From assembly GCA_001592805.2 (NCBI GenBank), contig CP051143.1, positions 1,240,001-1,304,000 on the forward strand: a stretch of DNA of 64,000 bases, given 5' to 3'. Under the pieces are notes generated by a model, which was not told where the DNA came from, did no database searches, and was given only the letters and a program-made list of their open reading frames with translations. The DNA is from Peltaster fructicola. Taxonomy: Eukaryota > Ascomycota > Dothideomycetes. This document shows, one piece after another, positions 1-64,000 of this stretch; position 1 is the stretch's first letter, and each line of letters opens with the position of its first letter. The position numbers were made by a program, and so were the translations under genes.

Positions 1-2034
1 TTCGTCGAGGCCAGCCATAAGTGTCTCAATAGCGGCGTCGTCATCGTCATCCTCGTCAACGCCATTTGCACCAGCGACCTTGATCTTCTTGCCAGCGATG
101 GTGACCTCCTTGCCAATGAGATCTGATGCTTCGGCTCCGAGTTGTACTTCGGAGTCGATCTCTTCTTGCTCCAAGCTCTCGACAAGCGCTTTCATCACAC
201 CAGGCAGGAAGGAGTCGAAATTCTCCTCGTAGACGCGTGCCAGTGTGCTCCACAAGATAAAGCTGGTCTCCTTGAGGCGAGAATGGTCGAGGTGTAGAGC
301 TTCTTCACTGGACTGCATAAGTGGGCGGACGAAACGTTGAAACGCCTCTGGTCCCACAGCGCCAGCGATCTTTGCGAGAGAGTCGACGACCATGCTACGA
401 AGTTCAAGCTCCTCGTCGTTCTCCTTAATATTGATGTAAGGTCCGAGACTAGACATGGTCTTGTCAAAGAATGGCTGGAATGCGCTCTCAGCTGCAGATG
501 CAATCGAGCCGACGGCTGAAACTGCTGCCATGCGCACTTTGTAATCATCGTGTTCGAACAGACTAGCGAAGCGTGGTACCAGCTCACTGACATAGCGAGC
601 TGCATCTTCTGCGTCGAGTCCCTCAATCAAAGAATCCACTGCTACACAGCTGCCCTTGATGATGTTGATGTTCTCGGTGTATTCCTTGGAATCTGCTGAC
701 GCGCCACGGGCTCCTCGTACTGCAAGATCGAAGTTCTTGACAAGGGCTGGCAAGAGCTTAGCATGCTCACGTCCCATATCTTCAGCAAGGTCATCTGCGA
801 GTCGTGCAACGCCATTGAGGGCGGCGGCGCGAACAGAGACAGATGGGTCCTCGAGAAGATGGAGGACTAGAGGCAGGATCTCCTTAAGCTGCGTTGCGAT
901 GAAGTCGGGAGCACCCTCGACACACATGCCCAGAGCGAGGATACCAGCACGACGATAGTCTGGATCGGAGTTCTGAACGAAAGGACCGATTGCCTTGAGT
1001 AGTGGCACAGCGACCTGACTTGGAGGCAACGACTCGGAGAGAATGTCGAGAAGTCCTAGAGCACTACGTGCTGGTGAGATGTCGTCGTCATCGGCATCGA
1101 GATCACCAAGTTCAGTTGCAATTTGCAAGCACATCTTGGTCATCTGCTCGCCAAGCTTCAAGCTCTGTACCTTGAGCTTCCTGTAGCGCACTGATTGCAT
1201 GAGGAAAGCAAGTGCTTGACTTCGCACGTCTTCATCAGCTTCGGTGTTCGCTGAGATTTGCATGAAGAATTGCAGGAGGTCGCCGAAGTGTGCATTGAGG
1301 AAGGCTGACTCATACGAGAGAAGACGGTTGAAGACGTCGAATGCTTGCATTGAGTGCTCTTCGTCGTTGTTCTCCACAGCGTTCGAAAGTACCTTGACCA
1401 TCTTTGGGATTGTGTTTTGGAAAGCCTTGAGTGCCTTTGGATCCTCCTCGGTGTCAAGTACCAAAGCTAGCTCAGCAAGTGCAAGCATGGTGTTGACTCG
1501 GACCTCTACCGACTCGGGATCATCGATCGTTTGAGTGAACAAGGTAAGCATCTGAGACATGTTCTCTTGGAACATGTCTGGGCTGGCCTCGAGCAGAGTG
1601 AAGATGATGTACACTCCCACCTCACGATGCCTTGCAGCTTGGCTTGTGGCAGCTTGCTGCAAGGTACCAGGAAGATCAGCCCACTGTCCATCTTCGAGAT
1701 CAACCTTTGCAATTGCAGCGACTACGCGAGCCTTGCTGTGTCGTGCCAGCTGCTGCTCCTCATCAATCGTACTCTTCAACAGCTGCTCTCGAATCTGTGC
1801 CTTCTGTCCTTCAGGCACATTGGCCCAGTGCTTGCTGACAAGCTTCCTAGCCTCGATAGCCGCCAACTGTCGTAGTTGAGCATCACCGTGTGTGGTCAGG
1901 ATGTGAAGAAGGGCTGTGAGAGAAGCAGGGGAGTTGTAGTAGTTCTTGTTCAGCGCCGAGGTAGCTGCCTTTACCTTGGCGGTATCAGGCTGCAGCAATG
2001 ACTGCAACAACGCAACAAACTCCTGCTCATCCAT
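1..2034 (-). CDS. KAP123: Importin beta-family karyopherin (Kap123/importin-4), N-terminal part
   Basis: The reverse strand is open from an ATG at 2034 to the left edge of the window (678 codons), so the C-terminal third or more is missing. The protein starts MDEQEFVALLQSLL and is made of helical HEAT-type repeats throughout, such as RQLAAIEARKLVSKHW near residue 55, VRAAALNGVARLADDL near 400 and VRMAAVSAVGSIASAA near 500. A very acidic stretch (VDEDDDDDAAIETL) lies at the window edge, as in family members. Family knowledge: Kap123/importin-4 carries ribosomal proteins and histones H3/H4 into the nucleus and binds RanGTP through its N-terminal repeats. The assignment to Kap123 rather than another importin rests on overall similarity and the absence of introns so far. 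Full-length relatives have about 1,100 residues. Confidence 0.88.
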   Translation of the reverse strand, partial: MDEQEFVALLQSLLQPDTAKVKAATSALNKNYYNSPASLTALLHILTTHGDAQLRQLAAIEARKLVSKHWANVPEGQKAQIREQLLKSTIDEEQQLARHSKARVVAAIAKVDLEDGQWADLPGTLQQAATSQAARHREVGVYIIFTLLEASPDMFQENMSQMLTLFTQTIDDPESVEVRVNTMLALAELALVLDTEEDPKALKAFQNTIPKMVKVLSNAVENNDEEHSMQAFDVFNRLLSYESAFLNAHFGDLLQFFMQISANTEADEDVRSQALAFLMQSVRYRKLKVQSLKLGEQMTKMCLQIATELGDLDADDDDISPARSALGLLDILSESLPPSQVAVPLLKAIGPFVQNSDPDYRRAGILALGMCVEGAPDFIATQLKEILPLVLHLLEDPSVSVRAAALNGVARLADDLAEDMGREHAKLLPALVKNFDLAVRGARGASADSKEYTENINIIKGSCVAVDSLIEGLDAEDAARYVSELVPRFASLFEHDDYKVRMAAVSAVGSIASAAESAFQPFFDKTMSSLGPYINIKENDEELELRSMVVDSLAKIAGAVGPEAFQRFVRPLMQSSEEALHLDHSRLKETSFILWSTLARVYEENFDSFLPGVMKALVESLEQEEIDSEVQLGAEASDLIGKEVTIAGKKIKVAGANGVDEDDDDDAAIETLMAGLDE

Positions 2035-2447
2035 CGTGGCTAAGCAGGTCAAAGTAGATTGAAAAGAGAGATTGAGGGATAGTCGAGGCGGAAAATTGTC
2101 GAGGGCACTTCAAAAATTGTTAGTTTACAAACTATGGCAGAATTGTCACTGTGCAGATCAGCAAAGTAGGGCGGTGAGAGGACAAGGTGCTGAAGCATTC
2201 ACGCATATTGGCGGGAGGGAGCACTCATTTGAGCAGTAGACGATAGGCATGCGAGTGCTTCTTGTCAGCCAACTGTCGCTTGATCTACTCTTGAGACGCA
2301 TGGTTGCACCATCAGCCAATGCGGGCAACTCATCAACCTTGCATCACACTGACATCCACGCCTGAAGCAGTAGCTCTACACTCCAACCGACTGTCCTCAT
2401 TGATTGTGCATGCCACTTATAGTACAATGATCTTCACATCATCGCCA
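2035..2447. other. Intergenic: importin promoter and proteasome gene 3' end
   Basis: About 410 bases between the importin start and the stop of the proteasome subunit, both on the minus strand. It should hold the importin promoter and 5' leader and the downstream flank of neither reading frame. I see no supported gene or repeat. Confidence 0.6.
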
Positions 2448-3316
2448 CTACGACCCGGCTCGTGTCTGTGCATAGCCTGGAGCTTGCGCAGCAGCAGGTG
2501 TCTTGTCGGATCCAGCACCTGAGCCGTCCTCGTCCTTCTTGGCGAGACCATGTTCCTTCAGCAGTGCGTCTATCTCTTCTGCGCTCCACAAGTGGTGGTA
2601 GACTTCACCTTTCGTCGTCTTACCCACTGTAGCAAACTCGATCTTCTCCGACGAGAGCTTCGTACTGTCCATAGTCTTGCTGAGCACCTTGACGGCCAAC
2701 TCGCATGCCTGCTTCAGTGTGCACTCCTCGTTATAGTCCTGTTTGAGCAAGCTCTGAGCCGAAGCATTGTTTGCTCCCACTGAAGTTGCCTTCCATCCTC
2801 CGTAGTTGCCGCTAGGGTTTGACTGGTAGAGCTGGAATTGTCGCTGTGCATCATAGCCTGCGTAGATGAAGGAGACACCAAATGGTCGAAGACCTCCATG
2901 TTGTGTGTAGCCTTGCTTGAGATCGCACAGTCGTCGAACAAGCTGCTCGCATGGGATATCGGCGTTGTAGGTTAGGAGGTATTTCTGTGCTGCCTGTCGA
3001 GCATAGTTGATAAGTATGTTCGCATCGGCAGTCATGCCTGCTACAGCACAGATCATGTTGCTATGTAGTGTTAGTGTGACCGCATCAATCCAGGTGAAAG
3101 GACGCACTCGTTGAGGATGTAGAGCTTCTCAGCACTTGTGTCTTGCTCGAGGAGCTTACTGGTGACCTTGCGCTCTGCCGCAAGCACGATTCCATCTGTG
3201 GCTAATATTCCAAGCGCAGTGCCGGCATGTGAGATTGCTTCCAGTGCATATTCGACCTGGTATAGACGCCCTTCTGGCGAGAAGATCGTCGTTCGAGAAT
3301 CGTAACGTCTCGACAT
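2448..3316 (-). CDS. PRE9: 20S proteasome subunit alpha-3 (PSMA4/Pre9 type)
   Basis: Two exons, 3316-3108 and 3060-2448, separated by a 47-nt intron (3061-3107, donor GTGCGT, acceptor CATAG); the product is 273 residues. It begins [20 protein letters not shown], the hallmark N-terminus of alpha subunits ([15 protein letters not shown]), which forms the gate of the 20S core particle. [17 protein letters not shown] and [13 protein letters not shown] are the segments that single out alpha-3 among the seven alpha paralogues. The C-terminal tail (about residues 245-273) is Gly/Ala/Pro-rich and looks disordered. Alpha subunits are structural and have no catalytic threonine. The gene is divergent from the Urn1-like gene across a 152-bp shared promoter region; I did not find a canonical yeast PACE box there. 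Confidence 0.95.
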
Positions 3317-3468
3317 GATAAGCGAATTGAGTGAAGTGGTTGTGGTGAGATGTCGCGTGGTGATGTAGCAATCGAAGCTTTAGGCAAGCAGAGACGCGAA
3401 GCTCGAAGCTGCTGCATGACCTCACGTTGTTTTCTTGTAACTAAAACGTCAAACTACCCAATCACTTC
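3317..3468. promoter_or_regulatory. Compact bidirectional promoter region (PRE9 / URN1-like)
   Basis: Only 152 bases separate the two start codons of divergent genes, so both promoters must lie here. A CCAAT-like pentamer occurs about 10 bases before the plus-strand ATG. No TATA box or PACE element was recognised. Confidence 0.5.
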
Positions 3469-4893
3469 ATGGATATCAGCGAATCTCCTGCGAAGCGCAT
3501 ACGACTCACGCCACCAATAGATTCATCATCGTACCTTGACACCAATGCGGATTTCGTCGCCTTCGATACAAGCGAAGACAACCTCCAAGCACAATCGCAT
3601 ACGAGTATACCTACTAGCAGATTTCATGGCTTCACACGGCGCGAGGATCCTCGACATCGTCATGACAAGCCCAAGTCAAAGCACAGTCTACCTGAGACCG
3701 AATCGTGGCTGCTTGTGAAGACGAAGCTCGGCAGGAGATTTGTTCATAATGTCAAGACGAAGGAGAGTTTCTGGCGCATACCGCAAGGTTTGCAAGCTGC
3801 AGTGGATGCATTCGACATCGAAGAGGAGAAAGCACGCAACATGCAGTGGTCTGAAGATCAGCTCAAGCTGATGCGTCAGCAGGAAAAACTGGCGCAGACT
3901 GTCACATCTACTTTAGACAGACGGAGACGTAGCGAGAGTCTACAGCGCGAGGACGAAGCAGCAATGATGGCCGAACTTGCGGCTCAAGCTGAGTATGCCG
4001 AAGAACAAGATGCGAGGAAGGCTGCTCTCGCAGTAGCAGACATCGAGCCACGAGGCTACCTAGGTGATGCCAGTGACAGCGAATATGAGTACATCGAGGT
4101 TACCGACACAGAGGGTGAAGGCGAAGACCAAGATGAACAAGAGGAGTTGGAGTCGGACGAAGACAACAACGCAGCCTCGGCTGAGCCTATACCACCTGGA
4201 CCTGTCGACTTTGGAGAGGACGATATTGCATACCAGCTTGCCATGATGGGTGAATCATACGGCTTGGACCCGGAAGAGTATCAAGAAGCTGAGGACGAAC
4301 GCGATTATGACCAAGAAGCCAACGGCCTGGCTCTTAGCGATCAAGAAGCCATCGCCCTCTTCAATCAGATGCTAGACGAGCACGAAATTTCACCATTCAC
4401 GCCATGGGACAAGCTGATCGCAGACGAGAGTGCACACAGCATCGTGTTTGACGAGCGATACACAGTACTCCAATCGTCTCGAGCACGCAAAGAAGCCTGG
4501 GATCAGTGGAGTCGTGATCGAGCTGCTGCTGTCAAAGTGCAACGAGCTACCGAAGAGAAGAAGGATCCTCGTGTTGCATACCTCAGCTTCCTGGCGGCCA
4601 ATGCATCCACCAAACTGTACTGGCCTGAGTTCAAAAGGAAGTTCAAGCGTGAGTCCGAGATGAATGACAGAGCGCTGCAAGACAAAGATCGGGAGAAGCT
4701 TTATCGTGATCTTGTTGCGAAGCTGAAGCTGCCCGAGAGCAAGCGCAAGGATGAACTCAAGGTGTTATTGAAGGCAGTGCCGGAGGAAGCTGGTAGGAGG
4801 ACTCTGCCAAGCAAGATCCTGAGCAACGTCAGTCTGTATGTCCTTCCGCAGCATGCCAAGGACGAATTGTTTCGATCTCTGCACTTTGACTGA
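3469..4893 (+). CDS. URN1: WW- and FF-domain pre-mRNA splicing factor (Urn1/Dre4-like)
   Basis: Uninterrupted 474-residue protein starting at the ATG at 3469. A WW domain lies at about residues 78-107 (WLLVKTKLGRRFVHN then ESFWRIP), with an unusual first half because the usual GR-x-YYYN core is degenerate (RRFVHN). After a long acidic, charged middle (residues 190-290) comes an FF domain at about 305-360, beginning ISPFTPWDKLIAD, and a second FF-like helical segment at about 370-440 (DPRVAYLSFLAA, YWPEFKRKF). This order is that of yeast Urn1 and fission yeast Dre4, which associate with spliceosomal complexes. A role in splicing is inferred from the family. The near C-terminal PESKRKDELKVLLK helix is typical of the group. 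Confidence 0.8.
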   Translation: MDISESPAKRIRLTPPIDSSSYLDTNADFVAFDTSEDNLQAQSHTSIPTSRFHGFTRREDPRHRHDKPKSKHSLPETESWLLVKTKLGRRFVHNVKTKESFWRIPQGLQAAVDAFDIEEEKARNMQWSEDQLKLMRQQEKLAQTVTSTLDRRRRSESLQREDEAAMMAELAAQAEYAEEQDARKAALAVADIEPRGYLGDASDSEYEYIEVTDTEGEGEDQDEQEELESDEDNNAASAEPIPPGPVDFGEDDIAYQLAMMGESYGLDPEEYQEAEDERDYDQEANGLALSDQEAIALFNQMLDEHEISPFTPWDKLIADESAHSIVFDERYTVLQSSRARKEAWDQWSRDRAAAVKVQRATEEKKDPRVAYLSFLAANASTKLYWPEFKRKFKRESEMNDRALQDKDREKLYRDLVAKLKLPESKRKDELKVLLKAVPEEAGRRTLPSKILSNVSLYVLPQHAKDELFRSLHFD

Positions 4894-5271
4894 TGATAGA
4901 TGATGTAGCATAGACGTTCGACGATGCCAGACCTAGTAGAAGTGAAGCTCGTTGGAGATGTAACGCTGCCATCCTCACTTCCTGATCATCCTGCAGTCAT
5001 GAATGCTTGTGAGACTCTTTATGTTGATACTTCTGCGGCATGGTTGACCCGCCCGAAACGGACGGCAAAGTCGCACGGATGGAAGCAGGGACTAGCGTGC
5101 TCTTTCAGTGAAGCATTAGCAGATGACGTCGAATCATTGGTTGCTGGGAACAATAAATGGATTGTACGACACTGACCTTTTGCAAGAGTCATTGACACGG
5201 TCACATCTACACATTTGGATCTTCATCACTCTTGACAATGCTCCATCACTCGCGGAACCATCTAAGAAAGG
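4894..5271. other. Intergenic region upstream of the MFS gene
   Basis: About 380 bases holding the 3' flank of the Urn1-like gene and the promoter of the transporter gene. An 83-codon open frame at 4924-5175 shows no family resemblance, so I do not call it a gene. Confidence 0.5.
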
Positions 5272-7687
5272 ATGGATGCCAATATGAACAGGAATCACAC
5301 CTTGCATGAAGACTATCATGACAAGCCAGAACACCATCTTGGCCACGATGAGCAGGGACTCCCTTTGAACAAGAAAGGCGAATCGCTAATAAGCGATGAT
5401 GCATCTGACTCAGTGTCACAGACAAGGATTACTGAGGTGGAAAGACGACATATACCACCAGCTGAATCGAAATCTTGCAAAGCCAGTCTTCAGCATGAGG
5501 ACAACCACGAAGCAGGACTGCCAAGCGAGCGTACAGACACCATCACGGAAGCACCACAGGAGGAGAAGGCGTTCGAGGTGAGATGGGACGGACCAGAAGA
5601 TCCACACAATCCCAAGAGCGACGCGTGGGCTTCTATTCCAAGGAAGTGGTCAATTGTGCTCATCCTGTCTGCGAGCTCCCTGAGTGTCACTTGTGCATCC
5701 GCACTATACACCAGCACATATGACCAGCTCGAGCAGGAGTTCGGCATCAGCAGGTTGGTGGCCACACTCGGTTTGACGATCTTCGTTTGCGGTCTCGGCT
5801 TAGGTCCCATGCTGCTTTCGCCCTTGTCTGAGTTCTATGGGCGACGGCCAATATACTTGGTAGCGTTCGGCATCTACCTTATCTGGCTCATCCCTTGTGC
5901 TGTCGCACCGAATGTAGCAACGCTTATGGTGGCAAGGTTCTTCGATGGATTGGCCGGCAGTGCCTTTCTGAGCGTAGCTGGAGGAACGGTTGGCGACACC
6001 TTTCCAACGAGTCATCTGAGCCTTCCCATGCTGGTATACACTGCCAGTCCGTTCCTTGGTCCAGCCACAGCGCCGATCATGGGCGGTTTCATCAACTTTT
6101 ACCTGGACTGGCGTTGGAGCTTTTACATTCTGATCATCTGGGTAGGTCACCGGACTGTGTAATTCTTTTGTTGTAAAGCTGACAAGGACCAGGCTGGTGT
6201 TCAGTGGCTACTAATCCTAGCCTTTGTACCTGAGACTTACTCTCCTGTCCTGCTGAGACGAAAGGCCCGAAGATTACGCGAAGAGACCGGAGACGACAGA
6301 TGGAAAGCTCCGATCGAGATCATGGACAAGTCAGTGGCCAAGACTGTCATATGGAGCTGCATTCGACCAATGCAGCTCCTGGTGCTCGAGCCTATGTGTC
6401 TGAACCTGTGTCTTCTGTCAGCAATCCTGCTGGGCATTCTGTACTTGTTCTTCGGTGTAAGCGTTAGGGTGGCGCTCGAGAGAGGCAATGATTGACGCTA
6501 TCGACAGGCATTCGCTGTCGTGTTCACAACGAATCATGACTTCAACCTCTGGCAGACTGGTCTCGTATTCTGTGGCATTTTTGTCGGCATGATACTGGGA
6601 GTATGCTGTGATCCCATCACTCGCAAATATTGTACGACCTCTTTGGGCCATATTCAAATCATGATGGTATTGACTCAGATCAGACAGACGAATCGTCAGC
6701 AAGAACGGTGGTGTATCCGAGCCCGAGTTCAGGCTGCCACCAACCATTGTGTAAGTCTTGGATGATGTGTGTGCTGATCATGGCTTTGCTGATCATGGCC
6801 GATTCAGAGGTGCTGTTTTAGTACCAATAAGCCTGTTTGGTAAGTTGGAGGGTCAAAGATGCTGGCAGATCGCTGGCTCGAGGACGGCACATTGGGAAAG
6901 AGAGTGCTGACGTCTGCTGCAGGTTTTGGCTGGACCACCTATTCAGCGTAAGTGATGGTTGCTGCCGTGCTCCCCATCCAAGCACTGTTGAAACTTGATC
7001 CTGCACCAGAGATAGCTGACGGTTCACCTGCAGGATACATTGGATAGGTACGATCTGCTCTCACAGCAATCAGACGTGTTTCGACTAATGCATGCAACCA
7101 GTGCCTATCATATTCAGCGCAATATTCGGCCTTGGAAACATACTCTGCTTTGGAGGCATATTGTGAGAGTGATTGTGGCGCAATGACAGCACACGTGCTA
7201 ATGATTGCACAGCACATTCCTTGTGGAATGCGTGAGCGCCTCTCAGAGATCAGTTGCCATGAGGATGCTGACCTACCATGCAGTACCCACTTTATGCTGC
7301 CAGCGCTCTGGCAGCGAACTCTCTTGTGCGATCAGGCTTCGCTGCGGCATTCCCGTGAGTACCTGAGCAGATCTTGTGATGACAGAGCATTGCTGAGGAA
7401 TGGGTTGATAAGGTTGTTCGGCGTGCAGATGTACACCAGTTGAGTCGTCCACGTCAAGATTGAGAAAGAGCGGTGACTGATCCAATGTGTGCAGCACTCG
7501 GATTCCAATGGGCGAGCTCATTGCTCGGCTTCATAGCTCTGGCTATGATGCCATTTCGTACGTCTCTCCATCCTTGTCCTCCCAGCGTTGTGGAAGCGAA
7601 AGCGCTGATCAACAGGTTCCAGCATTTCTATTCTTCAGAATCGGCAAAAGGCTCAGAGCCTCCTCGCGATTCGCATCAGTCCGATGA
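5272..7687 (+). CDS. MFS transporter, DHA1 drug/polyamine type, with 13 exons
   Basis: Exons: 5272-6141, 6193-6456, 6508-6631, 6684-6750, 6808-6839, 6923-6947, 7034-7047, 7102-7162, 7213-7231, 7284-7354, 7413-7438, 7495-7557, 7623-7687. They sum to 1,701 nt, giving 566 residues with no internal stop. The N-terminal 110 residues are polar and cytosolic. Then come about 12 membrane helices with the MFS loop signature SEFYGRRPIYLVAFG (about residue 185) and the RxxxG-type VARFFDGLAGSAF. The loop after helix 6 reads VPETYSPVLLRRKARRLRE and SEPEFRLPP follows helix 8, both typical of Tpo/Flu1/Caf5-type exporters. The last exons encode PLYAASALAANS, LFGVQMYTTLGFQWASSLL and IGKRLRASSRFAS. The substrate cannot be named. 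The six shortest exons are 14, 19, 25, 26, 32 and 61 nt; donors are mostly GTAAGT/GTGAGT-like, but exon 11 ends at GTTGAG. Confidence 0.88.
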
Positions 7688-9116
7688 GCATGCAGAAGAT
7701 CGACCAAATATAGGAAGGTGTACCAGCATTCCTAGCTACCATGGGGCCGGGAGGATGCATTACCTATCGTCATTGGAGGGTGCAGCCACGTAGAGACATG
7801 CGTAGGTGTCGCCACGTGACACAACCTGTGCCTTGATCGACTGCTACCATTGATCTTTGTGCCACCCGGGACGAACAGAACCAGTCGATTCCAAGATCTC
7901 AGGCTTTCCTTACAGGTGCAATGCGCCGCATGCGTCGCTCAGATGGTCCCCAGAGAATGGCGGTGACAGCGGCTCCTGAGTGGCGGTAAGGAGATCGATA
8001 ACGTGGCAGTACAGGTATCATTCCTGTGCGCCCAGCGCAAATGGCTTCACGATTTGAATTTGGTCAGGCTGAGAGATTCATATGCAAATGCAGCAGGACG
8101 TTGTTACAAGGGTAGTCCTCGGCATTAGGAAAGAAGCTTGGCTGGGCGCGGCCCGTTGACCAACAGCAAACGGGTATGGTGGGGATTTTTTCCACAGCAC
8201 CTGACTGCTTCTGCCTGGTAGTTCCTCGGTACCTTAAGCCAGCCCATTAATGATCTCGTGTGCACAGCAGCAAATTATAATCTACGCCATTGATACGAAA
8301 GCAATATAGCTGCTCTACGACAGCACCTCAGCCCATGCTCACCCTTTTCTCTGAGGCCCGATCGAGATAACAAGGCACGCAGCGTACAGCATCAGTGGGG
8401 TCTTCCGGCGACATGGACGAAGCTGCGCGCTATGCCCAGGATTGAGTGTCGCACAGCATTCGACACCGCGCTCTTGGACCTGCAACAACTTCCAATGACC
8501 TTGCAGCTACATGCGCATACTCCACGGGACACGACAGAAGCGTGCCAAACTTTCGAACCTGGCTGACTCGCCGCCTACGCGCCTAGATACACTTTCGCCA
8601 TCCTTCAGAAGAGCTCGGGAAGCAGAAAGAAGAGCAGCAGTGTGGTGTGGGAGATCATCAACAAACCAAAAGAGCTAGGACTATACTCCGTTTCACGTTT
8701 GCGGCGCGATCGCAGCAACGCTCGATCTCAAGAGCAGCACCCTCCACAGTACGACTGCCTCGTGCGTGTGGTGTGGCAGTGAGAAAATAGGCATAGTTGC
8801 ACTGCACTTTGGCTGCCGCGCGACCACGCTCGTGATCAAACGAGCCCAACAACGAGGAACGCAGCATTACGCAACACCGAGCAGCTCTCCAGCGAACTGG
8901 AAGACAGATCGACTACTGCAGCTCCCACTCTGCTGGAAATATTCCCTTGTGTCTCACAGATCAAGAATCCATTGGGCGGGTGACTGCAGCAACCGCAACG
9001 TGCCTTACCAGCCCGTGCGTCACCAACAGCACTCTCTATTATTGCCAGTAGAAGCTTAACCTAAACGCGAAGGGGGGAGGATCAGCAAGAGAGTACCGTG
9101 GCCAAGGGTATACAAT
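7688..9116. other. Long intergenic region upstream of the AcuK/Ert1 gene
   Basis: About 1.43 kb without a supported gene. It most likely contains the 3' flank of the transporter gene and a long promoter and 5' leader for the zinc-cluster regulator. Short open frames on both strands (for example 8658-8867 minus and 8766-9059 plus) show no family similarity. Confidence 0.5.
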
Positions 9117-11205
9117 ATGTCGCCAGACGCCGGAGACGCAGCATCATCTCCTGAACCTGGTACAGAGCAAGATTCAAGCATTATGGCAGGAAGCAAGCTC
9201 GACCGAGTCTCATCAGAGGAGAAATCACCACCTCAGCAATCTGAAACGAAACCAAAGTCCAATGCAAAGGATCCCTCTCGACCACGAAGGAAGAAGGCTC
9301 GACGTGCTTGTTTTGCATGTCAAAGAGCTCATCTTACCTGCGGTATGTCACGCAAGGATCTCCCGTGGACAGAAGACTGACCGCGAACACAGGTGATGAA
9401 CGACCTTGTCTCAGGTGTATCAAGCGTGGACTGCAAGATCAGTGTCATGACGGTGTACGCAAGAAGGCTAAGTATCTGCACGATGCGCCAGCAGAGGCAC
9501 TTATACCAGGCTTCACTGGGCATTATCATACAAACGGTGTGAACCAGAACACGACGACGACTACCACCGCAGCACCGAGCAGCACGAATGGTTTTGCTAT
9601 TCCCCAAACGACAAACTACATCAATCCTAACTCATCGAATGCATTTCCGACGTTCAACCAAGCATCACAAATCTCGCCATCCCTTGTCGAAGGCAACGAT
9701 CCAATGCTTTCCAGTATACCAGGACCACAGAGCGTGGACGGCTCAACATATCACGGCCTCTCCAACCAGCAGATATCTCCACAGGGACTGCCGGCCACAG
9801 CACTCAGCACAGCGAGTCACCACTCGTTCGATACATCATACATCGATCCCAGCGATCCGTCACTGTTCAACTTCAATATCTCAGAGTTGAACTTTGGCAA
9901 CCATTACGGTGCTCTAGAGTTCGGCATGCTCGGACACATGTCAGCAGGAGCTATCGGCACGCCTGACGTTGACAGCATGAACCAACTAGGTGGTCAATCT
10001 CATCACGGTAGTCTCTCTACGACTCTACCAACGGTTTTCGCCTGCAAACAACTTCAATTTCAACCAGGGCTTCCCAAGCTGGCAAGGAATCCCAAATGCC
10101 AGCTCACGGCATGGCAGTGTCAGTAACGTTTGGGCGCAGAACAATGGCATGGATGCCTTCGCCATAGGTGAGCTATCTAGCCACAGTCCGCACTCACAGA
10201 ACCACGATCACAATGGTCTCCCATCTCCTGAGAACCAATTCGGTCAGCCGGATCAGGACTTGCTTCGACAGAGCTTCGCACAGGGTCAGCGAAAAGCACC
10301 GCCTGGTCTGCTCGATCACACCGCGCAACGGAAACGGAGAAGAGATGCATCAGACATCTACACATCTGTTACAGCGCCATATCCTTATACACAGGGCTTT
10401 CACGCTCTCACAGCCTTCCTGCAAAAGCGCTATCCATCAAAGAAGACGCTGAAGATAGCGAAGGCATTGGCATCGATCCGACCGTCCTTCATCTCGTGTA
10501 ATAAGAGTCTGAACCACGACGACCTCATCTTCATGGAGAAGTGCTTTCAACGTACACTGTGGGAGTATGAAGACTTCATAGGTCGATACGGCACACCAAC
10601 TATCATCTGTCGACGAACAGGTGAGGTGGCTGCAGTCAGCAAAGAGTTCTCACTAGTCACAGGTTGGCGACGAGATGTGCTACTTGGTAAAGAAGCCAAT
10701 CTGAACGTCAACACTGGCACTTCTCTGTCCAGCGGTACACAAACGGGCAGCAGCTCTAGGGGAGCCGTGACGCCGAGAATACCACATGTCGAAATGGATA
10801 CAGGCCGACCTCAAGCTGTCTTCCTAGCTGAGCTTATGGACGAAGACAGTGTTGTCAAATTCTATGAAGACTTCGCAGATCTCGCATTCGGCGCTTCACG
10901 AGCTGCCATCGTGGGACAAGATGTGGTATTGTTGAAGTACAAGACCAAGCAAGATCCAGGCTGGCGAGACACCGACCAGACTGGAGACGATGGACACATG
11001 GTTAAGCGTGATGAAAATGTCTCGCGAACTGATGGCGGAGCGATATCCCTTGGCGACAAGGACGGTCGAGTTTCGTGTCAGGTGTGCTGGACGGTCAAGA
11101 GAGATGTCTTCGACATTCCCATGTTGATCGTTATGAATGTGAGTACAGCTTGCTTGTGTTCGGAGACGAAATACTGACGTTAGACAGTTCTTACCTATCA
11201 TTTGA
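9117..11205 (+). CDS. acuK: Zn2Cys6 activator of gluconeogenesis, AcuK/Ert1 family, with one frame slip
   Basis: Exon 1 is 9117-9342. A 50-nt intron (9343-9392) splits the zinc cluster. The last intron is 11139-11187, and the final exon (11188-11205) encodes FLPII. The binuclear zinc cluster at about residues 65-95 reads [16 protein letters not shown] then [17 protein letters not shown], followed by [15 protein letters not shown], which is diagnostic of AcuK/Ert1/Rds2 regulators of gluconeogenesis and carbon switching. A Ser/Asn/Gln-rich middle precedes a conserved helical region (about 370-430, [18 protein letters not shown]) and a PAS-like C-terminal domain (about 450-620, [20 protein letters not shown]). 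The reading frame changes by one base between about 10008 and 10040. A 79-nt intron (10008-10086) would repair the frame, but the text it removes is protein-like, so a one-base slip at the TTTT run at 10034-10037 is equally possible. Confidence 0.87.
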
Positions 11206-11576
11206 AGGTGTTTATGGCATAGAAAATGGGACTGCATGAATCGGACACCTGTATGGATGGTGGTTGTAGTAGTTTGACACTGCCGGCTGGTCTGGTCAAG
11301 AAGAAGCATAAGGACGTCCGGCGTTGACCGTGGACACATCGAATTGCATTGCATTGAAATTGTGTACCCTCTCTACGTCTTGTCGTATACTCCTGAATGT
11401 TCTTGATGTTTCGTGTGACGATATGCTGCGGCCGTGTTTACACATGAGGTCGGATTACTGGCTCCACACGACCGTTCTTCAAGCTTCACGAGGTGCACTT
11501 CTCACACAACATGCCTTGAGCTCGGATCCGACCTCGCCTCGTTCTCACACCCACCTACCTCCTTCGTCGAGACACA
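11206..11576. other. Intergenic: AcuK 3' flank and riboflavin kinase promoter
   Basis: About 370 bases between two plus-strand genes. No gene, repeat or structured RNA was recognised. Confidence 0.5.
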
Positions 11577-12181
11577 ATGAGACCAGACGGACCACGCGAT
11601 CCTGTTGCAGGGCCTGATTCAGGACCCGAGTCACCTTTCCCGATTCGCATCGACGGCAAGGTTGTCAAAGGCTTCGGAAGAGGTAGTGGAGAGGTGATGA
11701 GCTCGAGTGCCCTATCTAGGACTGCGCTGACGCTTTACAGCTTGGTATACCCACAGCGAACATACCCATCGAGGGTCTAAGCGTCGGCGGCCACAAGGAC
11801 CTTGAGTCTGGCATATACTATGGCTATGCAGGCTTATCGGCAGATCACAAGCGGCACGACACATCGCAAGAGCAAGAGGCAGCTGTATACCAGATGGTGA
11901 TGAGTATAGGATGGAACCCATTCTACAAGAACGAGGTCAGGAGCGTGGAGGTACACATCATGCACAAGTTTCCGCACGACTTCTACGACTCGCACATGAA
12001 CCTTGTCATTCTCGGTTACATCAGGCCGGAATATGACTATGTGAGCAAGGAAAGTTTGATTGAGGATATCAAGACGGATATCAATGTTGCAAGGGACAGC
12101 CTAGCACGACCAGCATATGCCAGCTTCGGCAAGGACGCATCTCTCACAAGTTTTGCTGGGAAGAGTGATATTGCCAACTAA
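11577..12181 (+). CDS. FMN1: Riboflavin kinase (Fmn1)
   Basis: Exon 1 is 11577-11693 and exon 2 is 11741-12181, with a 47-nt intron (donor GTGATG, acceptor TTTACAG); the product is 185 residues. It phosphorylates riboflavin to FMN with ATP. The spliced protein reads [16 protein letters not shown] then [14 protein letters not shown], the flavokinase signature with the PTAN motif that binds Mg-ATP (intron 1 falls just before LGIPTAN). It continues with [29 protein letters not shown] and a [18 protein letters not shown] segment whose acidic residue belongs to the family active site. The length matches the monofunctional eukaryotic enzyme. The start codon gives a short 20-residue proline-rich lead. 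It converges on the small Ser-rich gene, with 93 bp between stops. Confidence 0.93.
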
Positions 12182-12274
12182 TAGTACATGTTGTAGTCAA
12201 CCCGAAGGGACTAGGAATGGTTCATTCTGGTAGATCCAGCACGCCTTGGAACGAACCCGTCCGTCTGCCACACC

Positions 12275-12598
12275 CTACGCACCGCCCTCACGCTTGGCGT
12301 ATTCCTCCTCAATGCGTTCTTCGTATTCGGCATCACGCTGAGCCTGCTCTGCATCGCTGATTCGATTGCTCTGTGCTCCGGCAGGACCATCGATTAGCTC
12401 TCGGCCCTGGGCATCGTACTGACGAGTCTCGTGTCTGGCAGCCTCCCCAAGATTCTGGGAGGAACTGGTCACAGTCGTGCCAGAAGGGTTGCTTTGTATC
12501 TGTTGATGGCTACTGAAGCCAGTGGTTTGACCGTTGGTGGTACTGCTGCTTGAGCTTGAGTAGCTGTAGCTACTGCTTGAGAAGTTGTTGGAAGACAT
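12275..12598 (-). CDS. Small conserved fungal Ser-rich protein of unknown function
   Basis: A 107-residue product from the ATG at 12598 (MSSNNFSSSSYSYSSS). An in-frame ATG further upstream at 12694 is possible, but its extension is low-complexity. The first 60 residues are Ser/Thr/Gln-rich. The second half is charged and helical: LGEAARHETRQYDAQGREL, then SDAEQAQRDAEYEERIEEEY and a terminal AKREGGA. I recognise this tail as conserved in short proteins of many ascomycetes, but I know of no assigned function. No signal peptide or membrane segment is visible, so a soluble, largely disordered protein is likely. Confidence 0.7.
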   Translation of the reverse strand: MSSNNFSSSSYSYSSSSSSTTNGQTTGFSSHQQIQSNPSGTTVTSSSQNLGEAARHETRQYDAQGRELIDGPAGAQSNRISDAEQAQRDAEYEERIEEEYAKREGGA

Positions 12599-14523
12599 CC
12601 TTGCTGTAGTTGTTGTCTTGTGTGTCGTTGTCAAGCAAGTAACAGTGTGGTACGTATCGATCTTATACTTGTGCTCAAAGAAGAGTCCAGTCAATGTGTC
12701 TGCCTACTTGCCACATCTGTCTGCAGTCATTGCCATGCTATGACTCGTGCCACCCTGTTTCCGCCACTTCTGACGTCTTCTGGCGTGATCCAGAATTGCA
12801 CCGCCACAGAACTTTCTCTTCTGTGGCTCTCCATCCTGACCAGCATCAACTCCCTACTTCTGAATCACCTTGAACGACAAGCTTACGCTGTCCGACGACA
12901 CCTTGAGGTGCATTTTGACTTCGAACTAGCCCACACGCTCACTGTCTCCGGAGATGCGTACTCGAGACTAATTACAGAGACTTTAGTCGAAATAGTGGCT
13001 TATCATCTCTTCTAATCTTGTCTGCAATACGCAGTGATGGCGCACAGCGACCTGCAGTAATCGATGAAAGCCTGTCGAGCATCGCAACCTCACAATCAGA
13101 AGCATTGGAGTAGCAGAATGATTATGCTCTCGTTTGCTCATCAATAAGTTTTCGCTACCACAGCCAGCACATCAGTCTTTTCACCCTTACTTGTTTCCTC
13201 TTTCGACATTGGTAGGCAAGAGTCAATGCAATCATTTCCCGAGGACATGTCGCGAGACTTCGCCTATGAGCTGGCATCGTCGTTCTGGAATCCTCGACTG
13301 AGGCTTATCTGCACTGCATTGCTGAACAGTTGGCTATTTCGCATCCTCACATGGGCTGTATTCATGGAGCTAGCAATGATCTACAATTCTATGCTTGTGT
13401 CGTCGAAGAGCCATTGCGGCCAATCCTTACATTCGCTGAGGTCGACCTCGTCCGCCGGTGTTCTGCTGCACTTCGCGGATACGAGCTGTTTGTGAATGTA
13501 CTGGCCTGAGCCATACATACCACCACTGCCTTGAGGCATTGTGACGTCTGGCATATGAGGAATGATCGACGACCTACGGTACGCACGGTCCGCCGCAGGT
13601 GTTTGCATCTCTTTCTGTGCTTATTCCAAGACTACTGGCTGCTCGAGGGCTTCAGAGACAGGGTTTCCGTGGTCACATGTCATAGCAGTACGCTCATCCC
13701 TCTCTGGAGTGATCGTCATTGCGATTGTGTCTGTCGAGCAAACTCACTGGACATAGCTATCCTGAGCCATGAAACTGCCTCAATCTACGCATCTCCGGTG
13801 TACACATGTTGTTGCGCAGGAGAGCAGATCATATCCAGATCAGAAAGTTTCACTTATCAGGACAATCACCTCCCTAGGAATATCGTTGGCTGAGTCTCGA
13901 CACAACCTGATCGATCGTCAGGACATTGACACGAGAGGTGCAACACTCCGCCGGCTAAAGATGGGCGCAGGCCTCCAGGATTGGTCTTGATGGTGTTGCT
14001 GTGCGACAGCACTCGGTATGTCAATCTCCGATGCGGTGAGAGCTGATATGCGAACACTATCGCAGGTATGCCAAACAAGGTTTGCTAGTGCTTCCGGGCA
14101 TGGAACTCAGAGACACCCATGTTGAACACGGATGTGAGAGGAAGCTGCTAATCAGAATGGGCCATGTTGCAACGATTGATTGTGACCGGGCAGTAGTACC
14201 TGCAGCATCTTGTTTGTGGCTCGTCGCCTGTTCCAAAAACATAGGATTTCATGAAGCACGGCCAAGCCCAGAATAGCAAACACAGCAGGATAAACGTCAC
14301 ACAGTGGAACCGCGACTGATCAACAGTGCTAGCGACACCTCTGGAAGTGTGCGTACATCGAAGCAAGACTGTAATGCTCACTCAAGGTTCAACTGGTCTG
14401 CTCAGGGCCGTTGTGCGTCACACAGATCGTTTCGCTCGTTGAAACGTTGAGCAGGGATGTCTTTCAAAGATAAAGGATGGGTGTCCCGGCCGATTCGTCT
14501 GGTCATTCGACTTCACCACGACA
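12599..14523. other. Gene-poor stretch of about 1.9 kb
   Basis: No recognisable gene. Open frames of 60-130 codons exist on both strands (for example 12620-13015 plus, 13226-13495 plus, 13381-13608 minus), but none has family features or convincing splice partners. The minus-strand frame 13381-13608 looks the most protein-like (acidic C-terminal tail) and could be a small unknown gene. The right end must contain the promoter of the dehydratase gene. Confidence 0.45.
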
Positions 14524-15686
14524 ATGCCTCACCACCCAGCAATCTCATCACACTCACTCGGTCGAGCTTGGGTCCATGACACTCCTCCGAAGCTCGACGC
14601 AGCGCGTCAATACGGCTTAGACCTTGAGCTCTTCTGTATGTTGAAACAGAGGATATGCAGACCACATACTGAATGTCTCCAGATGAGGACCTTGAGCATG
14701 TAGCGAAGGCCTTTGCAGGAGGTGTCACGCCCGCCAATATCGTCAAAGCTGCGCACCTCTTCCGCGCGCTCTGTGATGAGGCACAGATCAACATTGTCTG
14801 TCTGCAGCCTTTCATGCACTATGAAGGCCTTCGGGACCGTGTGAAACATGCAGCTCGTATCGAGGAGATGAAGCTCTGGATCCAGCTTGCAGGCATCCTA
14901 AGAACAGAGTTGATAGCAGTCCCTTCGTCATTCTTGCCAGACAGCGAGACCAGCGGCGACCTTGACCTTATCGTCTCGGACCTCCAGGAGATTGCAGATC
15001 TGGACAGTAGTATCAGATTCTCGTACGAAGCACTCTGCTGGGGTACGCATATCAACACCTGGGAGCAATCATGGCAGATTGTGCAGGCCGTTGACCGACC
15101 GAACTTTGGTCTATGCTTGGACACCTTCAACATGGCCGGCAAGATGTATGCTGACCCAGAAGCAAGGTCTGGAAAGACACTGCACGCTGATCGAGACGTC
15201 GAGCAGTCTCTGCAGCGCTTGCGTCGAGTCGATGTCGACAAGATCTTCTTTCTACAGATTGTCGATGCTCAGAAACTAGCAGAGCCTCTGACACCTGCGC
15301 ATGCTTTATACGACGCTAAGCAGCCTTCGAGAATGAGCTGGTCGAGAAACTGTAGGCTGTTCTACGGCGAGGATGATCGAGGTGCATATCTGCCCGTGCA
15401 GAAGATACTGCACACCATCATCAACGAGCTTGGATTCACTGGACCAACCTCAGCTGAGCTGTTCAACGCCTGCTTGACCGATCCCTCGCCAGATACACCA
15501 TACCAACTTGCCGAGCGTGCTGCAGAGTCGTTTGTGAGGCTCAGGGAGGACTTCGGGGCAGTCGACGGGTATCTGAAGGTCAAGGACGTGGTGGTTGGTC
15601 AGTCAATGTCCATTTCTCCGCCGAGGAGCACTGCGTCTTTCTTCCCTCTGCACAGCAGCGAGAAGACAGTGGTTGCTGTGGCGTAA
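14524..15686 (+). CDS. qutC: 3-dehydroshikimate dehydratase (QutC/Qa-4 type, AP-endonuclease-2 fold)
   Basis: Exons 14524-14635 and 14683-15686 with a 47-nt intron (donor GTATGT, acceptor CTCCAG); the product is 371 residues. The enzyme converts 3-dehydroshikimate to protocatechuate in quinate/shikimate catabolism. The TIM-barrel segments are visible: KLDAARQYGLDLELFYEDL (metal-region Glu in the first strand, formed across the splice), NIVCLQPFMHYEGL, RFSYEALCWG (metal Glu near residue 153), GLCLDTFNMAG (Asp near 184), FFLQIVDA (Gln) and GPTSAELFNA (Glu). RLFYGEDDRGAYLPV is typical of the fungal enzyme. Other quinate-cluster genes are not visible nearby, so it appears to stand alone here. Related sugar-phosphate isomerase/epimerase-like proteins are an alternative, but the motif set favours the dehydratase. 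Confidence 0.85.
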
Positions 15687-16161
15687 GCAATGGGCGACGC
15701 AGATGCTGTCACGCCAAGTGTTTTACCATCAGCAGAGGTCGACCGCTGGGTCCCTTCGACATACACGTATGCTTCTAATGATTGAGATGCGTTCACGATA
15801 GAAGATGTAATGATATACGAGAATTTTGAAATGTCAGCTGAGCAGCCAGCCGCATGTCACTTTGCAATCCCTCTCAACAACCCACACCAACACTCGGCAA
15901 ACGCAACAAGCTCCTCACTTTTTGATCGGATCGTTTGGTAAAGTACACCTCAATCTCTGTCATACCCTCTTACTCGCTGTGTACATATCACTTCTCCGCT
16001 TCCCGGAACAGCCTCGTTTTCATTGACATCAAGCATACCGCACGCAGAACCAAGCACCGGATTCACGCTCAACCACCCACTCTCTGTCGTATCATCTGTC
16101 TTGCCGTGTACATCTCACTTCTCCGCTTCGAAAATCAATCTCGTTCTCGATAATATCAAGC
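15687..16161. other. Intergenic region containing a tandemly duplicated leader
   Basis: About 475 bases between the dehydratase stop and the oxygenase start. The right part is a diverged direct repeat (see the repeat entry). The left part shows no gene. Confidence 0.6.
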
Positions 16162-16200
16162 ATGCTGCACGCAGAAGAACCAAGCACGGAGTTCACGCCC
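15955..16200 (+). repeat. Diverged tandem duplication, 127-bp period, spanning the oxygenase start codon
   Basis: Copy 1 is 15955-16070 and copy 2 is 16082-16200, in register at a constant 127-bp offset. Shared blocks include CTCTGTC, GTGTACAT-TCACTTCTCCGCTTC, ATCAAGCAT and GCACGCAGAA...CCAAGCAC, with TTCACGC near the end. Copy 2 carries the start codon of the oxygenase (16162). The matching position in copy 1 (16035-16037) is ATA, and copy 1 lacks one GAA triplet. The repeat therefore duplicated the leader plus the first dozen codons and then diverged, leaving a decoy start region upstream. Identity is roughly three quarters by eye. Confidence 0.8.
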
Positions 16201-17282
16201 GATGAATATCCTCCTTTCCCTGATGATGCCTCATTTCCGACGTTCGATCTTGAAACCATAGATCTGAAGCGACTTGTCCAGCACGACGAAGCAGAGCAGC
16301 GACGTGTGTTCGAAGCATGTAAGACAAGAGGCTTCTTCTATCTTGACCTCGCCGGTTGTGAAAGTGGTGAGGCAATACTGCACGGTGCGGACAACATCTG
16401 CAGGGTTGCAGAACGCTTCTTCGCCCTGCCAGTTGACGAGAAGAGCAAATACAAGATCCTTCCAGGCTGTCTTGATGGGTAAGCACCAGCATCGTCACTC
16501 ACTCAATTGCTGACCGCCGCAGATATAAATGCGTTGGAGCAACAAGGACTGACAAGTCAGGTACGCCAGACACAGCAGAGTTCTTCAACATTGCGAAGAA
16601 CGACTTCATCTTACCTGAAGGAGCAAAGATGAGCCGGGACTGGCCAGAACTCATCGTGAGGGAGCAACCATTGTTCAACACATACATGCGAGCTGCACAT
16701 TCTACAGGCATGCTAATCATGGACATCCTTATGCAGAATCTCGGTATCGCGCCAGAAGAGTTACGCTCTCGACATCGTCTAGAGAAGCCTGCTGGCGACA
16801 TCATTCGCTTGACGAGGGGACCACCTCGTAAGGACGCAGCTATGCCAGAAGTCCAGACACCTTCGCACACAGACTTCGGTACCATAACTGTGCTTATGAA
16901 CTGGCTAGGAGGCTTGCAGATCTCTTCAGCATCTGCTCGAACTGCAGGAGACCATGAGCCTGACATTTCAGGGAAATGGCTGTGGGTGAAGCCCAAGAAA
17001 GGATGCGCTATCATCAATCTTGGAGATGCGAGTGTCAAGTTCACCAATGGCGCCTTGTGCTCTGGTCGACATAGAGTCCTCCCAGCTCCTGGTGAGCAAG
17101 GCAAATGGCCACGCTACTCGATTGTCTACTTCGTGAGGCCTGAGAATGATTGCATACTCCAGCGACTTGACGGTGAAGGAGTGCCGCCGCTGAGAGACGG
17201 CGAAGAGGATGAAGCAGTCACAGCCAAGGATTGGATCGTGAGGCAGGCCAGCAAACTCGGTCAGCAGTTCACAGACAATTAA
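16162..17282 (+). CDS. 2-oxoglutarate/Fe(II)-dependent oxygenase (isopenicillin N synthase-like)
   Basis: Exons 16162-16478 and 16523-17282 with a 44-nt intron (donor GTAAGC, acceptor CCGCAG); the product is 358 residues. The N-terminal non-haem dioxygenase domain spans about residues 25-140 (RRVFEACKTRGFFYLDL, ERFFALPVDEKSKY). The catalytic jelly-roll domain has the metal triad HTDF (His and Asp, in TPSHTDFGTITVL, about residue 240) and the distal His in CSGRHRVLPAPG. The RYS motif in WPRYSIVYFVRP binds the 2-oxoglutarate carboxylate. The substrate is not predictable; fungal relatives act in secondary metabolism or purine/flavonoid-like oxidation. Its start region is duplicated upstream. It converges on Hbs1 with only 5 bp between the two stop codons. 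Confidence 0.87.
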
Positions 17283-17287
17283 TCCAT

Positions 17288-19666
17288 CTATGCTATGACG
17301 CTCTCTATGATACCTAATGCGATTGTATCTCCATCAGATCGTAGTATGATCCTGTCCTCAGGTTCAAGCGGTGCGCCATTACCTAGTGCGATGTCGATAC
17401 GTGCTACCTGACCGGCCTTGAGACTGCGAGGGCTCTTCTTCAATTGAGCTCCCTTACTGTCAATAGTTTCTACTAGACGCTTGACACTAGCTGTGATGTG
17501 CAGGCGTCCGTAGTGCAGCTCGACAGCTTGTGGTAGGATTGTGTCTAGAACTTGAACCTTTGCGGTGATCGTCTTGATGAGCTTGGGAGGCTGTGATGTT
17601 GAAGATATCAGATCTCCAGCTCTCAGATTGCGGTTGAGAGTCTCAAGGTCGCCGTCAAGATGTAGAGACACGATCTGCAGAGCGACAGCCCATTCTGTGC
17701 CTTCTCCTGCCCGCTCAATGCCCTTGACGACAGCTTGATCGCCACTAGGTAAGATTGTGATGGCTTGGCCTTCCACAACATCGCCATGTGCTATGCGTCC
17801 CGACACAGACAGCGGGTTTTGTATGCCTCCTCGGTATACATCGGCAACCTGCATCCGTAATGACCTTGTTGTAACTGCTTTCTCTTGCTGTGTCGGAGTG
17901 CCTCCTGCTTTGGCATAGCTAGCTGCATCATCGTGGGTAAATGTTTCAAGCGCAGCGACCAGCGAAGGTGTACCGCCGCCGACTTCCGCAGCAGGTGAAT
18001 CTTTTGGTGCTGGCTTGGCGACGTTCTCGCCGTTCAGACCCGAACAAGGCACATATCGTATGTTCTTTTCAACAAAGCCAACCTGTCGCAGCAGTCTTGC
18101 GATCTGATCTTTGACATCACTGAACAGCTGCTGGTCCCACGCAGGGTTCGAAGCGTCGAGCTTGTTGACAGCAACGACCACTTTGCGTATGCCTACGCCA
18201 TATGCAAGCTGGATATGCTCCCGAGTTTGACCTTTGATGCCGCTGTCAAGCTGGTTTGCGTCCACGACAAGTACAACGATGTCGGCCATAGACGCACCAC
18301 TTAGCATGTTCGGGATGAAGTCTCGATGGCCTGGTGCGTCAATTATTGTGAAGTCTGCTTTGGCGGTCGAGAAGTTGTGCTGGGCGATGTCTACCGTAAC
18401 ACCACGCTCTCGTTCTTCTGATCCAGTATCCATGACCCACGCTAATGCGAACGACTCCTTGCCGATCTCAGCAGCCTGTTTCTTGAACTTGTCGATGTCG
18501 CGCTGCTGCACTGCGCCGGTGTCGAGCAGTAAGCGGCCCATGAGTGTAGACTTGCCATGATCGACATGTCCAGCTACTACGAAGGATGCGAATGGTCGTT
18601 GTGTCGTCCTAGCTTTTCCCCATAACTGCTTGGCGTTGGCCAACTGAGCCTTTGGCTTTACTGGTTGAGCTGCAGGTTTCGGTGTGGCTTGTGTTGGCTT
18701 GGAGGCTGCTGAGCAAGTCAGCTATTTGTTCAGACTTTTGCTCTGCCCATGTGCCTTGAGCACGACATCGTCTGGAGAAGGATTGCTGAAAGCGCCTTGT
18801 GGACCTGACTGACCAAAGACATCCTGGACGGAGAGTTGACCTTTTGCAGCGAGCTTTGTCTTTGACGATAGAATACGACCAAAGGCAGATGGCTCAGCTC
18901 TGATGTCAGGCAGTGGCTCTACGGGCTCAACTTCTGGCTCGGGCTCTTCAGCTGGAGGTGGTGTAGGCTCTTTCTTCTTCTTCGAAGGATATCGTCGTTG
19001 TGTCTCTGGAGTATCACTCGGCCGCTTCTCCGCCTTGTTCAATGATAGACGATCGAGTGAAGTGACTGTAGTGCTCACACTGGCTTCGTTTGTACGGTCC
19101 TGCACTCCGGCCTTGAGACTTTCTGCCTTTCTACGTCGTTCTTCAGCAAGCTTGGCAAGCTTACTAGAGCCTCCCATGAGCTTGATCGGTCTTTGCTGCC
19201 TCTCAGGAGTGAAGGTAGTGACGAGATGGGGTGGAATGTTGTTCCAGTCTACCATGCTCATCCACTTCTCCATCGGCACGTCCTTCAATGGCATGTGTGG
19301 TCCAGGCACAAGGGCAGAAAGGTCAAACTTACCATTCTTGATCTGAACCTTGTCAGCAGCCTCGTCGAATTTGCTTTTCGGCTTTGTCTGCTTCTGCGCA
19401 GGCTGTGTTTTGGGTGTATTCTGCTTCTTGAGGTAGTCTACACTCTTGGCGACATCCCAGTAGTAGTGGTAGAGTGCTTCCTGGATCTGATCGACTGAAG
19501 CCTTCACTTGTGCTTCCACTAGATGTGCTTGGACAACAGGAGTAAGCTCGGCGAAGTTCTGTTTATCCTCTTCTGTGTACTGGTCGTATGGTGCTGATTC
19601 ATCCTCGTCATAGTCCAAATCGTCGGCGTCATATGCGATATCTTTGACTCTGCGGTGGCTCGTCAT
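17288..19666 (-). CDS. HBS1: Hbs1 ribosome-rescue GTPase, possibly a combined Hbs1/Ski7 gene
   Basis: The N-terminal segment is 19666-18736 and the GTPase segment is 18708-17288 or slightly shorter. The joined product is about 783 residues. The N-terminus (MTSHRRVKDIAYDADDLDY, then YTEEDKQNFAELTPVVQAHL) is the Hbs1 N-domain. PSAFGRILSS and SPDDVVLKAHGQSK are conserved linker elements shared by Hbs1/Ski7 genes. The GTPase has G1 VAGHVDHGKST, G3 DAPGHRD and G4 NKLD, followed by two eEF1A-type beta-barrels. Hbs1 with Dom34 (pelota) splits stalled ribosomes. The two segments share one reading frame but are separated by an in-frame TAG (18722-18724). GTCTGA at 18735 begins a possible intron ending at CTCAG (27 nt), the following CAG (30 nt) or CACAAG (48 nt), all multiples of three, with a CTGAC branch site. 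Without splicing a 313-residue N-terminal protein results. Confidence 0.9.
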
Positions 19667-20299
19667 GTTTGCTGAGGATTGGAATTTACTGCAGCCTGCT
19701 CTGGGAATTCTGATAGCCTCATAGAAGAGACGCTTTGTACTCGAGGTAGCTGCTTGGGGAATGTGTGAACAATGCCAGCATTCACACTGGCGCCACTGAA
19801 TCTTTGTGGGCGTGAAGCGCGTCATGGCGTCTGCAGCTTACTGTAGGCCGATTGCCTACACAAACAACCTACAGTACATATCGCAGTGGCCAGAGCGAAC
19901 CAAGTCAAACGGAGGGACTAGCACTGGCATCGAGAGACAGCATAGAGCAATAGGCAAGAATGCCTGCTGATTTTGAAGTTGAATATGTACTCGGGTATCA
20001 AGAAAACACCCATGGTCATCACCAGCGATGTCCCATGCTGTTACTTTTCCAACAAGCTCATGCATGTCCAAGGAAGTCCTCAGACAAGCTGCGATTCATC
20101 GCAAAAGCATCGATCATAAGGGTCATCAAAACTCGCCGCTGGCGCCATTTTGAATCGAATGAAATCACCTTCATCAAGATAAAAACAAGTATAGCAACAA
20201 AGAAGTCGGCAAAGCAGTCGTTGTCAATTCGACGCCGCCTAAGAAGAGGTTGTAGAAGAAGAGGTCGTCAAGGATGTGTCGTCCCGACAAATAAAGTGG
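19667..20299. other. Intergenic: Hbs1 promoter side and wall-protein 3' flank
   Basis: About 630 bases. It contains the Hbs1 promoter and leader. An in-frame upstream ATG at 19825 would add 53 residues to Hbs1 but is less conserved than the start chosen. No other gene was recognised. Confidence 0.5.
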
Positions 20300-20641
20300 C
20301 TAAAGTGCCATGAAACCAGCGAGACCAGCGATAGCAGCCATGCCGAGCATCTCGAAGTTGATTGCTGGAGCGGCGCCAGATGTTTGCTTGGCTGGTGTAG
20401 ACGATGCTGTCAGCGATGCGGTCGTGATCGTGCCGTTTGAGTATCCAGATGCCATCGATGCTGATGCGACCGCGGTTGCCATGCTCGACGAGGCAGTATT
20501 GCGTGTTGCGGTAACGGTCTGCACGACGCGCTGGACAGTTCGTGTGTATGTGATTGTTGCCTGCGATGTGTGGTCGTCTGCAACAGTGCCAGTGATGAGT
20601 GTAGCAGCTGCTACGAGCGCAGCAGTGATGTGGAAGCGCAT
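20300..20641 (-). CDS. Small GPI-anchored cell-wall protein
   Basis: A 113-residue protein from the ATG at 20641. The first 20 residues (MRFHITAALVAAATLITGTV) form a clear signal peptide with an Ala/Asp cleavage region. The middle is Ser/Thr/Ala-rich with TYTRTVQRVVQTVTATRN, the short beta-type motif found in many small fungal wall proteins. The C-terminus ends in a hydrophobic tail (FEMLGMAAIAGLAGFMAL) preceded by small residues (SGAAPAI), as expected for GPI attachment. The same strand is open further upstream in this frame, but that extension lacks conserved features and I treat it as leader. A 176-codon frame on the opposite strand (20310-20840) is a shadow. Confidence 0.75.
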   Translation of the reverse strand: MRFHITAALVAAATLITGTVADDHTSQATITYTRTVQRVVQTVTATRNTASSSMATAVASASMASGYSNGTITTASLTASSTPAKQTSGAAPAINFEMLGMAAIAGLAGFMAL

Positions 20642-23205
20642 TGTGAGTCTTGACGTTCGTTGTGTGGCTGGAATGCGTTCGCGCGATGACGGAGATCGGA
20701 ATGTAGGATTCGGTTTGTTTGTTGACAGCGACAGAGATGCGACCAAGAGCGCGACGGTGTCGAGATTGAGTGTCTGTGAGATGTTGATCGAGTCTGCAAA
20801 GCTATCGAGCCAAGTTGCGACGTGTAGATTGATCGAGTAAGGACAATGAGCGCGTTGTGTGTTGTAGAACGAGGAGTCGCTGGGACTGGTGGTGAATGGA
20901 CTGATGCGTGATGCGAAAGAGCGTGAATTGAACAATCCGTCTGGATCAGGTGGGTTTGATGTCGCGAAGAGGACAGCAAAGAGAAAGCAGAAGAGCCGTA
21001 TGGGCAGCAGTGAGCGTGTTGCGATGCGATGCGAAAGAAGAGGAAAGCTTGTCTGTCGGGGGTGTTTGCGAAGCATATGGGAGAAGCATTACTTTAGCGC
21101 TGTAATTTTCTGTCGATCCGGCTCTTTGAGGGATCACACCAACCAGCATCCTCCATGGTGATAGTGTTGTGGGAACACAAGGCCCGTCGGGTGGAAATTG
21201 CACATTGAAGTCAATAGGAAGGCCGGAAAAGGACAAGCTCATTATTCGCTCTGCTGCACAGACCATGTCGAAGATGAATCAGACTCGTGTCTGGACCTAT
21301 TTGCTTTCACCTTTGCGACTCGCTTCGCGTGTCTGTGAGACTACGCGCTGGTCGCTCTCCAGTACGCTGTTTTGGGTGCTGTCATTCAATGGTTTTACCA
21401 GACCATGATTACTCTGACACGTCTCGAACCAAGCTGCTCGTACTGCGGTACCGCACGATATACACCAGATGAGTACCTCACGATGTCAGAGCCTCGGTCC
21501 TTCTAAGCAGAGCTGTCCGGAGATGAGACAGCATGGACGCTTACTCGAGCGTTGCGCCCGTCCGACCATCCACGCGACGATTCACACTCGTGTCTTCAAT
21601 TCGTTGGACGAGCGCGTCAATCGGTCAGCATCATCTCGTTGCTAGACAAGCCTGCATTGTCAAAGCTCGCGTTGCTGGTCGATCTGGTCTCTTCATCTCG
21701 CCTCAAACCCTTGGGGATGCACTAAACGCCATCAGCTGTGTGACAGGATCAGACACAAGTGCGGTGAGTGGATGACATAGATCTTTTCGCCCTCCGCTCG
21801 GCTTATGCTCGAGTTCTGTACTGCTACTGAAGCCGAGCAACGAAATTGCACATTCAGACTACTAATGTACTCTGTCGATACACTGCTTGAGACCTGGGGC
21901 CCAGCCTTGTGGCCCCAAATGCCATAAGCATTACCCCGGTAGGCTCAAATACGCCTATAACGCAGTGCTAAGCTCGCTGCTCTGTTACCAGATTCTGATT
22001 GCATTCAAGAGCCTCCACCACCGCACGGCGGCATTGTGAAGTACTGCACATCAGTCAGGCTCTCAGCAGATATCGATGGTGAAAGGCACTTCTCGAGGTG
22101 AGCTCGACCTCGACACACAACCGTCGACGCACTGCACTACACTAGCTTTGTGTCGCTCTCAGAAGTAGAACAGGGAGAACACCAGCGCAGGCGAGGCTAG
22201 CGTAACGACCAAGGTTGCCACTGTCACCCAGGCTGGCGTAGGTGAGTGATTGATCTCGCTGATGTTCATGCCGGGGATCCCCGTTACGAGGGACGACGAC
22301 ACGTATACGATCGTCAGAGACGTCCGTCGCTGTGCTCGCGTACTCATCTTAGCATGATCGAGCTGAGGAGCAGAGTGAAGGAGTCTGTGAGACGCTCAGA
22401 GCATCCGCTTCGAGCAAGACCTGATGGATACAAAGGTAGGCTTCTCCGGCATAGCTAGATGTACGCAGTCGTTTTCTTCGAGCTCCAGTTTCCACCGCAC
22501 GTCTCTTTGTCAAAGTCCTGCCACAGATCGTGCAGTCTGTTGTTGATAGGCACTGAAGGTGTGCGAATTGTCTTCACCGCTATGTGCTTGATATGGCTAT
22601 CGAGTTGATGAAGGCTTAGTGCTCCAGGACGATGCTGAAACAAAGCACCAGAGGGTCAAGGGCTCAATGTCTTCGTGTAAGATGTTGAAGAGCGACGAGT
22701 GAGACGGGCAGCTGCGCATACGCGAGTGCCAAGAATGGCAGTGAGTCCGGGATCAACGATATAACATTGAACCAAGAGCTTCGAGAGATCGATGGAGACA
22801 ATACTATTGAATAGCTAGATCTGTGATTGCAATGCTGAAAGCATGTTCGTTCGACATACGCACAAACTCCTCTTCAATGAATGGGATTAGAATATGCTTC
22901 AACACCCTGCAATGCTTCATGTCATCGCTGTGAACTCCTGAAGAAACTCCACTCAGGAGGGAAAGACAGACAATCGTGAGTGCCTCAATGACAAGAGCAT
23001 GGTACCATCATGCTGAGATAGACAACTGCGCGCTCAATTATGCTCGATTCATGCAAAAGGTCCAATACTATGCTGGCCAATAGATGATGCTTGTGGTGGT
23101 AGAGATGTGGGCAGGGCTGAGTGATCTGCTCTCGATGCAGCAGCAATGCTTATGTGTTGGATGATAACGGCTATAAGCCGGCAAAGGCGACGTGGATGCG
23201 AGTGC
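20642..23205. other. Gene-poor region of about 2.6 kb with a CorA-like relic
   Basis: No intact gene recognised. It holds the wall-protein promoter, a relic of a CorA-type transporter (22159-22397, listed separately) and several short open frames without family features, such as 21533-21775 plus and 22455-22643 minus. Confidence 0.5.
22159..22397 (-). pseudogene. Relic of a CorA-like Mg2+ transporter C-terminal domain
   Basis: On the minus strand, ERLTDSFTLLLSSIML (22397 to about 22350) is followed in another frame by STRAQRRTSLTIVYVSSSLV then TGIPGMNISEIN and a hydrophobic tail ending FSLFYF at 22159. Fungal CorA-like proteins have this same order: a long helix, an Ala/Arg-rich pore-helix start, a first membrane segment ending in the signature GMN, and a second membrane segment. 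Here the frame changes at about 22346 with no GT-AG intron to explain it. No upstream cytosolic domain was recognised. I infer a degraded gene fragment; an exon of a heavily spliced gene is possible but less likely. Confidence 0.5.
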
Positions 23206-25251
23206 TCAATACTCCTTGTGTGGTCGCTTCAACTTCTTGAGCAGGTCGTCAAGCTCCTTCCAATTGGAAGCAGAGCGAGCAAATTTCTGATGTTTTCTTG
23301 AGAGACAGTGCTGGTAATAACGTTAGCTCATGGCACATACAACAGACACGCAGTCGACTAACCTCGTCAAAGTCGTCAAACTTGTCACGACAGTTCTCGC
23401 AGTAGCCAGGCTTTGGGTCCTTCTCGGCCTTAGATCTCTTTGCAGCTCGCTTCTTAGGCTTAGCTTCCTCGTCTTCGTGGACGACGCCAAGAATGTTCTC
23501 CTGTGCTTTGCGTTTGGCAGCACGTTGTGGCGCGGCAGATTCGTCATTGATAGCAGCGCGCATGTCATTCATGTAGGAAGAGGGCAATTGCGAGGGCACA
23601 CTGGTGGTACGTTCCAGGACCTTACGCTTGAGGACAGAGACTTCCTTGCTGTCTGGCAGTCGGCGTCCCATACCAGCCGCAGTCGATGAGATGGCAGCGG
23701 AAGAGATGGCTTGCGAGCGGATGGCTGAAGTGACATTGGAGTGCTGCATGCCAGAAGCGATTGGTACTCCCCCGATCATGCGTGGCACACCACGAACGTG
23801 CATCTGGGCACTGCCGAATGTGGCTGGCATCTCCTCATTGGAGAGAGTCCTCTTCGTAGGCACCAGCTTGGGCGGAGCCAGGGGTTTGGAGAGATCGTCC
23901 TTGGTGTCAACAGTCAACTTCCGTGGCGAACGACGTAGATTTGACGGACGTTCCGCGAGCGGTTCTGGCTTGGGCTCAGCGACGGACCGGGTACGTCTCT
24001 GATCCTTAGCTTGTCGTCTTTCCTGCTCTGACCTCTGATAGCTTGGATCTTCGATGAAGGGACATCGACCGACAGCACTGTTTCGAAACTGCGGCCACTT
24101 CCCTTGGTCTTTACTGGCTACCTTAGGGTAATCACGGACCATGACCGGTTTTGTCTTCTCGTCCATATCGTGAATATAAATGTAGCAGCCCTTGAAGGCA
24201 CACATATCCTGAGCAACGACTGTCATGTCACGATCAGCAGGACCGTTGATCTTCTCATTTCGTAGCAGCTGCTCCAGATCGGCGTCCTTGACTGCTTTCA
24301 CAGCTGGCTTCTCAAGGGCAGGCGTAGGTTGACGGACTTCGAAGGTGGCACCTTGCTCTCCAGTGACAGCTTCGAGCATGGTCTTGAGCACACGCTGAAC
24401 TTTCTCCAGGGCCCAGATCTTGACATTGAGCTCGCGAGCTCTTGTCAAGACGTCGGCTTGTGATGCAACGCGTCTGTTATCGAGGTCGTGTACGCGTCGC
24501 TGGAGAGTGTTATCAAGCATGCTGGTGATCTTCCGTTGATCGTTCGCCAAAGCAGATGGGGCGATGGTTTGTGGTGGTGCTCTGGTAGTAGCAGCCGGTT
24601 GTGATGCATTTTCCGGTGGGATCTGTCGTCCGGTGACGACGTGTGTTACGGTAGAACAGAAGTACTTTTCCTCGCGCTGTGCAGATGTCAGTCTATGATT
24701 AAGCTGATGAGCAATAGTCATACCGCTCCCAATGATAAGATCTGCCGTTGCAACTTCGATCTCATGTCATCTGATATGCCATCGAAGTAAAAGACAAAAT
24801 GTGGAAACTGGCGACGATAGTGCCGTTGCCACTGTCGTATGCTCTCTAGACTGTCCGGACTGACTTTCTGGACTCGCTCGATGCGCTGATCAAGTGTGGT
24901 AGGTTTTCTCTCACGGCTTGCAGCAAGTTTTCGTTCCAGAGCCGTAGGCTGAGCATTGGCAGGTCTCTTAAGAAACTGCTCTTCGACAGCGATCACCTTC
25001 CGTCTAGGGTCGACATTCTCCTCATCCTGGTGTCTGTACTCAAGCAACTGCTTCTTCGCAGGTGGCTGGTCCTGTACCGACTCTTTGACATCGCCAGCCT
25101 GAGCTCGTGTGCGCTTCCCAGCAGTGCCATGTCTGTACGGCGAATTGATGGCGTTGGGCACATTGGCGAGAGGGAGCCGCTTACTTGCCATGGCAGTCTG
25201 CTCGACGAATGGTGCCAACAGATGTGCTGTTGTTGTGGTGGCTGTTGCCAT
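23206..25251 (-). CDS. DBF4: Dbf4-type regulatory subunit of the Cdc7 kinase (NimO-like)
   Basis: Exons 25251-24724, 24676-23363 and 23310-23206, with introns of 47 nt (24677-24723) and 52 nt (23311-23362); the product is 648 residues. Dbf4 activates Cdc7 to fire replication origins. Motif N, the BRCT-like part, is formed across intron 1 (FPHFVFYFDGISDDMRSK then SLGA-REEKYFCSTVTHVV, about residues 150-195). Motif M follows at about 290 (YIHDMDEKTKPVMVRDYPK). Motif C is a CCHH zinc finger completed across intron 2: GYCENCRDKFDDFDE then HCLSRKHQKF. The protein ends RPHKEY. The N-terminus SKRLPLANVPNAINSPYRHG is conserved in filamentous fungi. An upstream in-frame ATG (25470) gives an unconserved extension, so I chose 25251; ATG 25191 is an alternative. 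Two MCB-like ACGCGT sites lie upstream. Confidence 0.92.
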
Positions 25252-25795
25252 TCGAGCATGAGCTATGGCCTGCTCCCGACACTGCGGTGTGTGTTGTTGG
25301 TGGTATGTTTGCGGACGTGCTTTCGAAGCTACGGTTGGCGGGGCAGTCACGCGAAGTCCAGACGCGCTGACTGTCAATGAGGTAGAAGAGACATTTGAGA
25401 AGCAATGCGCGCTCGAAAACAGTCGTGAATAGCAGAACGCTGCAGTCGAAGAGATGAACGAGAGATGCACGAGGACAATGCGATGCCGCTGATGACAGTG
25501 CGAGTGTGGTGTGTGGTATTCGGAAGGTCGGTGCTGGTGAACAGGTGGTTGGCGTGCCTGAGAAAGCTGGGCGGCTCTGGCTCTCTTGTTGTGTTTTGCC
25601 TGTGCTTAGCGCAAACACGCTTGGCTTATCGGCCTGCCTCTCTCTCAAAGTTGAGCGTGATCGTGCTACCTGCCACTGCAGCACAGAGTGATCACGTTGT
25701 CCGTCGTCTGAAGATGGACGACGAGTGGCAGGAGCATGTCACTTGGATGCGAGCTTCAGTGCTACGCTGGGTCCGCAAGGTACCTCACTTCATGC

Positions 25796-25801
25796 ACGCG
25801 T
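25796..25801. promoter_or_regulatory. MCB-like ACGCGT site upstream of DBF4
   Basis: This is the palindromic MluI cell-cycle box recognised by MBF in fungi, which drives G1/S genes. It lies about 545 bp upstream of the DBF4 start; a second copy is at 25979-25984. Function is inferred from position and family; chance occurrence is possible. Confidence 0.35.
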
Positions 25802-25978
25802 CCAATTCCAACACCTTGCTGCTGGAGGTAGGAGCTGCATTCTAGGTGTGCTGTTGATAGCATCTCGCGTCAAGCACAATAACGAAAGGTAATTCCACTC
25901 ACCTTTAATGGCGTCATTCACCGCACGATTCATCTGGTCAGAAGCTGTCGAACCCGGTCGTCACACGCTGCTGCTTCG

Positions 25979-25984
25979 ACGCGT
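25979..25984. promoter_or_regulatory. Second MCB-like ACGCGT site in the DBF4/metacaspase promoter
   Basis: The same hexamer occurs as at 25796-25801, 183 bp away. It could serve either divergent gene; DBF4 is the more likely G1/S target. Confidence 0.3.
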
Positions 25985-26324
25985 AGATGGCGATAAGTCT
26001 GCTCTATATCGGATTGACACCTGCTCGACGAGTTAGAAAGGTTCATTGACGAGCAAGTATATCTCTAGCCACCCTCACGACAGCAACACGTCAGCACGTG
26101 CTTGAGCTCAACGAACTGGCGTCATTTCGCAGCCTCGATGAACCACGATTCCAGAACAAGCCCCGCAGCATTTCCTCACAATTGAAGCGAAGCCGCCAAA
26201 AGCATTACGCCAGCCAAGGTAGCAATCCCGATCGACAGCACATAAGAGCTATCCTGCCGTCTTTCACATACACCATAAATACAACCATTGCTTGGCAAGT
26301 CACGTTTTCGTAGTCTTGGCAATC

Positions 26325-27674
26325 ATGTCGTACTACCGTGAAGAGTACTCCAACCAGGATTATGACGATGATGACCAGGACTATGATGCTGGCCGACGCG
26401 GCTACCAGCAAAATACCTATGAAGAGCGTAGCTATCAGCGAGACGATCATGAAGAACGCAGCTACCAACGAGACGACTACGAAGACGACAGATATGTACA
26501 GCGCGATGTTAGCGGCGGCGGCGGCAACAACTTCGTCGACCGCGAGGAGCTCATTCGAAGAGGGCTGATCGCTGGACAAGAGGACAACTACAATGGTGGT
26601 GCACGGCGAGGCTATCAACAATCTCAAGGCTTCGACGATCGTGCTGAGCGTAGCTTTGCTAATCAGCCACGCGGCTTCGCTGAGGCTCCTCCTCCAGGCC
26701 CACCACCAGGAGCGATGCAAGCACCTCGCAAGAAGTCCCTCCTGATCGGCATCAATTACGTCGGATCACAGCACGCGCTCCAAGGATGTCATCAGGATGT
26801 CAACAACATGAGAGAGTTCCTCACAGCCATGGGCTACCCAAGCGACTCGCGATCGCAGGTCGTGATGCGAGATGACGGTAACACTGACCCTCGAGGACCT
26901 ATGTTTCCCAACGGACACAATCTGCTCGCTGCCATGCAGTGGCTGGTCTCGGAGCCGAATACTGTCAACTTCCTGCACTACTCTGGCCATGGTGGGCAGG
27001 TGCCGTCTGAGGGCTATGGCTCGTCAGGCTTCTCAGACACCATTGTCCCGGTCGACTTTGAGCGTGGAGGGCAGATCCCTAGCAACATCCTCCACCGCAC
27101 ACTCGTTAGCAGTCTGCCCGCCAACAGCACTCTCTTCATCGTTCTCGACTGCTGCCACTCAGGCTCAGCTCTCGAGCTCCCTTACGTCTTCCGCGCGGAC
27201 GAGAATGGTAACGTCAACATGATGGACAACGTCAAGACAGGTATGCTGCTCATGGGTGAGGCGTCTCATCTCATCCAGGGTGGCTTCACCATCGACAAGG
27301 TCGGTGAGGCTAAGCAGCTGCTGGCTGGTGCCACTGACTTCTTCCGTGGTTTGACTCATAAGCCTGCGGAGACCGATCAGTATGGTCTTGGCGAGTCGAA
27401 GACGGCTGACACGTACCGCAATGAAGGCATGCGAAACGTCTGGATGTATTCTGGTTGCCGTGATGATCAAACGAGCGCTGACGCATCTATTCAAGGCAGT
27501 CACGTTGGTGCAATGTCCTGGGCCTTCCTCGAAAGTATGAAGCGCTACGGCACTGGACAGAGTTACCTTCAGGTTCTGCAGAATACGAGACAGATCCTCG
27601 CAGACAAGTATACACAGATTCCGCAGCTCAGTGTTGGCTACGAACAGGATCTCAACTACCAGCTGAGAATATAG
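26325..27674 (+). CDS. casA: Type I metacaspase (Yca1/CasA)
   Basis: Single-exon, 449-residue protein from the ATG at 26325. Metacaspases are Ca2+-dependent cysteine proteases that cut after Arg/Lys and act in stress responses and protein quality control. The N-terminal prodomain (residues 1-145) is rich in Tyr, Asp, Arg and Gln, carries a tandem ERSYQRDD repeat, and ends in a proline-rich AEAPPPGPPPGAM. The p20 region starts KKSLLIGINYVGSQHALQGC. The catalytic His lies in NFLHYSGHGGQ and the catalytic Cys in VLDCCHSGSALELPY. The p10 part contains the SGCRDDQTSADA motif and GAMSWAFLESM. All catalytic elements are intact. It is divergent from DBF4 and converges on ICP55 (62 bp apart). Confidence 0.95.
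   Translation: MSYYREEYSNQDYDDDDQDYDAGRRGYQQNTYEERSYQRDDHEERSYQRDDYEDDRYVQRDVSGGGGNNFVDREELIRRGLIAGQEDNYNGGARRGYQQSQGFDDRAERSFANQPRGFAEAPPPGPPPGAMQAPRKKSLLIGINYVGSQHALQGCHQDVNNMREFLTAMGYPSDSRSQVVMRDDGNTDPRGPMFPNGHNLLAAMQWLVSEPNTVNFLHYSGHGGQVPSEGYGSSGFSDTIVPVDFERGGQIPSNILHRTLVSSLPANSTLFIVLDCCHSGSALELPYVFRADENGNVNMMDNVKTGMLLMGEASHLIQGGFTIDKVGEAKQLLAGATDFFRGLTHKPAETDQYGLGESKTADTYRNEGMRNVWMYSGCRDDQTSADASIQGSHVGAMSWAFLESMKRYGTGQSYLQVLQNTRQILADKYTQIPQLSVGYEQDLNYQLRI
26421..26480 (+). repeat. In-frame 30-bp tandem repeat in the metacaspase prodomain
   Basis: Two adjacent 30-bp units encode EERSYQRDDH and EERSYQRDDY. Most differences between the units are silent third-position changes, which suggests an old duplication kept at protein level. 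A weaker third unit (EDDRYVQRDV) follows. Confidence 0.75.
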
Positions 27675-27736
27675 AAACGTGTGGACTGAACTCGGTCCAT
27701 CACTTTAAAGGTCTAGAACTTTGGTATACAATAAAT

Positions 27737-29289
27737 CTACAATGATCGAAGTGCTTCTATCTCATCAGCATCCTTTACTGCTGTTCTAGTTAGCACTTCG
27801 ACACTGTCCTTCCCAATGATGACAGAGTCCTCGATCCTGACCGCCAGGCCTCGGAAAGCCTCCGGCCATCTATTGTCGTCAGGCACATATATACCAGGCT
27901 CTATCGTTATACAGTGACCTTCTTGTAATGGTGTAGTCCTTTGGTATCCTGGCGCATCATGGACGTCTAGTCCTATGTAATGGCCAACGTGGTGTGGGAA
28001 TAGCTTATCGAGAGCGCTGCCTCGAAGATCAAAACCAAGATCTCGAAGTCCCTGCGAAAGCAGTTCCTCTGTTCTGCGATGCAGACGGTCGAGTGTCATG
28101 TCAGCTGTCTCTCGACACAGCTCCACAAGCTGACGTTGGGCTCGCAGGACCATGCTGTATAAGTCCTTCTGCGGCGCCGTCCAGCGACCACTGACAGGCC
28201 ATGTGCGTGTGATGTCGGTAATGTAACCACCGTATTCACCACCTGCATCGACCAGCACAGTCTGGCCGTCGTGTAACAGCTCGTCATTCCGGACATAGTG
28301 TATACTGAGACCGTTTTGACCTCCGGCAACGACTGGGACGTATGCTTCTCCGTCAAGTCCCTGCGATCGGAAGCCATATCCAAGATCTGTCCAGAGTTGC
28401 TTCTCAGATCGATGCTGGACCTTCATTGCCTCGGTGAAGACAGCTCCAGAGATGGCGCCAGCACGTCTCATACAATCCAGCTCTGCCTGCGATTTCTTCA
28501 ACCGGATCTCGTTCATCACTTGTCGTAGTGGCCGAACAGTGGCATCTTTCAGCGCATGTTGCATGCCCTCTACTCTGGTGCCCGTGCCTAGTGTGAACTT
28601 CTCCAGCGCGCCTTGCGATCTTACTGGAGTTCCGATATCCGTGTACACGGCTTTGGCAGAACGAATCAGGTCTGGTAGAGTCGATCGAATGTTGTTGATG
28701 TCGTATGCTTCATCTGCATTGAACACATCTTGTGCTGCCTGCACACCCGACCGAGCACCATCCCAAGTCTCAGCTCTTTCATCCTTCGGTCGTACGAAGA
28801 GGTGGAAAGTATATTCAACATCGGACTGGCCTTTCTCTGCGATTGATGTCAGTACATTGATCTTGTGCGTCTCACCCAAGCCCCACGCACCTACCGATGA
28901 CTGCAAGTGATTCTGGTTCCTTGAAACCTGTATAATTCTCAGCATATCCTACGTCAATGTGCTTGTAACGTCATACCAGTCAGGTAGAAGAAATTCGAGT
29001 CTTGGTGATAGTCATAGAAGACAGCTCCGGAACGATACTTCACATCACTGGCAGCAAGCACAGCAATACTACCTCGAGGTAACCGCTTCGCAAGCTCTGC
29101 ACGTCTGTGATGGTATTCTAGTGCTGATATGCCCGGGGTGAGTTCTCCTGCTTTCACAAGATGCGGATGTGTCTCATGCAATGGCTGGCCGAATTTGATT
29201 TCTGCTGCCGAGACGAGCCCACGACGTCCTAGGCTGGCTTGTACATGTTGTGAAATGGCTTGCAATGGCCGAGAGAATCTCCAGCTCAT
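27737..29289 (-). CDS. ICP55: Mitochondrial intermediate-cleaving Xaa-Pro aminopeptidase (Icp55)
   Basis: Exons 29289-28977, 28927-28895 (33 nt) and 28836-27737, with introns of 49 and 58 nt; the product is 481 residues. Icp55 removes one residue from many imported mitochondrial proteins after MPP cleavage, which raises their half-life. The N-terminus is basic and amphipathic (MSWRFSRPLQAISQHVQASL), consistent with mitochondrial import. The aminopeptidase P N-domain reads ALEYHHRRAELAKRLPRGS and HQDSNFFYLTG-FKEPESLAVI, the latter built from the 33-nt exon. The pita-bread metalloprotease ligands are present: LVDAGGEYGGYITDITRTWP (two Asp), FPHHVGHYIGLDVHD (His), TIEPGIYV (Glu) and VRIEDSV (Glu). 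It shares a 358-bp divergent region with the sirtuin gene. Confidence 0.92.
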
Positions 29290-29647
29290 CTTTCGTGGCC
29301 AGACATGGACTTTGTGATGGGCAGGTCAGTGAAGTATAGAGGAAGCAGTGTCGCGTGTGGTATGAAGAGGGCCTCGGTAAGTCTAGTCGGAATGTTGCGC
29401 CATGATCGTCGTTCGTGTACGATCTGATAAATCTCCCGAGGACATCACCAGTTCGATCTTATTGTGTCAATGACACAGACTCCTGCTAATTGTTCTGCTA
29501 TGACTGTGTCAGCATGAAGCTACAGCTGATTACAGCACAAGCTCGGGGCAAAGTCATGCAGAGTCATTCCTGACAGGCAACAATGCTGTTCGGAGCCTCA
29601 GCCTAAGTGACACCCGATTGTATGACTAGTCTCTGCAGCGTGCAGCA
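29290..29647. promoter_or_regulatory. Bidirectional region between two mitochondrial-type genes (ICP55 / sirtuin)
   Basis: This 358-bp divergent spacer must carry both promoters. Both products have N-termini that look like mitochondrial presequences, so shared regulation is plausible. No specific factor site was recognised. Confidence 0.45.
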
Positions 29648-30679
29648 ATGCTACAAGTAGCTATCGGCAAGGGTGTCTCTTCATGTTCACGACTACAGAA
29701 ACCGCTTCTTCTTCCATCTCCAAGAATTCTTCACACAACACGCAGAATGGCATCGAGTTCAACCATCCCTGAAGAGGCCATGCCCTCCTTCCACGAACAC
29801 CTCCTCAAGTCGAATAAGATCATGGCGCTCTGCGGTGCAGGTCTTTCAGCTGCGAGTGGCCTACCGACTTTTAGAGGCGCCGGTGGGCTCTGGCGGACCC
29901 ACGATGCTACAAGTCTTGCCACCGAGGACGCCTGGCTTGAGGACTCTGGTCTCGTGTGGCAATTCTACAACTACCGCAGGCATATGGCACTCCAAGCAAA
30001 GCCGAATGCCGCACATTATGCCTTAGCTGAGCTCGCTCGCAGGAAGCCAGGCTTCCAGTGTCTGTCACAGAATGTCGATGGCTTGAGTCAGCGAGCAGAT
30101 CATCCGCGATCACAGCTGCAGCTACTGCACGGGACTTTGTTCAACGTCAAATGTGACGACTATGTCTGCGACTACATCCGAGAAGACTTCACAGATCCCT
30201 TCTGTCCGGCACTAGCGACACCTACCGGGCAAGATCCCACTACAAAGACTGCACAGGCCGCAGCACAAACAGCCAAAGAGCTCGATATCAGCCAGGCGAA
30301 TGTCCCTATACCACACGTCTCACGTTCGGATCTCCCTACGTGTCCTAAATGCAAGACAGGCGTGCTTCGTCCTGGCGTTGTCTGGTTTGGAGAATCTCTA
30401 CCGCGAAATGTGACAAATTTCGTGGACGAGTTCATTCGTCAAGAGGACCGTATCGATCTGATCATGGTCATTGGTACCAGTGCTCAAGTGTATCCAGCTG
30501 CTGGATATGTGCTCAAGGCCAGGAGGAAGGGCACACGGGTTGCTGTGATCAACATGGATGATCAGGACATTCCTGCTGGAGGTGGTCGTGAGGGAGACTG
30601 GATGTTCAAGGGTGACGCATCGAAGATTATCCCTGAACTGTTGATGCCGGTGGTGGGCAAAGGGTACCCGCATATGTAA
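29648..30679 (+). CDS. Class III (SIRT5-type) mitochondrial sirtuin deacylase
   Basis: A 343-residue, single-exon protein from the ATG at 29648. The first 35 residues (LLLPSPRILHTTRRMASSS at the end) look like a mitochondrial presequence. The NAD-binding Rossmann elements are ALCGAGLSAASGLPTFRG and SQNVDGLSQRA. The catalytic His is in LLHGTLF. Zinc ligands are CDDYVC and CPKC. The segment LVWQFYNYRRHMAL contains the Tyr and Arg (Y-x-x-R) that in SIRT5-class enzymes bind negatively charged acyl groups, so removal of succinyl, malonyl or glutaryl groups is the likely activity rather than simple deacetylation. The loop between the zinc pairs carries an insert of about 45 residues (TPTGQDPTTKTAQAAAQT). 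The NAD-binding tail GTSAQVYPAAGYV is intact. It converges on TCO89. Confidence 0.92.
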   Translation: MLQVAIGKGVSSCSRLQKPLLLPSPRILHTTRRMASSSTIPEEAMPSFHEHLLKSNKIMALCGAGLSAASGLPTFRGAGGLWRTHDATSLATEDAWLEDSGLVWQFYNYRRHMALQAKPNAAHYALAELARRKPGFQCLSQNVDGLSQRADHPRSQLQLLHGTLFNVKCDDYVCDYIREDFTDPFCPALATPTGQDPTTKTAQAAAQTAKELDISQANVPIPHVSRSDLPTCPKCKTGVLRPGVVWFGESLPRNVTNFVDEFIRQEDRIDLIMVIGTSAQVYPAAGYVLKARRKGTRVAVINMDDQDIPAGGGREGDWMFKGDASKIIPELLMPVVGKGYPHM

Positions 30680-30800
30680 TTGCCTATGGGTATACACCAG
30701 TGTTTATGGTCCTCGTGTATGCATACGCCGTGCAAAAGAATTATAGCCCGCCTGAACGCCTCGCTGTAACAAAGCAGGAATGATTAAGATCACGAAAGAC

Positions 30801-32835
30801 TCAACCCAAAACACTCTCCCACATATCCTTCGCAACGTCATCAAGAGTCAGGTCATCAGACTCTCTCGCCGCCTTACTGTCGTCCGTACCGACGAAACTC
30901 ACGCCTCTCGAAGCTGTCCTTCGGGTAGGCTTCATCGTCAAGGAGCTCTTCGTGGTCGTGAGAAGAGGCTTGCTCGTCGTTGCAGCAGGCGCTTCCTCAA
31001 CCTTTGGCGGACTGGTCGACGTGGATAGATTGCTTCCCTCCTTCTTCGCCGGACCTCGTATTGGCAATGTCACTGCGCTCTTACTAGTCCGCAGTCCAGC
31101 GCCAGCCTTCTGAGGCTGTCGAGTACTCAGTTTGCTATCTCGTGTATTGCGCAATCTAGTGACCGACTCGGCGATGGGGCTGCGAAACTTCTGAACGACC
31201 TTAAGTTCAGTGTTGACAGCCTTGAATCGGCCTTGAAAGATCTCTGGGCCTAATGGCAGCGGCGTGATTGGAGCCACGCCATTCGCCTGACTGAGCCCAG
31301 CGAGATGGAGATATGACTTGAGCGTCTCGTTGCGTCGATCATAGACATGTGCAGGCACACTTGGTCCACGCTCCGCAGCGGTCTCCATATCTGCTAGAGC
31401 TTTCTCGTGCAGCATTCTGAGTTCGATACGAGAGCGACCCATCGCTGGTGTGGCGGCGCCAGATGAGCCAGAGACGGTCGACCCGGGACTAACAGGACCA
31501 GCACCGAAGGCTCTCGCCTTGTGCGCATGCAGATCGTCCTGGTTTGGAGTGTGAAAGGATATAGACTTTGGTGTGTTCTGCATAGTTGTGGTGTTCCCGC
31601 TGCCATTGGATGTGCTTGGTATGAAGCGCGAGACAAGCTCATCAGCTTCTTGATCGCCAGCCAAAGTGGTGGTCCCTGATCTTACCGAACCTGCTGGAGA
31701 CTCTCTAAAGCTACGTGCGTCGTCAACAGCCGTGACATTGCTCAGCAGTGCCGGCGCAGGCAATTGAGTGCTATTCCGGCGTAGAAGCTGTGCCGTAGGG
31801 TTCGGGTGCTCTTTCGCGGCGTGCAGAGGACTTCGCGTGATTGGTGGCGGTGGAGGAACAGGGTGTTGCATGGACTCGGTCACGACGTCCTCCGTGGGTG
31901 CTTCAACAGTGCTATCAGTCGACGCGGTTTCGTTGGCCTGTGGACTCTGCCTCTCCTCGTCTTCCGCAGATGCCTCATCATCGTCCTCCTCTGCAGTCGA
32001 CTCTTCACTAGCGGCAGGGTGTACGTGTGATAAGGATGACTTGTCTGGAAACCTGTCGTGCTGCATGCTCGTCCGGCGCGAGTTGTTAGCAGTATTGACT
32101 CTCGTGCTGTAAGGGCTAACCGAAGCACTCTCTTCTGTCCATTCGCCTTCATCCAGACCACTGCCCTCCATGTGTGGAGTTTCCGTGTCGTCAGCGCTTC
32201 CGACCTTAAAACCGACTTTCTTGTATCCGTTCTGCTTGTCCTCCTGCTGCTGTTGCAACAATTCGACCTCGCGCTCATGCAGATCTTTCTCCAAATCCAA
32301 GCTCTTCGGTCTCTTACTCTTGCCCTTCAGTCCCGGGAAGGTGGCACCTTTTATTCGTGAGTGGTGTCAAGTCCTTGCCGGAGGCGAGTCGTTGTAATTG
32401 TCCATGGCTGTAGTTCTTCTTGAGCTTCGTATGCGAGGCGTTTCTAGGCAGGTTGGAAGATGTCAGGTTGCGCCTCATGGGAGGCGGGCGTACTTCGCGC
32501 TGCTCTTCCAAACTGCCAGGCAGGCGGATCTCCGTATCTCCTTCGTGCGATCTCGTTCGTGTATGTGCTCTACTTGCTCCTGCCTCACCCGCTGCCGCCT
32601 GTCGTGCCAGCTTCGCCAGATTACGGCCACTGCTGTGATTGCGAGGTAACACGACGCGAGCGTGATTCTTGGTGCGAACGGCATGCCGCAGTGGCTGGAC
32701 ATCGAATTCAGAGCTAGGAGAGTGGACGGTCGTCCGCATGATGCCCTGGCTGCTGTTGCGCTTCATGATCGAAGGTCGCTGAGACCCAGACATACTACGC
32801 GGTGACGCAGGCATCTGTGGTGAGGACGGCGCCAT
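30801..32835 (-). CDS. TCO89: TORC1 subunit Tco89, with one frame break
   Basis: The 5' part is 32835-32348 and the 3' part 32316-30801; joined they give about 667 residues. Tco89 is the fungal-specific subunit of TORC1 at the vacuole. It is a disordered Ser/Thr/Pro-rich protein with conserved islands. The visible ones are HARVVLPRNHSSGRNLAKLA, RRNLTSSNLPRNASHTKLKK then YSHGQLQRLASGKDLTPL, GYKKVGFKVG, DELVSRFIPSTS, RIELRMLHEKALADMETA and a C-terminal LDDVAKDMWESVLG. The frame changes at 32348-32316. Either a 31-nt GT-AG intron (32317-32347) is removed, or there is a one-base slip in the AAAA run at 32349-32352, after which KGATFPGLKGKSKRPKS reads straight on. The start at 32835 (MAPSSPQMPASP) is the first plausible ATG; the frame is open upstream to 33165 but has no ATG there. 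A short upstream ORF (33200-33153) lies in the leader. Confidence 0.8.
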
Positions 32836-33474
32836 GATTACCAGAGCGCTGTCCTCGCCACAGTTTGCAAGATTGGATGTGTTGAGCTCTTGTGATTGCG
32901 GTTTGCCGTTCGAGATGCTGATTCCGCTTGCGGATGTGGTTGCATTGGTGACGCTGTCCTCGCGGTGTGTGGTGATAAGCTGATGGGAGCTCGACCTGGA
33001 CAGGGGTATGACGTGCACCGGTGTGTGCAGAGTCTCTTGTGTCACTCCGATCACTTGTTGTCTGTCCTTGCGCGACAGGTCGAGTTGGGTCGTTGTGAAC
33101 GGTGGGGCGGCTGCAGCTTTGGTAGCGGTTCTAGTGTCGACTCGGAAGCTGTCTATGGTAGGCACTCATCACACGTCAGCGACATTTCAGGGATGCTCAT
33201 CTTGAGTCTCCAGTCGAGTCGAACTATCTGATATGCGTTATGAGCATCGAGTCTACCGGAGAAGCAGCTTGCCGACTTATAGCTGCAGCGACCATTCACA
33301 TGTCAATCTGCTTCCGAACTCGTCAATGCATCGGCACTATCGTTTTGTGTCCAATGAGAATATCTCTCTTATTCAGCCTCCATTGTTTGCGACCAATTGA
33401 TTCGTCCGTAACATGAATACAATGACATGAAACATCTATTTGCAGGAGCAGTACTTGTAACACATGTATATACA
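32836..33474. other. Intergenic: TCO89 leader and 3' flank of the ankyrin/RCC1/BTB gene
   Basis: About 640 bases between two minus-strand genes. Part is probably the long 5' leader of TCO89, since one frame is open from 33165. No separate gene was recognised. Confidence 0.5.
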
Positions 33475-36400
33475 TCAGCCTTTCAATGCATTGGCTTCAG
33501 CCTTACCCTTGGGCCCTTTCCCAGCACCTCTACCACCACGTTGTCGTATCTTTCTAGGAGCGCGTGGAGGCGCATTTGCTGTACGTTCTGCTTCTTGTAC
33601 TCGGGCAGACTCCTTGTTCCACCATTCCTGAAACTCCTGCTCAGCCTGAATCTCCTGAAGGTCACGTTTCGCACCGGCCTCCTTGATGATCTCTTTTTCC
33701 AGCTGCTGTTGTGCTACAATGTCCGAGATTGAGAGCTGTAGTGACGGCTCTACAGGTCGGGCTGCGTGCCTGACAGAGTGAGGCATTGGCTTGCTGTTTA
33801 TGGTCTGCACAGGCGATGCCACCTTCCCGTCTGAAGCGTGCCGTTGTTGTATAGCTTGCTTGGTGGGAGGTATGGGAAGGTTACGAGCTGGAGTGATTGC
33901 TTTCGCATTGGCAACGGTCTGCCTCATCGTTAGTTGTGGTGCGGTTGCGGTTCTTGTGGTCTGAGGTGGCTTTGAAGCAGTGCTCTTCTGTGTGTCGAGG
34001 ACGTCCCTCAGAGATGGCACCTTTTGAGACGAGACAATTTGCCACGGCGAGCTTGTACTGGCTGATGGTGCTATCGACGGCACTTCAGGAGATGATTGCT
34101 GGTGCAGCATCTTCTTCCTGTCCTTTTGGGACATCTTCACCATGGGCGAGCTGCCTAGAATCGGAGCTTGATATGACAACGACCTAGCACCTTCGAGGCC
34201 TTGAGACAGTGAGGACGTTCCACTGCCGGAAGCCTGTGCCATTATATTACGGAAGTCGGACCTCGCAGCTGGCAGTGGTGTGAGACTCCACGGTGAGGCT
34301 CCATTAGGAGGTGTCTTACCGCCCAGCATAGGTGAGCGTGGTGTCCTCGGTGTGCCGCTGACGGATGAATCCAGTTGTGGTAGAACCATTGGCGAACGCT
34401 GCGCCGACAGAGTGGGAGACGCCAGTAGTTTGCCTCTGGAGTTGTACCACTGCTCTTCAGGTGGTGATGTCGCGAGAGACGCATCTAGTCGTGGCGTAGT
34501 GACTGGACGCATTGCAGGTGATTGTGTTGGAGATCTAAAGCTTCTATCACTCTCTTCGTCCATGACGAACATCATGTCTTTGGAGGAAGCTTTGGGCTTC
34601 AGCTGCGGTCGATCTGCGTCATGTTTGACATGGTTCGATGATCGTCGTCTCGACTTTGATTGCATTGGGGACATCTGTTCGTGATCGTCGTCGACAGAGC
34701 CAGGCTTGAACGCCATGAGCTCCTGGAATTTCGACCGCAGTCGTATGGCGTCAACCTTAGCTCGCTTGTTCCTGTCAATCATCTCTGCAAGCCCAGGATG
34801 TCTCTCGTGTAGATCCAGTTCAGCACGTTCGCTCTTGGCAAAGGGCATGCAATTGAGCTGATTCTGCCGCACGACTTCGTCTAACTCTTGCAGCAGATCT
34901 TCTTCGAGCTCGTTGAGATGATGTCCTTGCATCATAGCCTCCAGATTGAGGCAAAGATACTCCAAAGCAGCATGCTTGAACTCATGTACCGAGCTTGGCG
35001 AGATAGCGTTGAGTAGCCAGCATGCATTGCGAGCATTGACACATTTTCCAATCGCAGACTGGCAGACTTGAGAAAGCCGATCCAGCATTAGTTCGTTGGC
35101 TGCGCTAAGCACATCCAGCACAATATCGATGTAGCCGTCGAGGTCGGCAGCCACAAGGTGATCGAACACCTCTTCTCCAGTACCCGCGTAGATGTCCTGT
35201 AGCACAAAGTTGAATGTGGCCTTATTGATGTGCGCCAGGTCAACACGGATCTTTTCTGCTTCGCGGCCAGCTAGCCATCGACCTGCAGCTCTGCCGCCGA
35301 ACAAGCCCTCGAAGAATGGACAACGAGCACATACGAGTGCGCTGTGCACCTCCATTTCACCATCTTCCAATTGGACAATGGTATCGCCGTCGTAGAAGAA
35401 AACAGGATCCACGATCGCCATAGCCAGATCCATATCAAGACATGCCTTTGGCTCGATCATCTGTCGTACAGCAGGCTCTAGGTTGTTGAGCTCGAGTTTG
35501 GAAGCAATCTTCATCAGTTCCACCCGCACTTGTCGATATCTGTACGCGTTCTCCTTGGCATTACGGATGTGCCAGAAGTCCACAATAGCGTCTGTGTATA
35601 GGTACAAAGCCAAGTCGATGATGGTCAGAATGTCCAGTCCGGCGAAGCGGATTATCGCACGGCCAGCATTGTCGAGCTCTGAGATACAGAGGTCAGGAAT
35701 GGTGAAGGTGCTCGTCTCGCAAAGATCTCGAAAGCCACGGCGCATAGCTCTACTCCTGCCTGTGAGAAGCCACCTGTGTATGGGAATATGTACTTCGGAA
35801 GTGCTTGTAGCCAGAACAGCATCGTACTTCATGGATGTCTTGCTGAGGAGTCGCTCGCAGATGTCTCTCAGATCTGCTTCGACATCCTTGCTTTCTATCA
35901 GAGACTTCTTGATCTCTCGCAAAGTATCATGAGGCTTTGCACTCTGCCAGAATCGCAGGCGACTTTCATGGTCGCCTGGGCGTGGCTCGCCAAGCTGTTT
36001 GAGAGGCGACAGTGCAGAGATGTCCTTCCAAAGAGATGGACTTTCAACAACGACCTGCGTCTTGGTAACGTCACAATCTCTGCGGACTGCAGCGTAGGAA
36101 CCATATGCTGAAGCTCTGACGGCGAGAACCCTTGTCAAACCAGGGATACGAGAGAACTTGTAGTCCTTCGGTCTGTAATCGCCAGCCGTGATTGATGCAT
36201 CCTTCATATGAGCACGCTTCGTTCTTTTCCAGACACTGCCCTCCTCCGTGGAGAGTATGATCGAGCCATCGGCATCAACACCAACATCTCTCGCAGCCAT
36301 GTTGCCACGCTTCAATGACCAAATACATTGTGGTGTGGTGATAGCACTACGTATCTTGGCTGGGTTCGTCGTCGAAGAAGAGACTTGAGTATCATGCCGG

Positions 36401-38070
36401 CTGATAGACACTGTGAAGATCTCACCTCTGCTCGACAGTGCACACACCGTATCACCACCAGCAGTAACCTTCACGATGCGATTTGGTGAGTGGTCGTATC
36501 TCGTTAGCAAGAAGCTTTCCTTGAGGAAGAAGTTCGTGAAGCCCTCAAGCGGGAACGAGACCTTGGAGTAACCATAGTTTGCGAAAATCCACACTTCATG
36601 ATTCTCAAGTAGACAGATCGTCGCCTTGTCGATGCAGGTGACGGCTGCAATAGAGTCTGAGAAGAGCGAAGCAGCCACTTTGCGAGGTATGACTTGCACC
36701 TCGAGCGAGCGAGCGTCAGAGTCGACAATACCAAGCTGTCCGTCATTCTTGCCGAAGGTGTACAGCGAAGACCCCGTGAACGCAACAGAGTGCGTCCGGG
36801 ATGCAGCGATGCCAGCTATACTCTCCCTCTTGAGAGGTCCAAAGATCTGGCGAGGCTCAAGACTGACAGGATCTTCGTCTCTCGTGGTAGACCTAGGTAA
36901 GCTATAGCCAAGCTGGCCGAAACCGTTATTACCCCAACTGAAGATTGACCCATCGTCCGAGAGAGCTAGAGTGTGATTTTGGCCGAGTGCTACTGTGGCA
37001 ATCTTTCTGCCTGCCAAGACACCACTATCGATGCAAACGAACTGGTAACGAGTTCTTTCGTCTCCGGTGCCAAGCCTGCCTCCTTGTCCATGACCGCAGA
37101 CGTATAGGTTACTTTCTGGGTCAGAGGTCAAGACGGCTGTGTGCAACTTCGACATGTGGACATCTTGTACTGTGAGCGGTATGGTCTTTACGTTCCACGG
37201 TACAGGCATATCGATGCCCTCCTTCTCGAAGTCATGGTCATAGGCAGCCCACTTCTTCTCTAGTCGTGCGATGTGTTCTCGATGGAAACGGCGGATTAGT
37301 GCTTCAGGTCGCCGCAACACAATACGCTCTGGAAACTGGCGATCGTCCTCATCGCCAAATCCCAAAGTGACATTTCTGTTGCTTCCAAAGGTGTACACCT
37401 CATCGCCGCCGACAGCCAGAGGCTCGAAAGCTGATGGTCCAATATGCTGCTGCTCATCATCATCGTCAGTCGCAACAGACCGTGCCTTGTGCAGGATTTC
37501 GTCTTCAGGTCTGAGAGTGCGATCCTTGATCGTAGCTGCATACAAATCCAGCGGACCATGACCTTCGCGATCTTTGATCTTGATCAAGCCTGTGGTACCA
37601 TGGGTGTGGTTGATTCGAGGTCCCAAGACATCATGAGCCTCGCGCTCGAGTATCATTCTCGCTATGGAGATATTGCCGAAGTAGAACGCACGGTGCAACG
37701 CTGTCCATCCGTTCTCATGGTCCTGCAGATACAAGTCGATGTATGCGTGTTCGAGCAACGAAGCAGCGTATGCAATAGCTGTTTCCGACTTCGAGGACGC
37801 TACATGGTGAAGGATGGACAGTCCGTTACTGTCTCGAGTGTTGATATCCGTCCTGCTTATCGGCTGACCATTGTTAGGTGTACCATACGCCGTCTTTCTT
37901 GATTTATGTGACATGATTGGCGAGGAAGCGAGTGCAGTCGCTACGCCAGGACTTCCAACGTGTGTACTTAGTCCACCTCTTCCATGCTTGGTGTTCGCCG
38001 GGGTCTCCAGCAGCTGCCGAAAGGTATCGACATCATCCTCATAGTATGCCGTCCACAAGAGACTGCTCAT
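33475..38070 (-). CDS. Giant ankyrin / RCC1 / double-BTB protein (IBTK-like)
   Basis: Uninterrupted 1,531-residue protein from the ATG at 38070 (MSSLLWTAYYEDDVDTFRQL). Ankyrin repeats span about residues 75-185 (GLSILHHVASSKSETAIAYA, GWTALHRAFYFGNISIARM). An RCC1-type propeller spans about 225-680, with repeats such as EVYTFGSNRNVTLGFGD, YVCGHGQGGRLGTGD and IFSWGNNGFGQLGY. A first BTB domain is at about 745-875 and a second at about 890-1040 (VQLEDGEMEVHSALVCARCP). The last 450 residues are Ser/Pro-rich and disordered, ending in a conserved helix (QAEQEFQEWWNKESARVQEA) and a basic GGRGAGKGPKGK tail. The order is that of inhibitor of Bruton tyrosine kinase (IBTK), a CUL3 substrate adaptor in animals. 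By analogy a role with a Cul3 ubiquitin ligase is likely but not shown by sequence. Confidence 0.9.
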   Translation of the reverse strand: MSSLLWTAYYEDDVDTFRQLLETPANTKHGRGGLSTHVGSPGVATALASSPIMSHKSRKTAYGTPNNGQPISRTDINTRDSNGLSILHHVASSKSETAIAYAASLLEHAYIDLYLQDHENGWTALHRAFYFGNISIARMILEREAHDVLGPRINHTHGTTGLIKIKDREGHGPLDLYAATIKDRTLRPEDEILHKARSVATDDDDEQQHIGPSAFEPLAVGGDEVYTFGSNRNVTLGFGDEDDRQFPERIVLRRPEALIRRFHREHIARLEKKWAAYDHDFEKEGIDMPVPWNVKTIPLTVQDVHMSKLHTAVLTSDPESNLYVCGHGQGGRLGTGDERTRYQFVCIDSGVLAGRKIATVALGQNHTLALSDDGSIFSWGNNGFGQLGYSLPRSTTRDEDPVSLEPRQIFGPLKRESIAGIAASRTHSVAFTGSSLYTFGKNDGQLGIVDSDARSLEVQVIPRKVAASLFSDSIAAVTCIDKATICLLENHEVWIFANYGYSKVSFPLEGFTNFFLKESFLLTRYDHSPNRIVKVTAGGDTVCALSSRGEIFTVSISRHDTQVSSSTTNPAKIRSAITTPQCIWSLKRGNMAARDVGVDADGSIILSTEEGSVWKRTKRAHMKDASITAGDYRPKDYKFSRIPGLTRVLAVRASAYGSYAAVRRDCDVTKTQVVVESPSLWKDISALSPLKQLGEPRPGDHESRLRFWQSAKPHDTLREIKKSLIESKDVEADLRDICERLLSKTSMKYDAVLATSTSEVHIPIHRWLLTGRSRAMRRGFRDLCETSTFTIPDLCISELDNAGRAIIRFAGLDILTIIDLALYLYTDAIVDFWHIRNAKENAYRYRQVRVELMKIASKLELNNLEPAVRQMIEPKACLDMDLAMAIVDPVFFYDGDTIVQLEDGEMEVHSALVCARCPFFEGLFGGRAAGRWLAGREAEKIRVDLAHINKATFNFVLQDIYAGTGEEVFDHLVAADLDGYIDIVLDVLSAANELMLDRLSQVCQSAIGKCVNARNACWLLNAISPSSVHEFKHAALEYLCLNLEAMMQGHHLNELEEDLLQELDEVVRQNQLNCMPFAKSERAELDLHERHPGLAEMIDRNKRAKVDAIRLRSKFQELMAFKPGSVDDDHEQMSPMQSKSRRRSSNHVKHDADRPQLKPKASSKDMMFVMDEESDRSFRSPTQSPAMRPVTTPRLDASLATSPPEEQWYNSRGKLLASPTLSAQRSPMVLPQLDSSVSGTPRTPRSPMLGGKTPPNGASPWSLTPLPAARSDFRNIMAQASGSGTSSLSQGLEGARSLSYQAPILGSSPMVKMSQKDRKKMLHQQSSPEVPSIAPSASTSSPWQIVSSQKVPSLRDVLDTQKSTASKPPQTTRTATAPQLTMRQTVANAKAITPARNLPIPPTKQAIQQRHASDGKVASPVQTINSKPMPHSVRHAARPVEPSLQLSISDIVAQQQLEKEIIKEAGAKRDLQEIQAEQEFQEWWNKESARVQEAERTANAPPRAPRKIRQRGGRGAGKGPKGKAEANALKG

Positions 38071-38828
38071 GAGAGGTAGAGGAAGGACAGGCACTAAGGA
38101 CGACTCCCTTAGTGCTTCGACAACAGCACCTCGCTGTGACCTCGTTGGATCACGGCTTATTTAAAGGCGCGATGGCGAAGCCGAGGAAGTCTCCTGAAGA
38201 GGTGATAGGGTCACTGACGTCTGTAAAGCTCGTCAGAATGTGTATATTGTCGTTTCTGGTCGTTGATGTCCTGGTGAGAGACAGCTTTGATCGGTTCGAG
38301 TGTGGCGACGACAGCTTGTTCCAAGGTGTTGCAAGGACTGGGGTGCTTTCGCGGCGATCTGATATCTTTGTGAGGTGTCCAAATAGCGACGAAGGATGTA
38401 AGTAGTCCTGTCGATGTGCGGTCGAAGACGCGTTGAATGGCCGAGCCCCTCCGTAGTCAGTAAGACAAGTGGGATGCGTTCATCGACGTTCTTGATATGC
38501 TTTGCGCGACCAATCAGCGTCAGCCAACTCGGCCACGATGAAAGGACGCGCTCTATTAGCGGCTGCTATGCGTGCATGACCTGCATGACATCCGGGGGTG
38601 CATGAGTGTAGCTGATGAGATCAGGCAACCTAGAAGAGGCACTACCATGCACACACATTGGGGGAGAGCACTCGAAACAAGTGATGTACTGATGTACATT
38701 GAGACTTCGTCCCAGGTTATCTATGCATAGCTCATCTCTGGACCAAACGTTCTACGGTAAATCAAAGGATGTCTAATTGCAAATGCTCCATTAGCGCCGT
38801 GCTGGAAAGCAAGTCATGGTCGTAGTCC
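38071..38828. other. Intergenic: promoter of the IBTK-like gene and ATG13 3' flank
   Basis: About 760 bases between two minus-strand genes. No gene, RNA or repeat was recognised. Confidence 0.5.
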
Positions 38829-40959
38829 TCAGAGGATATTATCCTGTTGGAAGATGAACGGCTCTTCGTCAGATGAGTTATGCTCGTCCTCGGCATCTCC
38901 AGTCGGTCGTGTAACATTCGATCTCCTCTCCGCGATACTATGTGTGCTGAGACGGGATCGTACGTGTGGTGCATGAGCAAGAGCTCTACCTGGTGAGCTT
39001 GATGTTGATAGGCCGGGCACGTTTGACAGCCGTCGACTTGGCGGTGTAAGTGAGGTCTGGATGAGCGAGGAGCTGCTCATCTCGTCTGCCAGCTCTCCAC
39101 CAGCTATACCCATACCCTTGAACTTCGTAAGGTTGATCGTATTGGGCGGTTTGCGGGCTGAGAAAGATGGTAGGTCTTTGGCGCGCTCAAGTCCACCGAT
39201 GAAGGCAGCAATATCATCTTCATCGGTTCTGCCACTGCCAGAGCTACCTTCTTGTAGCTGCTCTGATCGCTCTTTGCTTGATGTGCTACCACGACCAGAA
39301 CTAGTAGTACTCTCACCCGTCTTGCTGCCTTGCGATGTAAAGCGTTTTCTGTTGGCGAAACTGCTGCTATATCTATGCATAGGTGCAGGCTTGGGGGAAG
39401 CGGAACCGGAAGATGCAATTGCGTGCTCGCCACTGTAGCTAGGCGGTCTCAGCGACTGTTGTGGTACTGCATTGAGCGAGAGACGCTTAGGGACTGAAGA
39501 ACCCAGTACCGACGGTCGTGGTCCAGAGGAGGGCGATGCTGGTGCTTTGGGTGATGATGCGTAGGATCCTGCTTTGAATGGTGGATTCTTCAGGAGTTCG
39601 GAGCCTTCCATCTGTGATTGTCGACGAGCTGTCATGACATTTCGAGTATTCTCAAGGATCTCCTCTGGCGAGAGTGCCCTTTGACGGAGCACTGACACTG
39701 GTGACTCGCGTTTGCCAGCAGCGTGAAATGTCCCTAAGCTGCCATAAGCACCACCTCCGGCAACTCGAGCTCTTGCTTGGTCTGCTTGTGCTCCAAGGCT
39801 GCCATAAGCTATATCTGTCTGACTTCGATCGCCCGGTAGTGATTTGCCATAGTTCGAGCGGTCCTGCATATCAAGCCCTGCGAATCTTGAGCTCAGAAGC
39901 GCTTCAGAATCGGCTACAGATACGTCGCAGTTCAAACGATACTGCACACTGACAGACAAGGGCCCAGCTGGACACAGAAGTGGTTCAAAGTCGTGCGTTT
40001 CGATGGCCTTTGAACCACTCTCTGATGGACAGAGAGGAGGAAAGGGTAGCTCTTTGGACATGCGAGAGGAAGCTCGTCCTTGAGGACCTCTTCTGATGCG
40101 AAACCCGAGTTTGAGTTTGTCAGGACCACTGGTCTGTCGGCCCAGTCTGCGATACAGCTTCCAGGCTGGTAGCAATCTCAGATACGTGAAGAGAGACCTA
40201 AAGAGCACAACAGCTTTCTTGTAGACGTTGGGTAGCTGGTCGTTGAGTTGTGCGGCGGTGTAGCCTTCGGCATCGCCAAGTTGTACGGTCCATCGCTCCA
40301 ACAGCACTTCGCGTGAATCAGGATTGCCTGATCGACTGGAGCCTGGACGGATGGCGTCTGCAACATCCCATCGTTTGCCGTCCTTATCAGTAATGACAAG
40401 AGCTTGGTTTGCAGCAAAGGTTGTAGTATGTACAAACACTTCGATGAGAAGAGGTACTGGTCGATTCTCAGCAAGATCTGGCCGTTTCCACTCTTGTATG
40501 TCATCAATGTAAGTGTCGGTGTCATCGAGCACGAGGTTGAACTGAATTCGTTAGCAGATCCCGAGCTGACTCGAGCATTACTCACCCATCTGTTCTGCTT
40601 GAGATCGCCGTTGTTGGCATATGCTTTGGATAGTTCAGCTCTTGTGGAACAAATCGTCAATGCAGCTTTGGTATGGAAGTTCTGCTGGTCGTTAGACCTG
40701 TGTGTCTGTATCAAGTCCGTATACTCACCTGTATGATCTGATTGAGCTTCGTCTGTTCTCTCTCTTGCATCGCCATGCTACCGGCACGTTCCCGATTTGA
40801 CAAAGCCTCGCTTTCAACTCCAGCTCTTTCTGTGTATGCAGTCAGGTCGACGTTCGATGGCGATCGAGGTGGTAAGGTATCCCTCCCGGCACTGACTCTG
40901 TTCGTGTTCGATGCCGCAGCAGCTGCGGCCCTCGATGTGGACCTTGGCAATTGGTGCAT
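38829..40959 (-). CDS. ATG13: Autophagy-initiation protein Atg13
   Basis: Exons 40959-40729, 40681-40586 (96 nt) and 40541-38829, with introns of 47 and 44 nt (both donors GTGAGT); the product is 679 residues. Atg13 scaffolds the Atg1 kinase complex and is phosphorylated by TORC1. The HORMA domain spans about residues 65-270: LNQIIQ-NFHTKAALTICSTR across intron 1, NRW-FNLVLDDTDTYIDDIQ across intron 2, PLLIEVFVHTTTFAANQAL, LLERWTVQLGD, VYKKAVVLFRSLFTYLRLLP and LGFRI. The rest is Ser/Pro-rich and disordered, with RTDEDDIAAFIGGLERAKDL near residue 560, part of the Atg17/Atg1-binding region. The first 75 residues are an unconserved lead with an Ala run. It sits in the same window as TORC1 subunit Tco89, an upstream regulator. 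Confidence 0.95.
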
Positions 40960-42847
40960 GGTCGGCGGGGTACGTTTCGAGATGTGCTGCGACTCCTTAG
41001 GTCTGATAGTTGCGTTGTTGTACGAGCAAGTGACTCAAAGACTATGTGGTGATGATGATGATGCTATGTTTGGAGCCGATTTCGTGCTCCATGATGAACG
41101 CAGCCTCGTCGCAGGTGATGCTCGATCCCTTTGTGGGATGTGAGAGTGATGTCCGAGTGGTGACCCAGTGAGACAGGTGATCAACCTCAAAGTTGGGAGT
41201 GTGGCATGGTGTGAAAGGCAGCAGTGTAGAGTAAGTCCGTGTAGCAGCCTGAGGTAACAAGCTTTGACGATCGGCCTCAGTTGAGACGAAGAGTCTATCC
41301 GATTTGCGACTGTAGCAATGCCTTGTATACAGCACTGTATAATGCAAGTGTTGTTACGATGCTGTAACGGTCACGGCTGACCTTGATGAGTGCATATACC
41401 AAGCGCAAGGTCTCGTGAGGACGGATGAGTGCTCGGTGAATCACGAGCTTAAGCACTTGACGTCCACAGCTCAAGGGTCTCAGGACTAGGACTTTCTCGG
41501 TTTGGTTGATGATCTATCAGTGACGACTGGCTTGCTCGTTACAAGCAGCGGTATGACGGATTTACATGCAGTGATAGCACTTGGCATATTCAGATGAACA
41601 AGGCTTGTTGAGGCCGTGAATGTTGGCCGTATTAGCGCAGTCTTTGTGGTCAACTCATCCCAGAAATGCCTATCTGGTGTCCCGAAGATCAAAGTGCTAG
41701 GCGCTTACGGTTGAGCTTGTTATAGTGGAGCAGGAGAACAAGTCTAGTGGACGCATTGTAGCATAGCTAGGTAGTGCATGCCGAGGGCGATAGTGAGCAT
41801 ATGGTATGCTGCTCAGCATGGGGAGGCAAGGTAAGATGTCCTGAATTGCCGAGTCTTGGTGGTGTTTGCGGGTGGAATTGGATACGAGTTGATCGGTGCA
41901 TTGAAGCTACAAGTACACCTCAACTGCGCAGCTGCCTCGTAGCGCATATCTCAGCACCTTATCACGGTCGCGAGTTGATCGCACATCCCTGCTGCGCCAA
42001 CGTTCTGTTGCGAGGTGACAGCACGACCTACACAAGAGAAACCTGGTTGGTCCTCCTTGATGCTCTGCGGATCATAACACGAAGCCCCGAACGGTCACGA
42101 CGTTGTCGAAGAGGATAAAAAAATTGTACTCACAATGTCTGTGTAGCTGCAGAAGACCTGGAGTCCTGAAGAAACATAGTCTTAGTACGTGTAGTTTTGA
42201 GTAGGGAAGATACTTCACAGAAGGATGCAGAGCAGAGTCCATATCCCACAGCCGACTTTGACGCGCTGAGCTCCATGCAATGTCCACCTGTACAAGCCGC
42301 TGGATGATGGCTCGTATAGGTTCCGCTCTTCTCTACCACTGTCCTGTAGCGCTGATCACGATGGTCGGCGCCATATCTCTGAGATCCCTGCAACTGTCAG
42401 ACAAGCTGTACACTTTGAGAGGATTGAGCCAGTCCCCGTATAGTTGCTGTCATCGTCGATGGCCACTCATTATGGTTTGAGTGACATGCGGCTGGTAATT
42501 CAGTCGGTTCGAGAAAGAAGTGAAAGCCAGATCCATGGAGCACTTGTTCATGTGGTGTTACTCCGACTCCAGGTCTGCTCTGCTGCTGCTGGAATCACCA
42601 AGCCACCACACCACTTACTTGGACTATTGGTAATGACCGATCTTTGCCTCGAACAGGGCGTTGTTTGACCGGGAGAAGCAGTAGCCTCATAGTTAGATGA
42701 TGCTGAAGACCAGCCTGCTACGGGTCAGCCGTGCAACATCATACTTAACATCAGAACGTACCACCCTACCACCCATGCCCTCAGGTGACCAGACGCGTTG
42801 CCTTTATTCGTACTCGTCATGCTCAATAAGTGCGTTGATCTCGACTA
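40960..42847. other. Gene-poor stretch of about 1.9 kb
   Basis: Contains the ATG13 promoter and the 3' flank of SPF30. Open frames here (for example 41042-41347 minus, 41774-42118 plus, 42130-42393 minus) show no family features. A donor-like GTGAGT on the minus strand near 42130 hints at an unrecognised spliced or non-coding transcript, but I could not support one. Confidence 0.45.
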
Positions 42848-43654
42848 CTAGTCACCGTCATCGTACTGATATTTGGTACGTGTCGCCTCCTCAGCTGCTC
42901 TCGTGCTTTTGCTCGATGTACCGACACCAGCTGATGATCCATCCTTGACACGGAATTGGCTATCTTTCTGCTTTGGCAAGCCTGCCGCAGCGAAGAGCTT
43001 AGCTCCCTTTTGTTGCCAGCTATTCCAGTTGGCCTTTTGCTTCTCAGCAGCCTTTTTGTTCCGGATAGATTTTGGCTCCATCTTCTGTCGTGTTGGTCCA
43101 TCACTAACCAGGCTTGGCTCTTTCCTCTGTTTGACGGTCATGTCGATTGCAGGAGCGGCTGTGATGACGTTTGAACGCTGTGGCGGAGGTCGTGGTATGT
43201 CCCCAGCAGGAGTACCTTCGGCCTTGCGCTTCCGCGAAGCTTCGCTGACCTTGACGTCTGCTTTGCGAACAGTTTCTGTGTTGCCATAGCCGGCGAAACG
43301 TACTGTGTACAGCGGGTCAGCAGCGCTACCAGTCACCGTGATGATGCTGGCCTGGTAGAATTGTCGATCTTCTGACCATTTGGCTAGCACGACATCACCC
43401 ACATCGTGCTTAACATGCGGTTCGTCGCTGGGCGAGGCTGCTGGAGGAGGTGGTGGAGGAGGCGGCGGAGGAGGAAGAGCAAGGAGGTGGTTGGTCGTGG
43501 GCGTTGGAAGCTGAGCCCGAAGCTTGGTGATTTCAGCTTCTGCTGCTGCTTTCTCTGCCACCGCATCAGCGTCTCCAGGGACGACTTCGAGAAGCTCAAC
43601 GCAGGCATCCAAGATTTGCTGCTGATCAGCCAGCTGCTGCTCGATTGTGGCCAT
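42848..43654 (-). CDS. SPF30: Tudor-domain splicing factor Spf30 (SMNDC1-like)
   Basis: A 268-residue, single-exon protein from the ATG at 43654 (MATIEQQLADQQQILDACVE). The N-terminal helix is the family's. A poly-proline run of 11-12 residues lies at about 70-80. The Tudor domain is at about residues 92-145: DVGDVVLAKWSEDRQFYQAS then ITVTGSAADPLYTVRFAGYG, with the aromatic cage residues W, Y, F and Y that bind symmetric dimethylarginine on Sm proteins. The C-terminal half is basic (NKKAAEKQKANWNSWQQKG), matching SPF30, which is needed for tri-snRNP joining. The protein ends KYQYDDGD. The poly-Pro tract between helix and Tudor domain is unusual in length. Confidence 0.88.
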   Translation of the reverse strand: MATIEQQLADQQQILDACVELLEVVPGDADAVAEKAAAEAEITKLRAQLPTPTTNHLLALPPPPPPPPPPPAASPSDEPHVKHDVGDVVLAKWSEDRQFYQASIITVTGSAADPLYTVRFAGYGNTETVRKADVKVSEASRKRKAEGTPAGDIPRPPPQRSNVITAAPAIDMTVKQRKEPSLVSDGPTRQKMEPKSIRNKKAAEKQKANWNSWQQKGAKLFAAAGLPKQKDSQFRVKDGSSAGVGTSSKSTRAAEEATRTKYQYDDGD

Positions 43655-44541
43655 GGTCGACACTGTCAACGCAACAGTCCTTCGCAACGCACTCCACTGA
43701 GCTGTCCCAACTCACTGCTTTTTCGATAACAGCTTGCTCACAACGACGATTGATTGTGGCTGCTCTTCTTGCTGTGTTCTCGCGCCGTAGTCTGTTGTCA
43801 CGAGATTCGAAAGTTTGTGTGGGCGTCATGTCCGTGCTGATGCTGTGAGAGCTAGCCGCTTACGACTATCGCCATCACCGTTGATCTTCAGGGTCCAGCA
43901 TCATGATGGCTCGCCGCCCACCACAATCACAGCCTGAACGGTCAACTCGACACTTCATACAGCTGATGTGACGACTGTACTACTAGCGGTGTAGCACACT
44001 GATTGAGCTGCAGTAATCTGCGCTATTCATCGACAAGAGAAGGTACTGCAGCACCTGGTAGTGGGTCTCGAGGCTGCTTAGCAATCAAGTTCGAAGGATT
44101 TCTTCCGTTTACCTGAACAAGAGAGTCGTGCCCTAGGTCGGTTCAATGAGACTTGTCTGCCCTCTTCCATTCCGTTTCCATGCACATCTTGACCAGGAGG
44201 CTTGCAACAGCTCTTCTCAAAAGTAAGGGTCTCATGTGGTGAGATTTGGTCTCGTCATATCCACTCCTTCGACTTTTCCACAAACTCGACTTATACACTT
44301 CAACGTCATATTGACCACATTGACCTGCTGTACCACTAGCTGGTCCGAAGATCGACAGACAAACAGGTGAGCATCTTTGAACGCAGCACGCCGTCTTCTT
44401 TTCGTTGCGACCACATGTGAACCCCGCGGCTTCAGCTGCAGGGTGAATACTACACTGTCAGCTTGGCTTTCATACACTCTTCTTCCTGCATCACACATCG
44501 CACAATACTCTTTTCCGCCAACACAGCCGGATTGACAGTCA
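43655..44541. other. Divergent intergenic region between SPF30 and AP-1
   Basis: About 890 bases of promoter space for both divergent genes. I found no TTACTAA-type AP-1 autoregulatory site and no gene. Confidence 0.5.
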
Positions 44542-46624
44542 ATGGCTGACACTAAACAGCGTGGAGTGAACACGACAAATCTCCAGCAGCAGGCCACGAG
44601 CGCCAATCTTACAACGCAACAAGAAATCGCACCTTATCTTGATCAGACACAACAGAATCTCCTCCTCGCGGCACTCAATACGCAGCATCCTCGCGACCAG
44701 GCATCCAGCAACCAGCTCAAGCGCAACGTTAACAACAATACCTCTCACAACATTCAGCCGTTGACAGCCGACGCGATGGACACTCTAAGCACAGAATTCA
44801 CACCTGACATGCTGGACTTTGACGACAACTTTGACTTTGACAACGCAGACCTTGGTGGACAGATGATCGGATCGCTTCCAGACAATGATGACGAACCTGA
44901 GCAGCACGAAAAGCGCAAGAATTTGGACGACGAAGATGTGGAGACCGGCGACGCGAAGAGACAAGAAACCGGCGCAGAGAAGGGCGCAAAGAAGCCTGGA
45001 CGTAAGCCATTGACAAGCGAGCCCACGACTGTGAGTATTGTGCCGCTGTCCACCAGCATCATCTAACGAGTACGCAGAAGCGAAAAGCACAAAATCGTGC
45101 CGCACAACGCGCATTCCGCGAGCGCAAGGAAGCACATCTCAAAGATCTTGAGACTAAGGTCTCAGAACTGACCAAATCATCTGAGGCTGACAAGCATGAG
45201 AATGGCCTGCTCAGAGCACAAGTCGATCGTCTACAGGTCGAACTACGAGAGTATCGAAAACGACTTTCACTCAACGGTAGCAGTGTCAAGCGCTCGCCAA
45301 CACTGCCTGCAACACAATCACGCAATCAGATGGGCTTTCAATTCGAGTTTCCTAAATTCGGTTCATTGCCTGCTGCACAGATTCTCGCTGGCAACACCAT
45401 CACGCCACCACTTTCAGCTCACTCTCCTGTTTCTACAAACCTCAACAGCCAAGGCCAGCTCAGCCGACACAACAGTGAAGGTCGAAGCTTGAGCCCTACA
45501 GCAACAAACCAACTCTCACAGGCATCATCTCGCATGTCGAGCGTTGACCCAGCTGGACTTCTTCCTTACAGCACTAGCGACAACATGCATGGATTCGCAA
45601 GCACATTACCACAGATGGGTAAGAGCAACAACGATCCGTTTGGGGACCTTTTCAGCCCCAGCATCCTGAAGAGCGTCAACGCCGGTGCAGGCAACAGCTA
45701 CTTCGCCAACGATTCTACAAACAGTGTAAGCAATGGTGGAGACAGCACTGCTGGTATCCCAGACAATCGCGTCTTCAGATTCAACAGCACTAGTGTTGGC
45801 AGCGATTCTGCATCACCAAGTATGAGCTCTCTAAGTCAAGGACATACAGCAAATAGTTCTTGCGGTACCTCACCTGAACCGGTCAATGATAGCCCTGCTA
45901 CCAAGCTCAAGACCATGGAAAGCACCAACGAAAACGCACAGTTCAGCTTCACAGACTTGCCCAATCAATCCCTAACCAACGACATCAACTTCGCCAATCT
46001 CGATAACTTCAATGTACCTCAAATTGACACGTTTGATCCGGTGCTGTTTGGCGACTACAGAGACACGAACGACAACATCGTTGGTGGAGGTGACTTCACT
46101 GGTGGCTTCTTCAATGATTCCTTCGATGGATCAACGCTTGACTTTGGCTCACCAAGCAATCTATTCGGTATTCTGAGTCCTGCAGCACCACAAGTGAGCA
46201 ATGCAACGACTCCGAGCCGCAATCTGATCTCGGAGTGCGACAAAGTTCGAGACGGTGGTGACGACGACTATGGTCTGCCAGGAACAAAGAAGACCACTAA
46301 GCCCGAGCAAAGCAACCTCGTCAGTTGTACAAAGATATGGTCAGTACAGTTCTCCCATCTGCAATCAGCTACTAACCTACGCACAGGAGTCAGCTCCAGT
46401 CCAATCCTGATTTCCAGGATGGCAAATTCGATCTCGATGGTCTCTGTTCAGAGCTGCGCACGAAAGCTCGCTGCTCAGAGTCTGGTCTTATGGTCGACTC
46501 AAACCATGTTGAGGCTGCACTGAAGAAGATGACACAGAAGGAGGGCAAGCCTGGTGGAGGATTGATGTTCGAGCAGGACAGTTGGGACAATGTCCTCAAA
46601 AAGCTCAAGGCTGGCAAGCAATGA
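44542..46624 (+). CDS. YAP1: AP-1-like bZIP oxidative-stress regulator (Yap1/NapA)
   Basis: Exons 44542-45030, 45078-46339 and 46387-46624, two 47-nt introns; the product is 662 residues. The bZIP starts exactly at exon 2: KRKAQNRAAQRAFRERKEA (basic region with the NxxAQxxFR core), then a leucine zipper (LETKVSELTKSSEADKHENG). A PAP1-type region follows (FDPVLFGDYRD). The N-terminal cysteine-rich domain is reduced to SNLVSCTKIW, split by intron 2. The C-terminal one reads GLCSELRTKARCSESG and overlaps the Crm1-type export segment. Oxidation of these cysteines traps the factor in the nucleus. Each cluster has fewer cysteines than budding-yeast Yap1, as in other filamentous fungi. The protein ends SWDNVLKKLKAGKQ. 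Confidence 0.93.
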
Positions 46625-46792
46625 TCATCTAAGTCGAATTATGAAATCACGACAACTCAGCAGCGACAACTAGGTTCAAGGGAATATCCTCATTTGCACA
46701 TTGGAGGATTGAATTGGGATTGCATGTTCGGGAAAACGGTGGGCGTTGATGAGAAGTCTTAAGACGTTCATATCTAGTTCTCTATGTGTATG

Positions 46793-46856
46793 AGTGGATG
46801 TTGTCGTCGATGGATGTTGTCTTCAATGAATGCTGTCTTCGATGGATGCTGTCTTC
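46793..46856. repeat. 16-bp minisatellite, four units, abutting the SDR stop codon
   Basis: Units at 46793-46808, 46809-46824, 46825-46840 and 46841-46856 follow the consensus GATGGATG(T/C)TGTCTTC with one to four changes each. The array ends exactly at the base before the SDR stop codon (46857-46859), and the SDR coding end contains a further GTCTTC match on its template strand, so the repeat may have grown out of the coding end. Confidence 0.8.
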
Positions 46857-47805
46857 TCAGAAGACTGTGCTACCTCCGTCAATGACAAAGTCCGCACCAT
46901 TGATGTATGTGCCTGCCCTACTTGCGAGCAAGACACAGACGCCATCCAGCTCTCCCACAGCTCCCATACGACCCATAGGATTACGCTGGTTCCAGATCTG
47001 CCTGGCTTCCTCAAGACCAGCACCTTCGTTCAGGATTGTGTCCATGTACCCAGGACTGATACTGTTGACTCGAATCCCAGCATGAGCCCACTCAGCAGCC
47101 AAGCTTGACTTCATTGCAATGACAGCTGCTTTTGACACATTATATGCAACTTGTGGTTGTGGGAAATTTACGCTGTGGCCAGAAATGGATGCCGTGAGTG
47201 TTATGCTGCGGTTTGTGCCGGGTTCAGCGAACATGTGGTTCGCCACAGCCTGAGCACACAAGAATGACCCAGTAGTATTGATGTCGATGGTTCGCCTCCA
47301 GTCGGCCTCAAGCATTGAGGCTGCATGAGCGACGCCGACGACACCGGCGAAGCAATAGAGATGTGAGATTGAGCCGAAGTGCTTCACAGCCGTGTCGACT
47401 GCTTCCTGGATGCTGCTTCTGTCCGTAACGTCTACTGCAATGCCAAAGACTCTTCGATCGGGACATGCGGAGGCCAAAGTGTTGACTGATGCCATTGAGG
47501 TTCGCAGTGTCGACTCCAGGTCCCAGATGCATACACCGGAAGCACCATGCTCGAGTACTGCTCTAGCACAAGCTAAGCCAAGGGTCCCAGCACCGCCGGT
47601 CACTATGGTGGTCAGCACGGCATCACAGGATAGCTTTGGACGGACCAACGACATTGCCGTCAATTGTAAATCGAGCTGCAGCTCTCTGACTGGCGTTGAG
47701 GTTTGTGTCATGTCTTGCTGGTGGCGCTGTCTGCGATGTAATTGTGCCGTTCGATAGGGTCATGAAAGGTATCGACCTTGTTGTGAGTGAGTCACGTTCT
47801 GACAT
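46857..47805 (-). CDS. Short-chain dehydrogenase/reductase (classical SDR)
   Basis: Exons 47805-47646 and 47602-46857 with a 43-nt intron (donor GTCCGT, CTGAC branch, acceptor CATAG); the product is 301 residues. The intron splits the cofactor-binding motif: spliced, the protein reads ARFTIDGNVV-VTGGAGTLGL, restoring the TGxxxGxG Rossmann motif. Exon 2 alone also has an ATG (47711), but that start would give a wrong N-terminus. Other features are VDVTD (adenine binding), the active-site ITLTASISG Ser, and YNVSK (Tyr/Lys), followed by AEWAHAGIRVNSISPGYMDT. NNAG is replaced by CFAG. The C-terminus GADFVIDGGSTVF is typical. The family includes polyol and D-arabinitol dehydrogenases of fungi, but the substrate cannot be decided. 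The first 35 residues are polar and not conserved. Confidence 0.85.
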
Positions 47806-48151
47806 GTTGTAGTTGTTCTGCAGCTAGACAGTGGACGCACGAGGTCTTATATGCTTGATGTGAGGAATAAAATGTAACGCCAAGAAATCTCGATGATCAG
47901 AAACGGTATAACATCCAAGCCGGAGTTCGTTGCAAGAGGAAGACAACGAGCAAGCTCATCAATCGTTTTAGCATGTTGCCACCAAGCTGATGAAAGCTGG
48001 CAACTCTGCCGAAGCTTGATTGATCATGTAGGAAACGGAGGCTGCGTAAAAGCACTCACTGGGGAGGTGTGAAGTCCGAGCATGGTATTCAGCGGAATGT
48101 ACAGATTATCCATACAGGTATCGTCCAGCTTGTATGTGAGGACTCTATCAA
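47806..48151. other. Intergenic: SDR promoter and complex I subunit 3' flank
   Basis: About 345 bases between two minus-strand genes. Nothing recognised. Confidence 0.5.
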
Positions 48152-49219
48152 CTATTTCTTCTCTTCTGGCTTTGGCTCTGGCTTTGGCGTAGGAAGCTTG
48201 AACTACAGCTTGTTAGCTGGTATTAACGACGCGCTGTTGTTACTTACAGTCTCTGGTTTCCTGTCTGTACCAGGTCCGACTTGTTCCCATGCTGCTGAGC
48301 CACCCTCGAAGTTTCGGAAGGCTTGGGACAGCTCAAGAGGCTCGACCACGATTCGCTTCTTCTCTTCATCGTATCTGATCTCAGTGTACCCTGTCAGAGG
48401 GAAGTCCTTCCTCAATGGATGTCCATCGAAACCATAATCTGTCATGATTCGTCTCAGATCCGGGTGGTCGACGAAGAATACACCGAACAGATCGTAAACC
48501 TCTCTTTCATACCAATTAGCACCGTCGTAAAGGGAGCATATCGATGGGACTGGTGATGCTTCATCGGCGTATGTCTTGACTCGAATTCGTGCATTGTGTC
48601 GGACTGAGAGGAGGTTGTAGACTACCTCGAATCGAGCGTCTCGTGTGGGATAGTCGACGGCTGTGATATCGGAGACTTGTGTGAACTCGGCCGCCGTGTG
48701 GTATTTGAGGAAGCTGAAGACAGGAATGACTCCTGAAGGTGAAATGTAGATCTGTACAAGTCAGTTGCGTTGTGTGTCAGTCCATGCAGCATACCGTAAG
48801 CTCATCTTTCCACACGCTGAACCTAGTGAACGTCAGAACTGTCTGAAGCACACATCAAGCTGCACATACTGCTGAATGTACTTTGGCAAGCACGAGAGCA
48901 AGTATTGACCGTATGTGTGCAGCTGTTGTGCCTTGTCCTGATATTTGTCCGTTGGGTTAACAATCGGGGCGTGCAGGGTGGCTGATGGGTTGCGTTGTGC
49001 CTGAAGAGACAGTCAGCATCAGAAGATACTCCCGTCACTGCTTGTCGTGTAGATACGTACGTGGCGAAGGTTAGGAAACTCGTTGGCGTCCGAAGCAAGC
49101 TCTTTGCCTCTGACTGCTGAGGTTGCAAAGCTCCGCAGCGCGGTCTTGCTGACCTGGACGGATCTTGCGCACCGTGTCGCCGAGCCGACAGAGCGGATCA
49201 TGGACTGTTTGGACGCCAT
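48152..49219 (-). CDS. nuo-30.4: NADH:ubiquinone oxidoreductase 30-kDa subunit (NUO-30.4/NDUFS3)
   Basis: Five exons: 49219-49061, 49000-48870, 48822-48795 (28 nt), 48751-48248 and 48196-48152, with introns of 60, 47, 43 and 51 nt; the product is 288 residues. This is a core subunit of the Q-module of mitochondrial complex I. The N-terminus ([20 protein letters not shown], then [10 protein letters not shown]) is a presequence. The core has [20 protein letters not shown] (assembled over the 28-nt exon), [40 protein letters not shown] and the family signature [20 protein letters not shown]. The C-terminus is a Pro/Glu/Lys tail ([13 protein letters not shown]) encoded by the last 45-nt exon. Length and motifs match the Neurospora 30.4-kDa subunit. 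Confidence 0.96.
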
Positions 49220-50200
49220 GGCTGCGATCAATGGCTGTTCAAAGGCGCGCAAAGATTGCAGCTCTTGCAGTGCATGTCGATGATGGCTTATCGAGCGTCG
49301 TGAGCAAAAGTCGTGGTACAGATGTGCAGCCAACAGCAGCGTTTGAAGAGGTCAGTCCTTCTTTACCTCCATCCCGACAGCCTCTACTCTCCATCACCTT
49401 TCCTAATCATTGAACGGCTGACCGGCTGACATTGTCTGTGGGCAGACGTCGATAACTGTGCTGTTCGATGGAGGTACCATGCACACGAGCAATATGACGG
49501 TTTGCCGTGATGCGACTGCGACTACAGCACTATAGCAAAGCCTGGTACAACCCTAGAGATACACAATGCTGTCCTCGCTCGAGGAACAAGGGACATCTAC
49601 GAGCGATATCCAGAATCACTGAATGTGCTTACAACACGGATGTCCCTGTGATGGCGATAGGCGCCGTCGAAGATGCTTCATGTCACTGTACCAGGCACTG
49701 GTTGTACCTAGCAGAAGATTCTTACGGTCATGCTGAGCAAGATGCAGCGGTACACAATACTCGCAACCCTTCTGGTCTTACTTGGAAGAAGCGGGCACGT
49801 CTCGTTGCGCAAAAATCTGGTCATTGTGCAAAGCACTGGTACCATATTGTTGCTATGCCAGGTTAAAGGTATGTCTCAAGTATGTGTGCTAGATTCTCGG
49901 CATTCTACTGCTTGGCGTCTGTGGTGTTCGAGAGCATATCAGACAGCACTCAGCATATCCAGCGTAATCGGCAGCAGCATGCACAGGGCTGTGTCGTAAG
50001 AAGCAAAGATTTTGGTAGAGACAATACATGTGACGGGAGTTATTGTTGTGGTGTGAACGCATGGTAAGTATCAATTGTGTAAGTCACTCTCCAAAGCCTG
50101 CGTGAATCGACGTCTTCAGAGATCATAACGCTTCTGTGTTGTTTACATCATCTGTTATACAACACCTCGTTCACTGTACATGCATTAATCATTACGCTGT
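49220..50200. other. Intergenic region between complex I subunit and SWIRM-like gene
   Basis: About 980 bases between divergent genes. A 119-codon plus-strand frame (49507-49866) is rich in Cys, His and Arg and has no recognised family, so I leave it uncalled. Confidence 0.45.
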
Positions 50201-51313
50201 ATGGCCGTCTACAGAAATCTTGACTCGGCTGCCGAGTGTGCGGTGGCTCGCATCACCTTGGTGAGCGCGAACAAGTATAACTTCCCTATTGTCGCCTTTA
50301 CGACCCTCAGTCCTGTTTCTTGCGCGATCGCGCTCAAGACATGCATACTCGCGGCCGATTCAGAACGATCCATGTCTGCCATACGACTCGAGCATCAGGC
50401 TCTACACAACATCCCTCCGAAGACATCTGGCACACTATACCTCCTTGAAGGAGCCGCTCATTTGCAAGACAAGGCCGAATGGCCAGTCTCAATATGGGCA
50501 CTCAAACTCCCACGAGACAACCACATCCGCTGGTTTTGGGCAACGAGCAGTACAAGTAATATGTTGCAGTACCTTGACACGCAGACACTCATATCGAGGC
50601 CACGATGCGTCAAGCAAGCTCAAGCTGAGCATCGACGACTCTTTACAACACTCAAGATGCTGTTCGAGCACTTCACTCACATACCAGACTCGCCAGACTT
50701 CAAGCGAGCCGAACAGATGACCGACTGGTGCGTAGACATCGAAGATTCAGAGACAGCTTGTCAACGACTTGAACGGCAACCATATCTCTACCAAATTCAC
50801 AAAGGCACTGCTCGGGATATGAGCGACGACAGATACCTTCTGGAGCTAGAGCCTGCAGAGCGACAGGTGGCAAGCATTCTGGACCTTACAGCTTCGAAGT
50901 ATCTCCTCATAAAGCGACTTTACTTCAAGGACTTCATGAATGAGCTGAGGAACAATCGATCTCGAATCCCTGTGCCACCTCGAGACGCAACTCATCGACC
51001 AACGACACATTCTGGACGTACGGTAGGCGGCGCAGACCATGCAGCTGAAGGGAAGATGGATGAGAAGGACGATACGTCAAGATGTACCACTCCAGCAACA
51101 GATGTTTCGAAAGCTACCCCGAAGAAGCGAAAGTCCACCGCAGTCAGGAAGTTCGACAAACACGTCTATCGTTTGAGGGCCAGGAATGAGTGGACCTGGT
51201 CAAGGGCCAGAGCCTGTGCGGAGGCGTGGAAGGAACTTGGCTTCTTCGAAGAGGAAAGCTACGTTGAATGGATTGATGCTGGAGGCATGTTCGAGACGAT
51301 CGGTCTTCAGTAA
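50201..51313 (+). CDS. Uncharacterised protein with a possible SWIRM-like C-terminal domain
   Basis: An open frame of 370 codons from the ATG at 50201; internal ATGs (for example the one starting MSAIRLEHQ) are alternative starts because the N-terminal half is unconserved to my eye. The part after residue 205 reads DRYLLELEPAERQVASILDL then SKYLLIKRLYFKDFM, which resembles the first helices of SWIRM domains. After a polar insert of about 90 residues (GGADHAAEGKMDEKDD, KKRKS) comes KHVYRLRARNEWTWSRARAC then AEAWKELGFFEEESY, resembling the last SWIRM helices. SWIRM domains occur in chromatin proteins and bind DNA or nucleosomes. The resemblance is weak and the split arrangement is unusual, so function is unknown. 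Confidence 0.5.
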   Translation: MAVYRNLDSAAECAVARITLVSANKYNFPIVAFTTLSPVSCAIALKTCILAADSERSMSAIRLEHQALHNIPPKTSGTLYLLEGAAHLQDKAEWPVSIWALKLPRDNHIRWFWATSSTSNMLQYLDTQTLISRPRCVKQAQAEHRRLFTTLKMLFEHFTHIPDSPDFKRAEQMTDWCVDIEDSETACQRLERQPYLYQIHKGTARDMSDDRYLLELEPAERQVASILDLTASKYLLIKRLYFKDFMNELRNNRSRIPVPPRDATHRPTTHSGRTVGGADHAAEGKMDEKDDTSRCTTPATDVSKATPKKRKSTAVRKFDKHVYRLRARNEWTWSRARACAEAWKELGFFEEESYVEWIDAGGMFETIGLQ

Positions 51314-51735
51314 TGATGGCACTTTTGCAGTGCAGCTAGTTTGTGTTCAAGATACCCTTGATCGCGAGATCACAATAGTAAATACGAGAGCCTTTGTCGG
51401 ACATCTCGATAGCCATGCTCTAGATCCACTTCGGTAGTGTCCTCTGATGAAGTATTTAGCGACATCGCCAATCACAGCTGAGCAGTGCTGCAGCTTGCCG
51501 TCATTTCCGCAGATCTCATCGACGTCGAGCCACACACAAACACGTGGGACAACTAAGTATGCACGACTGGACGCAATCTTGCGATCTAGCTTCAATCATG
51601 ATGTTACTAAACGCAATATGGTGTGCAAAAAAACGTGAAGACGTTTGCCCTGCAGAGACATAAGAGACCAGGCAGGTCCCATGGGAAGGGCTTTTCGACA
51701 CATTTTACCGCCCAGACACGATTGACGCCTTAAAA
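51314..51735. other. Intergenic: promoter of the acid phosphatase
   Basis: About 420 bases between two plus-strand genes. No gene, repeat or RNA was recognised. Confidence 0.5.
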
Positions 51736-53468
51736 ATGCTTAACACGATAGCTTTGCTTGGCTTCACTGCTGTTGCTACAGCCAATGCTGTCCCACAGCG
51801 AGGAGGCTATGGAGGGTGGAACGGCTGGGCTGGGCAGCATGGCAACCCTGGCCAAGGCAGCTCAAATGACCTTCTGACCGACATCGACGAGATTTCTCGT
51901 TACTGGGGTCAGATCAGTAGCTACCAAGACAACGACGAGGACTACTTCGGTGTCGACAATGTCGGTCTTCCAGATGGCTGCCAGGTCGAGCAGGTCCACT
52001 CCTCCAGCGACATGCCAATCGTTTCCCAACCGGCTCATTCGACGACGGTACCAATGACCAGAACTTTGCTGCCAAGCTGCTTAACTTCACCAAGGCCAGC
52101 CCAAACGCTGGCTTCAAGGGCCCATTGGCCTTCTTGAACACCTATCAGTACATCATGGGATCTAGCTACCTGACAGGTCTCGGTGCTGCTACAGAATTCA
52201 AGGCTGGTGTGCAGTTCTGGAACCGATATGGACGCACTCTGTTCAACGCAAGTACAGCCCAGCTTGCGTACAACGCTACACGTCCCGACGGCAGTGCTCG
52301 TCCTAAGCCAGTCCTCCGAACAACTGGCCAGTCTCGTATCTACAACTCTGAGATCAACTGGGCTCTGGGCTTCTTCGGCACGACATTCCAGCAGACTCCA
52401 GATCCAAAGCTCACCGCATTCACGAGCGGCTCTCTCTTTGATGTTGTGGTCATCCCTGAGGGTGGCACAGAGAACAACACATTGGCATCCTACGACTCCT
52501 GCTTCGCTGATGACCTTCCATACAACGGCGACATTGGTGACCGTGACCTGATCAGCGAGTACGTGCCTCTCTACCTCAAGGACGCCACCGCACGTTTGCA
52601 GCAGTATGCTCCAGCAGGCTTCACCTTTAACGTGAACGACACCTATGCTATGCAGTCGATCTGCGCCTACGAGACAGGCTACATCGACAGCTCTGACTTC
52701 TGCGGTCTATTCACTGAGAACGAATGGGCTGGATTCGAGAACACTCTCGACATTGAGTACTATTACGACTATGCATGGGGAGCACCAACAGGTCGTGCCC
52801 AAGGTCTTGGCTACCTGCAGGAGCTCATTGCAAGACTCACAAACCAGTACATTACCAGCAGCAACAGCAGTGTCAACAGCACTCTCGACAACAACGCTGC
52901 TCAGTTCCCACTAGGTCGTCCATTCTACGCTGACTTCACTCACGACGACATCATCATCTCCACCTTGACCGCAATGTCGCTCGACTATTTCAAGGATGCC
53001 CCAAGCCTGAAAGATTACCCGCCAAACCCAGACCGACACTTCATCCTCTCTCACCTCACACCATTCGGAGCTCGTCTGATCACCGAGGTCATTGGCTGCA
53101 ACTCTGCCAGCCCAGATGAGGTTGAGGAGTACCGTACCCAGTACTACCCAGGCCAGTATGGCTACAATGCAGCCACAGCTACCCACAAGTTCATCCGCCA
53201 GAGACTAAACAATGGTATTCTGCCATTGAGCACCATCCGTGGAGGAAAGTGCGAGGGCCGTGATGACGGTTTGTGCCCGTTGAGCAACTTCTTGGACAGC
53301 CAGAAGAATGCCGAAACTTTGGCCAACTACGACTTCTCTTGCTTCGCCAACTACACCTTGAAGCAGCCACTGGCTTCTGTTGACTATGATGGCGCAGTCA
53401 GCAAGAACTCCAACACAATCAATGTCTACCCAGGACAATTGACCGCCGAGTACATCGACAGTCTGTAA
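51736..53468 (+). CDS. Secreted histidine acid phosphatase (phytase-like), with a one-base frame break
   Basis: The first frame starts at the ATG at 51736 with a signal peptide (MLNTIALLGFTAVATANAVP) and a Gly-rich lead. At about 51997-51999 the frame slips by one base, and the second frame continues to 53468, about 577 residues in all. Immediately after the slip the catalytic motif reads LLQRHANRFPTG, the RHGxRxP phosphohistidine motif with Ala in place of Gly, as in many fungal secreted members. The proton-donor HD is in PFYADFTHDDIIIS. Cys pairs (YDSCFADD, SICAYETGY, DFCGLF, IGCNSA, GGKCEGRDDGLC) fit a disulphide-bonded secreted enzyme, and several N-x-S/T sites are present. The 490 codons after the slip contain no stop, so the break is either very recent or a sequence error. 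The enzyme would release phosphate from organic esters outside the cell. Confidence 0.85.
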
Positions 53469-53529
53469 AATGATAATGTGTTCAACACTTTTTGTACAGT
53501 ACATAGAACTGTAACGGAGCATATTTTGC

Positions 53530-55051
53530 CTAATACTCCATCGCATCTTCGAAGAGTGATGTCAACTGCTGCCTCTCTTCCTCTCCGCCACTGACATCAA
53601 GATTGGGCGCCAGCATCAACACACGTGCTTGTGGTAGGGTGCCCTCTACCAGACCATCGATGTGGCTCCTGTCGAAGCCTAGAGCCTTGAGTCCCCTTGG
53701 CTGATCACCAAGCTTGACCAAGAATGCGGCCAGAGCCTCGCTGAGCACTTCACCAGCACTTTCGAGCTTGACGTTCGACACGTCCACTCCGAAGCACTCA
53801 GCAGCAGCAAGATGTCGTTCAGGGTTTGAAGCGCCTGTGAACTTGAACACTGCGGGGGCGCTGACGGCGACCGAGACACCGTGAGGAATGATTGGGACCG
53901 TGACCTCGTAGCCGTTGTGTTGATAACCAGGGTTCTGCGAACTGATGGGGTAGCTCATACCGTGGCATAAATGCACACCGGCATTGCCAAATCCTACACC
54001 AGCGAGTGTGGCAGCGAGAAGCATCTTTGACTGTGCCTCCCAGTCATCGGGATCTGCTACTGCTCGTGGGAGATACTTGACAGTGTCTCGCAGAGCTTGG
54101 AGTGAGAAGATATCACTGATGGGGTTGGCACCCTGGTATGCTGGACGGTTGATCGGGTTCGTCGGTCTCGGGATTCTCTCATGATATGGAATTGCTGTCC
54201 AGCTCTCCAGACTGTGGCAAAGCACATCAAGACCAGAACTTGCGTGAACAGCTGACGGCATAGTACGAGTATTGATTGGGTCACATATTCCGAGTGTAGG
54301 CTTGAGGTTACGATGTGCGATACCTGTCTTCGCTTTCTTCGACACGAGGTCGAAGATTGCTGTGCCTGTAGTCTCCGAACCGGTTCCAGCAGTGGTCGGC
54401 ACCGCGATTAATGGCTTCAGCTTGGCATTGATCGGCTGTCCTTTGCCAAGTGGCGCATTCACAAAGTCCAGGAAGTCGGCTTCGGGAAAGGTAGTGTACA
54501 GATTCATGAGCTTTGCTGTGTCAATGACACTGCCTCCACCGACAGCCAGGAATGCATCTGGTGCATATGGCTTTGCTGCGTCAATGGCTTCCCGAATCCT
54601 GTGTCATTGTCAGTCCGCATCATGCCTACAACGAACGCTCTTACGAGTAGTCCTTTGGCTCCACCCTCACGTTGCTGAAGACCTCGTATGGGATACCTTC
54701 CCTTTCCAGGCCCTCCGTGACCTGTTTCATTGCGTCCAGCTTGATCACAGTGCCATCAGTGACCACCATGACCTTCTTGGCTCCCATGTTCTTGAAGTCC
54801 ATGCCCACCTCCTTAGTACAACCTGGACCGAACCGAATCGATGAAGCTGCCATTTCGAAGGCATACTCTTTCTGCTTGCTCAGATCAACTGGAGTAGCCA
54901 GCGACCGCACTTTTCCCGCGAATGGGTTCTGTGGGCCATGGTGATGTCCTGGATTGGAATGACACGGACAAGTACTGCTGCCAGAGTTGACTGCTCGTAG
55001 GAGATTAAAGGCTTGTGTAGCCCGCGTGGGAGCGATCTTTATGACGGCCAT
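53530..55051 (-). CDS. Mitochondrial hydroxyacid-oxoacid transhydrogenase (iron-type ADH, ADHFE1)
   Basis: Exons 55051-54645 and 54598-53530 with a 46-nt intron (donor GTAAGA, acceptor CACAG); the product is 491 residues. The family oxidises 4-hydroxybutyrate while reducing 2-oxoglutarate to 2-hydroxyglutarate. The N-terminus (MAVIKIAPTRATQAFNLLRA) looks like a presequence and CPCHSNPGHHHGPQNPFAGK is typical of the ADHFE1 group. Conserved segments are FEMAASSIRFGPGCTKEVG, VMVVTDGTV, FLAVGGGSVIDTAKLMNLY, IAVPTTAGTGSETT and the iron-type ADH segments SGLDVLCHSLES and AGVHLCHGMSYPIS, with the metal-binding His residues. It converges on the acid phosphatase with 61 bp between stops. The start at 55090 (non-ATG) is not used. 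Confidence 0.93.
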
Positions 55052-55390
55052 GCTGTGAGGTGACAAGACGATTGAAGCGCAAGTGAGCAATACCGTGACG
55101 GCATTCTGCCCACGATCTGAACTACATTGGCTAAGTCGATCTCACAATAGCCGCGGCTTTGAAGTGCGGGCCCAAATAATCGACGGAACCATTGCGGTGT
55201 GGTGATGTCGATGGAAGGTGTCCCGGGTAGCAACAAAGTCGAATTATCCGAACATGAGACATGCCTCATACAAGTTCTATCTTTGTTCCTTCTAGCTGCT
55301 TGGATCGCAGCAGAGTATCTCGTCATATTCGTCAGTATGTCTGTCGAAGGTGTGCAAGCCTCATGGTCTGGACAACTCAACCACAGCCTC
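55052..55390. other. Intergenic: transhydrogenase promoter
   Basis: About 340 bases between two minus-strand genes. Nothing recognised besides promoter space. Confidence 0.5.
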
Positions 55391-57301
55391 CTATGAACTA
55401 CGATCGTTTTGGATCTCCTGGCGCAAGTGAGCGCTATCATTCAGCAACAACGGCGACGGTGAACGATCAATCAAGTCCGATGCGGCTGGTGTAAGATAAG
55501 GAGTGCGATGCTTTAGCGCTGGAACATCGGAATATGGCGATGCAGAGAGGTGTAGATCGGAAGTGTCAGCGTCCTTGGGTGTGCCACTTAGCGATGCTGG
55601 GAGGCTTCGACGTTCTGGAGATTCGAGCAAGAGAGGCATTGAGACAATTTTGTTCTCTGGTCTCACGTTTTGAGAGTATGCCTCACCTCGCCGCTTCGTG
55701 GGAGACTCATCGTAAGGATCAAATCCAACTTTCTGGATGGCGTGTTGACGTACACGTTGACGACGATTCTTGTCTCCGCCAGCTCCAGCTGTTGCACTCT
55801 CTTCGAGGAAGAAGTTCAGCAACTCGTCTTCAATGGCAAGATGGGACTCTTGGCGGAACTGCTGTAGTGCTGTCAGCTTAATCAGCATTTCGAGGAGAGA
55901 CAGGCTCGTCATGATGCCAGCGTCTTGATTCGTCTGCAGCTGAGCAATCTGCGTTTGCGCCGTTGGGCCCTGGGTTGACAACGGCGAGTTTGCTCCGCCG
56001 AATGATAGAGCCGAGAAAAGAGCATTCAGCGAGGAGTCACTCGTACGCTTCTTGGGATCGTCATCGTCGTACGACTCATCATCAGAGTCTGCTGGTGTCG
56101 TGAAGACTTCTAAAGCCATCCACTCGAGGTCAAGATCAGCTGGAAGTGACCAGGTTGATATCGGGTCTTGAGCTGGTGGAGAGCTCGGAATTACACCGTT
56201 GCCATCGTAGCTACGAGTGACGAGGTCTGGCGACCGTGGTACCATACGTCGCGGAGGTATGGCATTTACATCTCGCTTCAACAGCAAGATCGGTGTGTTG
56301 TCCTCGTCCTCTCCACGGATGTTGAGGATCTTGCCAGTGTCAGCATAGAACAGCTTCGAGATCTCGTGGACTGGGATAGCGCAGCGGATGCCAGCTTCCT
56401 GGATACTATCGAACGATGTCGGCTCCTCGCCAGCCTCGAATGTGTGTACACGATCATCATCGAGATCTTCAATGATGACAAGCTGGTAGGCAAACTCTGC
56501 AGACTTTGTGCTTTCCCGAAAAGTGTTCTTGTCAACTTTCTGATCCGATCGATACAGCTGACCACATTGATCTAGTGGCAGTCTGACAAGCTTCACATGA
56601 GCTTTGTGTAGCACTTCCTTCCAGGTTGTGTCGCGAATTCCTGCTTCGTCGACTGCACGAGCAGCATGGCCAGCGAAGAGCATGTATAAGCTGACCACAA
56701 ATGTAGGCCCGACCTGGATTTGCTGGCCGACGTTCATTACATATGCTGTGTCTGCTGCTGTGAGGAACGTGCTGGCCTGCAGCAGCCGTGATGGAGACAC
56801 ATTCGCGGACAGCTTTGTCGACAGATTCATACCTGATGTGGTAATTGCAAGGTTCACCAGAGGTACAGCATCATCGATCTTGGCAATCAGCGCCTTCATC
56901 TCCCTGATGATACGGTAGAGAGCGATTTGCGACTCATCATGTCCCTTGGCTCGTTTGCTCTTCCGATCAATCAGGTCCTGCTCTTCTGCCGCAGCTCTGA
57001 GTTGTGTACCCAGGCTCTGGATGCCCAAGCGGATCTCCTTGGTGAGGGACACTGCACACTCAAGGGATGTGTGTCCTCGCGCAGAGATGAGGTCGATCAT
57101 ATCGATTGCTGGAGAGATGATTCGAATCTTGCTTTCGAGACGGCTCTGGAGATGCAGTATTTCCTCCCGTTCCTGACTCTTCGGTGTCTGCTGCAGCAGT
57201 CTACCACATTGCTTTATCGTGTAGCCAGTTGCAATCGTGACGCCTGATCGAATGGCATAGTTCATCGCATGCTGCGTTACACGGCTCAAGAGTATGTCCA
57301 T
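55391..57301 (-). CDS. Fungal Ran-binding-family protein
   Basis: Single-exon, 636-residue protein from the ATG at 57301 (MDILLSRVTQHAMNYAIRSG). The N-terminal 300 residues are helical: VTIATGYTIKQCGRLL, LQSRLESKIRIISPAIDMID, a basic segment RKSKRAKGHDESQIALYRII, and SPSRLLQASTFLTAADTAYV. This pattern matches the fungal family annotated as RanGTP-binding protein (Pfam Ran-binding); the biochemical role is not well established. The middle has FVVSLYMLFAGHAARA, which could be a short hydrophobic helix, and a WSLPADLDLEWMALEVF segment near residue 390. The C-terminal third is acidic, then Ser/Pro-rich and disordered (SPERRSLPASLSGTPKD). A start further upstream (57325) would need a non-ATG codon. 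Confidence 0.78.
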   Translation of the reverse strand: MDILLSRVTQHAMNYAIRSGVTIATGYTIKQCGRLLQQTPKSQEREEILHLQSRLESKIRIISPAIDMIDLISARGHTSLECAVSLTKEIRLGIQSLGTQLRAAAEEQDLIDRKSKRAKGHDESQIALYRIIREMKALIAKIDDAVPLVNLAITTSGMNLSTKLSANVSPSRLLQASTFLTAADTAYVMNVGQQIQVGPTFVVSLYMLFAGHAARAVDEAGIRDTTWKEVLHKAHVKLVRLPLDQCGQLYRSDQKVDKNTFRESTKSAEFAYQLVIIEDLDDDRVHTFEAGEEPTSFDSIQEAGIRCAIPVHEISKLFYADTGKILNIRGEDEDNTPILLLKRDVNAIPPRRMVPRSPDLVTRSYDGNGVIPSSPPAQDPISTWSLPADLDLEWMALEVFTTPADSDDESYDDDDPKKRTSDSSLNALFSALSFGGANSPLSTQGPTAQTQIAQLQTNQDAGIMTSLSLLEMLIKLTALQQFRQESHLAIEDELLNFFLEESATAGAGGDKNRRQRVRQHAIQKVGFDPYDESPTKRRGEAYSQNVRPENKIVSMPLLLESPERRSLPASLSGTPKDADTSDLHLSASPYSDVPALKHRTPYLTPAASDLIDRSPSPLLLNDSAHLRQEIQNDRSS

Positions 57302-57568
57302 ACTGGAGATAGTCGGCGTTTCCAATCCTAGATTGTGATGTATCGATCGAAAGGGTTGAAGTTCAATGCTAGAGGAATACTAGCCGTCGAATTGGTCATG
57401 ATTGCCTCCGTGTTTGTGCCAGTCACTCGTGTAGTCTTCCTGCCTGCTTGATTCATGAATATCTAAGGTCGCCTATTTTAAGGTTTAGCGCTGTTGAGCC
57501 ACAGCCGCCACAGCAGCCTCATATAAAATTTATCGACAATAATCTACACCTACAGGACATCGTACGCC
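57302..57568. promoter_or_regulatory. Bidirectional promoter region (Ran-binding protein / MAK5)
   Basis: 267 bases between divergent start codons. A TATAAAA heptamer occurs about 45 bases upstream of the MAK5 ATG and could serve as its TATA box. Confidence 0.45.
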
Positions 57569-59903
57569 ATGGCAGTCTCTCAAAAGCGATCGCTACCTGC
57601 CAAGGTGGACGCTATGAAGGCTCGGAAGCGTGCGAAGATCGAAGCGACCAATGCTCAGGACAACGGCGTTGCACGAAAGAAGCATGCAACCGAGAAACCT
57701 GTACGCCTGGAACAGCTGGCATGGAAGGAAGTTTCCATGCCAGATCGCATGGAAGACTATGAAGGCTTCTTCGGACTTGAGGAGATTGACGGTGTTGAGA
57801 TCATCAAAGACGATACAACCAAGACAGTGAGATATCTCCCTACCGAAAGCAATGGCGTCAATGAGACCATACGCGGATCACCCCAGGTTGCGGAGGATGA
57901 CATGGCCTGGGATGGGTTTGACGACGAGGCACCAGCACCATCAGTGCCGCTCGATGATGTCGCTATGGCTCAGAAGACAATAGCCACGCCTCAGACCACA
58001 GCAAAGGCGAAGACAAAGACAAAGGCGAAGTCTGACAAGAGTGCTCCTATAGCTAGCACGAAAATTGTGTCAGCACAACCGACTGCATTTGCTGGTCTGG
58101 ACGACCTAGCAAGCGCTCCAGTCGAAGTCGATGTCTCTGCCTGGAAACAGCTGAAGCTTTCGCCAGACACTATGGCTGCCATTAGCAACCTTGGCTTTAC
58201 AAAGCCTTCAGTGATTCAGAAAGCTAGCATACCACTGATACTGGATGGTGGAGATGTCATTGGCAAAGCATCGACAGGTTCAGGCAAGACGCTGGCTTTT
58301 GGCATTCCAATCCTTGAGAGATTTCTCGAGCTGAGGACCTCCAAAGCCTCAAGCGAGAGGTCGCCACTCGCACTACTCCTTTCACCGACACGCGAGCTGG
58401 CACATCAATTGAACAAGCATATCACTGCGCTCTGCTCTGGCCTAACAGACGGTCCGTCGATTGTCACGCTTACTGGTGGACTCTCTTTGCAGAAGCAACG
58501 ACGTCAGCTCAAGTCAGCAGATGTCATCATTGGCACTCCAGGTCGTCTCTGGGAAGTGATCAGCTCTGAGCGTGGTCTAGGCAAGTCCCTCAAGGACATA
58601 CAATTCCTGATTCTGGACGAAGCCGATCGACTCCTTAGCGAGGGTCATTTCAAGGAAGTCGAGGATATCTTGAATGTCCTCGATCGTGAAGATGATGCGG
58701 AGGATGATCTGGAGGCCACCGACAAAGATGTCGATGCTGTGCTGCCGCTTACCTCGAAGCAGGAGACACAACGACAGACTCTAGTCTTCTCAGCCACTTT
58801 CGACAAGAGTCTCCAGAAAAAGCTTTCAAGCAAGACGAAGTACAGTGGAGGTCTCATGAACAACAAGGATTCAATGGAATACCTGCTATCTAAGCTCAAC
58901 TTCCAGGGAGAACCTCAATTTGTTGACGCCAACCCCGTCAAGCAGCTTGCCGTTGGTCTGAAGGAAGGCATGATCGAGTGTGGCGCATTAGAGAAGGATC
59001 TCTACCTGTATGCTATACTCCTGCATCATCAGAAGACAAGATCCATGGTCTTCGTCAACTCCATATCTGCAGTCAGACGCATTACACCATTTCTGGAGAA
59101 TCTAGGTCTTCCAGCGCTGGCACTACACTCTGGAATGATACAGAAGGCTCGTCTTCGCTCGGTGGAACGCTTCACTGCGGCTACTGGTAAGCATGCATCA
59201 GCCATCCTTGTGGCAACAGATGTCGCAGCACGTGGTTTGGACATACCGAATGTCGAGCTTGTCGTACACTATCACCTACCACGAGCAGCGGATATGTACG
59301 TTCATAGGTCTGGTCGAACAGCGCGAGCGGGTCGAGAGGGCTCAAGTATACTTATCTGCAGTCCTGAAGAAGTCGCTGGAGTGCGTCGACTTGTGGCCAA
59401 AGTTCACGCTCAGTCTGCCGTCGACAACAACCAAAACGCCTCGGACGCCGCTCGACAAGGTTACTATATTCGCACGTTAGATCCCGACAGGAAGGTCGTG
59501 GCACGTCTCAAGCCACGAGCTGTGATCGCAAAGAAGTTGGCAGACGTCACCATCGCGAAGGAGAAGCACCACAAGGAAGATGACTTCTTCCAGGCTGCTG
59601 CAGAGGAGCTTGGCGTGGACTATGACTCCGAAGAGTTCTCCAAGCAAGCACCAGGCCGACATGGCAGAGGGAGCGGTCGCAAGGAAAAGAACGCCAGGCG
59701 AGGGTGTCTCAAAGGCTGAAGCTGCAAGTCTCAGAGCTGAGCTGAAAGAGATGTTGAAGGCACGTATCAATGTAGGAGTGAGCGAGAAGTACATCGCGTC
59801 AGGACGAGTAGATATCGATGAGCTCTTGAAGCAGCAAGAAGTAGGAACTAAGACGGGAGAGTTCCTGGGTACTGGAAGTGGCTTTGGTTTGGAGGACGTG
59901 TGA
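57569..59903 (+). CDS. MAK5: DEAD-box RNA helicase Mak5 (DDX24), with a C-terminal frame break
   Basis: The main frame runs 57569-59719 and the conserved C-terminus continues in the next frame to 59903, for about 777 residues in all. Mak5 is needed for 60S ribosomal subunit assembly in the nucleolus. A basic N-terminus (KARKRAKIEATNAQ) and the family block LAWKEVSMPDRMEDYEGFFG precede the helicase: Q motif (FTKPSVIQKASIPL), motif I ASTGSGKT, PTRELA, TPGRLWEV, motif II LDEADRL, motif III SATF, ALHSGMIQKARLRSVERF, VATDVAARGLDIPNVELV and motif VI HRSGRTARAGREG. The main frame stops soon after APGRHGRGSGRKEK. The next frame then gives EGVSKAEAASLRAELKEM and NVGVSEKYIASGRVDIDEL, the normal Mak5 tail. 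The switch maps to about 59676-59697. A one-base slip in AAAA (59685-59688) keeps the conserved basic stretch, whereas a 22-nt GT-AG deletion would remove it. Confidence 0.92.
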
Positions 59904-60336
59904 TTACAGCATGATGATAGATCAGGGCATCTAAGGTCGTACGCATCTATGTACGATATATGCTTATTGTAGCGATAGGTGGTGTCAAAGAAGCGCTCTA
60001 TCCTTGCGACAGGGCTATGGTTCTGTTGACGGCTTTCAGGCCGTCTGTCATGCCGAAGAATCCCTGACGCTCAAGACAGAGTGATGATGAAAGACCTCTA
60101 TCGTTGTAACCCAGAACGATTGTTCCAGCAAGTCCAGCAGCGATCGGACATATTTCCTCTAGTTGTAGCTAAGACGACGTTGTAGACCTGGTTGGCATTG
60201 TTAGGAGTTGACTGCACCCACGAGGTTTAGCAACTGCTCGCCAGGCTTCGAAGACTACTCCGACGACTCAAGCCAGGACTTCCGTTTGAAGCTCTACCGC
60301 TGTATCGGAGAATGAAAGTGTGAGCAAAGTGGGTAA
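59904..60336. other. Intergenic: convergent 3' flanks of MAK5 and panB
   Basis: About 430 bases between converging genes. No gene was recognised. Confidence 0.5.
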
Positions 60337-61359
60337 TCACTTGCCGAGCTTCTCGACCACGCTTTTGAACTCCTCGAAATCTTCTGTCTTCATGGGATAA
60401 GTGTGTTCAGGTGCAGGGTAACTTCGACTCTTGACCTCAGACTTGTACGCCTCGATGGCCTTGGATGTCTCTGCCCAGACGTCCCCAAACCTCTTCACAA
60501 ACTTGGGCAGATAGCGGCCAGGAGGATAGTTGCCAACCATGTCGACCTGAACCAAGACCTGACCAGAGCAGCCGTTACCAGCGCCAATCCCTATGGTAGG
60601 TATGCGTAGCTTGCTCGTGACTAGAGCAGCGACTTCGGCAGGGACAGCTTCGAGTACAGTAGCGAATGCTCCAGCAGCCTGCACGGCCAAGCCATCCTCT
60701 AAGACATTCAGAGCACCAGCAGTAGACTTGCCCTGCACTCTGAAGCCACCAAGAGCATTCTGACGCTGTGGTGTCAACCCAATGTGCGCCAGAACGGGTA
60801 TACCAGCCTGTGTTATCTTCTGTATTTGTGGAACCATCTCTCGGCCTCCTTCAAGCTTGATAGCCTGTACCCTACCCTCTTTGACCATCCTTATAGCACT
60901 TTGTAGAGCCTGTTCTGGCGAGACCTCATAGCATCCCATAGGTAGATCGCCGACGACGAAAGCAGCCTTGGCACCTCTTGCAACACTTCGACAGTGGAGG
61001 ATCATCTCATCAAGCAATACCTCGCTTGTGTCGTCCAGACCCATGGACACCATCGCAAGGCTGTCGCCGACCAGTATGATGTCCATACCGGCTTGATCTG
61101 CAGCATGAGAGGAAGGGAAGTCATGAGCTGTGAGCATGGCTATAGGCTCGTTGCGTTTGTGCATAGCTTGTATGGTTGGCAGTGTGACTTTCTTTCGTGT
61201 AGCGCCGTTGGCATTGGCAGCACCTAGCGGCGAGTGTGAAGAGTGGCGTACTGTGTCTATGATGTGCGGCATGGGTCGACGAGCACTAGCTGGGCGCAAG
61301 GAGGATCTGGCAGTAAGTGTACAAGATGTCTGTAGTGTAGTGCACAAGGCACGCGACAT
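60337..61359 (-). CDS. panB: Ketopantoate hydroxymethyltransferase (PanB/Ecm31)
   Basis: Single-exon, 340-residue protein from the ATG at 61359. It transfers a one-carbon unit from methylene-tetrahydrofolate to 2-oxoisovalerate in pantothenate (vitamin B5) synthesis. The first 40 residues are Ser/Arg/Thr-rich (LTARSSLRPASARRPMPHII), consistent with mitochondrial import. The (beta/alpha)8 barrel shows KVTLPTIQAMHKRNEPIAML then TAHDFPSSHAADQAGMDIIL, LVGDSLAMVSMGLDDT (Mg-binding Asp), VVGDLPMGCYEVS, AIKLEGG (Glu), PVLAHIGLTPQRQNALGGFR and PTIGIGAGNGCSGQVLV (catalytic-site loop). All expected residues are present. The extension beyond the bacterial length is mostly the presequence and a C-terminal tail (YPMKTEDFEEFKSVVEKLGK). 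Confidence 0.95.
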   Translation of the reverse strand: MSRALCTTLQTSCTLTARSSLRPASARRPMPHIIDTVRHSSHSPLGAANANGATRKKVTLPTIQAMHKRNEPIAMLTAHDFPSSHAADQAGMDIILVGDSLAMVSMGLDDTSEVLLDEMILHCRSVARGAKAAFVVGDLPMGCYEVSPEQALQSAIRMVKEGRVQAIKLEGGREMVPQIQKITQAGIPVLAHIGLTPQRQNALGGFRVQGKSTAGALNVLEDGLAVQAAGAFATVLEAVPAEVAALVTSKLRIPTIGIGAGNGCSGQVLVQVDMVGNYPPGRYLPKFVKRFGDVWAETSKAIEAYKSEVKSRSYPAPEHTYPMKTEDFEEFKSVVEKLGK

Positions 61360-62387
61360 CTTTGTGCCATTTACGAATGACTTTGATGGAGGAAGATGAG
61401 ATCTGATGGGATCGTTGGGATCTGTGATCTGGAAGTAACAAAGGAATCATCGTCGCGAGCGCTGGGGCGTCGACAGAGACTTGCCTTTATGTGTCTTTTG
61501 GTGTTCATGGTTCTACATCGTAGGTGTGAGTACTCTGAATTCTTGAGCCAGCTTGACCCTCGGCTTATTGATGGTCCAGCCGAAGGATGGACGTTATGTG
61601 GAACGCATAGCAGCATCAAATGAGCGATGATGGACGCAATCAGAAGTCATCATAGTACGGCCTCAGGAGTAAGCCTGAGTGGTGGTGAGGTGTAGGATGA
61701 TGAGTTCACACTTCCGGACAGCGCCATATTGTGGTGATGCGGCATAAGATCGAGGAGCCTTTCGGCTAGGTTGCATCATGCTTTGAACACCGTACGCCCA
61801 GGATCTCCTTGAGTATTCGACCGGAGCAGCTGTGCCAGATGTCGCGTCAGAACACTGCTCATATTGTTGTAGTATGCCATCGGCGAGCCATAGCGACGAT
61901 ATCGGGAAACGACCTCTCTATTCGCGTCATGCGGGCAACTGCACGTCCCACCTCTAACTACTACTTGTACCTTGATAATGCCGCTCTGAGACCGTTCCAC
62001 AACCACGAACTCGCTCACCAGAACTCCCTGCCGACCTTGTGCCTTGCTGATCGTGCCTACGAGCTCATACTCTAGCCAAATCCTTTGCTCGATCACACCA
62101 TCAAGCCTGCAGTTATCAGCAAGCCGCATCTACGCAGGCTATCGGTCTGTCCTCGTGATACGGTCAAACAAAGGCGTGATTGCTTGTTGCAACCACGATT
62201 CACTATAGGATCCATCGGAAACGCGGCAGAGAGGTCGTACGATCAAGAGCTTGACTCCTTCATCCATATCACGAAGATCGATCTGCACCACCTGCTCCAG
62301 CTCCACTAGGCTAGAGGCCTTGCGACAGCTTCGATAGCATCGACAACAGCAGCGAGCAAGAAAGGAGAAGCAGGAGGAAAGGACAAG
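61360..62387. other. Divergent intergenic region between panB and UBC8
   Basis: About 1.03 kb with both promoters. Open frames such as 61776-62129 minus and 62139-62585 minus have no family features and the latter overlaps UBC8 exons on the other strand. Confidence 0.5.
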
Positions 62388-63276
62388 ATGTCGAGTCCTA
62401 AGCGTAGGATCGAGACAGATGTATGTGAACTGGCTGGCTAGATTGGAGCGAGACTGACAAGAGCTATAGGTCATGAAGATGTTGGTTCGTTGGCATAGCT
62501 TAAGGAACAGCCCACTGACTCTACTAGGCTCATGAGTGACTATGAGGTCACGTTGGTCAATGACAACAGTGAGTCCCGAGAACATACGCTGAGGCCATAT
62601 TTGCTGACCTGTAACAGTGTTCGTTCACGGAGGAAGGCAGCGTTGCCGCTTGAGCTGACATTATTCAGGCAAGAGTTCTACGTGCGATTCAAGGGCCCGG
62701 AAGAGAGTATGTTCGCCAGGCGAGGATTGTGCAAACCTGACATGCTACAGCACCTTTTGTGGGCGGCATATGGAAGATCCATGTCGAACTACCAGACCAA
62801 TATCCTTACAAAAGCCCAAGTATCGGCTTTGTGAATCGCATCTTCCACCCCAACATCGACGAACTGTATGTCGTTGCATCGCAGACGACGTTTCCAGCTA
62901 ATCACCGTTCAGGTCCGGCAGTGTGTGTCTTGACGTGATCAACCAGACCTGGTCACCAATGTACGACATGATCAACATCTTTGAGACATTCCTACCACAG
63001 CTTTTGCGATATCCAAACCCAACAGATCCACTGAACGGCGAAGCAGCCGCGCTCATCATGCGCGAGCCCAAAGCATACGACGCCAAAGTGAAGGGTATGT
63101 ACTGTGCTTACCACATGGTGCTGAGCACTGACATTGATCAAGAATACGTCACTAAGTACGCCTCTGCCACCGCTGCCGATGAGGCTGGCGAAGCGTCCGA
63201 TGAGAGCGACGAGATGAGCAGCGTCGGCAGTTTCGACGAGGAAGACGAAGAGCCTGCCGGCACGATGGAGGTATGA
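62388..63276 (+). CDS. UBC8: Ubiquitin-conjugating enzyme E2 Ubc8 (UBE2H type), with a one-nucleotide exon
   Basis: Exons: 62388-62420, 62470-62480 (11 nt), 62528-62568, 62618 (1 nt), 62669-62706, 62751-62865, 62913-63276. They sum to 603 nt, giving 200 residues. Introns are 49, 47, 49, 50, 44 and 47 nt. In yeast Ubc8 acts with the GID/CTLH ligase to degrade gluconeogenic enzymes. The spliced protein starts [19 protein letters not shown], then [17 protein letters not shown], where the Met codon is built from three exons (A, T, G). [20 protein letters not shown] and [12 protein letters not shown] (HPN motif) follow. The active-site Cys is in [18 protein letters not shown]. The acidic C-terminal tail ([18 protein letters not shown]) is typical of the family. 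The presence of AcuK, a gluconeogenesis activator, in the same window is probably coincidental. Confidence 0.92.
62618..62618 (+). other. UBC8: Predicted one-nucleotide exon (T) of UBC8
   Basis: The base is flanked by AACAG upstream and GTTCGT downstream. Intron a (62569-62617, 49 nt) has donor GTGAGT and branch CTGAC at 62604-62608; intron b (62619-62668, 50 nt) has donor GTTCGT and branch CTGAC at 62655-62659. In both, the branch A lies 10 nt before the last intron base. The 100-nt block taken as one intron would shift the frame; keeping this T restores it and gives the Met of the conserved NDxMQEF segment. Confidence 0.75.
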
Positions 63277-64000
63277 ACATCCTCATTTCGCACAGCATAC
63301 GACATTCGGGTCGCAGGCGCATTCGGGAGAGGCAATGCTATGCAATGCTTATTAGGCAGGGATATGGAGTCAGCCCATCAGCATGGTCATGACTTGACGA
63401 TTACGATCATTCTCTACTGATGGCGTTACGGAGGCTTGGGACAAACGGTCTGGATCCGAGATTTGCTTGGCTCATGGTATACTTGGGCAATGGTTTACAC
63501 TTGCACACTCTGCTCAAATACAACATCTCAATGACGCCAATCACTTTCATGCCGTCCCCACTGATGTGATACCCCTTCGTTAGTATTGAGCTGCGTAAGG
63601 ATCATCGGTAGGAGCAACCGATACGAGTCAGAAAGCCTGACCAGCCTGGCTGTACCTTGCAGCAGCCACTCAAGCTTAAACAGCCTGCATGGAGCCGCAT
63701 GAATCTGACTCTTCCACACTGACTCTCTTGCAGATTCTGGGCTCTCTCCGAATAGTACAGGCGCGTGCAACAATGATGGACAGTTGAGCGAAAGGAAAAC
63801 TTGGCAGAAGTACTGTAAACCTGCTCCATCGTCTGGACCCAGACTTGAGATGGCCCCAGGTACAGAAGATTCTCCGTGAAACCTTAAGTCTTCCAGGAGA
63901 GCTAAAAGACAAGTGTACCGGCAGAAAAAGCGTGCCGATATGCTGGATGCTATTGTTGCATGAGGAGAAAGAGTCAGCGCATCCCTCCTCGGCCTTGCTA
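63277..64000. other. Right-edge region downstream of UBC8
   Basis: About 720 bases with the UBC8 3' flank. Minus-strand open frames of 75-81 codons (63528-63773, 63602-63829, 63676-63912) overlap one another in different frames and have no family features. Confidence 0.5.

Follow-up and report, generated by a model that had tools for sequence, protein, structure and literature searches.

The UBC8 gene, encoding an E2 enzyme, occupies positions 62388–63276 of the plus strand and is the last plus-strand gene found in the window, the 64,000-nucleotide stretch of Peltaster fructicola DNA analyzed here. The gene was modeled with eight exons and seven short introns (49, 47, 49, 50, 44, 47 and 48 nt), the fourth exon being a single nucleotide:

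62388–62420, plus strand: exon 1, aligned to 8pmq_E
62421–62469, plus strand: intron 1, 49 nt, GTATGT..TAG
62470–62480, plus strand: exon 2, an 11-nt microexon coding for VMK and the first two bases of Met15
62481–62527, plus strand: intron 2, 47 nt, GTTGGT..TAG
62528–62568, plus strand: exon 3, its 3′ end in phase 1 with a final A
62569–62617, plus strand: intron A, 49 nt, GTGAGT..CTGAC..CAG, branch A 10 nt before the end
62618–62618, plus strand: candidate one-nucleotide exon T, middle base of the Met29 codon ATG (assessed by the letters, parse scores, shuffles and relatives)
62619–62668, plus strand: intron B, 50 nt, GTTCGT..CTGAC..CAG, branch A 10 nt before the end
62669–62706, plus strand: exon 5, first base G, starting in phase 2
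62707–62750, plus strand: intron, 44 nt, GTATGT..CAG
62751–62865, plus strand: exon 6, with a PF00179 match
62866–62912, plus strand: intron, 47 nt, GTATGT..CAG
62913–63094, plus strand: exon 7, carrying Cys85, which is invariant in the alignment; PF00179 match
63095–63142, plus strand: intron, 48 nt, GTATGT..AAG
63143–63276, plus strand: exon 8, acidic C-terminal tail and stop

With the T exon included the model translates to 184 amino acids free of internal stops, and the product matched Pfam UQ_con (PF00179) across the UBC core (residues 12–142, 133.8 bits). A search of solved structures placed the E2-24 kDa chain 8pmq_E, which we take to be yeast Ubc8, at the top (1.5e-71), followed by 8pjn_2 and 2z5d_A (E2 H) and then by 2onu_A and 1yf9_A. 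The first E2 of a different type, 1jbb_A (3.6e-26), ranked far behind the Ubc8/UBE2H chains, and by this ranking the protein is closest to Ubc8/UBE2H rather than to other E2s. The yeast UBC8 E2 enzyme serves the GID ligase. An NCBIfam search with the protein assigned no family. Cys85, presumably the catalytic cysteine, is invariant in the alignment. The AAG acceptor of the last intron (63140–63142) is of a type present in 2 of 24 sampled introns, and T occupies donor position +3 in two of the seven UBC8 introns (62481–62486, GTTGGT; 62619–62624, GTTCGT) and in 3 of 28 unfiltered introns sampled from the genome.

The codons for VNDN and QEF are separated by 100 nt, a block that the first-pass annotation had reported with the right letters and coordinates and that is present as a single copy in the genome. 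Exon sequence ending ...GACAACA is followed by GTGAGT...CTGACCTGTAACAG, a single T, GTTCGT...CTGACATTATTCAG and then GCAAGAGT...; positions 62616–62620 read AG-T-GT, leaving exactly one base between acceptor and donor. Both introns flanking the T are complete, as had been claimed, each with a GT donor (weak in intron B), a CTGAC motif with its A at −10 and a CAG acceptor. The upstream exon ends GAC AAC A and the downstream exon starts G CAA GAG TTC, and the T, which is required for the reading frame, restores A-T-G and with it the Met typical of the family at this position. Excision of all 100 nt was correctly predicted to break the frame and gives a 68-codon product that terminates before Cys85; the frameshift stems from the phases of the flanking exons (1 at the end of the upstream exon, 2 at the start of the downstream one) and not, as had been argued, from 100 failing to be a multiple of 3. 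Retention of the whole block is in frame and adds 34 residues, matching the roughly 34 foreign residues anticipated, while retention of intron A alone or of intron B alone leads to stops. The whole-block intron, full retention and A-only or B-only retention were rejected on these grounds.

A resemblance to stwintrons had also been proposed for this block. In such a nested arrangement one intron would interrupt a splice element of the other, with removal of the block in its entirety, and the two adjacent introns of about 100 nt in total recall the stwintrons documented from the same fungal group (PMC5639578, PMC12403724). However, both introns here are whole, with no donor, branch or acceptor split by the other intron, the block is without the GG 5′ end of a [D1,2] stwintron, and its removal as one complex intron shifts the frame. 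A stwintron at this site is vanishingly improbable.

Alternative splicing patterns were enumerated over 62528–62706 as single and double introns of 40–160 nt with GT-AG boundaries (GC-AG for single introns only), and those in frame and stop-free were kept, giving 79 patterns counting full retention. These were scored against a family profile built solely from 45 proteins outside Pezizomycotina. The one-base exon ranked first at 361.5 bits, about 9 bits above the runner-up (352.3 bits), in line with the earlier suggestion that introns of 49 and 50 nt surround T 62618 and yield Met. Patterns with GC donors and other two-intron patterns within the same 40–160 nt range scored below the T exon and were rejected. 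Among the alternatives the first-pass annotation had judged correctly that whole excision and full retention fail, but it had missed two in-frame single introns, 62573–62668 and 62569–62673. The first, which is the runner-up, is a 96-nt intron that uses a GT four bases downstream of the intron A donor and yields VNDN-SE-QEF with one extra residue; it is stop-free, but its donor GTCCCG scores −8.4 to −8.6 bits (−8.4 in the ranked pattern) and overlaps GTGAGT (7.1 to 7.2 bits). The second is a 105-nt intron with an AAG acceptor that yields VNDN-K-FYV with two residues missing. Its donor is strong and the last UBC8 intron offers a precedent for AAG, but it skips a nearer CAG and scores 346.4 bits on the family profile, 15 bits worse than the T exon and below the 96-nt pattern. 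On Pfam UQ_con the order was unchanged with smaller gaps (T exon 133.8, +4 donor 130.6, AAG acceptor 126.5 bits), the AAG form being 7 bits worse than the T exon.

Both single introns are about double the usual length. A strict codon-usage survey of 264 kb, confined to introns of 40–70 nt, kept 24 introns from 37 acceptors with a median of 47 nt, which the 49 and 50 nt of introns A and B fit, and their description as normal for this genome is upheld. When the survey was widened, 20 of 38 candidates were 40–59 nt long and the remaining 18 were spread over 60–160 nt, three of them at 100–109 nt. An intron of 96–105 nt would accordingly be unusual for the genome. An initial survey, in which donor matrices were refined iteratively, lost its signal to noise (123 candidates with a median of 60 nt and a weak consensus) and was discarded. 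On a donor matrix derived from the 24 introns, a small set filtered at 4 bits that excludes weak donors by construction, the intron A donor GTGAGT scored 7.1 to 7.2 bits and the intron B donor GTTCGT −1.2 bits, under all 24 introns of that filtered sample; the donor of UBC8 intron 2, GTTGGT, is weaker still at −3.5 bits. To gauge how often such signals arise by chance, the interior of the block was put through 20000 dinucleotide shuffles in which its outer donor hexamer and final 16 nt stayed fixed. In 3 of these a branch motif accompanied a T exon preceded by YAG and followed by GTNNGY, and 8 gave a fully signaled one-nucleotide exon of any base.

Relatives were collected by three protein searches, of which the best 120 of 5733, 6177 and 6033 matches were combined into 228 different proteins; these are the nearest relatives of the three queries, a sample narrower than the whole family. 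Of these, 126 were NCBI-named proteins of Pezizomycotina, 57 were environmental and 45 were others (non-Pezizomycotina fungi and three plant-labeled entries), grouped by hand from labels and names, environmental entries being those with jgi, lgn, ena or merc labels and no NCBI name. All were compared as proteins, genomic DNA at the site being read solely in P. fructicola. Length at the site was measured between VND[NS] and F[YF]V, and 17 proteins missed by the parser were classified by eye. Among the matches listed, this length was wrong in 102 of 126 Pezizomycotina proteins and in none of the 57 environmental or 45 other proteins (Fisher 2e-28 and 5e-24, respectively, values that ignore kinship and serve as a guide only). 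A further six of the 126 had the canonical length with Arg for Met (N-R), a form that could come from cDNA with an extra base forced onto a single intron, and the 18 listed Pezizomycotina proteins with canonical length and Met may have the T annotated or may have lost one intron.

In a gap profile that left out P0001, P0034 and P0048, the Pezizomycotina proteins had 98 gaps at the T site and 74 around the 11-nt exon 2, against 3 at each of three other exon junctions and none in two exon interiors. The 56 environmental and 43 other proteins had no gap at the T site, and 4 and 2 gaps, respectively, elsewhere. Since gaps concentrate at the T site and are nearly absent from the environmental and other proteins, the wrong models are, to judge from these proteins, a local fault distinct from general model noise. 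This pattern also bears on the idea of a sequencing or assembly error, under which one ordinary intron would adjoin an exon short of one base. Loss of one base at an exon edge would indeed mimic the frame problem seen here, but the same codon is troubled in many other genera (the 102 of 126 among the matches listed), and the T is surrounded by a second acceptor, branch site and donor, a combination that shuffling produced 3 times in 20000; an error of this kind has almost no likelihood. The earlier view that a one-base change in the length of the block on resequencing would overturn the reading was too broad, as a change inside an intron is irrelevant and only the T and the exon edges count. 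Real biological indels at the site were rejected as well, the forms varying between near relatives and being absent from the 57 environmental proteins.

The forms taken by the wrong models were compared with the products expected if the T were overlooked. A one-residue insert, NSxQE, was written in 20 of the 126 Pezizomycotina proteins among the matches listed (x being K in nine, M in three, E in two, T in two and otherwise G, L, A or Q), including NSKQEF and NSEQEF. It is the product of joining a GT four bases into the intron A donor (A-GTNN-GT) to the outer acceptor, and every residue found at x possesses an NNG codon. This is the protein expected of the 96-nt intron, but none of the 57 environmental or 45 other proteins listed has the extra residue, and near relatives disagree as annotation artefacts would (Sodiomyces alcalophilus reads MQE and S. 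alkalinus SKQE). The 96-nt intron is exceedingly unlikely. NK-FYV, the form with the AAG acceptor, was written in 13 of the 126 listed, among them Penicillium chrysogenum P0041, but the otherwise identical environmental protein P0011 reads MQEF, and the 105-nt intron is very unlikely. NM followed by an insert occurred in ten models, eight of which go on as [Y/F/S]V, a dipeptide with a background of 3% (p 2e-8 on V alone); this fits A-T-G TNN GT, as expected if a GTNNGT donor were retained directly after the T exon, the Ser of two MSV inserts fitting a donor only if its codon is TCN. Of the remaining NM inserts, MYA fits GTAYGC and MHP fits no donor. Eleven read-through inserts, starting with S, ending in RQE and at least 20 residues long, were also tested. 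A T exon is possible in five (47+1+52 or 49+1+56 nt, branch motif present), a fit reached by 0 to 1.6% of shuffled inserts (500 each), and these five models stem from three Fusarium species only. Six inserts had no such exon: five are too short (20–27 codons) for two introns of at least 40 nt, and that of P0156 (30 codons) is long enough, yet does not fit. Many of the wrong models thus appear to be what a missing T would produce, and together with the ranking of the 79 patterns they support the one-nucleotide exon first proposed for this gene.

All 57 environmental proteins listed have canonical spacing at the site, and for 52 of them the nearest neighbor within the set, with the region upstream and including the site excluded, is a Pezizomycotina protein. 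P0011 equals P. chrysogenum P0041 over its full length except at the site (MQE versus K), and P0018 equals Morchella P0218 over its full length except at the site, where P0218 has a 16-residue insert and LP in place of MQ. From LMSD on, P0158 equals Ilyonectria P0136 and P0160 equals Cytospora P0165, again except at the site. All four environmental proteins read MQEF where their named counterparts are broken. Because most environmental contigs are under 2 kb, these proteins probably represent assembled spliced transcripts. No DNA encoding relatives turned up when viral contigs were scanned.

The set contained further irregular entries. P0208, an entry filed under the plant Anthurium amnicola, matches Saitoella at 90% identity across 85% of the query and is probably fungal contamination of a plant transcriptome. 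The Quercus suber entry P0001 repeats most of the E2 core in a single 302-residue protein and is probably a fused model or a tandem copy. At exon 2 (62470–62480), 39 of the 126 Pezizomycotina proteins among the matches listed have a form one residue short, VM[KR]LMSD, which none of the 57 environmental or 45 other proteins listed shares; it could reflect a skipped 3-nt exon in those lineages.

Taken as a whole, these data make it very probable that position 62618 is a constitutive one-nucleotide exon of UBC8 lying between two complete U2-type introns that are removed stepwise, in an arrangement probably dating from the Pezizomycotina ancestor. Introns A and B would interrupt a single Met codon, A behind its first base and B behind its second, and each would be recognized across itself, by intron definition. 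In filamentous ascomycetes splice sites are paired across introns, according to two stwintron papers (PMC5639578, PMC12403724). Two splicing complexes can hardly occupy sites one base apart, and the introns would for this reason leave one after the other; the authors of the Arabidopsis APC11 study argue likewise for stepwise removal there (PMC4674806). Intron A would probably go first, as its stronger donor suggests, and either order of removal would produce the identical mRNA, ..AAC ATG CAA... Joining of the outer donor to the outer acceptor would lose the T and give the truncated 68-codon product ending before Cys85. Since a product lacking the T is out of frame, skipping is not expected to provide a useful isoform.

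The UBC8 arrangement can be set beside several known systems. A recursive splicing site is a zero-length exon, its acceptor directly abutting a donor, and serves stepwise removal of very long introns; no base is left behind there, whereas one coding base would remain in UBC8, between introns of about 50 nt. The Pezizomycotina stwintrons, such as those of bioDA and lipS (PMC5639578, PMC12403724), resemble the UBC8 block in having adjoining short introns removed consecutively under intron definition and in being ancient and often missed by annotation, as the UBC8 block appears to be. They differ in that the internal intron breaks up a splice element of the external one and no base is retained, whereas in UBC8 the introns are whole and one base would be retained. 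In the mitochondrial rRNA gene of Ophiostoma, a one-nucleotide exon separates two group II introns at rnl-576/577 (PMC12308204), again fungal introns one base apart and taken there as two successive insertions; the UBC8 introns, unlike these, are spliceosomal and lie within a codon. A one-nucleotide exon is also reported for placozoan mitochondrial cox1 (PMC5436844).

One-nucleotide exons were initially called extremely rare with reference to a single plant gene, APC11; rare they are, but the precedents also include VPS55 and CYP621A. The APC11 single-nucleotide exon of Arabidopsis and other land plants (PMC4674806, PMC8831610) is like that of UBC8 in having one base between AG and GT, in being frame-essential and absent from reference annotations, and in belonging to a ubiquitin-pathway gene; it is conserved over a large clade, as the UBC8 exon appears to be. 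It differs in being a plant exon, in its base (A) and in lying within 422 nt once assigned as a single Arabidopsis intron, and it was demonstrated by cDNA and mutants, whereas the UBC8 exon is predicted here from sequence. The one-nucleotide microexon of VPS55 in land plants (PMC8831610) is conserved, as the UBC8 exon appears to be, and is unannotated in reference genomes; alternative inclusion and gene duplication are described for VPS55 in plants. A further precedent is the single-nucleotide exon of Fusarium CYP621A (PMC12940212), presented in its paper as the second case and the first from a fungus. It too is fungal and nuclear, supplies the second base of a codon belonging to a conserved motif and sets a phase-1 exon facing a phase-2 exon, with nearly all gene models wrong. 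The CYP621A exon belongs to one Fusarium P450 subfamily, has the base G (AG-G-GT) and is documented by RNA reads, whereas UBC8 is a core gene with the base T and a pattern, seen in proteins, that extends across Pezizomycotina. CYP621A was the only nuclear fungal one-nucleotide exon in the literature searched, and full-text searches on one-nucleotide exons and microexons and on UBC8 or E2 introns, mostly outside subscription papers, found no earlier report of the UBC8 exon. The UBC8 exon would therefore add to a very rare class, and what would be unusual is its age and reach, as judged from proteins; it is possibly the widest-spread one-nucleotide exon in fungi.

Broken UBC8 models include those of Pezizomycetes (Tuber indicum, Morchella) and Geoglossomycetes (Geoglossum), lineage having been looked up for Tuber and Geoglossum, and the others are assigned by name, on our assumption, to Dothideomycetes, Eurotiomycetes, Sordariomycetes, Leotiomycetes and Lecanoromycetes. 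Within the set the site is canonical in Saitoella, Taphrina, Pneumocystis, Lipomyces, two Basidiomycota and earlier-branching fungi, all of which we take to lie outside Pezizomycotina. The T exon looks old, shared and mostly overlooked, and the simplest reading would be a single origin before the Pezizomycotina radiation. It is likely that the exon arose once in the Pezizomycotina ancestor and was kept in Dothideo-, Eurotio-, Sordario-, Leotio-, Lecanoro-, Geoglosso- and Pezizomycetes. Retention of an ancestral T exon across these classes would mean that this codon is wrong in most of the subphylum's deposited UBC8 proteins, and two introns one base apart would be a persistent intermediate for intron sliding: were one of them lost, the other would be shifted by exactly one nucleotide.

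One-nucleotide exons mark the lower limit of splicing's capacity. A conserved one-base exon in a core gene, across a subphylum that includes the genetic models Aspergillus and Neurospora, would make the mechanism of exon definition and the order of intron removal directly testable in these fungi. A further implication is a systematic error in public protein databases, and a simple finder for more one-base exons suggests itself, namely codons at which many gene models of one clade break and the transcripts are intact.
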